A DNA stretch of 35,834 nt, taken from a virus. Where the stretch lies: positions 1 through 35,834 of IMG/VR virus record IMGVR_UViG_3300042445_001588; one strand, written 5' to 3'. This document shows, piece after piece, positions 1 to 35,834 of this stretch. Made by a program: the position numbers and the translations under genes. How positions within the stretch are numbered: position 1 is the stretch's first letter; every line of letters starts with the position of its first letter. Under the pieces are notes generated by a model. That model had not been told where the DNA came from, searched no databases, and was given only the letters and a program-made list of their open reading frames with translations.

Positions 1-127
1 CAATCCCCGGCCAGAACACAGGAATCATGCTCTGCATCATGTCCGGCTCGGGGAAACCTTACGCCATCGGCTGCGGTGGCACGGAGCTGGAAGCCGTCAA
101 CGCGCTGGTCGATGACATGACCAAACG
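1..127. repeat. Terminal direct repeat, left copy (circular assembly overlap)
   Basis: These 127 bases are identical to the last 127 bases of the window. Joining them keeps one open reading frame intact across the junction, so the molecule is a circle or a circularly permuted phage genome of about 35,707 bp. The length of 127 equals a common largest assembler k-mer, so it is more likely an assembly overlap than a biological terminal repeat. Confidence 0.93.
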
Positions 128-299
128 GGCGCGCAAATGGATCGAGCTTCGCCGGACGGTCCGCGTGTGGCGCGATGCCTTACGCACGGCGGCTGACGAC
201 TCTCGCGCAGAAAGGTCTGCGGAGTTCCTGTCACGCAAAAAAATCTCCGAACACATCGCCGTAGCGCAGACGCGCGAGAAAGGACAAGCCAATGAGTGA
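1..299 (+). CDS. Hypothetical protein, C-terminal part of a gene that crosses the contig join
   Basis: This is the end of the gene that starts at 35632. Merging the 127-base overlap gives one 124-residue protein. The first in-frame ATG inside the window is at 27, but that is not the natural start. The protein is charged in its C-terminal half, with an R/K/E-rich helical stretch, and carries a small GSGKPYAIGCGGTELEAVNAL segment that looks like a compact fold in which Gly and Cys residues alternate with strands. I do not recognise the family. It sits at the end of a run of tightly packed early genes and its stop overlaps the ATG of the next zinc-ribbon gene at 292, so the two are probably translated together. 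Confidence 0.85.
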   Translation, partial: IPGQNTGIMLCIMSGSGKPYAIGCGGTELEAVNALVDDMTKRARKWIELRRTVRVWRDALRTAADDSRAERSAEFLSRKKISEHIAVAQTREKGQANE

Positions 300-465
300 A
301 AATGAAGAGCTTATGAGCGTCGATCTGCCGCAACTTGTTCGGCTTCTTCCATCGCGGCGGTATAACTGCCGCGAATGCGGGGGAAAATATCGCCGGAACA
401 ATCGGGACAGGGGAAAAAAGCCAATCTGCCCTCGCTGCACAAACAACCGACTATCCGAACCATGA
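292..465 (+). CDS. Small zinc-ribbon protein, 57 aa
   Basis: The ATG at 292 lies inside the end of the preceding gene (stop at 297-299), and the gene's own stop at 463-465 overlaps the ATG of the next gene at 462. This double coupling supports a real gene despite its small size. The protein has two CxxC knuckles, CREC near residue 26 and CPRC near residue 46, separated by a basic linker. That is the layout of a treble-clef or ribbon zinc site of the kind found in many small phage DNA- or RNA-binding proteins. The exact role is unknown. It belongs to the early operon with the replication genes. Confidence 0.75.
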   Translation: MSENEELMSVDLPQLVRLLPSRRYNCRECGGKYRRNNRDRGKKPICPRCTNNRLSEP

Positions 466-692
466 TCGCAATCGTAAACGTGGGGCCGCACGACGACCCC
501 AACCCGCTAGGTGAACGCAACTATGAACTGCGGATCAACTCCGACGTGATCGCCACCTTCAAGCACAAGCGGGGCGATGGTCTCGCTAAATGCTTGATGC
601 TGGCTGCTGCCGCCGAAGAACGCCGAAAGTGGGAGTTCGCCGCTAAAATCGTGGCACGCCAATCTCTGCCGAACAACCAACACAACCAATGA
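462..692 (+). CDS. Hypothetical early protein, 76 aa
   Basis: The start is placed at ATG 462, which overlaps the TGA of the zinc-ribbon gene as ATGA. An upstream in-frame ATG at 375 would extend the protein across that neighbour and is less likely. The product has a beta-rich N-terminal half (MIAIVNVG, YELRINSDVIATF) followed by an Ala/Glu/Arg helix (GLAKCLMLAAAAEERRKW). I recognise no catalytic motif. Its stop at 690-692 overlaps the next start at 689, so it is coupled to the coiled-coil protein that follows. Confidence 0.75.
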   Translation: MIAIVNVGPHDDPNPLGERNYELRINSDVIATFKHKRGDGLAKCLMLAAAAEERRKWEFAAKIVARQSLPNNQHNQ

Positions 693-1414
693 TTACGAAA
701 ACCAACCAACTATCCGAAATGCCGATCATCCTCAGCGGTGACGGCTACTCACTGACCATCGACCCGAACGCCCACGTCCGCAAACAGACGATGCTGTCTG
801 CCTCCGCTGCTATCGCCAAGGTCACCACCAACGACGAGAGCGGAGACGCCCGCGTGCATCTGGCCCGCCTGGCTGCGATGCGGATCGAGGTGGACAAGTG
901 CCGCAAGGAGATCAAGGAGCCGGTGCTGCGCGTCGGCAAGCTGATCGACCAGGCGGCGAAGGATTTCCTCGCGGAGATCGAGCTGGAGGAATGCCGGATC
1001 AAGGGACTCATCGGCGACCACGCGAACGAGGTGGCGAGGATCAAGGCGATCGCGGAGGCGGAGGAGCGCAAGGCGTTCGAGTTCGCCAGACAAGCCCGCG
1101 AGGCGGCCGAGGAGACTGGACGCATCGCCGACGTGCTCGCGCATCGTGAGGCGGTGGCGGCGAAGCTGGCGGCATCCGACGAGGTGGCCAGCACGAAAGT
1201 GGCGCAGGGCGTGCGGTTCGCGTGGGATTTCGAGGTGACTGACATGAATCTGCTTGCTGCGATCAAGCCTGACTTCGTGGAAATGACAGAACGTCGTGCT
1301 GTTATTCTCGCATGGATCAAGGCGCTTGATGCGGGTGAGGTCGAAGACGTTGACCTGCACTGCATAGCCGCAGGCATCCGCGCCTTCAAAAAACCCGTGA
1401 TTTCCGCACGATGA
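689..1414 (+). CDS. Coiled-coil early phage protein, 241 aa
   Basis: A mixed N-terminal strand region (residues 1-45) leads into a long Ala/Glu/Lys/Arg-rich coiled coil (about residues 50-160). A compact C-terminal module of the form VRFAWDFEVTDMNLLAAIKPDFVE, followed by an acidic helix and a strand-rich end, closes the protein. This architecture resembles proteins that sit beside single-strand annealing or recombination genes in temperate phages, but no catalytic residues can be pointed to and I make no functional claim beyond that. The gene overlaps its neighbours by four bases on each side, which puts it firmly in the early operon upstream of the nuclease and helicase. Confidence 0.85.
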   Translation: MITKTNQLSEMPIILSGDGYSLTIDPNAHVRKQTMLSASAAIAKVTTNDESGDARVHLARLAAMRIEVDKCRKEIKEPVLRVGKLIDQAAKDFLAEIELEECRIKGLIGDHANEVARIKAIAEAEERKAFEFARQAREAAEETGRIADVLAHREAVAAKLAASDEVASTKVAQGVRFAWDFEVTDMNLLAAIKPDFVEMTERRAVILAWIKALDAGEVEDVDLHCIAAGIRAFKKPVISAR

Positions 1415-1638
1415 GCACACCAACAAATCCAACTGGCGTCGAGGCGGCAGTCTGCGAGGACATCGCCCGCCGCCAACAACTCGGCATCCAAAAATACGGC
1501 GGGACGGTCGCGGACAACCCGGCCGGCCTGCGCGAATGGCTCCAGCACGCCTACGAGGAATGCCTGGACCAAGCTGTTTACCTCCGCCGCGCGATGGCGG
1601 AAATTGATAGGAACGTCAAAAGCCCCGCCGTCGCATGA
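1411..1638 (+). CDS. Small MazG-like or nucleotide-pyrophosphohydrolase-like protein, 75 aa
   Basis: The protein is almost all helix and contains RRQQLGIQKYGGTV, then LREWLQHAYEECLDQAVYLRRAM. The EE..D cluster in the last helix resembles the metal-binding acidic helix of small phage MazG-like proteins, and the QKYG-T-V segment is a frequent partner of it. The domain is much shorter than a full MazG unit, so it may act as a dimer or be a degenerate relative. It starts on an ATGA overlap with the preceding gene and its stop region overlaps the next start at 1635. The functional assignment is tentative; the gene call is strong. Confidence 0.75.
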   Translation: MSTPTNPTGVEAAVCEDIARRQQLGIQKYGGTVADNPAGLREWLQHAYEECLDQAVYLRRAMAEIDRNVKSPAVA

Positions 1639-2009
1639 GCAGGCCTGTTAGCGAAACCGAACAAACAAAAGACTCCGAACCAATGGTAATCCCCACATTT
1701 AATCTCGAACTCACCGCTGATGGTGCGGCTTGTTCTCCTTCTTTGGAGGCGATGTATCAGAAGGTTGTCGCCGCATGTCTTCGCTGCGATCCAATCCCAG
1801 CGTGTCAACGGGAGGATGACCAATTAGAACCGCCATGGGAAGTGATCGACCGAATCCGCTGCGAGCGCGACCAACTGCAACAGTGGAAGCGGGAAGCAAT
1901 GATGGTCTTGGGGGAGTGGGAAACCGTGTGGGAGGCTGCTGGATCTCCGGGCAGGCTCGGGCAATCAAAAGCCGTCGCTGTGCGGCAATTCATTCAGGAG
2001 AACGCTTAG
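1635..2009 (+). CDS. Hypothetical early protein, 124 aa
   Basis: The gene begins on an overlap with the end of the previous one. Residues 1-75 are polar and carry a few Cys residues (AACLRCDPIPAC), but not a complete zinc-site pattern. The C-terminal part is a helix of the form IRCERDQLQQWKREAMMVLGEWETVWEAAG. A closely similar RDQL/W helix appears to be a recurrent module in this genome: compare the C-terminal end of the protein ending at 4654. I do not recognise a function. It is followed by about 97 bases without a convincing gene. Confidence 0.7.
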   Translation: MSRPVSETEQTKDSEPMVIPTFNLELTADGAACSPSLEAMYQKVVAACLRCDPIPACQREDDQLEPPWEVIDRIRCERDQLQQWKREAMMVLGEWETVWEAAGSPGRLGQSKAVAVRQFIQENA

Positions 2010-2106
2010 AGCATCCGACCGCTGACGCAGCGGCTGGATCACACACTCAAACACCTAACTAAAATGAAACTTCAACAACACACTGATAGGAAGAGCTTCA
2101 CCTGTC

Positions 2107-2409
2107 ATGAGTGAATCAACCATCGAGCGCGCTGTCTGCGCCTACGCGAAAGCATGGGGCTGCCTGGTCATGAAACTCGCGGGGCCGAACCAGAAGGGGC
2201 AGCCGGACCGGATGTTCCTGCGCGACGGCAAGGTTTTGTTCATCGAGTTCAAGTCGCCGGGCAAGCAGCCGACCGCGCTGCAACTGCGGTTCCTGGCGGA
2301 CCTGCACGAGCACGGCGCGCACGTCGCGTGGTGCGATGACATCGGCAAGGGCAAGGAGATGATTCAGAACCTATGCAAACCCTATTCAAACCCTATGCAA
2401 ACCCTATGA
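2107..2409 (+). CDS. VRR-NUC domain nuclease, 100 aa
   Basis: This is a stand-alone VRR-NUC nuclease of the PD-(D/E)xK superfamily. The catalytic pattern is complete: the GQPDRMFL turn with Asp34, the strand VLFIEFKSPG with Glu47 and Lys49, and the TALQ helix that follows. Such proteins cut branched or flapped DNA and in phages very often lie directly before an SNF2-type helicase and a primase, as here. The last 12 codons are encoded by an 11-bp tandem repeat (2371-2408), so the C-terminal residues are low-complexity and probably not part of the fold. The stop at 2407-2409 overlaps the helicase start at 2406. Confidence 0.92.
   Translation: MSESTIERAVCAYAKAWGCLVMKLAGPNQKGQPDRMFLRDGKVLFIEFKSPGKQPTALQLRFLADLHEHGAHVAWCDDIGKGKEMIQNLCKPYSNPMQTL
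2371..2408 (+). repeat. 11-bp tandem repeat across the nuclease-helicase junction
   Basis: Three units of the form ctatgcaaacc (2371-2381, 2382-2392 with one change, 2393-2403) and a partial fourth (2404-2408). Because 11 is not a multiple of three, a gain or loss of one unit would change the reading frame of the nuclease tail. It would also shift which ATG (2373, 2395 or 2406) is available for the helicase. Confidence 0.85.
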
Positions 2410-3776
2410 CCGAGACCTTCACACCCTTCGACTACCAGCCAGCGATGGTAGACCATCTGCTCGACAACGACAGGGCCGCGCTGTTTGTCTCCCCTGGCAA
2501 GGGCAAGACGGTGGTCACGCTCACCGCGCTCGACGCGCTGGCTACCATCGGCCAATTCAAGGCCGCGCTCATCGTGGCACCGCTGCGGGTGTGCTCGATC
2601 ACATGGCCGGCGCAGGTGGCACGGTGGGCGCACACGAACTGGATGCGGGTGGCGAACCTGCGGACGCCCGAGGGAATGCAGGCGTGGCTGGACGGCAGCG
2701 CAGACATCTATCTCATCAACTCGGAGCTACTCCCGAACCGGCTGCCGCTGATGTTCCCGAAGCGGAAGTCATTCGTCTGCCCGGTGGACACGCTCGTCAT
2801 TGACGAGCTATCGCTGGCCAAGAACCACGCGAGCAAGCGGTTCAAGGCACTCCACAAGCATATCTCTCACATCCCTCGCCGCTGGGGACTGACCGGCACG
2901 CCGATCCCCAACAACTACCTCGACCTATTCATGCAGGTGAAGATGCTGGACGATGGCAAGCGGCTGGGGAAGACGTTCTCCGACTACAAATCCGACTGGT
3001 TCTATCCGGCTGACTACATGGGCTATAATTTCAAGCTCCAGACCGGCGCAAAGGAGGAGATCGACCGCAGGCTGGCTGACCTCGCGCTGGTCATCGTGGG
3101 CGACGGGTCCGACCTGCCTGCCTCCTCGATCATCGACGTGGCGGTCACGTTGCCGGCCGACGCCCGCAAGCAGTATAGGACGCTGGAGAAGGAGATGCTC
3201 GCAGACATCGCAGACGGCGAGGTGACTGCACCCAGCGCGGCGACGCTCTGCAACAAGCTGCTCCAGATCACAAGCGGCGCTGTCTATGACGAGGACCGCA
3301 AGGTGCTGCCGGTCCACGACGCGAAGCTCGACGCGCTGCGCGTGCTGCTCGCCCGCCACGCTAACGAGCCGGTGCTGGTGCTTTGCGCGTTCAAGCATGA
3401 GTCTGCCCGCATCCTCGCGGGCTGCCGGCAGGCACGCATGTTTGACGAACGGCAGATGAACGAGTGGCAGGCTGGCGAGATCCCGGTGTGGGTGGCGGAC
3501 CCGCGGTCGCTGTCGCACGGCATCGACGGATTGCAAAAGTCCTGCCGGATCGCCATCTGGACCAGCCTGACCTACTCGCACGAAACCTACGTCCAAACCA
3601 ACGCCCGCTTGATCCGCACCGGCCAGACCGCCGAGACGATCATCTACCGGATCATCGCCCCTGGCACGATTGACGACGCGGTGGCCGAGGCACTCCGCGA
3701 CAAGAGCGACACCCAGACCGGGATGCTCCACGCCGTCCGCGCCCTGCAACTGATGCGCGGGAAAAATCTCTCATAA
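2406..3776 (+). CDS. SNF2-like superfamily 2 DNA helicase, 456 aa
   Basis: This is a DNA-dependent ATPase with two RecA-like lobes. Motif I is SPGKGKT (residues 29-35), motif II is VIDELS with Asp133 and Glu134, motif III is the GLTGTP turn, and motif VI is QTNARLIRTGQT (residues 397-408). There is no visible extra nuclease or zinc domain. I chose ATG 2406 because it overlaps the nuclease stop as ATGA. The upstream in-frame ATG 2373 would add 11 residues encoded by the 11-bp repeat. The nuclease-helicase-primase order suggests a fork-processing or replication-restart role in phage DNA replication. Confidence 0.92.
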   Translation: MTETFTPFDYQPAMVDHLLDNDRAALFVSPGKGKTVVTLTALDALATIGQFKAALIVAPLRVCSITWPAQVARWAHTNWMRVANLRTPEGMQAWLDGSADIYLINSELLPNRLPLMFPKRKSFVCPVDTLVIDELSLAKNHASKRFKALHKHISHIPRRWGLTGTPIPNNYLDLFMQVKMLDDGKRLGKTFSDYKSDWFYPADYMGYNFKLQTGAKEEIDRRLADLALVIVGDGSDLPASSIIDVAVTLPADARKQYRTLEKEMLADIADGEVTAPSAATLCNKLLQITSGAVYDEDRKVLPVHDAKLDALRVLLARHANEPVLVLCAFKHESARILAGCRQARMFDERQMNEWQAGEIPVWVADPRSLSHGIDGLQKSCRIAIWTSLTYSHETYVQTNARLIRTGQTAETIIYRIIAPGTIDDAVAEALRDKSDTQTGMLHAVRALQLMRGKNLS

Positions 3777-3790
3777 CCAATAACAATACC

Positions 3791-4654
3791 ATGACCATGA
3801 CAGACACACCAGAGACAGACGGAGAATGGAATCGGCTGGCTTGCCAAGACCACCCGGAATTTGAACGGAACCTAGCCGATTTCGCCCGCAAGCTCGAACG
3901 CGAGCGGGACGATGCGCGGGAGCAGGTGCAACAACTGAACCACCAACTCGCCAGATCGCAAGAAGCCGGAACAATCTGGTATCGCCGCTGTTTCAGCGAG
4001 GATGCGGAATGGAATCTAGGAGAGTTGACCAAGCTGACTGAGGAGCGCGATGAACTCCGCGACCTGCTACAAGAAGAACAACGGCTGCACATCCAGACTC
4101 TGAACGAGCGCGACGAGGCGCGGGAGTGGTCGTCAACGCTGGCAGATGCAGGCGACGAGATCCGCGCCCAGCTACGCGAGGAGCAACAGCTGCACATCCA
4201 GACGCTTAATGAGCGGGACGAGGCGCGGCAGTGGGAGTCACAGGCACTTGTGGCTCGTATCCAGCGCGACGAATGGAAAGCAAAATACATCCAGCAAAAC
4301 AAAGACCTTGGCTGCGAGATGATGGACCCAAACGGAACCATCTGGGACCATGCGAAGAAGCTACAAAAAGATATCGCAGCTATAAATGATCGGCGGGATA
4401 ATTTTGAGGAGAATCTACGTTTTGAATTGGGTGGACACCCCGACAGTGAACTGTGGGGGGACGCCGGACTGATCGCAGCTACCATGCGGTGCGTGGACGC
4501 GCTCAATGAAATCACCGATCAGCGCGACAGGCTGGCGGAGGCTTTGAATGCCATCTTAAATGATGATCCAGATTCTCCGCTATACAAAATAAAAGAAGCC
4601 CGTGCCGCCCTCGCTGCATGGAAGGAGGCTCGCAGTGAATCCGCTCTGCCATGA
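3791..4654 (+). CDS. Coiled-coil protein with internal duplication, 287 aa
   Basis: Nearly the whole protein is predicted helix rich in Glu, Arg, Gln and Leu. Two adjacent segments are near copies: LLQEEQRLHIQTLNERDEAREW and QLREEQQLHIQTLNERDEARQW, about residues 93-150. This indicates a recent internal duplication of a roughly 34-residue unit. The C-terminal part, with RDRLAEALNAI and a final Ala-rich helix, matches a short helical module seen in other small proteins of this region. No enzymatic motif is visible. ATG 3797 is an alternative start two codons downstream. The end overlaps the zinc-ribbon gene that starts at GTG 4635. Confidence 0.82.
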   Translation: MTMTDTPETDGEWNRLACQDHPEFERNLADFARKLERERDDAREQVQQLNHQLARSQEAGTIWYRRCFSEDAEWNLGELTKLTEERDELRDLLQEEQRLHIQTLNERDEAREWSSTLADAGDEIRAQLREEQQLHIQTLNERDEARQWESQALVARIQRDEWKAKYIQQNKDLGCEMMDPNGTIWDHAKKLQKDIAAINDRRDNFEENLRFELGGHPDSELWGDAGLIAATMRCVDALNEITDQRDRLAEALNAILNDDPDSPLYKIKEARAALAAWKEARSESALP

Positions 4655-4823
4655 AACCGAGAAGAAATGTTTCCCTTCGCGACTACACGCAGAGGTCCGC
4701 ATCCTCGACATCGAACGAAAGAGCGACCATCCGCTTTACTCTTACCGGTGCAAACACTGCGGACGATGGCACCTGACAAAAACACCTCACATCGAAGCAC
4801 TCATCGAACTCAATTTGAAATGA
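4635..4823 (+). CDS. Small zinc-ribbon protein, 62 aa, GTG start
   Basis: The start is set at GTG 4635 because a strong ribosome-binding sequence, AGGAGG at 4623-4628, lies six bases upstream; this is one of the few classical sites in the genome. The protein has an early Cys/His pair (LCHETEKKC) and a CKHCGRWHLT ribbon near residue 45, a pattern repeatedly seen in small phage and bacterial proteins that bind one zinc. The gene is nested in the end of the preceding coding sequence and its stop overlaps the primase start at 4820, so expression is likely coupled to the primase. The biochemical role is unknown. Confidence 0.75.
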   Translation: MNPLCHETEKKCFPSRLHAEVRILDIERKSDHPLYSYRCKHCGRWHLTKTPHIEALIELNLK

Positions 4824-7063
4824 ACACCATGACACTAGACCCCACTCTCGACTGCTACAAGAACGCCAAGGCCACCGAGGGCGAAGGCATGATTAAGTTC
4901 TCGGACTTCATCCAGACGATCAAGTCACCCGAGTTTTTCCAACAGATCAGCGACATCCGCGATTGCTTGATCATCGGCGACGACAAGGAGTATGACAGGC
5001 TGAAGAAGGAGCTGGAGGCGGTGACGGTCTCCGGCGTATCGAAGGGGCCGCGCAAGAACACGGTCAGCGAGGAACGCTTCAGTCACAACGGCCTGATGCA
5101 GGTGGACATCGACGGTAAGGACAACGTCGGCTGGTCGATCAAGGCACTAACGGACCATTTCAAGGCGACGCCGCAGTGCATCGGCTCGAACATCTCACCA
5201 GGAGGCGACGGGGTGAAGGGCTATGTGCGGATCGACCCGGAGAACCACCGCGCCTGCTTCGAGGTGGTGAGCCAATCGTTCGCGGCCGCCGGCATCACGA
5301 TTGACGAGAGCTGCAAGGATGAGGCGCGGCTGTGCTTCGTGTCCTACGATCCGGACGCATGGTGCGACCTCAACCGGGTGGAGGTTTTCACGGCGGACAC
5401 TCTCATCCCTAACTCGAAGCCGAAACAGGGGCTGGTGATCAAGGGCAACGCGGACGCGGAACTAACGCTGGCCGACCTGGACGCCATGCTTAAGGCGATT
5501 CCCCGGCAGTCCTACGCGGAGTGGCTGAAGACATGCTCGGGCGCTTGGAATCATTTTGGCGAGGATGCCACCGCGATCATTGCCAAGCACTGGCCGGAGG
5601 AGTCACCAGGTGAGTATGCTGCCAAGTTCAAGGACCGCGAGACGCGCATCGGGATCGGCTCGGTGGTGATGGTGGCGAAGGAGCACGGGTGGCCGATGCC
5701 GAAGCGCATCGCTGAGACACGCAAGGCTGCGGCGAAGGTGGCGGCGGCGGTGCCTGCGGGCGGATCTACCAGCACGGCATTTCAGCCGGAGGACATTTTC
5801 TACGACCAGCCAGGCGGGAAATACATGATCCGGGTGGGTGCGAACTATCACGTCCACGCGAAGATCGGGCCGGTGAACACCGGGCTGACGAGATACATGG
5901 CCCCAAATTTCACGGACCCGAAGGACCTAGTGCGGGCGGTCAACGCGGCAATCAAGGGCCGGGAGCTTGACGGCGGTATCCAGTGGTCGGGGAGCATCGC
6001 GGGCCACGCGCAGGGGATGGCGGCCGACCATGAGGGCAAGCCGATCCTCATCCTCTCCGAGGCGCAAATCCCGACGCCAGCTGCTGGCGAGTGCCCGTTG
6101 ATCACGTCGATCCTCGATCAGGTTTTCGCGAAGGAGGAGGCGCTGATCACGATTATGTCGTGGCTGGCAGGCCGGACGCTCGCGGTGCGCGAACATGTCC
6201 ACATCCCATCCCCGATGCTGGTCATGGCTGGCGAGGTGAACAGCGGGAAATCCCTGCTGGCTTGGATCATTTCCCAACTGCTGGGAGGGCGAACCGCGAA
6301 CCCCTACGCGGCCTGGTCGGGCGGGATGCTTTGGAACGATGACTTGATCGGCTCGGAACTGCTGCTGGTGGATGACTGCACGGGCAACACGGACATCCGC
6401 GCAAGGCGTGCTTTCGGCGCGGCCTTCAAGGAGGCGATGTATCCGCACGCTGTGCAACTCCGCAAGCGGCACTCAAGCAGCATCTCGGTGCGGCCGGTGT
6501 GGGCGTGCGTGGTGTGCTGCAACGACACGCCGGAGTCGCTCCAGATCATCCCGCCCATCGACGCCGACATGAGCGACAAGATTATCCTGCTGCACTGCAC
6601 GGGGCTCAAGCTCGACCACGACACCTCGACACCTGACGGAAAGCGGGGACTGCAAGCGGCGATCCGCATGGAGCTGCCTGCGTTCGCGCAGCAACTCAGC
6701 GAGTGGGTGACGCCGGAGGAGTTCAAGGACTCGCGCTCCGGGGTTCTGGCATGGCGCGACCCGGACCTGGTGGATGCCGTGGACTCGCACAGCCAGACGC
6801 GACATCTTGAGCAACTCCTCGAGACCGCCATCACTCACATGGGTATCTGGCATGACCTGCCGAGGGAGTTTACGGCGATCGAAATTCAGTCGAGATTGAC
6901 CGACAACGCATCTCCTGTCCGCGATCAGGCAAAGCAGTTGTTCAGCTGGTCTGGTGCATGCGCGGCAATCCTCTCACGGCTCGCGGCAAAGGGAGGGGGG
7001 GTCGTTACAAACGGAATTTACGACTCTCATCGTAAAATCAGGCGATATTTCATCAAGCCATAA
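4820..7063 (+). CDS. Primase-helicase: VirE-N-like, PriCT-2 and P-loop helicase domains, 747 aa
   Basis: Residues about 20-195 match the VirE N-terminal / BT4734-like domain often found at the head of phage primases (RKNTVSEERFSHNGLMQVDIDGKDN, then SNISPGGDGVKGYVRI). Residues about 215-300 form a PriCT-2 unit (LKAIPRQSYAEWLKTCSGAWNH). The C-terminal half is a superfamily 3-like ATPase with Walker A GEVNSGKS at residues 471-478 and an acidic Walker B strand, LLLVDDCTGN, near residue 515. The protein is the likely replication initiator, since no DNA polymerase gene is present. ATG 4820 is chosen because it overlaps the zinc-ribbon stop; extension upstream to 4667 would bury that gene. A G-rich tract near 6991-7001 encodes part of the C-terminus. 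Confidence 0.9.
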   Translation: MNTMTLDPTLDCYKNAKATEGEGMIKFSDFIQTIKSPEFFQQISDIRDCLIIGDDKEYDRLKKELEAVTVSGVSKGPRKNTVSEERFSHNGLMQVDIDGKDNVGWSIKALTDHFKATPQCIGSNISPGGDGVKGYVRIDPENHRACFEVVSQSFAAAGITIDESCKDEARLCFVSYDPDAWCDLNRVEVFTADTLIPNSKPKQGLVIKGNADAELTLADLDAMLKAIPRQSYAEWLKTCSGAWNHFGEDATAIIAKHWPEESPGEYAAKFKDRETRIGIGSVVMVAKEHGWPMPKRIAETRKAAAKVAAAVPAGGSTSTAFQPEDIFYDQPGGKYMIRVGANYHVHAKIGPVNTGLTRYMAPNFTDPKDLVRAVNAAIKGRELDGGIQWSGSIAGHAQGMAADHEGKPILILSEAQIPTPAAGECPLITSILDQVFAKEEALITIMSWLAGRTLAVREHVHIPSPMLVMAGEVNSGKSLLAWIISQLLGGRTANPYAAWSGGMLWNDDLIGSELLLVDDCTGNTDIRARRAFGAAFKEAMYPHAVQLRKRHSSSISVRPVWACVVCCNDTPESLQIIPPIDADMSDKIILLHCTGLKLDHDTSTPDGKRGLQAAIRMELPAFAQQLSEWVTPEEFKDSRSGVLAWRDPDLVDAVDSHSQTRHLEQLLETAITHMGIWHDLPREFTAIEIQSRLTDNASPVRDQAKQLFSWSGACAAILSRLAAKGGGVVTNGIYDSHRKIRRYFIKP

Positions 7064-7306
7064 AAAGTAGAACCCCCCCCCCGCACATCCACATAACGCA
7101 ATAAGTTGCGTTTTGCGGGTCACTGCGGGGGGGGTTTTGTACCTTTAAAGGAGAAAAGTAATATAATAGGGAATTTCAAATCAGAATTCAAAAACAAAAC
7201 ATAGCAAACACCCCCCCGCACCCCCCCGCAAATGCCAACCCCACACAATCTGCCTCGAAAGCGCATTTTGATTGCAAATGAAATCCGATTGCGTTAATGG
7301 ATTGGC
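7064..7306. other. Intergenic region with C- and G-runs, candidate replication origin
   Basis: About 240 bases lie between the primase and the next gene. The left half holds a C10 run (7073-7082), a perfect 7-bp hairpin (7095-7101 with 7106-7112) and a G8 run (7127-7134). The middle (about 7145-7208) is markedly A/T-rich in an otherwise GC-rich genome. The right part holds a 10-bp unit, cccccccgca, repeated twice (7211-7230). An A/T-rich stretch flanked by repeats directly after the replication initiator gene is a common place for an origin, but no known initiator site is recognised. Confidence 0.45.
7071..7138 (+). terminator. Large hairpin with C/G arms after the primase, terminator-like
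   Basis: The arm AACCCCCCCC..GC at 7071-7084 pairs with GCGGGGGGGGTT at 7125-7136. Between them is a perfect inner stem, AACGCAA/TTGCGTT, with a four-base loop. The outer arm is followed by T bases (7135-7138). This could end transcription of the replication operon. The C-runs at 7211-7227 could also pair with the single G-run, so alternative structures are possible. Confidence 0.5.
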
Positions 7307-7765
7307 GTGCTTTACGAGAACACCGGGAGTTACACGCCAGACATGGCGGCCGAGATCGACAAGCCGGTCGAGATCGCAGCGGACCGCTACGGCGTGAGCC
7401 TGAAGGTGGCGGCCACCATCCTCCTCGACATCGACGCCGCATCCCGACGGCTACAAGCGGAGACCTTGGGCGCGGTGATCGGCACGTTGATTTCCGGCAG
7501 CAACCTGCAAGCCAAGGTCCACGCGCTCGCCATCGCCTTCGGGCTGGACGCGCTGAACGGATTTCACAGCCAGTCGGAGATCGCCCGCCAGCTCGGCTGC
7601 ACCAGGGCGCTAATTTCCCACTACGTCACCGGTTGGCGCGACGTGCTGGCAGGTGGGGCAGGGGCTTTCGACTGCCTCAAGTTCCGCAAGCGCAACTCAA
7701 CGCGCCAGACATTCTCCGACAAAGCCAAGAATCCAGTCATTCAAGCCAAGAACCACAAACCATGA
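7307..7765 (+). CDS. HTH DNA-binding protein, about 140-152 aa
   Basis: The clearest feature is a helix-turn-helix near the C-terminal third, HSQSEIARQLGCTRALISHYVTGW, which has the spacing of sigma-factor-like or Xre-like recognition helices. The N-terminal part is helical and basic-acidic mixed. The start is uncertain: GTG 7307 gives 152 residues and ATG 7343 gives 140 (starting MAAEIDKP), and neither has a good ribosome-binding site. The gene is the first after the intergenic region and lies just upstream of the packaging genes, where a late-transcription activator would be expected. That role is an inference from position only. Confidence 0.72.
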   Translation: MLYENTGSYTPDMAAEIDKPVEIAADRYGVSLKVAATILLDIDAASRRLQAETLGAVIGTLISGSNLQAKVHALAIAFGLDALNGFHSQSEIARQLGCTRALISHYVTGWRDVLAGGAGAFDCLKFRKRNSTRQTFSDKAKNPVIQAKNHKP

Positions 7766-8190
7766 ACATCATCGACCCGTCCACATTCGCCCAAACGGGC
7801 GTCACCATCGCCGCAGACGCCACCCAAGACCAGTGGGCAGACATCCACCGCACTATCCTCCTCTGCCGCTCTACGTCGCGCCTGTGGCTGAAGCAGAGCA
7901 GAGAGTTCGCCGCCACCAAGTGGGGCGCGGACTACGTCGCAGAGGTCGAGATCCAACTGGAGCTATCGCTCGGCCTGCCGCAACCGGAGCCGAAGCCGGA
8001 CATCAACCCAGCCGACAAAAGCAAGGGCATCGTGACCATCGAGGGCATAACTCAACAGTTCGCGCTGTGGTCGCGCAAGATGGCGCCGCAGATCGCAACG
8101 TGGGATGCGGTCAAACTCAAACGAGCGTTGGAGCTGCTGGAGCCGATGGAAAAGCAGGCGCAGGAGATCCGTGCGCGGCTCAATGCGTAA
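7762..8190 (+). CDS. Hypothetical protein, 142 aa
   Basis: The start is ATG 7762, which overlaps the preceding stop as ATGA; the longer open frame from 7297 only shadows the HTH gene. The N-terminal half contains two helices (WADIHRTILLCRSTSRLWLKQSREFAATKWG), then a Pro-rich linker (LPQPEPKPDINPADKSKG), then a C-terminal helical part that ends in a Lys/Glu/Arg-rich helix. No catalytic or metal site is seen. Its place between the HTH protein and the small terminase suggests early/late transition or packaging support, but I cannot assign a function. Confidence 0.75.
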   Translation: MNIIDPSTFAQTGVTIAADATQDQWADIHRTILLCRSTSRLWLKQSREFAATKWGADYVAEVEIQLELSLGLPQPEPKPDINPADKSKGIVTIEGITQQFALWSRKMAPQIATWDAVKLKRALELLEPMEKQAQEIRARLNA

Positions 8191-8301
8191 CTCATTGAAT
8201 ATCAATACCCCTATGGGAACCCTACATAGCGGGGGGCTCGACCGGGGTTCCGCCTCATCGCTTTTTGTCCCCATGAGCCATTTCCCAACGACCGTTTGAT
8301 A
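8191..8301. promoter_or_regulatory. Non-coding gap before TerS, candidate cos/pac or promoter region
   Basis: This 111-base gap lies immediately before the small terminase gene, the usual place of the packaging site in lambdoid phages. It contains a dyad, ATTGA/TCAAT, at 8194-8206, an inverted repeat GGAACCC/GGGTTCC (8216-8222 with 8245-8251) around a G6 run, and a T5 run near 8261-8265. None of these is a recognised cos or pac sequence, so the call rests on position and symmetry. Confidence 0.35.
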
Positions 8302-8889
8302 ATGCCAGCCAAGAAACGCATCCCGAAATCGAAACGCGCCTCGCCAGCCATGACCCGGCAGGAGCGGGCGGCGTTGATTGGCGTATCGGTCCAGTCACTT
8401 TCGAACTGGGAGCGCGGCGGAGTGAATGTATGGGACGATGAACAGGTCCGCGAAAAGATCGGCCGCATGCGAAACCTGCCGCCGACGCTCAAACCCGAAT
8501 GGCTACCCGTCGTCACCAAGCCCGTCAACTCACCTCCGCAGGACGACCCGACACAGATCGACATCGAGGCGATCATCCGGCAACTCTCGACCGTCACCGA
8601 CAAGCACCAGGCGCAGACGGTCAAGACGCAGATCGACGGACTGCTCAACGCCTACAAGCTGCGGGAGGCGGCGGGGAAATACGTTTCCAAGGCGACGGTA
8701 AAAAGCGCGATGCTTAGGATTACTAGTGCTGTGAATGCAATGATGCTCAGGATGGCAAACGATCTACCTCCAATGTTGGAGGGGCTTGGGCCCGAGGCGA
8801 TGGAAGAGATCATCGCCAGCAAGACAGACGAAATTGTTGCTTACCTGCGAGATGTCGAATCAGGCGCATATGAACAACAAGAAGCATAG
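8302..8889 (+). CDS. terS: Terminase small subunit, 195 aa
   Basis: The likely start is ATG 8302; a TTG two codons upstream is less likely. The N-terminal part is a basic region followed by a helix-turn-helix, TRQERAALIGVSVQSLSNWERGG, which would read the packaging site. A long helical oligomerisation part follows, and the end is acidic. This layout and its place before the large terminase (interrupted by one gene) support TerS. The N-terminal HTH is typical of the lambda Nu1-like group that works with GpA-type large subunits. The assignment is by architecture and position rather than by a strong signature. Confidence 0.75.
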   Translation: MPAKKRIPKSKRASPAMTRQERAALIGVSVQSLSNWERGGVNVWDDEQVREKIGRMRNLPPTLKPEWLPVVTKPVNSPPQDDPTQIDIEAIIRQLSTVTDKHQAQTVKTQIDGLLNAYKLREAAGKYVSKATVKSAMLRITSAVNAMMLRMANDLPPMLEGLGPEAMEEIIASKTDEIVAYLRDVESGAYEQQEA

Positions 8890-8891
8890 AA

Positions 8892-9521
8892 ATGAAAATA
8901 AAACTGGGAACCAAAATGGAAAACTACTCTCGGATTGCCAAGGAATACGGAGTATGTGTAAGAACCGTAATCAGGTGGAAAGATTCAGGTTGCGACATTA
9001 AAAACCCAAAATCAGTCGCCGAGTTTGTTCTTTCTTGTAAAACATCAAAAATACAAAACGTTTTTCAAAAACTCAGTAATGGTGACTGCCTTTTTTCTTT
9101 AGACCAAATGGTCAACATCAACGACTTCAACAGGAAAGAGAAAACGGCCAGCTCCCTAGACAGATTAAAAGCAAAGATAGAAGCGTTGGAGTTGAGACAA
9201 AGGGCCGCTGATCTGGAATACTTTGCTAAAAATGGGATAAAGAAAGTTAAGAAAAACAGCATCAATGATTTGTATTTAATTAAAAACAAAAGGAATGGTC
9301 TTTATAAAATAGGTGTTTCAGTAGACCCGTTAAACAGGGAAAAGACGTTACAGTCCCAAGAGCCTGAAATAGAAATGGTGAAGAATTGGCATGGGCGAGC
9401 ATCAACAGAAAGGTGGTGGCACAACAATTTCAAAGAACATCGAATAAGGGGGGAGTGGTTTGAATTAACACCGCAACAAGTTCGATTCATGATCCATAAA
9501 ATGAATGATACCGGAGACTGA
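8892..9521 (+). CDS. GIY-YIG superfamily endonuclease with N-terminal HTH, 209 aa (homing-type insertion)
   Basis: Residues 128-141 give YLI...YKIG, the two-strand core that replaces GIY-YIG in the T5orf172/MUG113 branch. Arg149, the ERWWHNNF helix (about 173-180) and GEWFEL (187-192) follow in the expected order. Residues 10-50 form a helix-turn-helix (YSRIAKEYGVCVRTVIRWKDSG). The gene is strikingly A/T-rich with AAA/AAT-heavy codons, unlike both flanking terminase genes, which points to recent acquisition. It sits between TerS and TerL, and its last 17 bases overlap the TerL start. The likely role is a free-standing homing endonuclease that targets phages lacking the insertion. Confidence 0.82.
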   Translation: MKIKLGTKMENYSRIAKEYGVCVRTVIRWKDSGCDIKNPKSVAEFVLSCKTSKIQNVFQKLSNGDCLFSLDQMVNINDFNRKEKTASSLDRLKAKIEALELRQRAADLEYFAKNGIKKVKKNSINDLYLIKNKRNGLYKIGVSVDPLNREKTLQSQEPEIEMVKNWHGRASTERWWHNNFKEHRIRGEWFELTPQQVRFMIHKMNDTGD

Positions 9522-11229
9522 AAAAGAATTAATCTCGGCTTGTTCGCACGGATTCAATCCCAGGTTTGGTGGTTCTGTTTCTCAGTGGGTTTCCGGTAGG
9601 GTTGCGATTCAAGATGGGTTGACGCCGAAGTATCTTGTTGCAAATGCACCGTGGCAGAGGGAGCCGTTGGATACTTTGTCGAAAAAGCAAAACAAGGAAA
9701 TCGTCTTCCTCGCGCCCATCGGCACCGGCAAGACCACGTTCATGGAGGCGGCGTTGCAATACATCATCGCCGAGGACCCCGGACCGACGCTGCTAGTCGG
9801 GCAAACCGACGACGACCTCAAGGACTGGGCCGAGACCCGGATGGACTACGCTATCAGGAACACCCCCGACACCGCCGCGTTGCTGCCGGAGGACCGCCAC
9901 AAAAAGCGGAAGATGCAGATCCTCTTCCCGCACATGTCGCTCTTCCTCACCGGTGCCAACCTCTCCGGCCTCCAATCGAAATCCATGCGCCGGGTCTTTT
10001 GTGATGAGGCATGGCAATACCGACCCGGCATGCTCAACGAAGCACGCGGCCGATTGCATGACAGATGGAACCGGCAGTTCTTTATCCTCTCCCAGGCTGG
10101 GTCCAAGGGCGACGAGCTGGACAAAGCATGGCAGCACACCGACCGCCGCGAGTTCTCTTTCCCCTGCCCGAAGTGCGGCACCCTCCAACCTTGGAAATGG
10201 TGCAACGTCGTCTATCCTGAGGACGAGAATCTGGACACGTTAGCTCGGGCGCAGGCCGCGCACCTCAAGTGCGACAACGCTGATTGTGACTGGACCTGCG
10301 CCGACTCGCCCCAGCCGCGCCGCGCTCTCGCCGAGTCCGCCTGTTACGTGCCGGCCGCCGAGGGACTACCCGGTCACGTCGGCTTCCACTACAACGTCCT
10401 TTGCAACTGGCGCAAGCCGCTGTGGGAGATCGTCCTGCTATGGCTCGAAGCCAAGGCGGCGCAACGTGTCGGCAACCTCGACCCGCTCCGGCAGTTTATT
10501 CAGAAGCGGCTCGCGGAACCGTGGGAAGAAGACCTCACCGACAACAGGACAGCACTCATCGGCAATGGCTACCTCGTCAGCGAGTTCGCCGAGAAGCAGA
10601 AGATCGAGGACGAAGCGCAGCGGTTCCTGGTGGTGGACAAACAACGCGACCACTTCTGGGCTGGCATCCGTGCTTGGCGAGCTAACGGCGAGTCGATGCT
10701 GCTATGGTATGGCCGGATCGAGACCTTCGACGGCGTGCATGATCTCGCGCTGCGCTATGGTATCGCGCCCAAGCTCGTCTTCATTGACGCGCAGTATGAC
10801 ACGGACCAGGTCTATTCCGCCTGCGCCCGCATGGACTGGACCGCGCTCCACGGCTCCGGCCAGAAATCATTCGCCTTCAAAAAACAAAACGGCGACGTCG
10901 TCCACCGCGCATTCACCCGGTTCCAGGATGCAGCTGCGCCCGGCGTCGGCCGTGCCCGCTATGCGCACTGGGCGAGTGACCGGATCAAGGACATCGTCCA
11001 CGCGCATCGCACCGGCCAGGCGGCGGCGTGGCACATCCCTGATGATGTCTCGCAGGACTGGCTCAAGCAGATCGACTCCGAGGTCAAGCGCGAGATGGTC
11101 AACGCCAAGACCAAGCAGGCCGAGTTCAGGTGGGTTAGGATCCGCAACAACAACCATGCCTTTGACGTCGAGGCCATGCAGGTCGTCGCCGCGCTGATGC
11201 TCAAACTCATCCCCGGCTTCGACGTCTAA
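9505..11229 (+). CDS. terL: Terminase large subunit, GpA family, 574 aa
   Basis: This is the ATP-driven DNA packaging motor and headful/cos nuclease. The Walker A-like loop is LAPIGTGKTT (about residues 69-78), and Walker B is VFCDEAW (164-170). A zinc knuckle inserted in the middle, CPKC at 221-224 with CDNADC at 256-261, is typical of the GpA family. The C-terminal nuclease lobe begins near FLVVDKQRDHFWAGI and contains the FIDAQYDTDQV segment. The length is slightly shorter than lambda gpA. The start at ATG 9505 overlaps the endonuclease gene; ATG 9501 is in another frame. Confidence 0.93.
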   Translation: MIPETEKELISACSHGFNPRFGGSVSQWVSGRVAIQDGLTPKYLVANAPWQREPLDTLSKKQNKEIVFLAPIGTGKTTFMEAALQYIIAEDPGPTLLVGQTDDDLKDWAETRMDYAIRNTPDTAALLPEDRHKKRKMQILFPHMSLFLTGANLSGLQSKSMRRVFCDEAWQYRPGMLNEARGRLHDRWNRQFFILSQAGSKGDELDKAWQHTDRREFSFPCPKCGTLQPWKWCNVVYPEDENLDTLARAQAAHLKCDNADCDWTCADSPQPRRALAESACYVPAAEGLPGHVGFHYNVLCNWRKPLWEIVLLWLEAKAAQRVGNLDPLRQFIQKRLAEPWEEDLTDNRTALIGNGYLVSEFAEKQKIEDEAQRFLVVDKQRDHFWAGIRAWRANGESMLLWYGRIETFDGVHDLALRYGIAPKLVFIDAQYDTDQVYSACARMDWTALHGSGQKSFAFKKQNGDVVHRAFTRFQDAAAPGVGRARYAHWASDRIKDIVHAHRTGQAAAWHIPDDVSQDWLKQIDSEVKREMVNAKTKQAEFRWVRIRNNNHAFDVEAMQVVAALMLKLIPGFDV

Positions 11230-11405
11230 AGGTCGAGCCGGAACAGTTTGTCGGCGATGCTCGACACGCTCGATCCGTCGCGTTTCGCGGCTCGCCGGAT
11301 GTTCGCCGCCGCCTCCTGTGAGACGGTGACAGACAACTTGGCTCGCGTCGGGCCGGTGGGTTTGCGGCCTGCGCCTTTTCTAGAGCCTCCTCTGGTAGTT
11401 TTCAT
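11226..11405 (-). CDS. Small ribbon-helix-helix-like protein, 59 aa
   Basis: Reading leftward from ATG at 11405, the protein has a basic N-terminus (RGGSRKGAGRKPTGPTRAK), a single strand (KLSVTVSQ) and then two helices (AAANIRRAAKRDGSSVSSIADKLFRL). That is the order of a ribbon-helix-helix DNA-binding protein of the Arc/CopG type. The start overlaps the stop of the upstream minus-strand gene as ATGA, and the gene's own stop overlaps the end of TerL, so the packing is very tight. It is the last gene of a minus-strand cassette and may regulate it. The gene is short, but coupling and fold pattern support it. Confidence 0.75.
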   Translation of the reverse strand: MKTTRGGSRKGAGRKPTGPTRAKLSVTVSQEAAANIRRAAKRDGSSVSSIADKLFRLDL

Positions 11406-11590
11406 GGGGTGAGTTGATCCAGGTCAGGAGCTTCGGAGACGAGCACGTGGTGCGTTTCCATATTGGCGGAGTCAGTGATGATCCAGTATTGATCGCCTTC
11501 GGGGTAGGCATTACCGTCGCTCATTTTGCCAGTGACCCAAGCGGTTCCTGCTGTAATTTTTTCTACTGCTGCGTTTGCGGTGATTTTCAT
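11402..11590 (-). CDS. Hypothetical minus-strand cassette protein, 62 aa
   Basis: The protein is strand-rich, with NAAVEKITAGTAWVTGKM, a central polar turn and then YWIITDSANMETHHVLVSEAP, and an acidic C-terminus. It looks like a small beta-barrel or sandwich, but I do not recognise it. It has no signal peptide or membrane segment. The stop overlaps the start of the ribbon-helix-helix gene, so these two are co-translated. It is encoded against the direction of all surrounding packaging and head genes. Confidence 0.68.
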   Translation of the reverse strand: MKITANAAVEKITAGTAWVTGKMSDGNAYPEGDQYWIITDSANMETHHVLVSEAPDLDQLTP

Positions 11591-11613
11591 ATTGGTATGG
11601 GAGAGGCGTGGGA

Positions 11614-11979
11614 TTAAGCGTGGGTGCCAAACATCTTGTTGATGTCGCCGTTACCGAGGCTGGCGAGGTTGGTGGCGTGCACGTCAAGGGCGGCGTTGTG
11701 GGCGGCGATTTCAGCCTTGGCCGCCTCAAGGGTGGCAGTGATAGGAGCGAGCGTCTCAGCGGTCAGGCCGATGCTGCCGATCTTGGCGATGCAGGTAGCA
11801 TGGCCGGTGATGGTTTGGATGCCCATGTGAGATTCGCTCTTACCGTTGATCGTGGCGGAGATGACAACCTCAAGCTCGCCGCTGGTCTTGCGGACGCCTT
11901 GGCAGTTGAGCAGGTAAGCGGTCGAGATGGAGACTTCGAGGGCGGTTCCGGTGGCGGTGGTCCAGTTGATCGTTTGCAT
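11614..11979 (-). CDS. Hypothetical minus-strand cassette protein, 121 aa
   Basis: I place the start at the ATG ending at 11979 (MQTINWTTATGT), which follows an A/C-rich leader of the type seen before many genes here; an upstream ATG at 12033 would add 18 residues. The first 80 residues alternate Thr/Val/Ile strands (ALEVSISTAYLL, ELEVVISATING). The last part is an Ala-rich helix with a Leu/Ile periodicity (LAPITATLEAAKAEIAAHNAAL). A repeated promoter-like element lies about 55 bases upstream. The function is unknown; the beta-then-helix layout is compatible with a virion decoration or an exclusion protein. Confidence 0.7.
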   Translation of the reverse strand: MQTINWTTATGTALEVSISTAYLLNCQGVRKTSGELEVVISATINGKSESHMGIQTITGHATCIAKIGSIGLTAETLAPITATLEAAKAEIAAHNAALDVHATNLASLGNGDINKMFGTHA

Positions 11980-12033
11980 TTGGTTTGGTTGGTTCGGGGT
12001 CCATTCCCCGCTGACAAGAAGACCTTTGCACAT

Positions 12034-12085
12034 CCTTTTGATTACCGCAAGATTTATTTCAAACTATTTTCATCCCCCCATTTTG
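12034..12085 (-). repeat. Direct repeat R1, duplicated upstream element of the minus-strand cassette
   Basis: About 52 bases that recur at 12395-12445 with two substitutions or fewer and one indel. On the minus strand the copy ends about 55 bases before the start codon at 11979. It includes a C6 run and an A/T-rich core that contains gatttatttcaaactatttt. Its position is that of a promoter or operator. Confidence 0.85.
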
Positions 12086-12137
12086 GCGCGGATTCTGACT
12101 TCGGTGGTGGTTTTCATCGTGTGTGTGTGTGTGTGAA

Positions 12138-12165
12138 GCGGGGATTGAACCCCGCCTTGGTTTTT
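12138..12165 (+). terminator. Hairpin with T-run between cassette genes
   Basis: A stem GCGGGG/CCCCGC (12138-12143 with 12150-12155), a six-base loop and a T5 run at 12161-12165 form a plausible intrinsic terminator on the plus strand. On the minus strand the same hairpin lies just past the stop of the 60-residue gene but has no T-run. A (gt) microsatellite of about 17 bases lies immediately to the left (12119-12135). Confidence 0.55.
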
Positions 12166-12347
12166 CAGATGCTTTTCAGGATTCTGCGGATCGTGTGCTT
12201 TGCCATTGGCCATGTTGACCATTCGCCTTGGGTTTTGATCATCCATGCGATTGGTGCACCGCCGAATTTATTGCGGTAGCAGATCACCGAAGTGCCGTTG
12301 ATTTGGAATGAGCGGGAGTCACTGATGTTTGAGCGGGTAGTTGTCAT
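12165..12347 (-). CDS. Hypothetical minus-strand cassette protein, 60 aa
   Basis: The protein begins MTTTRSN, contains short strands (SFQINGTSVICYRNKF, IAWMIKTQGEW) and ends in a basic helix (MAKHTIRRILKSI). It has no obvious signal sequence. It is separated from the rest of the cassette by about 185 bases and has its own copy of the upstream repeat, so it is probably transcribed independently. The gene is small and unrecognised; the call rests on the clean start, the upstream element and the hairpin at its end. Confidence 0.58.
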   Translation of the reverse strand: MTTTRSNISDSRSFQINGTSVICYRNKFGGAPIAWMIKTQGEWSTWPMAKHTIRRILKSI

Positions 12348-12394
12348 TTTGTTTGTGGTGTTCGCTTACGCTTACGTGAATAGAGATAGCACCC

Positions 12395-12445
12395 CCTTTT
12401 GATTACAGCAAGATTTATTTCAAACTATTTTCACCCCCCATTTTG
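12395..12445 (-). repeat. Direct repeat R2, second copy of the cassette upstream element
   Basis: Near-identical copy of R1. On the minus strand it ends about 48 bases before the start codon at 12347. The two copies flank the 60-residue gene, so each minus-strand transcription unit begins with the same element. On the plus strand it also lies just before the gene at 12464. Confidence 0.85.
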
Positions 12446-12463
12446 ACACCCCGCCCGTCATGA

Positions 12464-12745
12464 ATGGACGCGAAAACATTGCAGACGGCTCGGGAATGGG
12501 CGAGGGCGGGACTGTGTGACCCGACGATCTCCAACAAGCTCCGCACCAACCACCGCGCATTGATCCTTCAAAGCATGGAGCCGGGCGGGCTGGCGACAGT
12601 CACTCAAGCAACAAAAAATGGTGTCTCGATGGGGAAGACCATGGGACTATCCATCCCCGACACACTCACCGCCATGGGCCGCGCCATGGAGTGGATCGAC
12701 CTCGGCTATGTCCCGCAGCAGTCCAGGAGCCTCGGCAGGTTTTGA
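12464..12745 (+). CDS. Hypothetical head-region protein before the portal, 93 aa
   Basis: The protein is helical, with two amphipathic segments (TLQTAREWARAGLCD and DTLTAMGRAMEWIDLGYVP) and a polar middle. It has the size and place, between TerL and the portal, of the small head-tail joining proteins (gpW position in lambda), but I do not see gpW sequence features. The stop at 12743-12745 is part of a TTTTGAC motif that precedes the portal start by a fixed spacing. An alternative ATG at 12460 is in another frame. The function is open. Confidence 0.75.
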   Translation: MDAKTLQTAREWARAGLCDPTISNKLRTNHRALILQSMEPGGLATVTQATKNGVSMGKTMGLSIPDTLTAMGRAMEWIDLGYVPQQSRSLGRF

Positions 12746-12760
12746 CACCCGCCGCCTGTC
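12740..12760 (+). promoter_or_regulatory. Recurring TTTTGAC junction motif before the portal
   Basis: TTTTGAC at 12740-12746 is followed by exactly 14 bases and then the start codon. The same motif with the same 14-base spacing precedes the starts at 16539 and 17465. A looser version precedes 12464, and related forms precede 18600 and 23766. It contains the stop codon of the upstream gene in several cases. Confidence 0.6.
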
Positions 12761-14245
12761 ATGGCCCTATTGGACGAGTTCGGACGCACCATCAATTACA
12801 AAGCCGCCCGTGCGGCGAACGACACGCGTCATCGTCCCTACGAGCCGATTGAGAAAAAGGACATCGCGCAGCTCGTCCCGTCCGTGGACCGCGTCAAACT
12901 CCTCAGTCACGCCCGCCGGATCTATCTCAATTTCGGACCGATCAAAAATGCCATCAACCAGCGGTCGATGTATTCCGTCGGCCGCGCATTCGTCCCGCAG
13001 TTCAAGGGGGGCGACTCCGAGTTCGGCAACGCCGCGACCGACTGGCTGACCAGTAATTTCTACGCCATCGGCGACACTCGCGGTGGCATGCACGATCTCA
13101 AGACCAACCTATTCGGCTGGTCATCCGCCATCGACACCGACGGTGAGATCTTCATCCTGCTGACGGAAACCAAGACCGGCTTCCCCCAATACCAGGGGAT
13201 TCCGTCCCACCGCATCGGCAATCCCAACGGACTCCAGGACGGACCGCAGCGCGGCGGCACCTTGCAGGACGGCATCATCTACTACCCCTCCGGCGAGGCC
13301 AAGGAATACGCGTTCTTGGACAAGTTGGGGAAACTTTCCGAGTGGCTCCCGGCGTCGAACGTCATCCATCTTTACGATCCTGAGTGGCAGTATCAGGGGC
13401 GCGGCCTAACAGGTCTAACGCACTGCATCAATGACATCCGGGACATCATACAGTCTGTGGAGTGGGAGCGCCTGGCCATGATGCAGATGAGTTCGATTTC
13501 CCTAATAGAGTACAACGAAAGCGGCGGACCTGACCCGGATGATCCATACAACGCGCTTGTCGGCAACGAGGCGGGCGACAAAGGCATGACCGTCGAAACG
13601 CTCGACGGCGGCACCGTCCGCTATTTCAAATCCAACAGCGGCGGCAAGATCGAGACGCTCGTCAACAACCGACCCGGCAATCCGTTCCTGGACTTCCACG
13701 ACCGCTTGCTCAAGTCCGCTTATGCAGGCCTTAACTGGCCTTATGCGTTTTACAACGGCCACGGCGTCGGCGGCGGCACTGCCCAGCGCACCGAAATTGC
13801 CATGGCCCAACGCTCCATCGAGGACCGCCAGGACCTGCTGTTCTACGCCGCCAAACGCATCGTTTCCTATGCCGTCGCCAAGGCCCAGAAGCGCGGCGAC
13901 CTCCCGCAGTCTGCCGACTGGTGGCGGTGGGAATTCTCCTATCCGCCCAAGCTCACCATCGATGACGGCCGCGTCATGAAGGAGTTGGAATCGAGCTACA
14001 AGCTCGGCTTCAAGTCCGCATCCGACATCACCGCCGCGATGGGCAAGGAATACAAGGACGTCATCCGTGAGAAAGCGGAGGAGGCCGCCACCCGCCAACT
14101 CATCGCCAAGGAAGTTGGCGACAAATACGGCATCGAGATCGAACCGCGAGAACTGCTGATGCTCACCCCTAACGAAATGGCGAAACCGGATGCACCGGAC
14201 GCCCCTGAAAACCCACCCACCACCAAGACCGATGAAACTGATTGA
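12761..14245 (+). CDS. Portal protein, lambda gpB family, 494 aa
   Basis: This is the dodecameric portal through which DNA enters and leaves the head. Family features are visible: an early DRVKLLSHARRIYLNFGPIKNAINQRSMYSVG helix, the EIFILLTETKTGFPQYQGIPSHRIGNPNG wing strand, VIHLYDPEWQYQGRGLTGL, and the long stem helix near PYAFYNGHGVGGGTAQRTEIAMAQRSIEDRQ. The C-terminus is polar and Pro-rich (DAPDAPENPPTTKTDETD). Its last 14 bases overlap the start of the protease gene at 14232, a common translational coupling in this gene order. Confidence 0.92.
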   Translation: MALLDEFGRTINYKAARAANDTRHRPYEPIEKKDIAQLVPSVDRVKLLSHARRIYLNFGPIKNAINQRSMYSVGRAFVPQFKGGDSEFGNAATDWLTSNFYAIGDTRGGMHDLKTNLFGWSSAIDTDGEIFILLTETKTGFPQYQGIPSHRIGNPNGLQDGPQRGGTLQDGIIYYPSGEAKEYAFLDKLGKLSEWLPASNVIHLYDPEWQYQGRGLTGLTHCINDIRDIIQSVEWERLAMMQMSSISLIEYNESGGPDPDDPYNALVGNEAGDKGMTVETLDGGTVRYFKSNSGGKIETLVNNRPGNPFLDFHDRLLKSAYAGLNWPYAFYNGHGVGGGTAQRTEIAMAQRSIEDRQDLLFYAAKRIVSYAVAKAQKRGDLPQSADWWRWEFSYPPKLTIDDGRVMKELESSYKLGFKSASDITAAMGKEYKDVIREKAEEAATRQLIAKEVGDKYGIEIEPRELLMLTPNEMAKPDAPDAPENPPTTKTDETD

Positions 14246-15290
14246 GATCGAAAACCGCGCCGGCAAGCTTCGGCTGAACGATGGCGTCCACAAAGACTCC
14301 GCCGACAAACTGATCGAGGAACTCGATGCGCTCTACGGCCCGTCCGCAGTCGGCATCATGTCCATCAACAACGTGGTCTGCGCTGCCGACGACGCGCTCG
14401 AAAGCGTCGAGGTGGAAATTAACAGCCCAGGCGGCAGCGTCTTTGAGGGTCAGCGGATTTATAACGCGCTCCGTGGCATCTCAGCCCGTGGCGTCGAGGT
14501 GACGACCACCGTCAACGGACTCGCTGCCTCGATGGGCAGTGTGATTTTGATGGCCGGCGACAAGCGCCGGATGAATGCAGGCAGCCGGATCATGATCCAC
14601 GAAGCCTCCACCATCGCCATGGGAGACGCCCGCGCCTTCCGAAAAACTGCCGACTTGCTGGAGGGAATCAGCTCGGAGATCGCCGGAATTTATGCCGACC
14701 GCACCGGCGGGGAGTTAAAAGCAATCCGCAATCTCATGTTCGCGGAAACCTGGATGACCGCAGACGAGGCGAAGACCAACGGCTTCGTGGATACCGTCAT
14801 CAAGGACGGAAAAGCCAAGGCCGAATTTGACACCGAAGGAAAAGGCAATATGAGCATCCTCGCTAAACTCTTCCCCGGCAACGACCAAGTTGCACAACTC
14901 GAAGCCTCGCTCGCCGAAGTCGAAACCCTGAGCGCCACCCTCGAATCCGCCCAGGCGAAGATCGTGGAACTGACCGGCCTCTCGGAAGTCAACGCGCAGC
15001 TCCAGACTGATCTATCCGACGCGCAAGCCAAGGTTTCAGAATTCGAAGCCAAGGTCGCTGAATACGACATCAAGATCGCAGAGGCCGCCGCCGCCGCCGA
15101 AGTCACCGCCGAGAAGGTCTCTATCAAAGCCGCCGAGCTGCTCGCCACCCAAGGCCACCCGGCCCCGGTCAACCTGACCGGTGACACAGGCGAAGTAGGC
15201 GGCAAGACCATGACTCGCTCGGAAATCGCCAATCTCAAGCCCGCCGAAATCAAGGCCTTCATCAAGTCCGGCGGCAAGATCATCGACTGA
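14232..15290 (+). CDS. ClpP-like head maturation protease fused to scaffold, 352 aa
   Basis: The first 200 residues are a ClpP-type serine peptidase. VEINSPGGSVFEGQRIYNAL is the oxyanion and substrate region, Ser100 sits in GLAASMGSV, and His123 sits in RIMIHEAS. The remaining part is a long Ala/Glu/Lys coiled coil (about residues 212-300) with a C-terminal basic-hydrophobic tip, as expected for a scaffold. The protein would form the inner core of the procapsid and then digest it. ATG 14232 overlaps the portal end; the open frame before it runs inside the portal gene. A nested ATG at residue 207 may give the scaffold alone. Confidence 0.9.
   Translation: MKLIEIENRAGKLRLNDGVHKDSADKLIEELDALYGPSAVGIMSINNVVCAADDALESVEVEINSPGGSVFEGQRIYNALRGISARGVEVTTTVNGLAASMGSVILMAGDKRRMNAGSRIMIHEASTIAMGDARAFRKTADLLEGISSEIAGIYADRTGGELKAIRNLMFAETWMTADEAKTNGFVDTVIKDGKAKAEFDTEGKGNMSILAKLFPGNDQVAQLEASLAEVETLSATLESAQAKIVELTGLSEVNAQLQTDLSDAQAKVSEFEAKVAEYDIKIAEAAAAAEVTAEKVSIKAAELLATQGHPAPVNLTGDTGEVGGKTMTRSEIANLKPAEIKAFIKSGGKIID
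14850..15290 (+). CDS. Possible nested scaffold product from an internal start, 146 aa
   Basis: An in-frame ATG at 14850 begins MSILAKLFPGND directly after the protease domain and before the coiled coil. It is preceded by a purine-rich stretch, gaaggaaaaggc. In lambda, the scaffold Nu3 is made by just such an internal start within the protease gene C. The presence of the start at the exact domain border is seen in the sequence; that it is used is inferred by analogy. Confidence 0.5.
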   Translation: MSILAKLFPGNDQVAQLEASLAEVETLSATLESAQAKIVELTGLSEVNAQLQTDLSDAQAKVSEFEAKVAEYDIKIAEAAAAAEVTAEKVSIKAAELLATQGHPAPVNLTGDTGEVGGKTMTRSEIANLKPAEIKAFIKSGGKIID

Positions 15291-15328
15291 ACACTCTCCT
15301 AAAACCAATCAACTAACCACCCAATCCC

Positions 15329-16462
15329 ATGGCTAACACCCTCACGAATCTAATCCCTCTCGCTTACGAAGCCCTCGATGTGGTTTCCCGCGAAGTCACC
15401 GGCTTCCTCGGAGCCGTCAACCTCGACGCCGCCTCTGAAACCATCGCCAAGGGGCAGACGGTTTACAGCCCGGTCGCGCCAGTAAACACCACCGACAACA
15501 TCACGCCAGCGATGACGGTGACTGCGGCGACTGACCAGACCATCGGCACCAAGTCACTCACCATCGACTCCTACAAGTCCTCCGGTTTCAACTGGACGGC
15601 TGAAGAAGAGTTTGGTGTTAGCTCCGGCGGTCGCTTCGAGGCTATCATGCGCGACCAGCTCGCCCAGTGCTTCCGCGTCCATGTCAACGAGATCGAAACC
15701 GCTCTCGGACTCGCCGCTAAAAACGGTGCTTCCCGCGCCATCGGTACCACTGCCGGAACCGCGCCAATCCTCGCCGACTTCGCGGGCGCCCAGAAGATCC
15801 TCACCGACAACGGCGCGCCTGCGACGGGTCGCTCTGTGATTCTGGATACGACCGCTGGCGTTGCGCTTCGCGGAATTGCCAACCTTTACAAGGTCAACGA
15901 ATCGGGCGACTCCGGCCTGCTCCGCAACGGCGTCCTCGGCAGCCTCTACGGCTTCGACCTCCGCGAATCCGCTGGCATCTCCAGCGCAACCGCAGGCACC
16001 GGCGCGAGCTACACCACGACCAGCGCTGGCTTCGCGGTTGGCACTACCTCCATCCCGCTGATCACCGGCACAGGCACCGTTCTGGCAGGCGACATCGTCA
16101 CCTTCGCAGGCGACGCTAACAAATACGTCGTCGCCGCCGGTGTTTCCGCCCCAGGCACCATCACCCTCGCAGCACCCGGTCTTAAAGTGGCCATGAGTGC
16201 CGCGACCAAGGCGATGACCATCTTCGGCACTTCCGCCCGCAACATTGCACTCAGCCGCAATGCCATTACCCTTGCGACGCGCCTGCCGAAGTTCCAGGCC
16301 GGTGACCAAGCCGCCGACCGCTACGTCATGACCGATCCTAACACCGGAATCTCGTTCGAGATCACGATGTGGCCCGGTCAACGCATGGTGAAATACGAGG
16401 TCGCGATCGCTTACGGCATGTCCGTAATCAAGCCCGAGCACCTCGCCGTCATCATCGGATAA
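15329..16462 (+). CDS. Major capsid protein, P22 coat-like, 377 aa
   Basis: The protein begins after a 38-base leader without a single G. It contains SETIAKGQTVYSPVAP and a spine-helix region (GGRFEAIMRDQLAQCFRVHVNEIETAL). A Gly/Thr/Val-rich insertion (about residues 235-300, PLITGTGTVLAGDIVTFAGDANKYVV) looks like the inserted beta domain of P22-like coat proteins. The C-terminus, GISFEITMWPGQRMVKYEVAIAYGM, matches the end of that family. The assembled shell would have the HK97 fold. A strong intrinsic terminator follows within 25 bases, which allows very high expression of this gene alone. Confidence 0.88.
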   Translation: MANTLTNLIPLAYEALDVVSREVTGFLGAVNLDAASETIAKGQTVYSPVAPVNTTDNITPAMTVTAATDQTIGTKSLTIDSYKSSGFNWTAEEEFGVSSGGRFEAIMRDQLAQCFRVHVNEIETALGLAAKNGASRAIGTTAGTAPILADFAGAQKILTDNGAPATGRSVILDTTAGVALRGIANLYKVNESGDSGLLRNGVLGSLYGFDLRESAGISSATAGTGASYTTTSAGFAVGTTSIPLITGTGTVLAGDIVTFAGDANKYVVAAGVSAPGTITLAAPGLKVAMSAATKAMTIFGTSARNIALSRNAITLATRLPKFQAGDQAADRYVMTDPNTGISFEITMWPGQRMVKYEVAIAYGMSVIKPEHLAVIIG

Positions 16463-16486
16463 TCTCTGCTGGTTGTATCATGTCAG

Positions 16487-16521
16487 CCGCCGCTCTGGGA
16501 AACCGGGGCGGCGGTTTTTTT
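16487..16521 (+). terminator. Strong rho-independent terminator after the capsid gene
   Basis: A 12-bp stem (16487-16498 with 16503-16514, two G-U pairs) closes on a GAAA tetraloop and is followed by seven T bases (16515-16521). This is the best terminator in the window. It overlaps the TTTTGAC motif that precedes the connector gene. Confidence 0.92.
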
Positions 16522-16538
16522 GACTCCCGGCTCATGGC

Positions 16539-16856
16539 ATGAGCATCCTCGATGATTTCCTCCTAGCTGGTAACGACGAGATCGACAGCGACTTCGGCAC
16601 CTCTGTCATGGTCTGCAACGGCCAGACGTTCGACGTCGTGATGGACTCGGAGCGCAAGAGCTACGAGGGCGCGCTCGGCGGCATGGAGAGCGACATCAGC
16701 GCCAACGCCACCGCACAGCCGCGCCACGTCTCCAACCCACGCGGGATGCTCCAGAAACGCTGCACCGTGGACGGGATTTCCTATCGGGTGGCCGAGGTGG
16801 TCACCGGCCCGGTCGCCATCCACTTCACACTCACCGACTCAAGCGACAGCCGCTGA
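16539..16856 (+). CDS. Head-tail connector candidate, 105 aa
   Basis: This small beta-rich protein starts MSILDDFLLAGNDEIDSDFGTSVMVCNGQTFDVVMD and has a second strand region RCTVDGISYRVAEVVTGPVAIHFTL. The layout, size and place between capsid and tail completion genes match lambda FII-like connectors, in which a start helix is followed by a small barrel. The start at ATG 16539, rather than 16534, is supported by the 14-base spacing to the TTTTGAC motif. Its last 18 bases overlap the antisense ligase-like gene. The family link is tentative. Confidence 0.7.
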   Translation: MSILDDFLLAGNDEIDSDFGTSVMVCNGQTFDVVMDSERKSYEGALGGMESDISANATAQPRHVSNPRGMLQKRCTVDGISYRVAEVVTGPVAIHFTLTDSSDSR

Positions 16857-17375
16857 TTTCCGGCGGTTGATCGTCGGGCACTGCGGCACCCAGCGGAGCA
16901 CGTCGTGGGTCCGGCCAGCCTGATACATCGCCCGTGGATCACGGACCACCATTCCCTCGCCGCCAGCGGCAACGATAGCGTCGGCAGCTTCGATCAGGTG
17001 CTTTGTGTCGCGGCACCGCTCCTGGCGCACCAGCGAGGCGTGAGCGGGCAAATTGACGTATTGCAGGAATTTGTAACGAGCCTTGAACGGCGCGACCATT
17101 TCCGGCGCGTCGAACACGCGGAACGTCAGCCCGCGCCAGCCTGCCGAGATCCGGGCTTGGATCGCGTTGAACTCGCCCCGGCCGGCGAACAACTCGCCGT
17201 CGAGCGCGATCACCGGCATCCCTTTTTTGAACCACTCGGGAGCGGCAAAGACATTGCCCTCGCGGGAAATGAATTCAGCACCCGTCCACATCATCCTCCA
17301 GCCGTCCAATTTCTCGGACATCAGGAACCCCTCACAGGGGTGGCCTTGATAGTCGCGGAGCAGGGTCGGTTTCAT
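16839..17375 (-). CDS. ATP-dependent DNA ligase-like protein, adenylation domain only, 178 aa
   Basis: On the minus strand the protein begins MKPTLLRDYQGHPCEGFLMSEKLDGWR. Motif I is Lys22 in KLDGWR, motif III is ALDGELFAGRGEF (58-69), motif IIIa is FRVFDAP, and motif IV is GEGMVVRDP (139-147). The motif V region reads VLRWVPQ, in which the usual lysines are not obvious, and there is no OB-fold domain or motif VI. Known minimal ligases are longer. It is therefore either a stripped-down nucleotidyltransferase that needs a partner or a decayed ligase. It lies antisense between a connector and a tail gene, as an accessory insertion. An upstream ATG at 17495 would add 40 unlikely residues. Confidence 0.85.
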   Translation of the reverse strand: MKPTLLRDYQGHPCEGFLMSEKLDGWRMMWTGAEFISREGNVFAAPEWFKKGMPVIALDGELFAGRGEFNAIQARISAGWRGLTFRVFDAPEMVAPFKARYKFLQYVNLPAHASLVRQERCRDTKHLIEAADAIVAAGGEGMVVRDPRAMYQAGRTHDVLRWVPQCPTINRRKSAAVA

Positions 17376-17464
17376 GTCTGGGGAAAACCTACCCCGCGCA
17401 GGCCGTGGTCGCAATTCCAAACTCACCCCGGGTTTCCACCCGCTTTTGACTCCCGGCCCAAGGA

Positions 17465-18163
17465 GTGCAAGCGACCGTTCAAATCGACAGGGCAACTCGA
17501 AAAATCATGGAGGACACCCTCCAGGAGTTCGCCAAGCTAACGGGCAAGACCGTCGAGGACGGCATCAATGACATCGCCCGATCCGTCGCCCGCAAGCTCG
17601 CGGAACAAGTGCAACCCTACGGCCTGAAATCCGACAAGGGGGAGAAGTTCAAAAAGTCCATCGGCCACCAGGTGGACCGCGTCTGGTTCGGTGTGAACAT
17701 GGGCGCATTTCCGGCGACCACCGACATGAAGGCCGCACACTATTCCGCCCGCAACGGCTCCCGCAAGGGCACTGTTCCGCATCGGTTATTTCGCAAAGAG
17801 AAGGGCAAGCCGTGGCTCGATCTAATTCCGGGCACCGAGCGTGACAGCTACAAGCGAAAGGCGCAGGCAAAAGCAGGCCGTGCCAAGGGTGCGTGGGTCG
17901 AGGCGGCCAACGCCATCGGCGGACCGAAACTCTCAGGCATTGCCGACTGGATCGGGCGCCACGCCTCAGGCGGATTCGGTAGTGCGAGCAAGACGGGCAA
18001 GGGTCTGGGCTATCAGGTAACGCTTGAAAACCGCACCCCCTACCTCGGCCGGATTCTCCCCGCCGCCACCGTCGCAAAGTCAATGGCGAACGGCCTGAAG
18101 AACGGCTTCACCCGCCTCCAGAAGATCATCGACAAGGAAATCGAAAAGGCCAACAACTCATGA
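17465..18163 (+). CDS. Tail completion / minor tail protein, 232 aa, GTG start
   Basis: The protein has a helical N-terminal part (ATRKIMEDTLQEFAKLTGKTVEDGINDIARSVARKLAEQV), then a basic loop region, and a C-terminal strand and helix pair (TPYLGRILPAATVAKSMANGLKNGFTRLQKIIDKEIEKA). It has the form of a phage tail-completion protein that sits at the head-tail interface. The start codon GTG 17465 has exactly the same 14-base distance to TTTTGAC as the starts at 12761 and 16539, which favours it over ATG 17507. The stop overlaps the next start at 18160. Confidence 0.72.
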   Translation: MQATVQIDRATRKIMEDTLQEFAKLTGKTVEDGINDIARSVARKLAEQVQPYGLKSDKGEKFKKSIGHQVDRVWFGVNMGAFPATTDMKAAHYSARNGSRKGTVPHRLFRKEKGKPWLDLIPGTERDSYKRKAQAKAGRAKGAWVEAANAIGGPKLSGIADWIGRHASGGFGSASKTGKGLGYQVTLENRTPYLGRILPAATVAKSMANGLKNGFTRLQKIIDKEIEKANNS

Positions 18164-18570
18164 CCACCACTCAACGCATCAAGGACGCCCTCGTCTCCTA
18201 CCTGACAGACAACTCGCCAGACGAATCCATCATGGTGACGGATGCGAACGCCCGCAGCGTGATTACCCTGCCATGCATCGCGGTCGATATACAGGGCAGC
18301 GCCGCCCACTCGGTCGCGCTGCACATGGTCTCCAACGCCGACGTATCCATCACGCTTCGGGCGCACACCGGCGACGAGCCGGAGGCGGACATCGCGGCGT
18401 GGATTGACCAGCTCGAAACCCTGTTCTTCGACCAGTCGGCGATGGTGGACGCGCTCAACCAGTCGCAAGTCATTTTCTGGGACTGGACCTATAATGGGAG
18501 CGTCCAGAACTGGGACGAGGCATTGCTGGAAGTGACATTCACTGCCGCCTGCACCTTCGGCCGGATTTGA
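18160..18570 (+). CDS. Tail terminator-like protein, 136 aa
   Basis: It begins MTTTQRIKDALVSYLTDNSP, an N-terminal helix. Strands with CIAVDIQGSAAHSV, a central DVSITLRAHTGDEPEADIAAWIDQLETLF helix, and C-terminal strands that end AACTFGRI follow. The alpha/beta order, size and place just before the tail tube gene match the gpU-like terminator that caps the tail. No motif is diagnostic, so the call rests on layout. The stop lies in an ATTTGAC motif followed by a hairpin that precedes the tube gene. Confidence 0.7.
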   Translation: MTTTQRIKDALVSYLTDNSPDESIMVTDANARSVITLPCIAVDIQGSAAHSVALHMVSNADVSITLRAHTGDEPEADIAAWIDQLETLFFDQSAMVDALNQSQVIFWDWTYNGSVQNWDEALLEVTFTAACTFGRI

Positions 18571-18581
18571 CATGCCGCGAG

Positions 18582-18597
18582 GGGTGAACACTCACCC
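18582..18597 (+). promoter_or_regulatory. Hairpin just upstream of the tail tube start codon
   Basis: GGGTGA (18582-18587) pairs with TCACCC (18592-18597) over a four-base loop. The hairpin ends two bases before ATG 18600 and lies downstream of an ATTTGAC motif. A near twin lies before the gene at 23766. A stem so close to a start codon could occlude the ribosome or act as a protein-binding operator. Confidence 0.6.
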
Positions 18598-18599
18598 TC

Positions 18600-18977
18600 A
18601 TGGCAGCAACTATCTACACTTCCGCCGCAGCCGCAGATCTTCAATACGGCATCACTAACGAGACCGGGATCATCCTTACCTCATTCTCCCGCAACGTGCA
18701 ATCCGTGAAGACGGAAGTGCGCGATGCAGTCAACGACGTGGTCGCCGTCGCGCATTCCGGCCTGACCGCCTCTATCTCGCTTGAGGGCTTCGTCAACGGA
18801 GCCGTGACCATGGACGTCGCGGCACTCCTCACGCTCACCAACGACACGACCACGGGCGGCCTCACGGGCGGCACCGTCATTGTCGATAGCTACAACGAAA
18901 GCACCGCCCAGGGCGAGTTCCGCAAGCTCTCCGTCAGTGCCACGCAGTATGCCAGCACGATGACCGAGCAGGCCTAA
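18600..18977 (+). CDS. Major tail tube protein candidate, 125 aa
   Basis: The protein is strand-rich and almost free of long helices: ETGIILTSFSRNVQSVKTEVRDAVNDVVAVAHSG, then LTASISLEGFVNGAVTMDVAALLTL, then GGTVIVDSYNESTAQGEFRKLSVSATQY. This is the pattern of a small tail tube subunit, and the gene order (terminator before, chaperone pair and tape measure after) fits. It is shorter than many tube proteins, lacking an Ig-like extension. A 7-bp hairpin lies just after the stop. Confidence 0.72.
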   Translation: MAATIYTSAAAADLQYGITNETGIILTSFSRNVQSVKTEVRDAVNDVVAVAHSGLTASISLEGFVNGAVTMDVAALLTLTNDTTTGGLTGGTVIVDSYNESTAQGEFRKLSVSATQYASTMTEQA

Positions 18978-18993
18978 CCCATCACCACCCGCT

Positions 18994-19014
18994 GGCAGAC
19001 CGGGACCGTCTGCC
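18994..19014 (+). terminator. Hairpin after the tail tube gene, possible attenuator
   Basis: GGCAGAC (18994-19000) and GTCTGCC (19008-19014) form a perfect 7-bp stem with a 7-base loop. There is no T-run after it, so it may reduce read-through or protect the 3' end of the tube message rather than end transcription. Confidence 0.45.
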
Positions 19015-19025
19015 GCCCATAAAAA

Positions 19026-19418
19026 ATGAATCAAAAGCAAGAGCTGTATCACACGATGAATCTGTCAGTGGCGTCGATTTTGATGACCTACGGATTCAAA
19101 TTCGTCACCTTCACCCACATCATCCGCGCCGACGGCCGGGAGTCCAAGGAGTTCTGGTTCGAGGCGCAGTCTACCGAATGTCCGCTCAAGGCCGGAGAGG
19201 TCGCATACTACGCCACCAAGGGCCACGAGGACATGCTGGCGAAGGACAAGGAAAGCCCCGTCCTGTGGATGCGCGGCGCGCTCATGAACCGATCCACGCT
19301 GGTTGAGATCGTCAAGACCTCCCCACGGATGGTCGAGATCTCCAACGGCTCGCGCAAGGCGCTGATCGCCGAGACCGCCAGCGAGGAAACCAAGCGGCAG
19401 GTCGCCGCGATGCTCTAA
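19026..19418 (+). CDS. Hypothetical tail-region protein, 130 aa
   Basis: The protein begins with a helix (MNQKQELYHTMNLSVASILMTYGFKFVTFTHI), then turns into a mixed region (EFWFEAQSTECPLKAGEVAYYATKGHEDMLAKDKESPVLWMRGALMNRSTLVEIVK), and ends in a helix. No family is recognised. It sits between the tube gene and the frameshifted chaperone pair. Its leader and that of the next gene are A/C-rich. A structural or chaperone-related part is plausible by position only. Confidence 0.75.
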   Translation: MNQKQELYHTMNLSVASILMTYGFKFVTFTHIIRADGRESKEFWFEAQSTECPLKAGEVAYYATKGHEDMLAKDKESPVLWMRGALMNRSTLVEIVKTSPRMVEISNGSRKALIAETASEETKRQVAAML

Positions 19419-19430
19419 CCACAAAAACAA

Positions 19431-19835
19431 ATGCAAGACACTGACCTAATGACAGATGATGAAGCCATGCGTGAAGCTGGCATGACCGCCGGACCCAAGC
19501 GCAAATCCAAGTTCGTGCTGCGACCGATGACCGCGCTCTCGCTCTCATGGCTGCAACGAAACCACGTCTTCGAGGACGACGGCGGCGACATGATGCAGAA
19601 GACCGCTGCTTATGCATTCCTGCACACCGAGCCGAAGGAAGAAATCCGGGCAGTGGTCAACAACCGGCAGTCCTTCCTCGATGCCGTGGACCAGTGGCTT
19701 GAAAAACACATCACCTATCATAACGAGCTTGAGCCCTTGTCTGCCGAGATGAGCGAAGCCATGGACCTGTATCTGGTCGCCAACACCACCGCCTCGCACA
19801 AATCCGATCCCGGAAGCCCAACCTCAAAAAACTAG
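19431..19835 (+). CDS. Tail assembly chaperone G-like, 134 aa
   Basis: This is the zero-frame product of a lambda-style G/GT pair. The N-terminal part is charged and disordered, then mostly helical (ALSLSWLQRNHVFEDDGGDMMQKTAAYAFLHTE, AVVNNRQSFLDAVDQWLEKHI), and it ends TASHKSDPGSPTSKN. The UAG stop at 19833-19835 follows directly after a slippery heptamer. An alternative start at ATG 19449 is seven codons further on. In lambda this product and the frameshifted GT product bind the tape measure during tail assembly. Confidence 0.85.
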   Translation: MQDTDLMTDDEAMREAGMTAGPKRKSKFVLRPMTALSLSWLQRNHVFEDDGGDMMQKTAAYAFLHTEPKEEIRAVVNNRQSFLDAVDQWLEKHITYHNELEPLSAEMSEAMDLYLVANTTASHKSDPGSPTSKN

Positions 19836-20056
19836 CAACGCCCAGCTGGCTCGCTTCCTATGTCCACCACATCGCAAGCGTCACCGGCTGGGCATTTCGC
19901 GAGATTATGGAGGAGCTGCCCATCGCCGCAGGCTTGCAGATCATCGACGCGGATTTGTTCTCGAAAGGAATCAACCGCATGTGGACCAGCGGCGGCTCAT
20001 GTTTTGACTCCGCCACCGTAATTGACGAGGCATTTAAAAACCTGATAAAACGATGA
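19431..20056 (+). CDS. Tail assembly chaperone GT-like frameshift fusion, 208 aa
   Basis: This is translated by a -1 shift at 19826-19832. The extension, in the -1 frame from 19832, reads LATPSWLASYVHHIASVTGW, then AFREIMEELPIAAGLQIIDADLF, and ends KNLIKR with a TGA at 20054-20056. The extension has no sensible start codon of its own at its beginning, so it exists only as a fusion. The TGA overlaps the tape measure ATG at 20053. In lambda, GT is made at a few percent of G, and both are absent from the mature virion. Confidence 0.88.
19826..19832 (+). other. Programmed -1 ribosomal frameshift site, A AAA AAC
   Basis: The in-frame codons are TCA AAA AAC TAG, so the heptamer A AAA AAC is in the exact phase needed for simultaneous -1 slippage. 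It lies immediately before the stop codon. After the slip, reading continues CTA GCA ACG and stays open for 74 codons, to 20056. Conserved frameshifting at this place is a hallmark of siphovirus tail chaperone genes. Confidence 0.92.
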
Positions 20057-22017
20057 GCGGTATCAATGTAAAATTCGGCGCAACTGACGCGGGCTTCACG
20101 TCCACCGTCAACAAGGTCAAGGACAGCACCAAGAGTCTCGACACCACCGTCGCGAAAACCAGCAGCAGCGTCAACGCATCCTTCGCCAGTATGGCAAAGG
20201 CCGGTGCCGCGCTCGCGCTGGGATTTGGCGCGATCAAGATGGCGGCGGCGGCAGTCACCGGCACCTTCGGTGCGTTCAAGGACGCGCTCGACCTCGGCGG
20301 CGAGTTGTCCGACCTGTCAGATCAAACCGGCGAGACCTCCGGCAACCTGCTAGTCCTGCAACGAGCATTCGATAACAGCGGCGTCGGCGCGGACAAGGTC
20401 GGGACATCGATCAACAAAATGCAGAAGGCGCTTGTTGAAGCATCACAAGGTTCTGACGAGGCTAGGGAGAAGTTCAGCGCCATCGGACTAAGCTGGTCGG
20501 AGATGGCCGCCAAGTCGCCGACCGAGCAACTCAAAATGATTGCTGCCGCGATCTCCGCGCTGCCGACACCGGCAGAGCGTGCTGCCGCGTCGATGGAGTT
20601 TTTCGGCAAGTCCGGCGGCCGCACGCTGGCATTCCTGCAAGATTTCGACGGCGCGATTGCGAACGCGAAGGGTGAGCTTGGAACCATGCCCGACGTCATG
20701 GACAAGAACGCCCGCGTCTTCGACACTATCAGCGACAAAATCACGGTCATCGGAGGCAAGTTTAAGGAGTTTGCCGCTGGAGTGTTAGGTGAAATGACCC
20801 CGATGCTGGAGGTTATCACCACATCGCTTGCGGGAATCGACATGGCCGGATTCGGCAAACGACTGGCGGAAGCATTCATCGGCGGCACAGCAGCAATGGA
20901 CGGCTTCACCTCGGCACTCGGCGCGATGAAGGTCGGCGAGTTCTCACTGGCGTGGGAGATGGCGTGGGCGTCGATCAAGCTCCAGGCGAAGCAGACGGCA
21001 AACGAGATTTATCAGAACTTGGTCGCGGCATTTTCCGCTTCCAAGGATTTCATGGTTAGGGTATTCGGTCCAGATAGTGCCATTTTTCTAGCTGCATCCT
21101 TGGGGATCGACTTGCTCGTCGGCAAGATCGAGACGGGCATCCTGAACGCCGCTCTCGGACTTGCTAGCACATTCCCCCGTTTGTTTGGCGACGCCGCAGA
21201 AAACATCAAGAGCAACATCAAGGTCGTTGAAAACGGAATCACTCAATCGAAGGATTTGCTAGGCAAGCTTTTCAGCGACGGTTACATCCAGCGTGACCTT
21301 GAAGAAGCAGGTAAAGCCTTCCCTGAGTCATTCAAATCCGCATACGAATCGACTGCCCCGCTCATCAACGTCCAGGAGGACATGAAGGAGGTTAACCGCC
21401 TCGCCGGGGAGATCAACAAGACCGCTGCTGGCCTGACATGGAACATGACCGGCGAGATTCAGAAGATCCCGCAGCTGACGTGGAACATGAAGGACCACAT
21501 GAAGGAGGGCGCGGGCGCGATGGAGAAGGCGGCGAAGACCGTCAAGGAAACACTCAGCCTGTCCGAGGAGATCGTCAAGCGCATCAAGGAAGCCGCTGGC
21601 AAGGACGCAGTGGACAAGGGCGGCAAGCTCGAAAAAGCGGCGGGTGACGCCATTGCGGAAGGTAATTTCAGAAAGGCGGAACGCATAGCCAGGAAACTTG
21701 AGGGCAAGCAACAGGACGCAGCGATCGACGAAGCCTTCGGCGGCAAGGGTCCTTTTGCGAAGTCCGTCCGTGACATGGCGAAAGAGCACGGGATTGAAAC
21801 ATTCGGCAAGAGCAACAAGGATCTCAAAAATGAACTGCAAGACCGCATCGGCAAACGCAAGGAGGAGCTGCCAGACGGCCAGCGTGGCAAGGCCAACAAG
21901 GATGCGGACGGCGAGGTTAAACCCGCCGGGAAAACCCTGCACGATGTAGTGGAGGCGATCCGCGTCCTCGTAGAGAAGATCGAGCCGAAGCTCCCCACCA
22001 CCGCGCTCGGAGCCTAA
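20053..22017 (+). CDS. Tail tape measure protein, 654 aa
   Basis: The protein is long and mostly helical with Ala/Gly-rich hydrophobic stretches (MAKAGAALALGFGAIKMAAAAVTGTFGAF). It also has the recurring LSDLSDQTGETSGNLLVLQRAFDNSG and SASMEFFGKSG-like segments of tape measures (GELSDLSDQ and RAAASMEFFGKSGG near residues 85 and 175). The C-terminal third is charged and Lys/Glu-rich. At about 1.5 angstrom per residue, 654 residues predict a tail of roughly 100 nm. It begins on an ATGA overlap with the GT stop. I see no lysozyme or peptidase domain. Confidence 0.9.
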   Translation: MSGINVKFGATDAGFTSTVNKVKDSTKSLDTTVAKTSSSVNASFASMAKAGAALALGFGAIKMAAAAVTGTFGAFKDALDLGGELSDLSDQTGETSGNLLVLQRAFDNSGVGADKVGTSINKMQKALVEASQGSDEAREKFSAIGLSWSEMAAKSPTEQLKMIAAAISALPTPAERAAASMEFFGKSGGRTLAFLQDFDGAIANAKGELGTMPDVMDKNARVFDTISDKITVIGGKFKEFAAGVLGEMTPMLEVITTSLAGIDMAGFGKRLAEAFIGGTAAMDGFTSALGAMKVGEFSLAWEMAWASIKLQAKQTANEIYQNLVAAFSASKDFMVRVFGPDSAIFLAASLGIDLLVGKIETGILNAALGLASTFPRLFGDAAENIKSNIKVVENGITQSKDLLGKLFSDGYIQRDLEEAGKAFPESFKSAYESTAPLINVQEDMKEVNRLAGEINKTAAGLTWNMTGEIQKIPQLTWNMKDHMKEGAGAMEKAAKTVKETLSLSEEIVKRIKEAAGKDAVDKGGKLEKAAGDAIAEGNFRKAERIARKLEGKQQDAAIDEAFGGKGPFAKSVRDMAKEHGIETFGKSNKDLKNELQDRIGKRKEELPDGQRGKANKDADGEVKPAGKTLHDVVEAIRVLVEKIEPKLPTTALGA

Positions 22018-22029
22018 CTTAACAAAACC

Positions 22030-22758
22030 ATGGCCACCATTTACGAAAAAACCGCAGGCGCCCTCATCGCCACCCCTGGCCGCACCGTCGCCACATTCCC
22101 GAGCGGGCTTTGCCGGGTGGACCAGAAATACGTCTGCACCACCGCGACCGCCGCCACACATCGCGCCACGCTCGCAATCGGCAATAACATGCCAGACGGC
22201 AACGACGCCCCGGCCATTGACGGCCTCAAGATCTACCCGGCCCCGCAGGAGATCGAGCGCGGCGACGGATTCACCGAGTTCATGGTCTCCGCCTATGGCC
22301 GGACCACGGACCAGATGGTTAACATCGAGTTGGTCAAGACTAACGTCACCCCGAGTTTCAACCGGGCGTTTTTGTCCACCGTATCATTGTGGGAAATCAA
22401 GGGGAAGATCGCAATCCCGTATCGCACTAACCTCGAATACGATGATCTTAATCTCGACCCATCACTCCTGCTGCCGTTTGATGCTGTTTATTATGGCACC
22501 GACAGGACGGTTCTTTCTACTGTTGCCGGCATAAAAATAGACAGGTTTCGGACTCTGCAAGACGGAACTTTTGGACGTCTTATCCTCAGAGAATACATCA
22601 TCACGTTTACTGTCGACGGCGTAACACCATCAGACACCTGGAGGGTTTTTATTGAAGACCCGATCTTCTCGATTGTCAGCCAACAAAACTTTGGATCATT
22701 CGTCGAGATTGACGTGCTGACCAAACGAGGCAACACGCAGGAACTAACGACGATTTAA
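22030..22758 (+). CDS. Tail tip / distal tail protein candidate, 242 aa
   Basis: The gene follows the tape measure and begins after a short A/C-rich leader. The product is beta-rich throughout (ATFPSGLCRVDQKYVCTTATAATHRATLAIG, KIAIPYRTNLEYDDLNLD, REYIITFTVDGVTPSDTWRVFIEDPIFSIV). There are no transmembrane or coiled-coil parts. By order, proteins here form the distal tail ring or hub. I do not recognise a specific family motif. Confidence 0.75.
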   Translation: MATIYEKTAGALIATPGRTVATFPSGLCRVDQKYVCTTATAATHRATLAIGNNMPDGNDAPAIDGLKIYPAPQEIERGDGFTEFMVSAYGRTTDQMVNIELVKTNVTPSFNRAFLSTVSLWEIKGKIAIPYRTNLEYDDLNLDPSLLLPFDAVYYGTDRTVLSTVAGIKIDRFRTLQDGTFGRLILREYIITFTVDGVTPSDTWRVFIEDPIFSIVSQQNFGSFVEIDVLTKRGNTQELTTI

Positions 22759-22761
22759 TCT

Positions 22762-23130
22762 ATGGCGCTGCCTGTAAATTTTGAAGAAAAGGTTAAAGTT
22801 GCGCCCGCTCCCGGGGGTGCTGGTTACCCGTATCGAATCAGCGCCCGCGACTTGATGCGTGACTTTGTTTATGCTGCTGTCGAAGTCCCATCGTTTACAG
22901 ATCAAAGCATTCGCAATGGCATCAAGGAAATTTCTGGAACAGGCGACAATGGACACACCAACCGCAGCATCTACGCTGAGCCGTTCCCAGAAAACCCTGC
23001 ATCCGGCGACATCATGTATTACGACGGCGCTGAGTGGGTATCACTGGCCGCGCCAAGCGGCAGCGGAGTCTTTGTCCTGACTCACAACGGCACTGTGCCA
23101 TCATGGACAGCAACCGAGGAGTGCGTCTAG
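22762..23130 (+). CDS. Hypothetical tail-region protein, 122 aa
   Basis: The N-terminal part is basic and Pro/Gly-rich (FEEKVKVAPAPGGAGYPYRIS). A helix (RDLMRDFVYAAVEVPSF) and a C-terminal stretch of short strands with aromatic residues (DIMYYDGAEWVSLAAPSGSGVFVLTHNG) follow. The last segment, with YYDGAEWV.L, resembles the small beta repeats seen at the ends of phage tail fibres and tip proteins. It is probably a virion component of the tail tip. The stop TAG at 23128-23130 is one base before the next ATG. Confidence 0.75.
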   Translation: MALPVNFEEKVKVAPAPGGAGYPYRISARDLMRDFVYAAVEVPSFTDQSIRNGIKEISGTGDNGHTNRSIYAEPFPENPASGDIMYYDGAEWVSLAAPSGSGVFVLTHNGTVPSWTATEECV

Positions 23131-23131
23131 T

Positions 23132-23518
23132 ATGCCGACGATCAAGCTCACAGCCGAAGGCAAGATCATCACGAAGGGCGGGCTGCCGAGCTGCACGTGC
23201 TGCGGGACGACTCTTTACGTCGAGCATATCGAGTATTATTTGATCCATCCTGACAGCGTCGTCTCATACTTCGAGATGACCGGGACAGTCGGCGCGGGAT
23301 TCACAGGCACAGGTCCGGGTGGCACGTTCACGCTGGTTTATGATATTGGGGCCGGGCAATGGTTCATGACCGATCCCGTTTATGGGATCAGCGCAACCGA
23401 CTGGCAAGGCAGCACCGACCCAGCCGCGCCAGCTGGAAGTTACTGGGATGCCGATTTTTTCACTGTTCGCCCTTATCCCGACTACGTGGCCTACGTCTCA
23501 CTCACCCCGCTCCCATGA
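23132..23518 (+). CDS. Hypothetical tail-region protein, 128 aa
   Basis: The protein has an N-terminal CTCC cluster (GLPSCTCCGTT), then strands with aromatic residues and a Gly/Thr-rich middle (GTVGAGFTGTGPGGTFTLVYD). It ends with an acidic-aromatic part (WDADFFTVRPYPDYVAYVSL). The Cys cluster at its start and the Cys-rich neighbour coupled behind it suggest a metal- or disulfide-containing pair at the tail tip. The family is not recognised. Confidence 0.75.
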   Translation: MPTIKLTAEGKIITKGGLPSCTCCGTTLYVEHIEYYLIHPDSVVSYFEMTGTVGAGFTGTGPGGTFTLVYDIGAGQWFMTDPVYGISATDWQGSTDPAAPAGSYWDADFFTVRPYPDYVAYVSLTPLP

Positions 23519-23733
23519 CCCGCCCGCCCTGCGAACATTTCGAGTCTGACAGCTGCGCCATCGGGCTTTATGGCGGCAGCCCGCATACCATGAACTGCAT
23601 CGCGTGCGTGTCCCAGGGCAACAACAACGCGGAGTTTGCCCGGAAACTATTCGACAGCCGGGAAAAGACCCACCCGCCGGGCGTCCGCAAAGTCTCCGGC
23701 TGCTGCGACTCGGCGGAAAACCCGCCGCTTTGA
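23515..23733 (+). CDS. Small cysteine-rich tail-region protein, 72 aa
   Basis: The start is ATG 23515, which overlaps the preceding stop as ATGA; the open frame upstream is a shadow. Cysteines are arranged as CEHFESDSC, CIAC and GCC, with His residues nearby, so a zinc or disulfide core is likely. The Gly/Tyr/Ser-rich part (IGLYGGSPHTMNCIACVSQG) has the appearance of a small treble-clef. The stop forms a CTTTGAC motif with the next leader hairpin. Confidence 0.72.
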   Translation: MTRPPCEHFESDSCAIGLYGGSPHTMNCIACVSQGNNNAEFARKLFDSREKTHPPGVRKVSGCCDSAENPPL

Positions 23734-23745
23734 CAATCCGGCAGG

Positions 23746-23765
23746 GGTGAACCTAGGAACTCACC
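23746..23765 (+). promoter_or_regulatory. Hairpin abutting the start codon at 23766
   Basis: GGTGA (23746-23750) and TCACC (23761-23765) pair over a 10-base loop and end right at the ATG. The surrounding sequence, TTTGACA...CCGGCAGGGGTGAAC, closely matches the leader of the tail tube gene at 18600, so the two genes share a leader element. Confidence 0.6.
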
Positions 23766-24659
23766 ATGACCCTCACTAATCCCCGCGCCACCTTCGGACT
23801 CAACGCCCGAACCACTCCGACCAAATCCGGCACCAGCGGCACCGTGCAAATCGGAGCCAGCAACGAGACCGTCAGCCTAACCAACACGAAACAGGTCAGC
23901 TTCGACGCCATCATCGTCGGCTCGACATCGGACCTCGTCATCGACATCTCCGACCTCGACAACACCGGCAGCACCGCATGGACGGCAGGCACATTGCAGA
24001 TTGAAACTGCGCCCGTTGTGGTGACAACCGTGACAACTGGAACCATGGTGATCACCCTGACATCGAGCAAGGTGGCTGGATCACCTCTAGCCGTCAATGT
24101 CCCGCTGGTTGCTGCCACGCACACGACCGCCGCGCTCGTCGCGCAGGCTGCCGTTGATGCGCTTAATGCTTTAACTGCTGTGACGACTTACTACACCGTC
24201 ACTCGGTCAACATCCAATATTGTGTTGACTCGTAAAATAACCAGCACATACACTCTTAATGGTGCATCAATCACGGTTAAGCCAGGCGACGATTCAACCC
24301 TAAAGCTGGAGTGGTCGGCGCTACTTGGTGTTAATGCCTTAGTTGCATCAACATCAACCACGGCCGGCGTCGCAACAGCGGGCGCGTATGTCCCGGATCT
24401 CGATGGCAACGACTTCGAGGGCGAAGCCTCCGGCGGTCTCCTCAGCGTCGATGCCGTCTACATCAAAAACGCATCAACCTCCGTAGCCAACGCGCTCCTC
24501 ACGCAAAGCACGGTCCTGACAGACTACCCGCTCACCCCCGGCGACATCCTCCAGGTCGCCGGAACCACCGGCTTGTTACCGATTAATGACATCACCGTCG
24601 AGCCGAGCGCAACCGGCGACGAGAGCTGCTATGTGACCATCACGCTTGCCGGAGCCTAA
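23766..24659 (+). CDS. Virion structural / tail protein, 297 aa
   Basis: It is Thr/Ser/Val-rich and almost wholly beta-structured. Several repeated short strands occur (TGTMVITLTSSKVAGSPLAVNVPLVAATHT), and an Ala-rich helix (ALVAQAAVDALNALTAV) interrupts them. The C-terminal part, with DFEGEASGGLLSVDAVYIKNASTSVANALL and GDILQVAGTTGLLPINDITVEPS, resembles repeated beta sandwich modules of tail and baseplate proteins. No catalytic motif is visible. A shared leader hairpin with the tube gene suggests it is a major virion component. The middle third (about 24130-24360) has a lower GC content, possibly a swapped segment. Confidence 0.72.
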   Translation: MTLTNPRATFGLNARTTPTKSGTSGTVQIGASNETVSLTNTKQVSFDAIIVGSTSDLVIDISDLDNTGSTAWTAGTLQIETAPVVVTTVTTGTMVITLTSSKVAGSPLAVNVPLVAATHTTAALVAQAAVDALNALTAVTTYYTVTRSTSNIVLTRKITSTYTLNGASITVKPGDDSTLKLEWSALLGVNALVASTSTTAGVATAGAYVPDLDGNDFEGEASGGLLSVDAVYIKNASTSVANALLTQSTVLTDYPLTPGDILQVAGTTGLLPINDITVEPSATGDESCYVTITLAGA

Positions 24660-24662
24660 GCC

Positions 24663-25022
24663 ATGGCATGCCAACTCAAAAACGTCACGCTTGAACCAGT
24701 CGCCTCGGGAGAAACCTGGGGCGGCTTAACGTTCGCGATCACCTCGTCAGACGACACCGCCTATGCGGCCGCGCTCACCAGGGTCAGGATGAGTTGGCGC
24801 AACTCGGCAGGCACCGGCGCGCAGACGCTCGACAGCGACGTCTCTGGCATCACGATTGATGTGGCCACCGCCTATGCCTGGAGCTTCACCGTCGCGCCCA
24901 GCGCGCTATCGCTGCCCGCCGGTTACTACACCTGGGCCATCGAGACGACCGACGCAGACTCCGTCGTGGACAAAGACCTGCTATCCGGCACGCAACAAAT
25001 CACCATCGACCCGCACGCCTGA
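24663..25022 (+). CDS. Ig-like tail protein, 119 aa
   Basis: The protein is a single compact beta domain: ETWGGLTFAITSSDDTAYAAALTRVRMSWRNS, then ITIDVATAYAWSFTVAPSALSLPAGYYTWAIETTDADS, ending in a strand DLLSGTQQITIDP. The strand order and the YTW.IE.T..D.V segment look like the N-terminal domain of baseplate proteins of the BppU type or an Ig-like fold. It lies directly before the fibre gene and may join it to the tip. Assignment is by fold appearance. Confidence 0.72.
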   Translation: MACQLKNVTLEPVASGETWGGLTFAITSSDDTAYAAALTRVRMSWRNSAGTGAQTLDSDVSGITIDVATAYAWSFTVAPSALSLPAGYYTWAIETTDADSVVDKDLLSGTQQITIDPHA

Positions 25023-25024
25023 CC

Positions 25025-26044
25025 ATGGCCACCTCGATCACGCTAACGACGAACGCCGCGTCGACAGAATACACGCTGGCCAGCGGCTGGCGCGGGCCAG
25101 CGGGAGCCACCGGCCCAGCCGGAGCATCAGCTACCGTCGATCAAATGATCATCGACGGTAGCGCGAACGCGGTCGCCGGCAACGCGGTGTTTGACGCGCT
25201 CGCCCTCAAGTCCCCGCTCGCCTCACCGACTTTCACGGGGACGGTGACAGCGACCGGCGCGGTCAACACGGGCGCGAGGGTCACTGCGACCCGCGGCACG
25301 GTGGGAGTCGGCACGGTTTATACTAACCTCTCGCTAACGGACATCGCTGGCACATCAACCGATTTCCTCTCCCGGTTCGTTGTCGGGGATTCCATCACCG
25401 TCAACACGACCGCTGGCAGTCAGACGAGAGTGATCACCGCAATCGCGAGCGACACCTCGATGACGACACTCCCGTTTTCCGGGCCGTCAGCGTCCGGGGC
25501 GGAGGCATACACGCATACCGCTGCCAGCGCGGTGATGAATGCGAGCGGCGCGATCACCGGGACGACCGGGACGTTCAGCGGGGCTGTCTCGGGCACGACC
25601 GGCTTTTTCACCGGCACGGTCACGGCGGGCGGCACGAACAACTGGACCGGCTCCACGTTCTCCGGGGCGCAGGCGTTCACGGGGGACGTTTCGGTCACGG
25701 GCAACACCACCGTTGCGGCCATCGCCGAAACAGCCGTCGCGCTTGGCACCGTGACGACGACAGCCACCATTTCCATCACGGCGGGGACGCTCATCACCGC
25801 GACGCTGACGGCATCCACCGCGTGCACCTTCACCATGCCAACAGCGGCGGCAGGCAAGAGCTTCACGCTACTACTCAAACAGGCCGCCGCGACGGGCAAC
25901 GGCACTGCCACCTTCACCTCGGTCAAGTGGCCAGCAGGGACCGCCCCCACCATCACCGCTACCGCAGGCAGGATGGACCTCCTCACGTTCGTCTCCGACG
26001 GGACCAACTGGTATGGCAGCGCAGCCCAAAACTTCACGCCGTAA
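25025..26044 (+). CDS. Tail fibre protein with collagen-like stretch, 339 aa
   Basis: A short N-terminal strand region is followed by a collagen-like triplet stretch (GPAGATGPAGAS near residue 25-36). A trimer-type repeat follows (KSPLASPTFTGTVTATGAVNTG and several GTTGTFSGAVSGTTGFFTGTVTAGG units), a typical fibre shaft. The C-terminal part (FTLLLKQAAATGNGTATFTSVKWPAGTAPTITATAGRMDLLTFVSDGTNWYGS) is a known head-domain form in tail fibres. The stop codon overlaps the next start at 26044. It probably trimerises and carries host contact functions. Confidence 0.85.
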   Translation: MATSITLTTNAASTEYTLASGWRGPAGATGPAGASATVDQMIIDGSANAVAGNAVFDALALKSPLASPTFTGTVTATGAVNTGARVTATRGTVGVGTVYTNLSLTDIAGTSTDFLSRFVVGDSITVNTTAGSQTRVITAIASDTSMTTLPFSGPSASGAEAYTHTAASAVMNASGAITGTTGTFSGAVSGTTGFFTGTVTAGGTNNWTGSTFSGAQAFTGDVSVTGNTTVAAIAETAVALGTVTTTATISITAGTLITATLTASTACTFTMPTAAAGKSFTLLLKQAAATGNGTATFTSVKWPAGTAPTITATAGRMDLLTFVSDGTNWYGSAAQNFTP

Positions 26045-26826
26045 TGTTCACGTCCGCCTTCAGAATGTCCATGACAGCCAGCACCGGCAGCTCCTACGAG
26101 ACGGAGGCGTCCACCTATTTCGCCGCCATCGTCACGGCGGGCAGCAGCATCACCGAGTCCAACAAGCTCGCGGTGGACGCCTTCATCAAGGGGTGCAAAT
26201 CCGATGGCATCTGGACCGCGATCAAGGCAAGCTGTTTGCTCGCTGGTCCCGACTCGCTGGCGGGGGCCTTGGTGCCGCTGGTGGGGGTTGCGCCGACGAA
26301 TAACGGACCGTTTGTATCGGGCGACTACTCGCGGACGACGGGATTGGTTGGGAATGGCGGGGGCAAATATCTCAATTCCAACCGCAATAATACTGCTGAC
26401 CCGCAGGACTCGCGCCATCTCTCTGTGTTTGCATCGACCATAACATCAATCAACCCATCCGCTTATATTGGCGTTTTAGGAGGAGGAGCCTCGGCGAGCC
26501 AGATACTTCGCAGCGCCACAGCGAGCACTCTTTATGGCAGACTCTCATCAGGCGCGGCGCAATTAGATAACGCTCACGCGGCAGGATTTTTGGGCGTCAA
26601 CAGAACGGATTCTTCAAATATCAGATTTCGAGGAAATGGAATAACTGGTCTTGTGGCCGCTGCATCAGCAACTCCAGACAACGGAAACTTATTTGTTTTT
26701 GCGCGGAACTCAGGCGGCCTTTCAATCCCGTCAAACGGGAGAATTTCATTCTACTCCCTAGGCGAATCCATCGACCTCGCCCTTCTCGACGCCCGCCTCA
26801 CGACCTACATGGCCGCTCTTACCTAA
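26044..26826 (+). CDS. Lectin-like receptor-binding candidate, 260 aa
   Basis: The start is ATG 26044, which overlaps the preceding TAA; the open frame from 25822 only shadows the fibre gene. After an N-terminal helix region (TEASTYFAAIVTAGSSITESNKLAVDAFIKGCKSDGIW) the protein becomes a beta sandwich with RHLSVFASTI, ASTLYGRLS, FLGVNRTDSSNIRFRGNGI and NLFVFARNSGGLSIPSNGRISFYSLGESIDLALLDARL. This resembles LamG/concanavalin A-like domains at the end of phage tail modules. The DNA of the lectin part (about 26380-26760) is less GC-rich than its surroundings, as expected for an exchangeable receptor-binding region. Confidence 0.8.
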   Translation: MFTSAFRMSMTASTGSSYETEASTYFAAIVTAGSSITESNKLAVDAFIKGCKSDGIWTAIKASCLLAGPDSLAGALVPLVGVAPTNNGPFVSGDYSRTTGLVGNGGGKYLNSNRNNTADPQDSRHLSVFASTITSINPSAYIGVLGGGASASQILRSATASTLYGRLSSGAAQLDNAHAAGFLGVNRTDSSNIRFRGNGITGLVAAASATPDNGNLFVFARNSGGLSIPSNGRISFYSLGESIDLALLDARLTTYMAALT

Positions 26827-26843
26827 CCAACCAAACCACACAC

Positions 26844-27254
<411 letters not shown>

Positions 27255-27277
27255 CCACACCTACCACCCCCCCACCC

Positions 27278-27577
27278 ATGAGCAAAGACGAACTACACTC
27301 CATCGCCGTCAACTCCACGCCTGAGATGGTCAACATCCCCGCGTCGTGGGGAGGGCTGATCGTTTGGGCGGCTGGCAAATGGGGCGTCGGCATCATCTTC
27401 CTGATGATGCTCGTCCCGGTCTACGCGGACCTGAAAGAATCCAACGCGCAAATCGCGGAACTCTCGCGGGCAAACGTGCAGGTCCTCACCGCGCTCGCCC
27501 AGAAAATCGACGACTCGAACCAGCGGATCGCCCGCCTCGACGACGCCTTGCGCCGCATCGAGGACACCCAAAAATAA
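27278..27577 (+). CDS. Membrane protein with one TM segment and coiled coil, lysis-region, 99 aa
   Basis: Residues about 25-48 (GLIVWAAGKWGVGIIFLMMLVPVY) form a transmembrane helix. The C-terminal half is a coiled coil (KESNAQIAELSRANVQVLTALAQKIDDSNQRIARLDDALRRIED). That is the layout of an inner-membrane spanin subunit or a coiled-coil holin accessory. It leads a run of five small lysis-type genes that ends in the endolysin. The 23-base leader is made almost entirely of A and C. The specific role is not proven by sequence. Confidence 0.75.
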   Translation: MSKDELHSIAVNSTPEMVNIPASWGGLIVWAAGKWGVGIIFLMMLVPVYADLKESNAQIAELSRANVQVLTALAQKIDDSNQRIARLDDALRRIEDTQK

Positions 27578-27582
27578 TCATT

Positions 27583-27744
27583 ATGAAAACCACACTGATC
27601 GGACTGCTTGCAGCCGTTGCCGCCGCCATCCAAGGAATCGTCCAACAAGGCCATGCCATCGAGGATTGGAAGACATGGGTTCTGCCCGTCACCCTCGCCG
27701 TGCTCGGCTACCTCGCCAAGGACTCAACACCGCCAGCGCCATGA
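27583..27744 (+). CDS. Small membrane protein, holin-like, 53 aa
   Basis: The start is ATG 27583. Two hydrophobic segments are visible: residues 4-20 (TLIGLLAAVAAAIQGIV) and residues 32-45 (WVLPVTLAVLGYLA), with a short charged loop between them. The C-terminus is KDSTPPAP. A 50-residue protein with two membrane passes directly before the endolysin is a common holin type. Its stop overlaps the next start (ATGA at 27741). Confidence 0.72.
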   Translation: MKTTLIGLLAAVAAAIQGIVQQGHAIEDWKTWVLPVTLAVLGYLAKDSTPPAP

Positions 27745-27878
27745 AAACCCTCCTCATCCTCGCCGCACTCGCCTGCCTGACCTCCTGCTCGCTGACCGTC
27801 GCCCCGGATGGATCGCGGCAATGGTCGGTTTCCGGAGAGGAGGCCGCGCGCGCCATGGTCATCCTCTCCGAGAAATAA
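27741..27878 (+). CDS. Small lipoprotein, outer-membrane spanin candidate, 45 aa
   Basis: The sequence begins MKTLLILAALACLTSCSLTV: a short hydrophobic signal with the lipobox LTSC at residues 13-16, so the mature protein would be lipidated on Cys16. Only about 30 residues follow. Short lipoproteins between holin and endolysin genes are typical outer-membrane spanins of diderm phages. The inner-membrane partner could be the coiled-coil protein at 27278. The two are separate genes here, not the usual nested pair. Confidence 0.72.
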   Translation: MKTLLILAALACLTSCSLTVAPDGSRQWSVSGEEAARAMVILSEK

Positions 27879-27879
27879 A

Positions 27880-27993
27880 ATGTCATCGAACTACGACCTC
27901 GACCCGCTCACCACTCCGCCTTGGTGGCCCGGTATCGCGTGCCTGCTCGTCGTCGCAGGCGCCATCCTCCTCTACGTTTTTTGCGAATATTGA
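27880..27993 (+). CDS. Small single-pass membrane protein, 37 aa
   Basis: The protein reads MSSNYDLDPLTTPPWWPGIA followed by CLLVVAGAILLYVFCEY, that is, a polar Pro/Trp-rich N-terminus and one C-terminal transmembrane helix. It is short, but it sits one base after the lipoprotein stop and five bases before the endolysin gene, in a row of lysis genes. Possible roles are pinholin partner or antiholin. Confidence in the gene is moderate because of its size. Confidence 0.55.
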   Translation: MSSNYDLDPLTTPPWWPGIACLLVVAGAILLYVFCEY

Positions 27994-27997
27994 CCGT

Positions 27998-28561
27998 ATG
28001 ACCGCCGCCGAAATTAAAACGATGCAAATTCGGATTAATGCGAAGCCGGATGGCGAGTGGGGGCCAAAATCCCGCGCCGCGTGCCAGGGCTACCTGAGCG
28101 CGCTCATGCCGTCGCCGAATCCGTGGCCGCTTCAGGACGAGTCATCGCTCGCCAGCTACTACGGCGACGCCGGGGACGAGGACTATCTCGTCCGCCTGCC
28201 CGTCGGTGGCCTTGGCGTGGCCTACGACGGCCAACCGGTGAGCGGCATCCGCTGCCACAAGCGCGTCGCCCACTCGCTGGGCAAAGTCCTCGCCGCCATC
28301 GCCGCCAGCCCGCACCGCGGCGTCCTCGCCCACTACGCGGGTTGCTACAATCTCCGACTCATGCGAGGCGGCACACGCCCATCGACCCACGCGCGCGGCA
28401 TCGCCATCGACCTCGCCCCGGTCTGGAACGGCAACGCGACGCCGTGGCCGGCCAAGGCGACCATGCCGCTCGCCGTCATGGAGCAATTCGCCCGCGAAGG
28501 CTGGCTGCCCGCCGGTGCCTTCTGGGGCCGCGACGCGATGCACTTTCAGGCCACGCGCTGA
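27998..28561 (+). CDS. Endolysin: peptidoglycan-binding helix pair and M15 peptidase, 187 aa
   Basis: The N-terminal part (residues 1-36: IKTMQIRINAKPDGEWGPKS) is a short peptidoglycan-binding repeat. The catalytic M15 peptidase part has PSTHARGIAIDL, with His131 and Asp138 as zinc ligands, and GRDAMHFQ, with His182 as the third. The general base region is AREGWLPAGAFWG. It would cleave the peptide of peptidoglycan (D-Ala-D-Ala carboxypeptidase or L-Ala-D-Glu endopeptidase type). No signal peptide is present, so release needs the holin. ATG 27998 is chosen because it fits the domain start. Confidence 0.9.
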   Translation: MTAAEIKTMQIRINAKPDGEWGPKSRAACQGYLSALMPSPNPWPLQDESSLASYYGDAGDEDYLVRLPVGGLGVAYDGQPVSGIRCHKRVAHSLGKVLAAIAASPHRGVLAHYAGCYNLRLMRGGTRPSTHARGIAIDLAPVWNGNATPWPAKATMPLAVMEQFAREGWLPAGAFWGRDAMHFQATR

Positions 28562-28565
28562 GGAG

Positions 28566-29618
28566 TCACCGGAAATACCGCAGCGCGGCAGGCTTGAGCA
28601 CCGAGCGGGCGTAGTGGCGGCGAGTGACCTGCGACAGCGGGACATGACCCATCGCCGCCTGGCACGCCTCCATCCCGGCTGCGGCGAGCATGTTCGAGCA
28701 ATAGACATGCCGCGCCACGTCGATCAGCTCCGCGATCCCCGCGTCCCGCCGGATCCGCTGCCAGCGTTTTTTCCAGCCGGACGGCATCACCGGCCCGTCT
28801 GCCGGATGGCCTTTGATGAGTCGCCGCAGCCGGGGCGAGATCGGGATGTGCCGGTCGCTGGGAGTTTTCGAGACCTCGCTGGAAACGTCGATAACCTCCG
28901 CGCCGAACGCCGCCCAGTCGAGGCGGGAGATTTCCCCGAACTCCGCGTCCGGCCGCACCCCCGCGAAAAACAGGACAGCCACCACCCGCCGCTCTTCCGG
29001 CGACTCGCACACCCGCAGACAGCGCCCGACCTGCGCCGGCGTGAGGATCGCGAGCGACGGGGCTTTCTTGTGGCGCGGCCTGAAATGGACGATAGCGAGA
29101 ATCCTCGACGCCTTCATGTCCAGGCTCGACTGCTTGAGCGATGGCCGCACCTCCCGGCACGCCGCCTCGATAGCAGGGCGGTCGATCCCGCCGCACGCCC
29201 GCCGCATGAACGACGGCGGCACCCACTTCGGCAGATCGTCCATCTGCGACTGGTATTTCTCCGACCAGACGCAATCGTTGGCGGCCATGGCGCGCCAGTA
29301 GCGGGCGTCAAATGTCTCCCGCGACTCGGCACCGCCCAGCTTGGCCACGGCCATGCGTGCGGCATCCACAAGCGACACGCCGCTGCCATCCAGAATCCGC
29401 TCCGCCTCCGCAGCCTGGAGCGCGAGGGTGGCGGAGATCATCGCCCCGCGCACCCCGGCACCATGAGACGCTCGACACGCCGCCGCGAACTTCTTGGCGG
29501 CAGCCTCGGTCGGGAAGAATTTCCGAGACCGCTGCCCGGTGGTCGTCATCGTTTTCGGGACGTTGATGCGCCAACCTTGCGAGGTGCTCACCGGTGTGAA
29601 ATCAGGTCTTTTAGCCAT
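28566..29618 (-). CDS. int: Tyrosine recombinase integrase, 350 aa
   Basis: The catalytic set is complete: Arg222 (AGVRPDAEFGEI), Lys251 (SKTPSDRHIPI), Arg303 (DVARHVYCSN), His325 (MGHVPLSQ) and Tyr336 (RRHYARSV). Asp300 replaces the usual first His of the HxxR box, a common change. The N-terminal 60 residues hold a basic arm-binding-type domain and the middle a core-binding helical domain. It is encoded against the structural genes and ends five bases from the endolysin stop. The tRNA-derived attachment core lies about 90 bases upstream of its start, as in many temperate phages. Confidence 0.95.
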   Translation of the reverse strand: MAKRPDFTPVSTSQGWRINVPKTMTTTGQRSRKFFPTEAAAKKFAAACRASHGAGVRGAMISATLALQAAEAERILDGSGVSLVDAARMAVAKLGGAESRETFDARYWRAMAANDCVWSEKYQSQMDDLPKWVPPSFMRRACGGIDRPAIEAACREVRPSLKQSSLDMKASRILAIVHFRPRHKKAPSLAILTPAQVGRCLRVCESPEERRVVAVLFFAGVRPDAEFGEISRLDWAAFGAEVIDVSSEVSKTPSDRHIPISPRLRRLIKGHPADGPVMPSGWKKRWQRIRRDAGIAELIDVARHVYCSNMLAAAGMEACQAAMGHVPLSQVTRRHYARSVLKPAALRYFR

Positions 29619-29633
29619 GATATTTTGGTGCCC

Positions 29634-29648
29634 TTATTGCCCCATCGC
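29634..29648 (+). repeat. 15-bp direct repeat, left copy, candidate integrase arm site
   Basis: TTATTGCCCCATCGC recurs at 29806-29820 with one change and in the same orientation. The two copies flank the tRNA-like attachment core at 29706-29749. Such paired arm-type sites are expected around an attP. Confidence 0.6.
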
Positions 29649-29682
29649 GTCTAAAACAGGGTAAAACCGGGTAAAGTAAAAG

Positions 29683-29696
29683 ATTGATAAATCAAT
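29683..29696. repeat. 14-bp palindrome between integrase start and attP core
   Basis: ATTGATAAATCAAT reads the same on both strands apart from the central AA. A pair of GGGTAAA direct repeats (about 29660-29677) lies just to its left. It may be an Xis, Int or host-factor binding site, or part of the integrase promoter. Confidence 0.45.
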
Positions 29697-29705
29697 GTTT
29701 TCGTG

Positions 29706-29749
29706 AGCCGCTGGTCGGAATTGAACCGACGACCTAATCATTACGAATG
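29706..29749 (-). other. attP: attP core: 3' part of a tRNA-Thr (CGT)
   Basis: On the minus strand this segment reads from the anticodon loop TTCGTAA through the variable loop and a perfect T-arm (GTCGG, TTCAATT, CCGAC) to the 3' acceptor strand CAGCGGC and a T discriminator. No D-arm or matching 5' acceptor strand precedes it, so it is not a working tRNA. Carrying the 3' end of a tRNA next to an integrase gene is how phages restore the host tRNA after integration. The expected host site is a tRNA-Thr gene with anticodon CGT. Confidence 0.85.
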
Positions 29750-29805
29750 AAGGCGTTTTCTATACGGCTCTAGGGGATTTCGGCGGAGGTTGGAAAATTG
29801 CCCTC

Positions 29806-29820
29806 TTATTGCCTCATCGC
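29806..29820 (+). repeat. 15-bp direct repeat, right copy, candidate integrase arm site
   Basis: TTATTGCCTCATCGC, one change from the copy at 29634-29648. A shorter TTATTGC also occurs near 30364. The surrounding 29750-29892 carries no convincing gene. Confidence 0.6.
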
Positions 29821-29892
29821 ATGCGCGGGGTGCCGCCACGGATAGACCGTGATGACACATGCGCGGTATCGGACGAGGTGGGACATGAGCTT

Positions 29893-30357
29893 TTAAGCGA
29901 GTAGTTGCAAAACGAGCTTCGCGACCTTCCCCGGCTTTTCCGGATTGGACTGAGTGATGGCGAGGATCTTTTTACCGAGCCCTGCCATCTCCTCCGTAGG
30001 GACATAGCGCGGCGTGAACGTGGCCCTTGCACCGGTGATGGCTTCCGAGGCGCAGACCGCGAGCTTGGCGAACAACGGATCGGAATCCACCATGCCGCCG
30101 ATTCGCTCGGCCAATGGCGAAAGATTTCCATTTTTCCCGACTCCGAAGAAGTCGATTTCCAACGCAGCCTCCAGTTTTTGGAACGTCGAGGCGTCAATGG
30201 TCTTCTGTTTTCCAGACAAAAGCTTGGAAACCCAAGCCTCGCTTTTTCCTAGAATTCCTGCGAGTTCGGCTTGTGAAAAACCCTTATTTCTAAAGGCTTG
30301 CACGATGTTAGGGAGCATCGACCCTGCGATTGGTTGCTTATCGTTTTCCTGTTCCAT
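29893..30357 (-). CDS. Phage repressor with Xre-type HTH, 154 aa
   Basis: Residues about 16-66 form an Xre/lambda-type HTH: MLPNIVQAFRNKG, then FSQAELAGILGKSEAWVSKLLSG, then TFQKLEAALEI. The C-terminal part is helical with no LexA/CI-type Ser-Lys peptidase, so SOS self-cleavage is unlikely and induction would use another route. It is divergently oriented from the Cro-position gene and both share the operator region 30358-30435. Its gene is encoded with the integrase on the minus strand, as expected for lysogenic functions. Confidence 0.87.
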   Translation of the reverse strand: MEQENDKQPIAGSMLPNIVQAFRNKGFSQAELAGILGKSEAWVSKLLSGKQKTIDASTFQKLEAALEIDFFGVGKNGNLSPLAERIGGMVDSDPLFAKLAVCASEAITGARATFTPRYVPTEEMAGLGKKILAITQSNPEKPGKVAKLVLQLLA

Positions 30358-30376
30358 AGCCCCTTATTGCAAAACA

Positions 30377-30394
30377 ATTTCCAAAATTAGAAAG
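30377..30394. promoter_or_regulatory. Operator palindrome O1
   Basis: ATTTCC-AAAATT-AGAAAG, an imperfect copy of the palindrome at 30409-30426. It lies closer to the repressor gene, so it probably controls the repressor promoter. The distance between the two centres is 32 bases, about three helical turns. Confidence 0.8.
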
Positions 30395-30408
30395 TTTTTC
30401 TTGCGGGT

Positions 30409-30426
30409 CTTTCCAAAATTGGAAAG
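30409..30426. promoter_or_regulatory. Operator palindrome O2
   Basis: CTTTCC-AAAATT-GGAAAG, a palindrome with perfect 6-base arms in the divergent region between the repressor and the Cro-position gene. It lies ten bases before the ATG at 30436, so a bound protein would block the early operon. Confidence 0.85.
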
Positions 30427-30435
30427 TCTTTCGCC

Positions 30436-30645
30436 ATGCCTAAACAAAAAAGCAACCCAACCGGAAGGGTGTCAGTGGACCTCTTCGCCGACAAAAAAGA
30501 ACTCGACCGGCAAGCCAAGGACGCCGGGACCACCGGAACCAATTTGGCGCGGATTTTGATCCGTGACGGGTTGGCCAAACTGGCAAGCGGGGAATTCAAA
30601 ATCACCTCACCAGCTCTTACCGCAACCGAGGAGGTGGCGGTATGA
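30436..30645 (+). CDS. Ribbon-helix-helix-like protein in the Cro position, 69 aa
   Basis: The protein starts MPKQKSNPTGRVSVDLFADKKELDRQAKDAGTTGTNLARILIRDGLAKLASG. It has a short strand (RVSVDLF) and two helices, the order of ribbon-helix-helix DNA-binding proteins rather than the HTH of lambda Cro. It is the first gene of the rightward early operon and starts ten bases after operator O2. It probably antagonises or modulates the repressor. The stop overlaps the next ATG at 30642. Confidence 0.82.
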   Translation: MPKQKSNPTGRVSVDLFADKKELDRQAKDAGTTGTNLARILIRDGLAKLASGEFKITSPALTATEEVAV

Positions 30646-30806
30646 AAACCCGCTATTTCAGATCGGCGCTGACGGGCATCGTCTGGCGGTTCTCGGACGC
30701 GGGCAATGATGTGTTCGCCGGGCTGGCTGGCTGGATACCCACGGCGATGACGCTCGACGGCATGCGCGTCTCGGCGATCGAGATTAACGAGGAGGACGCA
30801 CCATGA
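30642..30806 (+). CDS. Small early protein, 54 aa
   Basis: The sequence reads MKTRYFRSALTGIVWRFSDA, then GNDVFAGLAGWIPTAMTLDG, and ends in an acidic part (INEEDAP). It is preceded by a clear GAGGAGG ribosome-binding site (about 30628-30634) and overlaps both neighbours as ATGA, so it is translated. The form (R/Y/F-rich strand, then MT.D) resembles small phage proteins of unknown role found beside excisionases. Confidence 0.7.
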   Translation: MKTRYFRSALTGIVWRFSDAGNDVFAGLAGWIPTAMTLDGMRVSAIEINEEDAP

Positions 30807-31015
30807 GCGAGCTGCTCACCGCCGCCGAACTGGCGACCGACCTGAAGATGTCTCAGCAGGTGGTCCTGCGGTGGCACCGCGCCGGCCGGATCAAAGCCGA
30901 GCTGCTCATCGGCCGGTCGCCCCGGTTCGACTCGGCGAAGGTCCGCAAGCAACTGGCCAAGGCGAGTGACGCCGCAGCCGGCCGCAAGTTCTCGGGGATG
31001 GTCCCCACTCTGTAA
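30803..31015 (+). CDS. Excisionase / MerR-like HTH protein, 70 aa
   Basis: TAAELATDLKMSQQVVLRWHRAGRIKAELLIGRSPRFDSAKVRKQL is a winged-helix HTH of the excisionase/HTH_17 type: two helices followed by a wing with RxxRF. The C-terminus is basic. A GAGGAGG ribosome-binding site lies just upstream and the start overlaps the preceding stop. It most likely directs excision with the integrase, being expressed only from the early operon. A general regulator is also possible. Confidence 0.8.
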   Translation: MSELLTAAELATDLKMSQQVVLRWHRAGRIKAELLIGRSPRFDSAKVRKQLAKASDAAAGRKFSGMVPTL

Positions 31016-31020
31016 CCCCT

Positions 31021-31094
31021 TTCCCCGCGCTGCCTCCAGGGTTGCGACCAATGCAAACGGCTACCGGCCAAGAAGATCGAAGCAGCGCGGGGAA
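31021..31094 (+). ncRNA. Perfect 13-bp inverted repeat, candidate structured RNA element
   Basis: TTCCCCGCGCTGC (31021-31033) and GCAGCGCGGGGAA (31082-31094) are perfect complements separated by 48 bases that can themselves form small stems. The element has no T-run and lies in a 95-base gap after the excisionase-like gene. It may be a small RNA, an mRNA stability or attenuation element, or a DNA site. There is no sequence match to a known RNA that I recognise. Confidence 0.5.
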
Positions 31095-31110
31095 CCACTC
31101 AACAACAACC

Positions 31111-31191
31111 ATGAAAATCGCACTCTCCATTTTACTCGGGGTCAACGCCTGCATCGGCCTGCTGATCCTCGTTCTCTCGAATCAAGCCTAA
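31111..31191 (+). CDS. Tiny membrane peptide, 26 aa
   Basis: ATG 31111 follows the A/C-rich leader ccactcaacaacaacc typical of this genome. The peptide starts MKIALSILLGVNACIGLLIL and ends VLSNQA; apart from the termini it is one transmembrane helix. It ends five bases before the next ATG. Short hydrophobic peptides of this type occur as membrane-acting phage factors. The role is unknown and the gene is only moderately certain. Confidence 0.5.
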   Translation: MKIALSILLGVNACIGLLILVLSNQA

Positions 31192-31195
31192 GACC

Positions 31196-31726
31196 ATGAG
31201 GAAGCCGAAGAACATGACCCCGGAGCAGGAAGCCGCCTGGAAAGCGAAGCGGCGGGAGTATGAGGCCAAGTATCGCGCCAAGCCAGAGGTCAAGGCGAAG
31301 CTGCGGGAGTATGCCGCCAGGCCAGAGGTCAAGGCGAAGAAGCGGGAGTATGATGCCAAGCCAGAGGCCAAGGCGAGGCAGCGGGAGTATCGCGCTAGGC
31401 CAGAGGTTAAGGCGAAGCTGCGGGAGTATGATGCCAAGCATCAAGCCAAGCCCGAGGTCAAGGCGAAGCGACGGGAGTATCAAGCCAAGCCAGAGGTCAA
31501 GGTGAAGCGGGGGGAGTATGCCGCCAAGCATTACGCCAAGCCCGATGTCAAGGTGAGGAAACGGGAGTATGCCGCCAAGCCAGAGGTCAAGGTGAAGCTG
31601 CGGGAGTATGCAGCCAAGCATTACGCTAAGTATTTCGCCCAAGCCGCCGCCGATCAATTCTTCATCATGGCCGGAGCCGCTGAATCACTAACCAATCTCA
31701 TCACACCAAACAAAAAAACAAAATGA
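31196..31726 (+). CDS. Basic 13-residue tandem-repeat protein, 176 aa
   Basis: After MRKPKNMTPEQEAAWKAKRR the protein consists of about eight copies of a 13-residue unit of the form AAKPEVKAKLREY. Some units are extended to 17 residues by an inserted KHQA or KHYA. The unit is very rich in Lys/Arg and Glu with a regular Tyr, so the protein is predicted to be a long charged helix or helical repeat. The C-terminal part (YFAQAAADQFFIMAGAAESLTNLI) is a separate short hydrophobic helix. The high charge suggests nucleic-acid binding. The stop overlaps the next start. Confidence 0.78.
   Translation: MRKPKNMTPEQEAAWKAKRREYEAKYRAKPEVKAKLREYAARPEVKAKKREYDAKPEAKARQREYRARPEVKAKLREYDAKHQAKPEVKAKRREYQAKPEVKVKRGEYAAKHYAKPDVKVRKREYAAKPEVKVKLREYAAKHYAKYFAQAAADQFFIMAGAAESLTNLITPNKKTK
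31256..31625 (+). repeat. 39/51-bp tandem repeats in the basic repeat protein
   Basis: The coding repeats are visible at DNA level as recurring gccaagccagaggtcaaggc..gcgggagtat units of 39 bases, or 51 with an insert. Copies differ mainly at the second codon and in the middle codons. Such arrays can change copy number by recombination. Confidence 0.85.
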
Positions 31727-32298
31727 CTGCAACACTGACAAAGAAGGAATCGAATCAGAAGATCTCTCAATTCATCACGCTTTTCAAGCAGGGTGTTGAT
31801 GCGTGGATCAAGGCCGGGGAAGTCCTGGTGGATCTAGTCGAATCCGACCCACACACCTACGACTACATCATCCAACAATGCCCGCAAATCAACGCTGGCA
31901 TCCTCGGTAGATTTGAGCAGATGGGGCGCAAGACGCTGCACCCGCAGCTATTACTTACCGCCTCGCCTGGATTCGCCAAACTCACTCGCCTGCCGTTTTC
32001 CATGCAGGAACGCTACATCAGCGAACCAATCCCGCTCATTGTCCACACCGCAGAAGGAACTGACGTCTTGCTGGTCAAGGCGAAGGACATGACCAAAGAG
32101 CAGGCCAATCAAGTATTCGCTCCGGGGCGGCTCCGCACGGAAGGGGAGCAAAAGGCCCTGCTCATGCAGCAGCAAAGCAACGCAGCCCGCCCTGTGACGA
32201 CGAGCAAACCGTGGTCAATCAGAGGGAGTAAAATCATCATCAACGGGCTGGAGTTCACACGCAAGGAGCTCACCGCAATCCTCGCTCAGATGGATTAA
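31723..32298 (+). CDS. Hypothetical early protein, 191 aa
   Basis: The N-terminal two thirds are helical (ESNQKISQFITLFKQGVDAWIKAGEVLVDLVESDP, then LGRFEQMGRKTLHPQLLL). A strand-rich part follows (PIPLIVHTAEGTDVLLVKAKDMTKEQANQVFAPGRLRT). The C-terminus carries a separate small module (SIRGSKIIINGLEFTRKELTAILAQM). I see no catalytic residues. It is coupled to the repeat protein by an ATGA overlap and lies in the early operon. It may be a DNA-related accessory protein, but I do not name a function. Confidence 0.78.
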   Translation: MTATLTKKESNQKISQFITLFKQGVDAWIKAGEVLVDLVESDPHTYDYIIQQCPQINAGILGRFEQMGRKTLHPQLLLTASPGFAKLTRLPFSMQERYISEPIPLIVHTAEGTDVLLVKAKDMTKEQANQVFAPGRLRTEGEQKALLMQQQSNAARPVTTSKPWSIRGSKIIINGLEFTRKELTAILAQMD

Positions 32299-32322
32299 AA
32301 ACACCCAAACCACCAAAAAACC

Positions 32323-32517
32323 ATGATCGCATCCACATTAGAAACCGCCCTCGGGCTCGGCAGCCTGGCAGGCATCCTGTTCTTCATCGGCTGCGCCATC
32401 CTTGGCATCGCCGCCGTCATTATGCCCATCGTCGTGATCTTCATGCACATCCAACTCCACGCCATCAAGAACACGCTGGCGAGCATGGAGCACATGATGC
32501 GGCACGGCATTAAATAA
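32323..32517 (+). CDS. Small membrane protein, 64 aa
   Basis: Two adjoining hydrophobic helices cover residues about 10-45 (LGLGSLAGILFFIGCAIL and GIAAVIMPIVVIFMHIQL), and a short polar tail follows (NTLASMEHMMRHGIK). The leader is 24 bases made only of A and C. Early-operon membrane proteins often act in superinfection exclusion, but the sequence gives no specific sign. It is followed by a second membrane gene with the same type of leader. Confidence 0.7.
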   Translation: MIASTLETALGLGSLAGILFFIGCAILGIAAVIMPIVVIFMHIQLHAIKNTLASMEHMMRHGIK

Positions 32518-32535
32518 TCAACCACACCCAAAACC

Positions 32536-32733
32536 ATGAACGACCACCAAATCAAACGCGAAAGTTCCGACACGTTCGGACGCAACACGAAGGCAGACCT
32601 GGAGCTGCTCCGCAGGATCAACGAGCGGGCCGAAAACAACAACGAGGAGATGTTCGCGCTGCTCGTCGTCGCGGCCGCCATCGCCTGCGTCTGCGGCATC
32701 GCGGGCGTCATCGCCTACTCCATCTTGTCATGA
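32536..32733 (+). CDS. Small membrane protein with polar N-terminal domain, 65 aa
   Basis: A charged helical part (KRESSDTFGRNTKADLELLR, RINERAENNNEE) is followed by one C-terminal transmembrane helix (MFALLVVAAAIACVCGIAGVIAYSIL). The shape is a tail-anchored protein with a cytoplasmic coil. It pairs with the membrane gene just before it. The function is unknown; exclusion or holin-like roles cannot be separated by sequence. Confidence 0.7.
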   Translation: MNDHQIKRESSDTFGRNTKADLELLRRINERAENNNEEMFALLVVAAAIACVCGIAGVIAYSILS

Positions 32734-32770
32734 TCTCCCAAACTAACAACACCAACACCAAAGCAAACGC

Positions 32771-33469
32771 ATGAAACTGTCAGAAAAAAAGCAAAGCACA
32801 TTCACCCCGCATCCAGACTCCAACGGCGAATACGTCAAGGCGGTGCTGGTGGACATCACCGACTTGAAAAAGCGGACCACTCAATACGGCGAGAAATACG
32901 AGTTCCGCCTGGTCTTCGAGACCGAGTGCATGGACGAGGAGAACGACCGGCGATTCTGCATCTGGAGTCGGGGCTACACGCCATCGCTCAACGAGAAGGC
33001 CGCGCTGCGGAAGGACTTGAAGCGGCTGATGGGCCGCGAGCTGACGACCGCCGAGTTGAGCGAGTTCGACGTTGAAAGCCTGATCGGATTCGGCGTGAAG
33101 TTGATCATCCAGCATGAGACAAAGGACGACCGGACCTACGCAAACATCTCCTTCATGGTCCCTGATAAGGAGAAGGCACTGAAGCCTTCCGGCAAGTATA
33201 AGCGGATCAAGGACCGCGAGGACAAGGTTGACAGTGCTGACAGCGACGAAACCGACGAGCCTGCTGCTAGCGGCTGGGAAGCGGTGGTCGTGCATGTCGG
33301 CAAGCACAAGGGCAAGAAGCTGGCGGACGTTGACGAGGCCGGGGTGAAGATCCTGATCGAGAAGTGGCTCCCGACTGCCAAGGCCGCGAAGAACCTGGAG
33401 GATGCGGGGCTGGTCGCCGCGCTCGATGAGCTGTCCGAGCTGCTGGCCGGCGACGACATCCCTTACTGA
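32771..33469 (+). CDS. SSB-like single-strand DNA-binding protein with ExoX-C-like part, 232 aa
   Basis: Residues 1-135 have the strand pattern of phage OB-fold proteins (GEYVKAVLVDITDLKKRTTQYGEKYEFRLVFETE..., KLIIQHETKDDRTYANISFM). After an acidic linker, residues 170-205 contain VGKHKGKKLADVDEAGVKILIEKWL, a match to the small domain at the end of exonuclease X-like proteins. The protein ends in the acidic tip GDDIPY, which closely resembles the SSB C-terminal tip that recruits replication enzymes. It would coat single-stranded DNA for the VRR-NUC, helicase and primase system. An intrinsic terminator follows the gene. Confidence 0.82.
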   Translation: MKLSEKKQSTFTPHPDSNGEYVKAVLVDITDLKKRTTQYGEKYEFRLVFETECMDEENDRRFCIWSRGYTPSLNEKAALRKDLKRLMGRELTTAELSEFDVESLIGFGVKLIIQHETKDDRTYANISFMVPDKEKALKPSGKYKRIKDREDKVDSADSDETDEPAASGWEAVVVHVGKHKGKKLADVDEAGVKILIEKWLPTAKAAKNLEDAGLVAALDELSELLAGDDIPY

Positions 33470-33491
33470 TTTCTGCGAGAAACGAAGGATC

Positions 33492-33519
33492 GCCTTCGCC
33501 TCACAAGGGCGAGGGCTTT
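33492..33519 (+). terminator. Intrinsic terminator after the SSB-like gene, with an overlapping alternative hairpin
   Basis: GCCTTCGCC (33492-33500) pairs with GGCGAGGGC (33508-33516), with one G-U pair and a 7-base loop, and is followed by TTT. A competing perfect 6-bp hairpin, CGAAGG/CCTTCG (33483-33488 with 33493-33498), uses part of the same arm. The two are mutually exclusive, as in an attenuator. Confidence 0.6.
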
Positions 33520-33525
33520 CTGGGC

Positions 33526-33583
33526 GAGAGGCGGCGGTGCCGCAAGGCAAGGATGTTGTGCTCCTCTATTGCCGCCGCCTCTC
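33526..33583 (+). promoter_or_regulatory. 12-bp inverted repeat with GNRA inner hairpin upstream of 33606
   Basis: GAGAGGCGGCGG (33526-33537) and CCGCCGCCTCTC (33572-33583) are perfect complements. The 34-base interval begins with TGCC-GCAA-GGCA, a tetraloop hairpin of the GNRA kind. The element lies in the 136-base gap before the gene at 33606 and ends 22 bases before its start codon, so it is probably part of its leader RNA. Confidence 0.6.
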
Positions 33584-33605
33584 ACGTTTTCCAACCAATC
33601 CACCC

Positions 33606-34073
33606 ATGGCCACCATCGCCCAAATCATCGCAGCCAAGAAGCGCAACGCCGCGCCTGCCGCACCGCAGGCCCCGCAGGCAGACCCCGTGCTGGAAGCCGC
33701 CATCGCCCGCATCGACCCGCCGTCGATGGGAAAGCGGCGGGCGGGGCTGGTGCTGTCTGCATCGACCCCGCTGCCAGCGGCAGACGTAGCCGAGAAGGCA
33801 CACCACTCGGAACTGCGGAGCCTGAGCAAGCCGCAGGGCGAGGCTATCCCGCTGACGCCGGCCGACGCAGACAAGGAGGTGGCGACATGGCACGAGGCGA
33901 CGAACAGCTTCGAGTCGAGTCTGTGCATCATGCGCGACCCGAAGGAGCCGGAGGTCATCTGGCTGGCGGTGCGGGCCGACCGCGAGGGACTGCCGCCGAT
34001 CCTGCTACACCGACTACCCTGGGGAATGTGGGAGCACCCGGCGACGGCCAGACCGGAGAACGAGCCATACTGA
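33606..34073 (+). CDS. Hypothetical early protein, 155 aa
   Basis: The start is ATG 33606; the open frame from 33402 runs back into the SSB-like gene in another frame and is a shadow. The N-terminal 40 residues are Ala/Pro/Lys-rich and look disordered. The rest is mixed (KRRAGLVLSASTPLPAADVAEKAHHSELRSLSK, then SFESSLCIMRDPKEPEVIWLAVRADREGLPPILLHRLPWGMWEHP). No known motif is recognised. A structured leader precedes it. Its end overlaps the Cys-rich gene that follows. Confidence 0.75.
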   Translation: MATIAQIIAAKKRNAAPAAPQAPQADPVLEAAIARIDPPSMGKRRAGLVLSASTPLPAADVAEKAHHSELRSLSKPQGEAIPLTPADADKEVATWHEATNSFESSLCIMRDPKEPEVIWLAVRADREGLPPILLHRLPWGMWEHPATARPENEPY

Positions 34074-34243
34074 CCATCTCCCAACGCCTCGCCGCCAACG
34101 CCCGCAAACTCCGAGAAAAACCCTGCCCGCCCGAACATTGTGAAACCTGCTACCGCCACGCCTGCCGACTCCTGCTCAAGACCTGCTGCATCTGCAACGG
34201 CGGCGTGAGTCTATCCAAAACCAATTTTTTCCCACGAACATGA
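34028..34243 (+). CDS. Small cysteine-rich zinc-site protein, about 58-71 aa
   Basis: The frame carries CPPEHCETCYRHACRLLL, then KTCCICNGGVSLSKTNFFP: three or four Cys pairs with a His, the layout of a treble-clef zinc site. The start is unclear. GTG 34028 gives 71 residues and a CTG at 34070 overlapping the preceding stop would give 57, beginning before TISQRLAANARKL. There is no classical ribosome-binding site for either. The stop overlaps the next start at 34240. It resembles the other small zinc proteins of the early operon. Confidence 0.6.
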   Translation: MGAPGDGQTGERAILTISQRLAANARKLREKPCPPEHCETCYRHACRLLLKTCCICNGGVSLSKTNFFPRT

Positions 34244-34617
34244 CAAAAACAAAGACCACAATCCGCTACCACATCCAGGCATCACTCGGTGGTGGTGCAT
34301 GGCACGACCTCGACCACTTGGTTTTCAAGTCACAGAAGCAAGCCGAGCGGAAATACGACCAGATACTCCGGGACTGCTACCCGACATGGCGCGGACTTTT
34401 GAAATGCTGGAAGATCGTGAGGAGACAAGTGACGGTGACAACGGACACTGAGATCGTCGTCTTTGCCACTCCGGCGCATGGCACGAAGCGGGTTCTGCTT
34501 GGCGAAATGTTCGTGCCGTCCTGGCTGCCGGAGCGCGAGAAGAAGCGGTTGAAAATGCGGCCAATACCGGGCGCACCGGAAGAATGGCAACCGACCTCGC
34601 AACTACCGATTTCCTAA
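34240..34617 (+). CDS. Hypothetical early protein, 125 aa
   Basis: The protein starts on an ATGA overlap. It has strand-helix-strand elements (TIRYHIQASLGGGAWHDLDHLVFKSQKQAERKYDQIL, then WKIVRRQVTVTTDTEIVVFATPAHGTKRVLLGEMF) and a basic Pro-rich end. The small alpha/beta layout with repeated R/K could be nucleic-acid binding, but no motif is recognised. It belongs to the run of coupled early genes before the contig join. Confidence 0.7.
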   Translation: MTKTKTTIRYHIQASLGGGAWHDLDHLVFKSQKQAERKYDQILRDCYPTWRGLLKCWKIVRRQVTVTTDTEIVVFATPAHGTKRVLLGEMFVPSWLPEREKKRLKMRPIPGAPEEWQPTSQLPIS

Positions 34618-34628
34618 CTAAACACCCC

Positions 34629-35192
34629 ATGAGAACCTACTACGACCCCGAAGACGACACCTGCGAGAAGACCGACCGCCACGAGCGGCTGCTGGACCTC
34701 GCCGACCAACTCCGCGACGAGGCGAAAGACCGCCTGCTCGATCAGGACGGCCCAAGCCCGGAGGAGATCCACGCAGACGCCATGTGCGATGCTATGGACG
34801 CTATTGATTTCAACCTGCCGACTGGCGGGAGTGAAAAACCGCCCGTGGCAATGTTGCCAGCGGATGCTGACACTACACTCTGGGGAGTGGGAGTCAGTGA
34901 CGCAGCGGGCGGATATTCTTTCACAGACACCGCAGACAGCATCCGCCCGCCGACACCGGAGGAGGACGCTTCCTACAAGGCCGCCGGAGTCGAGTATGCC
35001 GCGATCGCCCGTGCGCTGCTGGCGCGCTGCTTCCACCTCATGACAGGCAGGGAGATCAACGCCTGCCAGATCGCGACGGGCGACTACGACACTGACGAGG
35101 GGTTCAACGCCACCATCATCGACCTGCTCGCGATCCAATTCTCCCGCGAAATCTCCGAACACATCAACCAGAACGCCAGTATACTGCCATGA
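34629..35192 (+). CDS. Hypothetical acidic early protein, 187 aa
   Basis: The start is ATG 34629 after a short A/C-rich leader; the in-frame extension from 34584 lies inside the preceding gene. The N-terminal part is acidic and helical (YYDPEDDTCEKTDRHERLLDLADQLRDEAKDRLL). The middle is Gly/Thr-rich and probably disordered. The C-terminal part is helical again (YAAIARALLARCFHLMTGREINACQIATG, FNATIIDLLAIQFSREISEHI). I do not recognise the family. The stop overlaps the next start at 35189. Confidence 0.72.
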   Translation: MRTYYDPEDDTCEKTDRHERLLDLADQLRDEAKDRLLDQDGPSPEEIHADAMCDAMDAIDFNLPTGGSEKPPVAMLPADADTTLWGVGVSDAAGGYSFTDTADSIRPPTPEEDASYKAAGVEYAAIARALLARCFHLMTGREINACQIATGDYDTDEGFNATIIDLLAIQFSREISEHINQNASILP

Positions 35193-35635
35193 ATGCCGCG
35201 CCGTCTAGCTCCGCCTCGTCACCGACTTCTTGTTCGAGGGCTGAAATCACGCCAGCGCGTGGACGTCGCCTTGTGCCCTTTCGGAACTGCTTCTGTGGGG
35301 TGCAATCTGTGAAATTCTACGATGGTCAATTCCTCTGCCTGCGCCACTTCGAGGCCGACCGCCGCCGCTACCTACAAGACCCCACTGTCACTGTTGCGAA
35401 CATCAAAGAATGCAACGCCCGATGCGAACGGGAACGCTCAGCAAGACTGAAAGCCGCTGGCCTGTGCGTGACCTGCGGAAAGCGACCTAACTACGAAGGC
35501 TGCTGCCGCTGCGTGGAATGCCAGGAGAAGCGCCGGAAGCTCCACTATGCGAGCCGTGGAAAACTCCGGGGCGGCGTCCATCCGTGGAAAATCGCCAACC
35601 AAATCTTCTTCAGCCAACCAAAAAAATCAGCATGA
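35189..35635 (+). CDS. Zinc-binding cysteine-rich protein, 148 aa
   Basis: A Ser/Ala-rich start is followed by NCFCGVQSVKFYDGQFLCLRHFEADRRRYLQD and by GLCVTCGKRPNYEGCCRCVECQEKRRKLHYASRG. The second cluster has the CxxCG...CxxC pattern found in small zinc ribbons and at the front of HNH-type proteins, but no HNH catalytic motif follows. The C-terminus is basic. It is probably a nucleic-acid-binding early protein. The stop region overlaps the start at 35632 of the gene that crosses the join. Confidence 0.75.
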   Translation: MNAAPSSSASSPTSCSRAEITPARGRRLVPFRNCFCGVQSVKFYDGQFLCLRHFEADRRRYLQDPTVTVANIKECNARCERERSARLKAAGLCVTCGKRPNYEGCCRCVECQEKRRKLHYASRGKLRGGVHPWKIANQIFFSQPKKSA

Positions 35636-35834
35636 TCAACGAACTTAACAAGGCCGCCCGCGAGGCGACAGAACGCGACCTCGAAGGATGGCACATGACC
35701 AACGGCACAATCCCCGGCCAGAACACAGGAATCATGCTCTGCATCATGTCCGGCTCGGGGAAACCTTACGCCATCGGCTGCGGTGGCACGGAGCTGGAAG
35801 CCGTCAACGCGCTGGTCGATGACATGACCAAACG
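35632..35834 (+). CDS. Hypothetical protein, N-terminal part of a gene that crosses the contig join
   Basis: ATG 35632 overlaps the end of the zinc-binding gene. The visible part reads MINELNKAAREATERDLEGW, then HMTNGTIPGQNTGIMLCIMS, and runs on in frame through the overlap to the stop at 299, giving 124 residues in total. The N-terminal helix is charged. The continuous frame across the overlap is itself evidence that the contig is circular. Confidence 0.85.
   Translation, partial: MINELNKAAREATERDLEGWHMTNGTIPGQNTGIMLCIMSGSGKPYAIGCGGTELEAVNALVDDMTK
35708..35834. repeat. Terminal direct repeat, right copy
   Basis: Exact copy of bases 1-127. It lies inside the coding sequence that begins at 35632, and the frame is preserved when the two copies are merged. 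This is the direct evidence that the contig is complete. Confidence 0.93.

Follow-up and report, generated by a model that had tools for sequence, protein, structure and literature searches.

A cassette of four small genes opposed to the late operon and inserted at the end of the large terminase gene (TerL) is probably an accessory operon of the moron type, carried by a temperate tailed phage. The insert measures ~1.2 kb, and its site in close relatives is either empty or holds other genes. The substitutions that separate its genes from their homologues favor the minus-strand reading frames, and its two ends are kept among variants that differ in the middle.

The window analyzed here is IMG/VR record IMGVR_UViG_3300042445_001588 (35,834 nt), a complete virus record, identical over 127 bp at its two ends, taken from an environmental virus collection. 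The portal is a member of the lambda-portal family, and the coat protein falls within the P22 coat family. Judged by its genes, the phage is temperate, encoding an integrase (a weak profile match) and a CI-like repressor together with a divergent control region. The window was scanned for Rfam families and tRNAs without any match, and alignment of TerL and B121 against genome contigs found no confirmed relative and did not identify the host. By eye, we noted the 3´ half of a tRNA (CTTCATTCGTAATGA...GGTTCAATTCCGACC) on the minus strand at ~29700-29755, upstream of the integrase gene; it reads as half of tRNA-Thr(CGU), is likely attP, and could point to the host. Elsewhere, a MUG113/T5orf172 (GIY-YIG-like) gene at 8892-9521, between the TerS-like gene and TerL, is possibly another accessory insert, a 176-aa gene contains an in-frame tandem repeat with a 39-nt period (31241-31630; KAKLREYxARPEV repeats), and an intergenic inverted repeat with 41-nt arms and C- and G-runs (7045-7164) is a possible control region.

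Table 1. Features of the cassette and its flanks, in window coordinates.
Feature	Position	Strand	Remark
TerL (GpA family)	9505..11229	+	cassette inserted at its stop codon
RHH59, 59-aa ribbon-helix-helix protein, GGSRKGAGRKPTG N-terminus	11226..11405	-	last cassette gene
C62, 62 aa, family unassigned, cargo	11402..11590	-	95-98% in L004 and L012
B121, 121 aa, cargo	11614..11979	-	ORF listed as 139 aa to 12033
B121 leader	11980..12033	-	GC hairpin, then AACCAACCAAACCAA, then ATG
51-bp element, inner copy	12034..12085	-	candidate promoter/operator
Truncated reading frame MKTTTEVRIRAK...	12070..12117	-	likely broken start of a gene
Hairpin GGCGGGGTTCAATCCCCGC after A60	12137..12163	-	resembles intergenic hairpin after A60 in L099
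A60, 60 aa, family unassigned, cargo	12165..12347	-	only in the window's cassette variant
51-bp element, outer copy	12395..12445	-	cassette outer edge wherever variants show that end
93-aa gene, gpW position before portal	12464..12745	+	directly after TerL in most relatives

The initial annotation described four small genes running against all their neighbors, and this arrangement was confirmed: minus-strand ORFs are listed at 11226-11405 (59 aa), 11402-11590 (62 aa), 11614-12033 (139 aa) and 12165-12347 (60 aa), the genes on either side (TerL, the 93-aa gene and the portal gene) are all on the plus strand, and base skews change sign across 11300-12400. The extent given to the feature, 11226-12347, holds for the genes but not for the outer edge; the cassette extends to ~12445, since the second copy of a repeated element forms that edge. 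Position 11979 is the most likely start of the 139-aa ORF, giving a 121-aa protein (MQTINWTT...), because its homologues begin with MQTINWTT or MKTINWTT and because a hairpin and a CA-rich leader precede that codon. RHH59 lies tail-to-tail with TerL with a 4-bp overlap, and its start overlaps the preceding stop (ATGA). TerL genes that bear the cassette end in TAA, not TGA, the last bases being common to TerL and RHH59. Past the hairpin that follows A60, a gene start is interrupted after ~12 codons by the inner copy of the element; this frame is likely the broken start of the gene that came after A60 in its source. We considered the same T-arm-like hairpin as an att site and rejected it, as similar hairpins occur between genes elsewhere. 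As the initial annotation had stated, none of the cargo proteins is recognized: family and profile searches of A60, B121 and C62 gave no functional match, the predicted B121 structure (a beta sheet, then a long helix) resembled nothing significantly among viral and solved structures, and no nuclease or recombinase was recognized among the four cassette proteins.

Evidence on the nature of the locus comes from the same junction in 80 TerL relatives. The junction is empty in 63 of these, where a leader, typically 16-17 bases long, separates the TerL stop from the 93-aa gene, after which comes the portal gene. An insert was measured in eight (L004, L009, L010, L012, L024, L027, L033 and L069), or ten when the cut contigs L011 and L022, which also show one, are counted; L070 carries its insert one junction further on, at the next after that between TerL and the 93-aa gene. 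At empty sites TerL mostly ends in GAYGTTTGA CACCC or similar. Insertion occurred at that stop codon, with TTTGACA retained on the far side of the insert, where it forms the leader to the following gene. The contents differ: an 86-aa minus-strand frame in L009 and L010, a 78-aa gene in L033, a 96-aa gene together with an RHH gene on the plus strand in L069, and an N6/N4 DNA methyltransferase in L024 and L027, the start of which is visible in L022. Unlike the cassette, the methyltransferase insert at this junction is one large plus-strand gene of unrelated content. Since close relatives are empty or differently filled at this position, we consider it a moron, an accessory slot of a type already known, with extra genes at a site where close relatives carry none or others; the accessory module postulated in the initial annotation is thus strongly supported. 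The absence of the cassette from most relatives agrees with its being dispensable for phage growth.

Insertion at the same base could also suggest a site-specific mobile element that targets the 3´ end of TerL, in the manner of homing or integrating elements, and copies of the TerL end do flank the inserts of L009 (14 bp) and L033 (12 bp). However, no recombinase or nuclease was recognized in any insert, the insert contents are unrelated to one another, and, with the cassette, TerL ends in TAA instead of TGA and the left side of the insert has no such repeat, making a mobile element of this kind highly improbable. We also noted the TTTTGACNCC/TTTGACA motif at late-gene junctions (12442, 12741, 16519, 17445, 18566, 20003 and 23729). 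The exact form of the motif is enriched, and its TGA can serve as the stop of the preceding gene. The L070 insert lies at a second junction of this type.

Comparison with homologues supports the minus-strand frames as coding, most strongly for A60. A homologue of A60 (93%) is found in a replication-type early-gene region of an otherwise unrelated phage, L099, where it is followed by a similar GC hairpin, a CA-rich leader and another gene. The 28 nucleotide differences between the two fall 2/3/23 on codon positions 1/2/3, giving 22 synonymous and four non-synonymous codons; when the same number of changes was placed at random, none of 5000 trials had as few replacements. RHH59, 98-100% identical in L004 and L012, differs at 0/0/6 codon positions from the former (all synonymous) and at 1/0/6 from the latter (one replacement), and the B121 differences (21/14/41) are enriched at third positions. 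For C62, the changes are too few for a codon-position comparison to tell. There is thus evidence of selection at the protein level for three of the four genes. Plus-strand genes over the cassette were considered as an alternative and rejected, since the plus frames overlapping the cassette genes contain stops or show mostly replacement changes. One opposite register looks partly silent, its third positions being aligned with those of the genes, but stops interrupt it in both A60 and C62, and in L012 it is broken over RHH59. The initial annotation would have been contradicted had only plus-strand frames been conserved, and the substitutions instead favor the minus frames.

Three intact variants of the RHH cassette were found (in the window, L004 and L012), and two that are cut, in L011 and L103, agree with them. 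The ends are constant, with RHH59 next to TerL and the 51-bp element closing the opposite side, while the middle varies: A60-B121-C62 in the window, B121-C62 in L004, and C62 with a different, 64-aa gene in L012. This last gene sits between RHH59 and C62, such that RHH59 starts in an ATGA overlap with the stop of C62 in the window but of the 64-aa gene in L012. Homologues of B121 are present in L003 and L101 (76%) and in L102 (~40-43%), in small-gene clusters in the case of the unrelated phages L003 and L102; phage records gave none. The cassette might also be scrap, that is, fragments of early-region genes carried to the TerL stop by illegitimate recombination and kept because the site is harmless, with no regulated function. 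The truncated frame adjoining A60, the loss of B121 from L012 with a remnant leader retained, and the fact that most relatives manage without an insert would all fit such an origin. Yet the changes in RHH59 and A60 are nearly all synonymous, though the A60 signal may partly predate the insertion and stem from the donor lineage, and the same ends are retained in several variants. We therefore regard harmless scrap as rather unlikely and favor an accessory operon.

The repeated element reported in the initial annotation is real. A 39-base core occurs at 12034-12072 and 12395-12433 with one ambiguous position, there is no third copy, and no such repeat arose in 100 shuffles. The copies were said to lie about 50 bases upstream of two start codons, and the distances are 48 bases for the 60-aa gene and ~54 for B121 with its corrected start at 11979. 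No further or related elements within the window rose above shuffled controls, a match (GAAATTGTTTTGCAATAA) immediately before the CI-like gene was also within chance, and a looser pattern recovered only viral contigs already known to carry the element. A sigma-70 consensus scan of the element gave no match; the promoter type of the host may differ. Between variants, the element is not clearly better conserved than the genes next to it, and its conservation therefore gives no separate proof of function. L012 has a different 52-bp leader (linker) duplicated at 98%, one copy before each of its two cargo genes. As new cargo arrived with a duplicated leader both in the window and in L012, the repeat was probably left by the gain of a gene in which an existing leader was copied, and the duplication may be owed to insertion of a gene rather than to regulation.

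That the last gene encodes a ribbon-helix-helix-like protein was supported by structure prediction, Foldseek and profile search. The AF2 model of RHH59 (pLDDT 68) has helices at residues 30-43 and 47-58 after an extended stretch. Foldseek placed CopG, CdbA and Arc on top of matches that were mostly RHH DNA-binding proteins, each at a weak E-value (~0.8 and above), and a profile search gave CopG at E 0.06. These predictions support a strand-helix-helix, CopG/Arc-like fold. RHH59 scores under the curated cut-offs (16 bits versus 26 for RHH_5; 13.2 versus 20.5 for RHH_1), which indicates an RHH-like fold outside the named RHH families. It has in common with RHH phage proteins of the GGxRKGAGRKPTG type, which have a CopG-like fold, the N-terminal motif and a two-helix RHH region, but differs from them in falling below the Pfam cut-offs. 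A gene for an RHH protein with the same motif, followed by a pentapeptide-repeat-like gene, is also found convergent with TerL in the unrelated phage L097 (3388-4465), a similar arrangement.

Antitoxins of the RHH type are common, there are weak matches of RHH59 and its relatives to HicB-like antitoxin and BrnA models, and the ATGA overlap joins RHH59 to C62, all features that would suit a toxin-antitoxin or addiction module with RHH59 as the antitoxin of C62. Such a module would have a fixed adjacent toxin partner, but RHH59 overlaps a different gene in L012. The RHH gene is also last rather than first, and none of the cassette proteins matches a toxin family. We give this pairing very little credence.

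We propose that transcription of the accessory operon on the minus strand would start within the 51-bp element, mainly in the lysogen and without dependence on the late promoter. The element would hold the promoter, as it precedes the first gene in all variants that show this end and stands again before B121 after the gain of A60. The initial annotation supposed expression from a prophage; the integrase, the CI-like repressor and the divergent control region make expression in the lysogen possible. Translation of RHH59 would be coupled to that of the preceding gene, whichever this is, and RHH59 might, as a guess from RHH DNA-binding proteins in general, act as an autoregulator, binding a site near the element and limiting expression of the operon. 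The other cassette proteins could have the host or competing phages as their targets, and the anatomy suggests that cargo was gained by recombination that duplicated an existing leader and left the repeat behind. Alternatively, the minus-strand transcript could run into TerL and, as an antisense device, lower TerL in lysogens or in superinfecting relatives, with the proteins secondary. RHH59 and TerL overlap tail-to-tail, a consensus scan for intrinsic terminators found none on the minus strand before TerL, and an antisense RNA to structural genes of BTP1 excludes superinfection (PMC7067206). Selection at the protein level and the plus-strand orientation of other inserts at the junction argue against this reading, and we think it very unlikely.

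A broader version of the accessory-operon model, which we find doubtful, is a standing platform for cargo, in which small anti-host or anti-phage genes are swapped at repeated leaders between a fixed promoter/operator and a fixed RHH autoregulator. Every newcomer gene would then fall under the same control. The locus is of a known kind, and its interest lies in the record of swaps and in three small protein families rather than in a new mechanism; on its own it neither overturns nor opens a field. It documents the filling of a moron slot at good resolution: the insertion point is exactly defined, empty sites are numerous, several alternative contents occur, and single steps can be read from the leader duplications. 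The three families, two with homologues in unrelated phages, are candidates for functions in host takeover, exclusion or the lysogen.

The closest published case is the pid moron locus of P22 (PMC3573128), which comprises one gene with a Rho-independent terminator (PMC3573128). The cassette differs in having four genes, a duplicated leader and an RHH gene, and in that no terminator was found. Accessory loci antisense to their surroundings are also reported in Salmonella prophages, including STMMW_20121 of ST64B, and one has its own measured promoter (PMC7067206). Like the cassette, STMMW_20121 and the other Salmonella loci are antisense to lytic genes of the prophage (PMC7067206). Transcription from an own promoter was measured for one of the Salmonella loci (PMC7067206), whereas the 51-bp element of the cassette is a candidate promoter.
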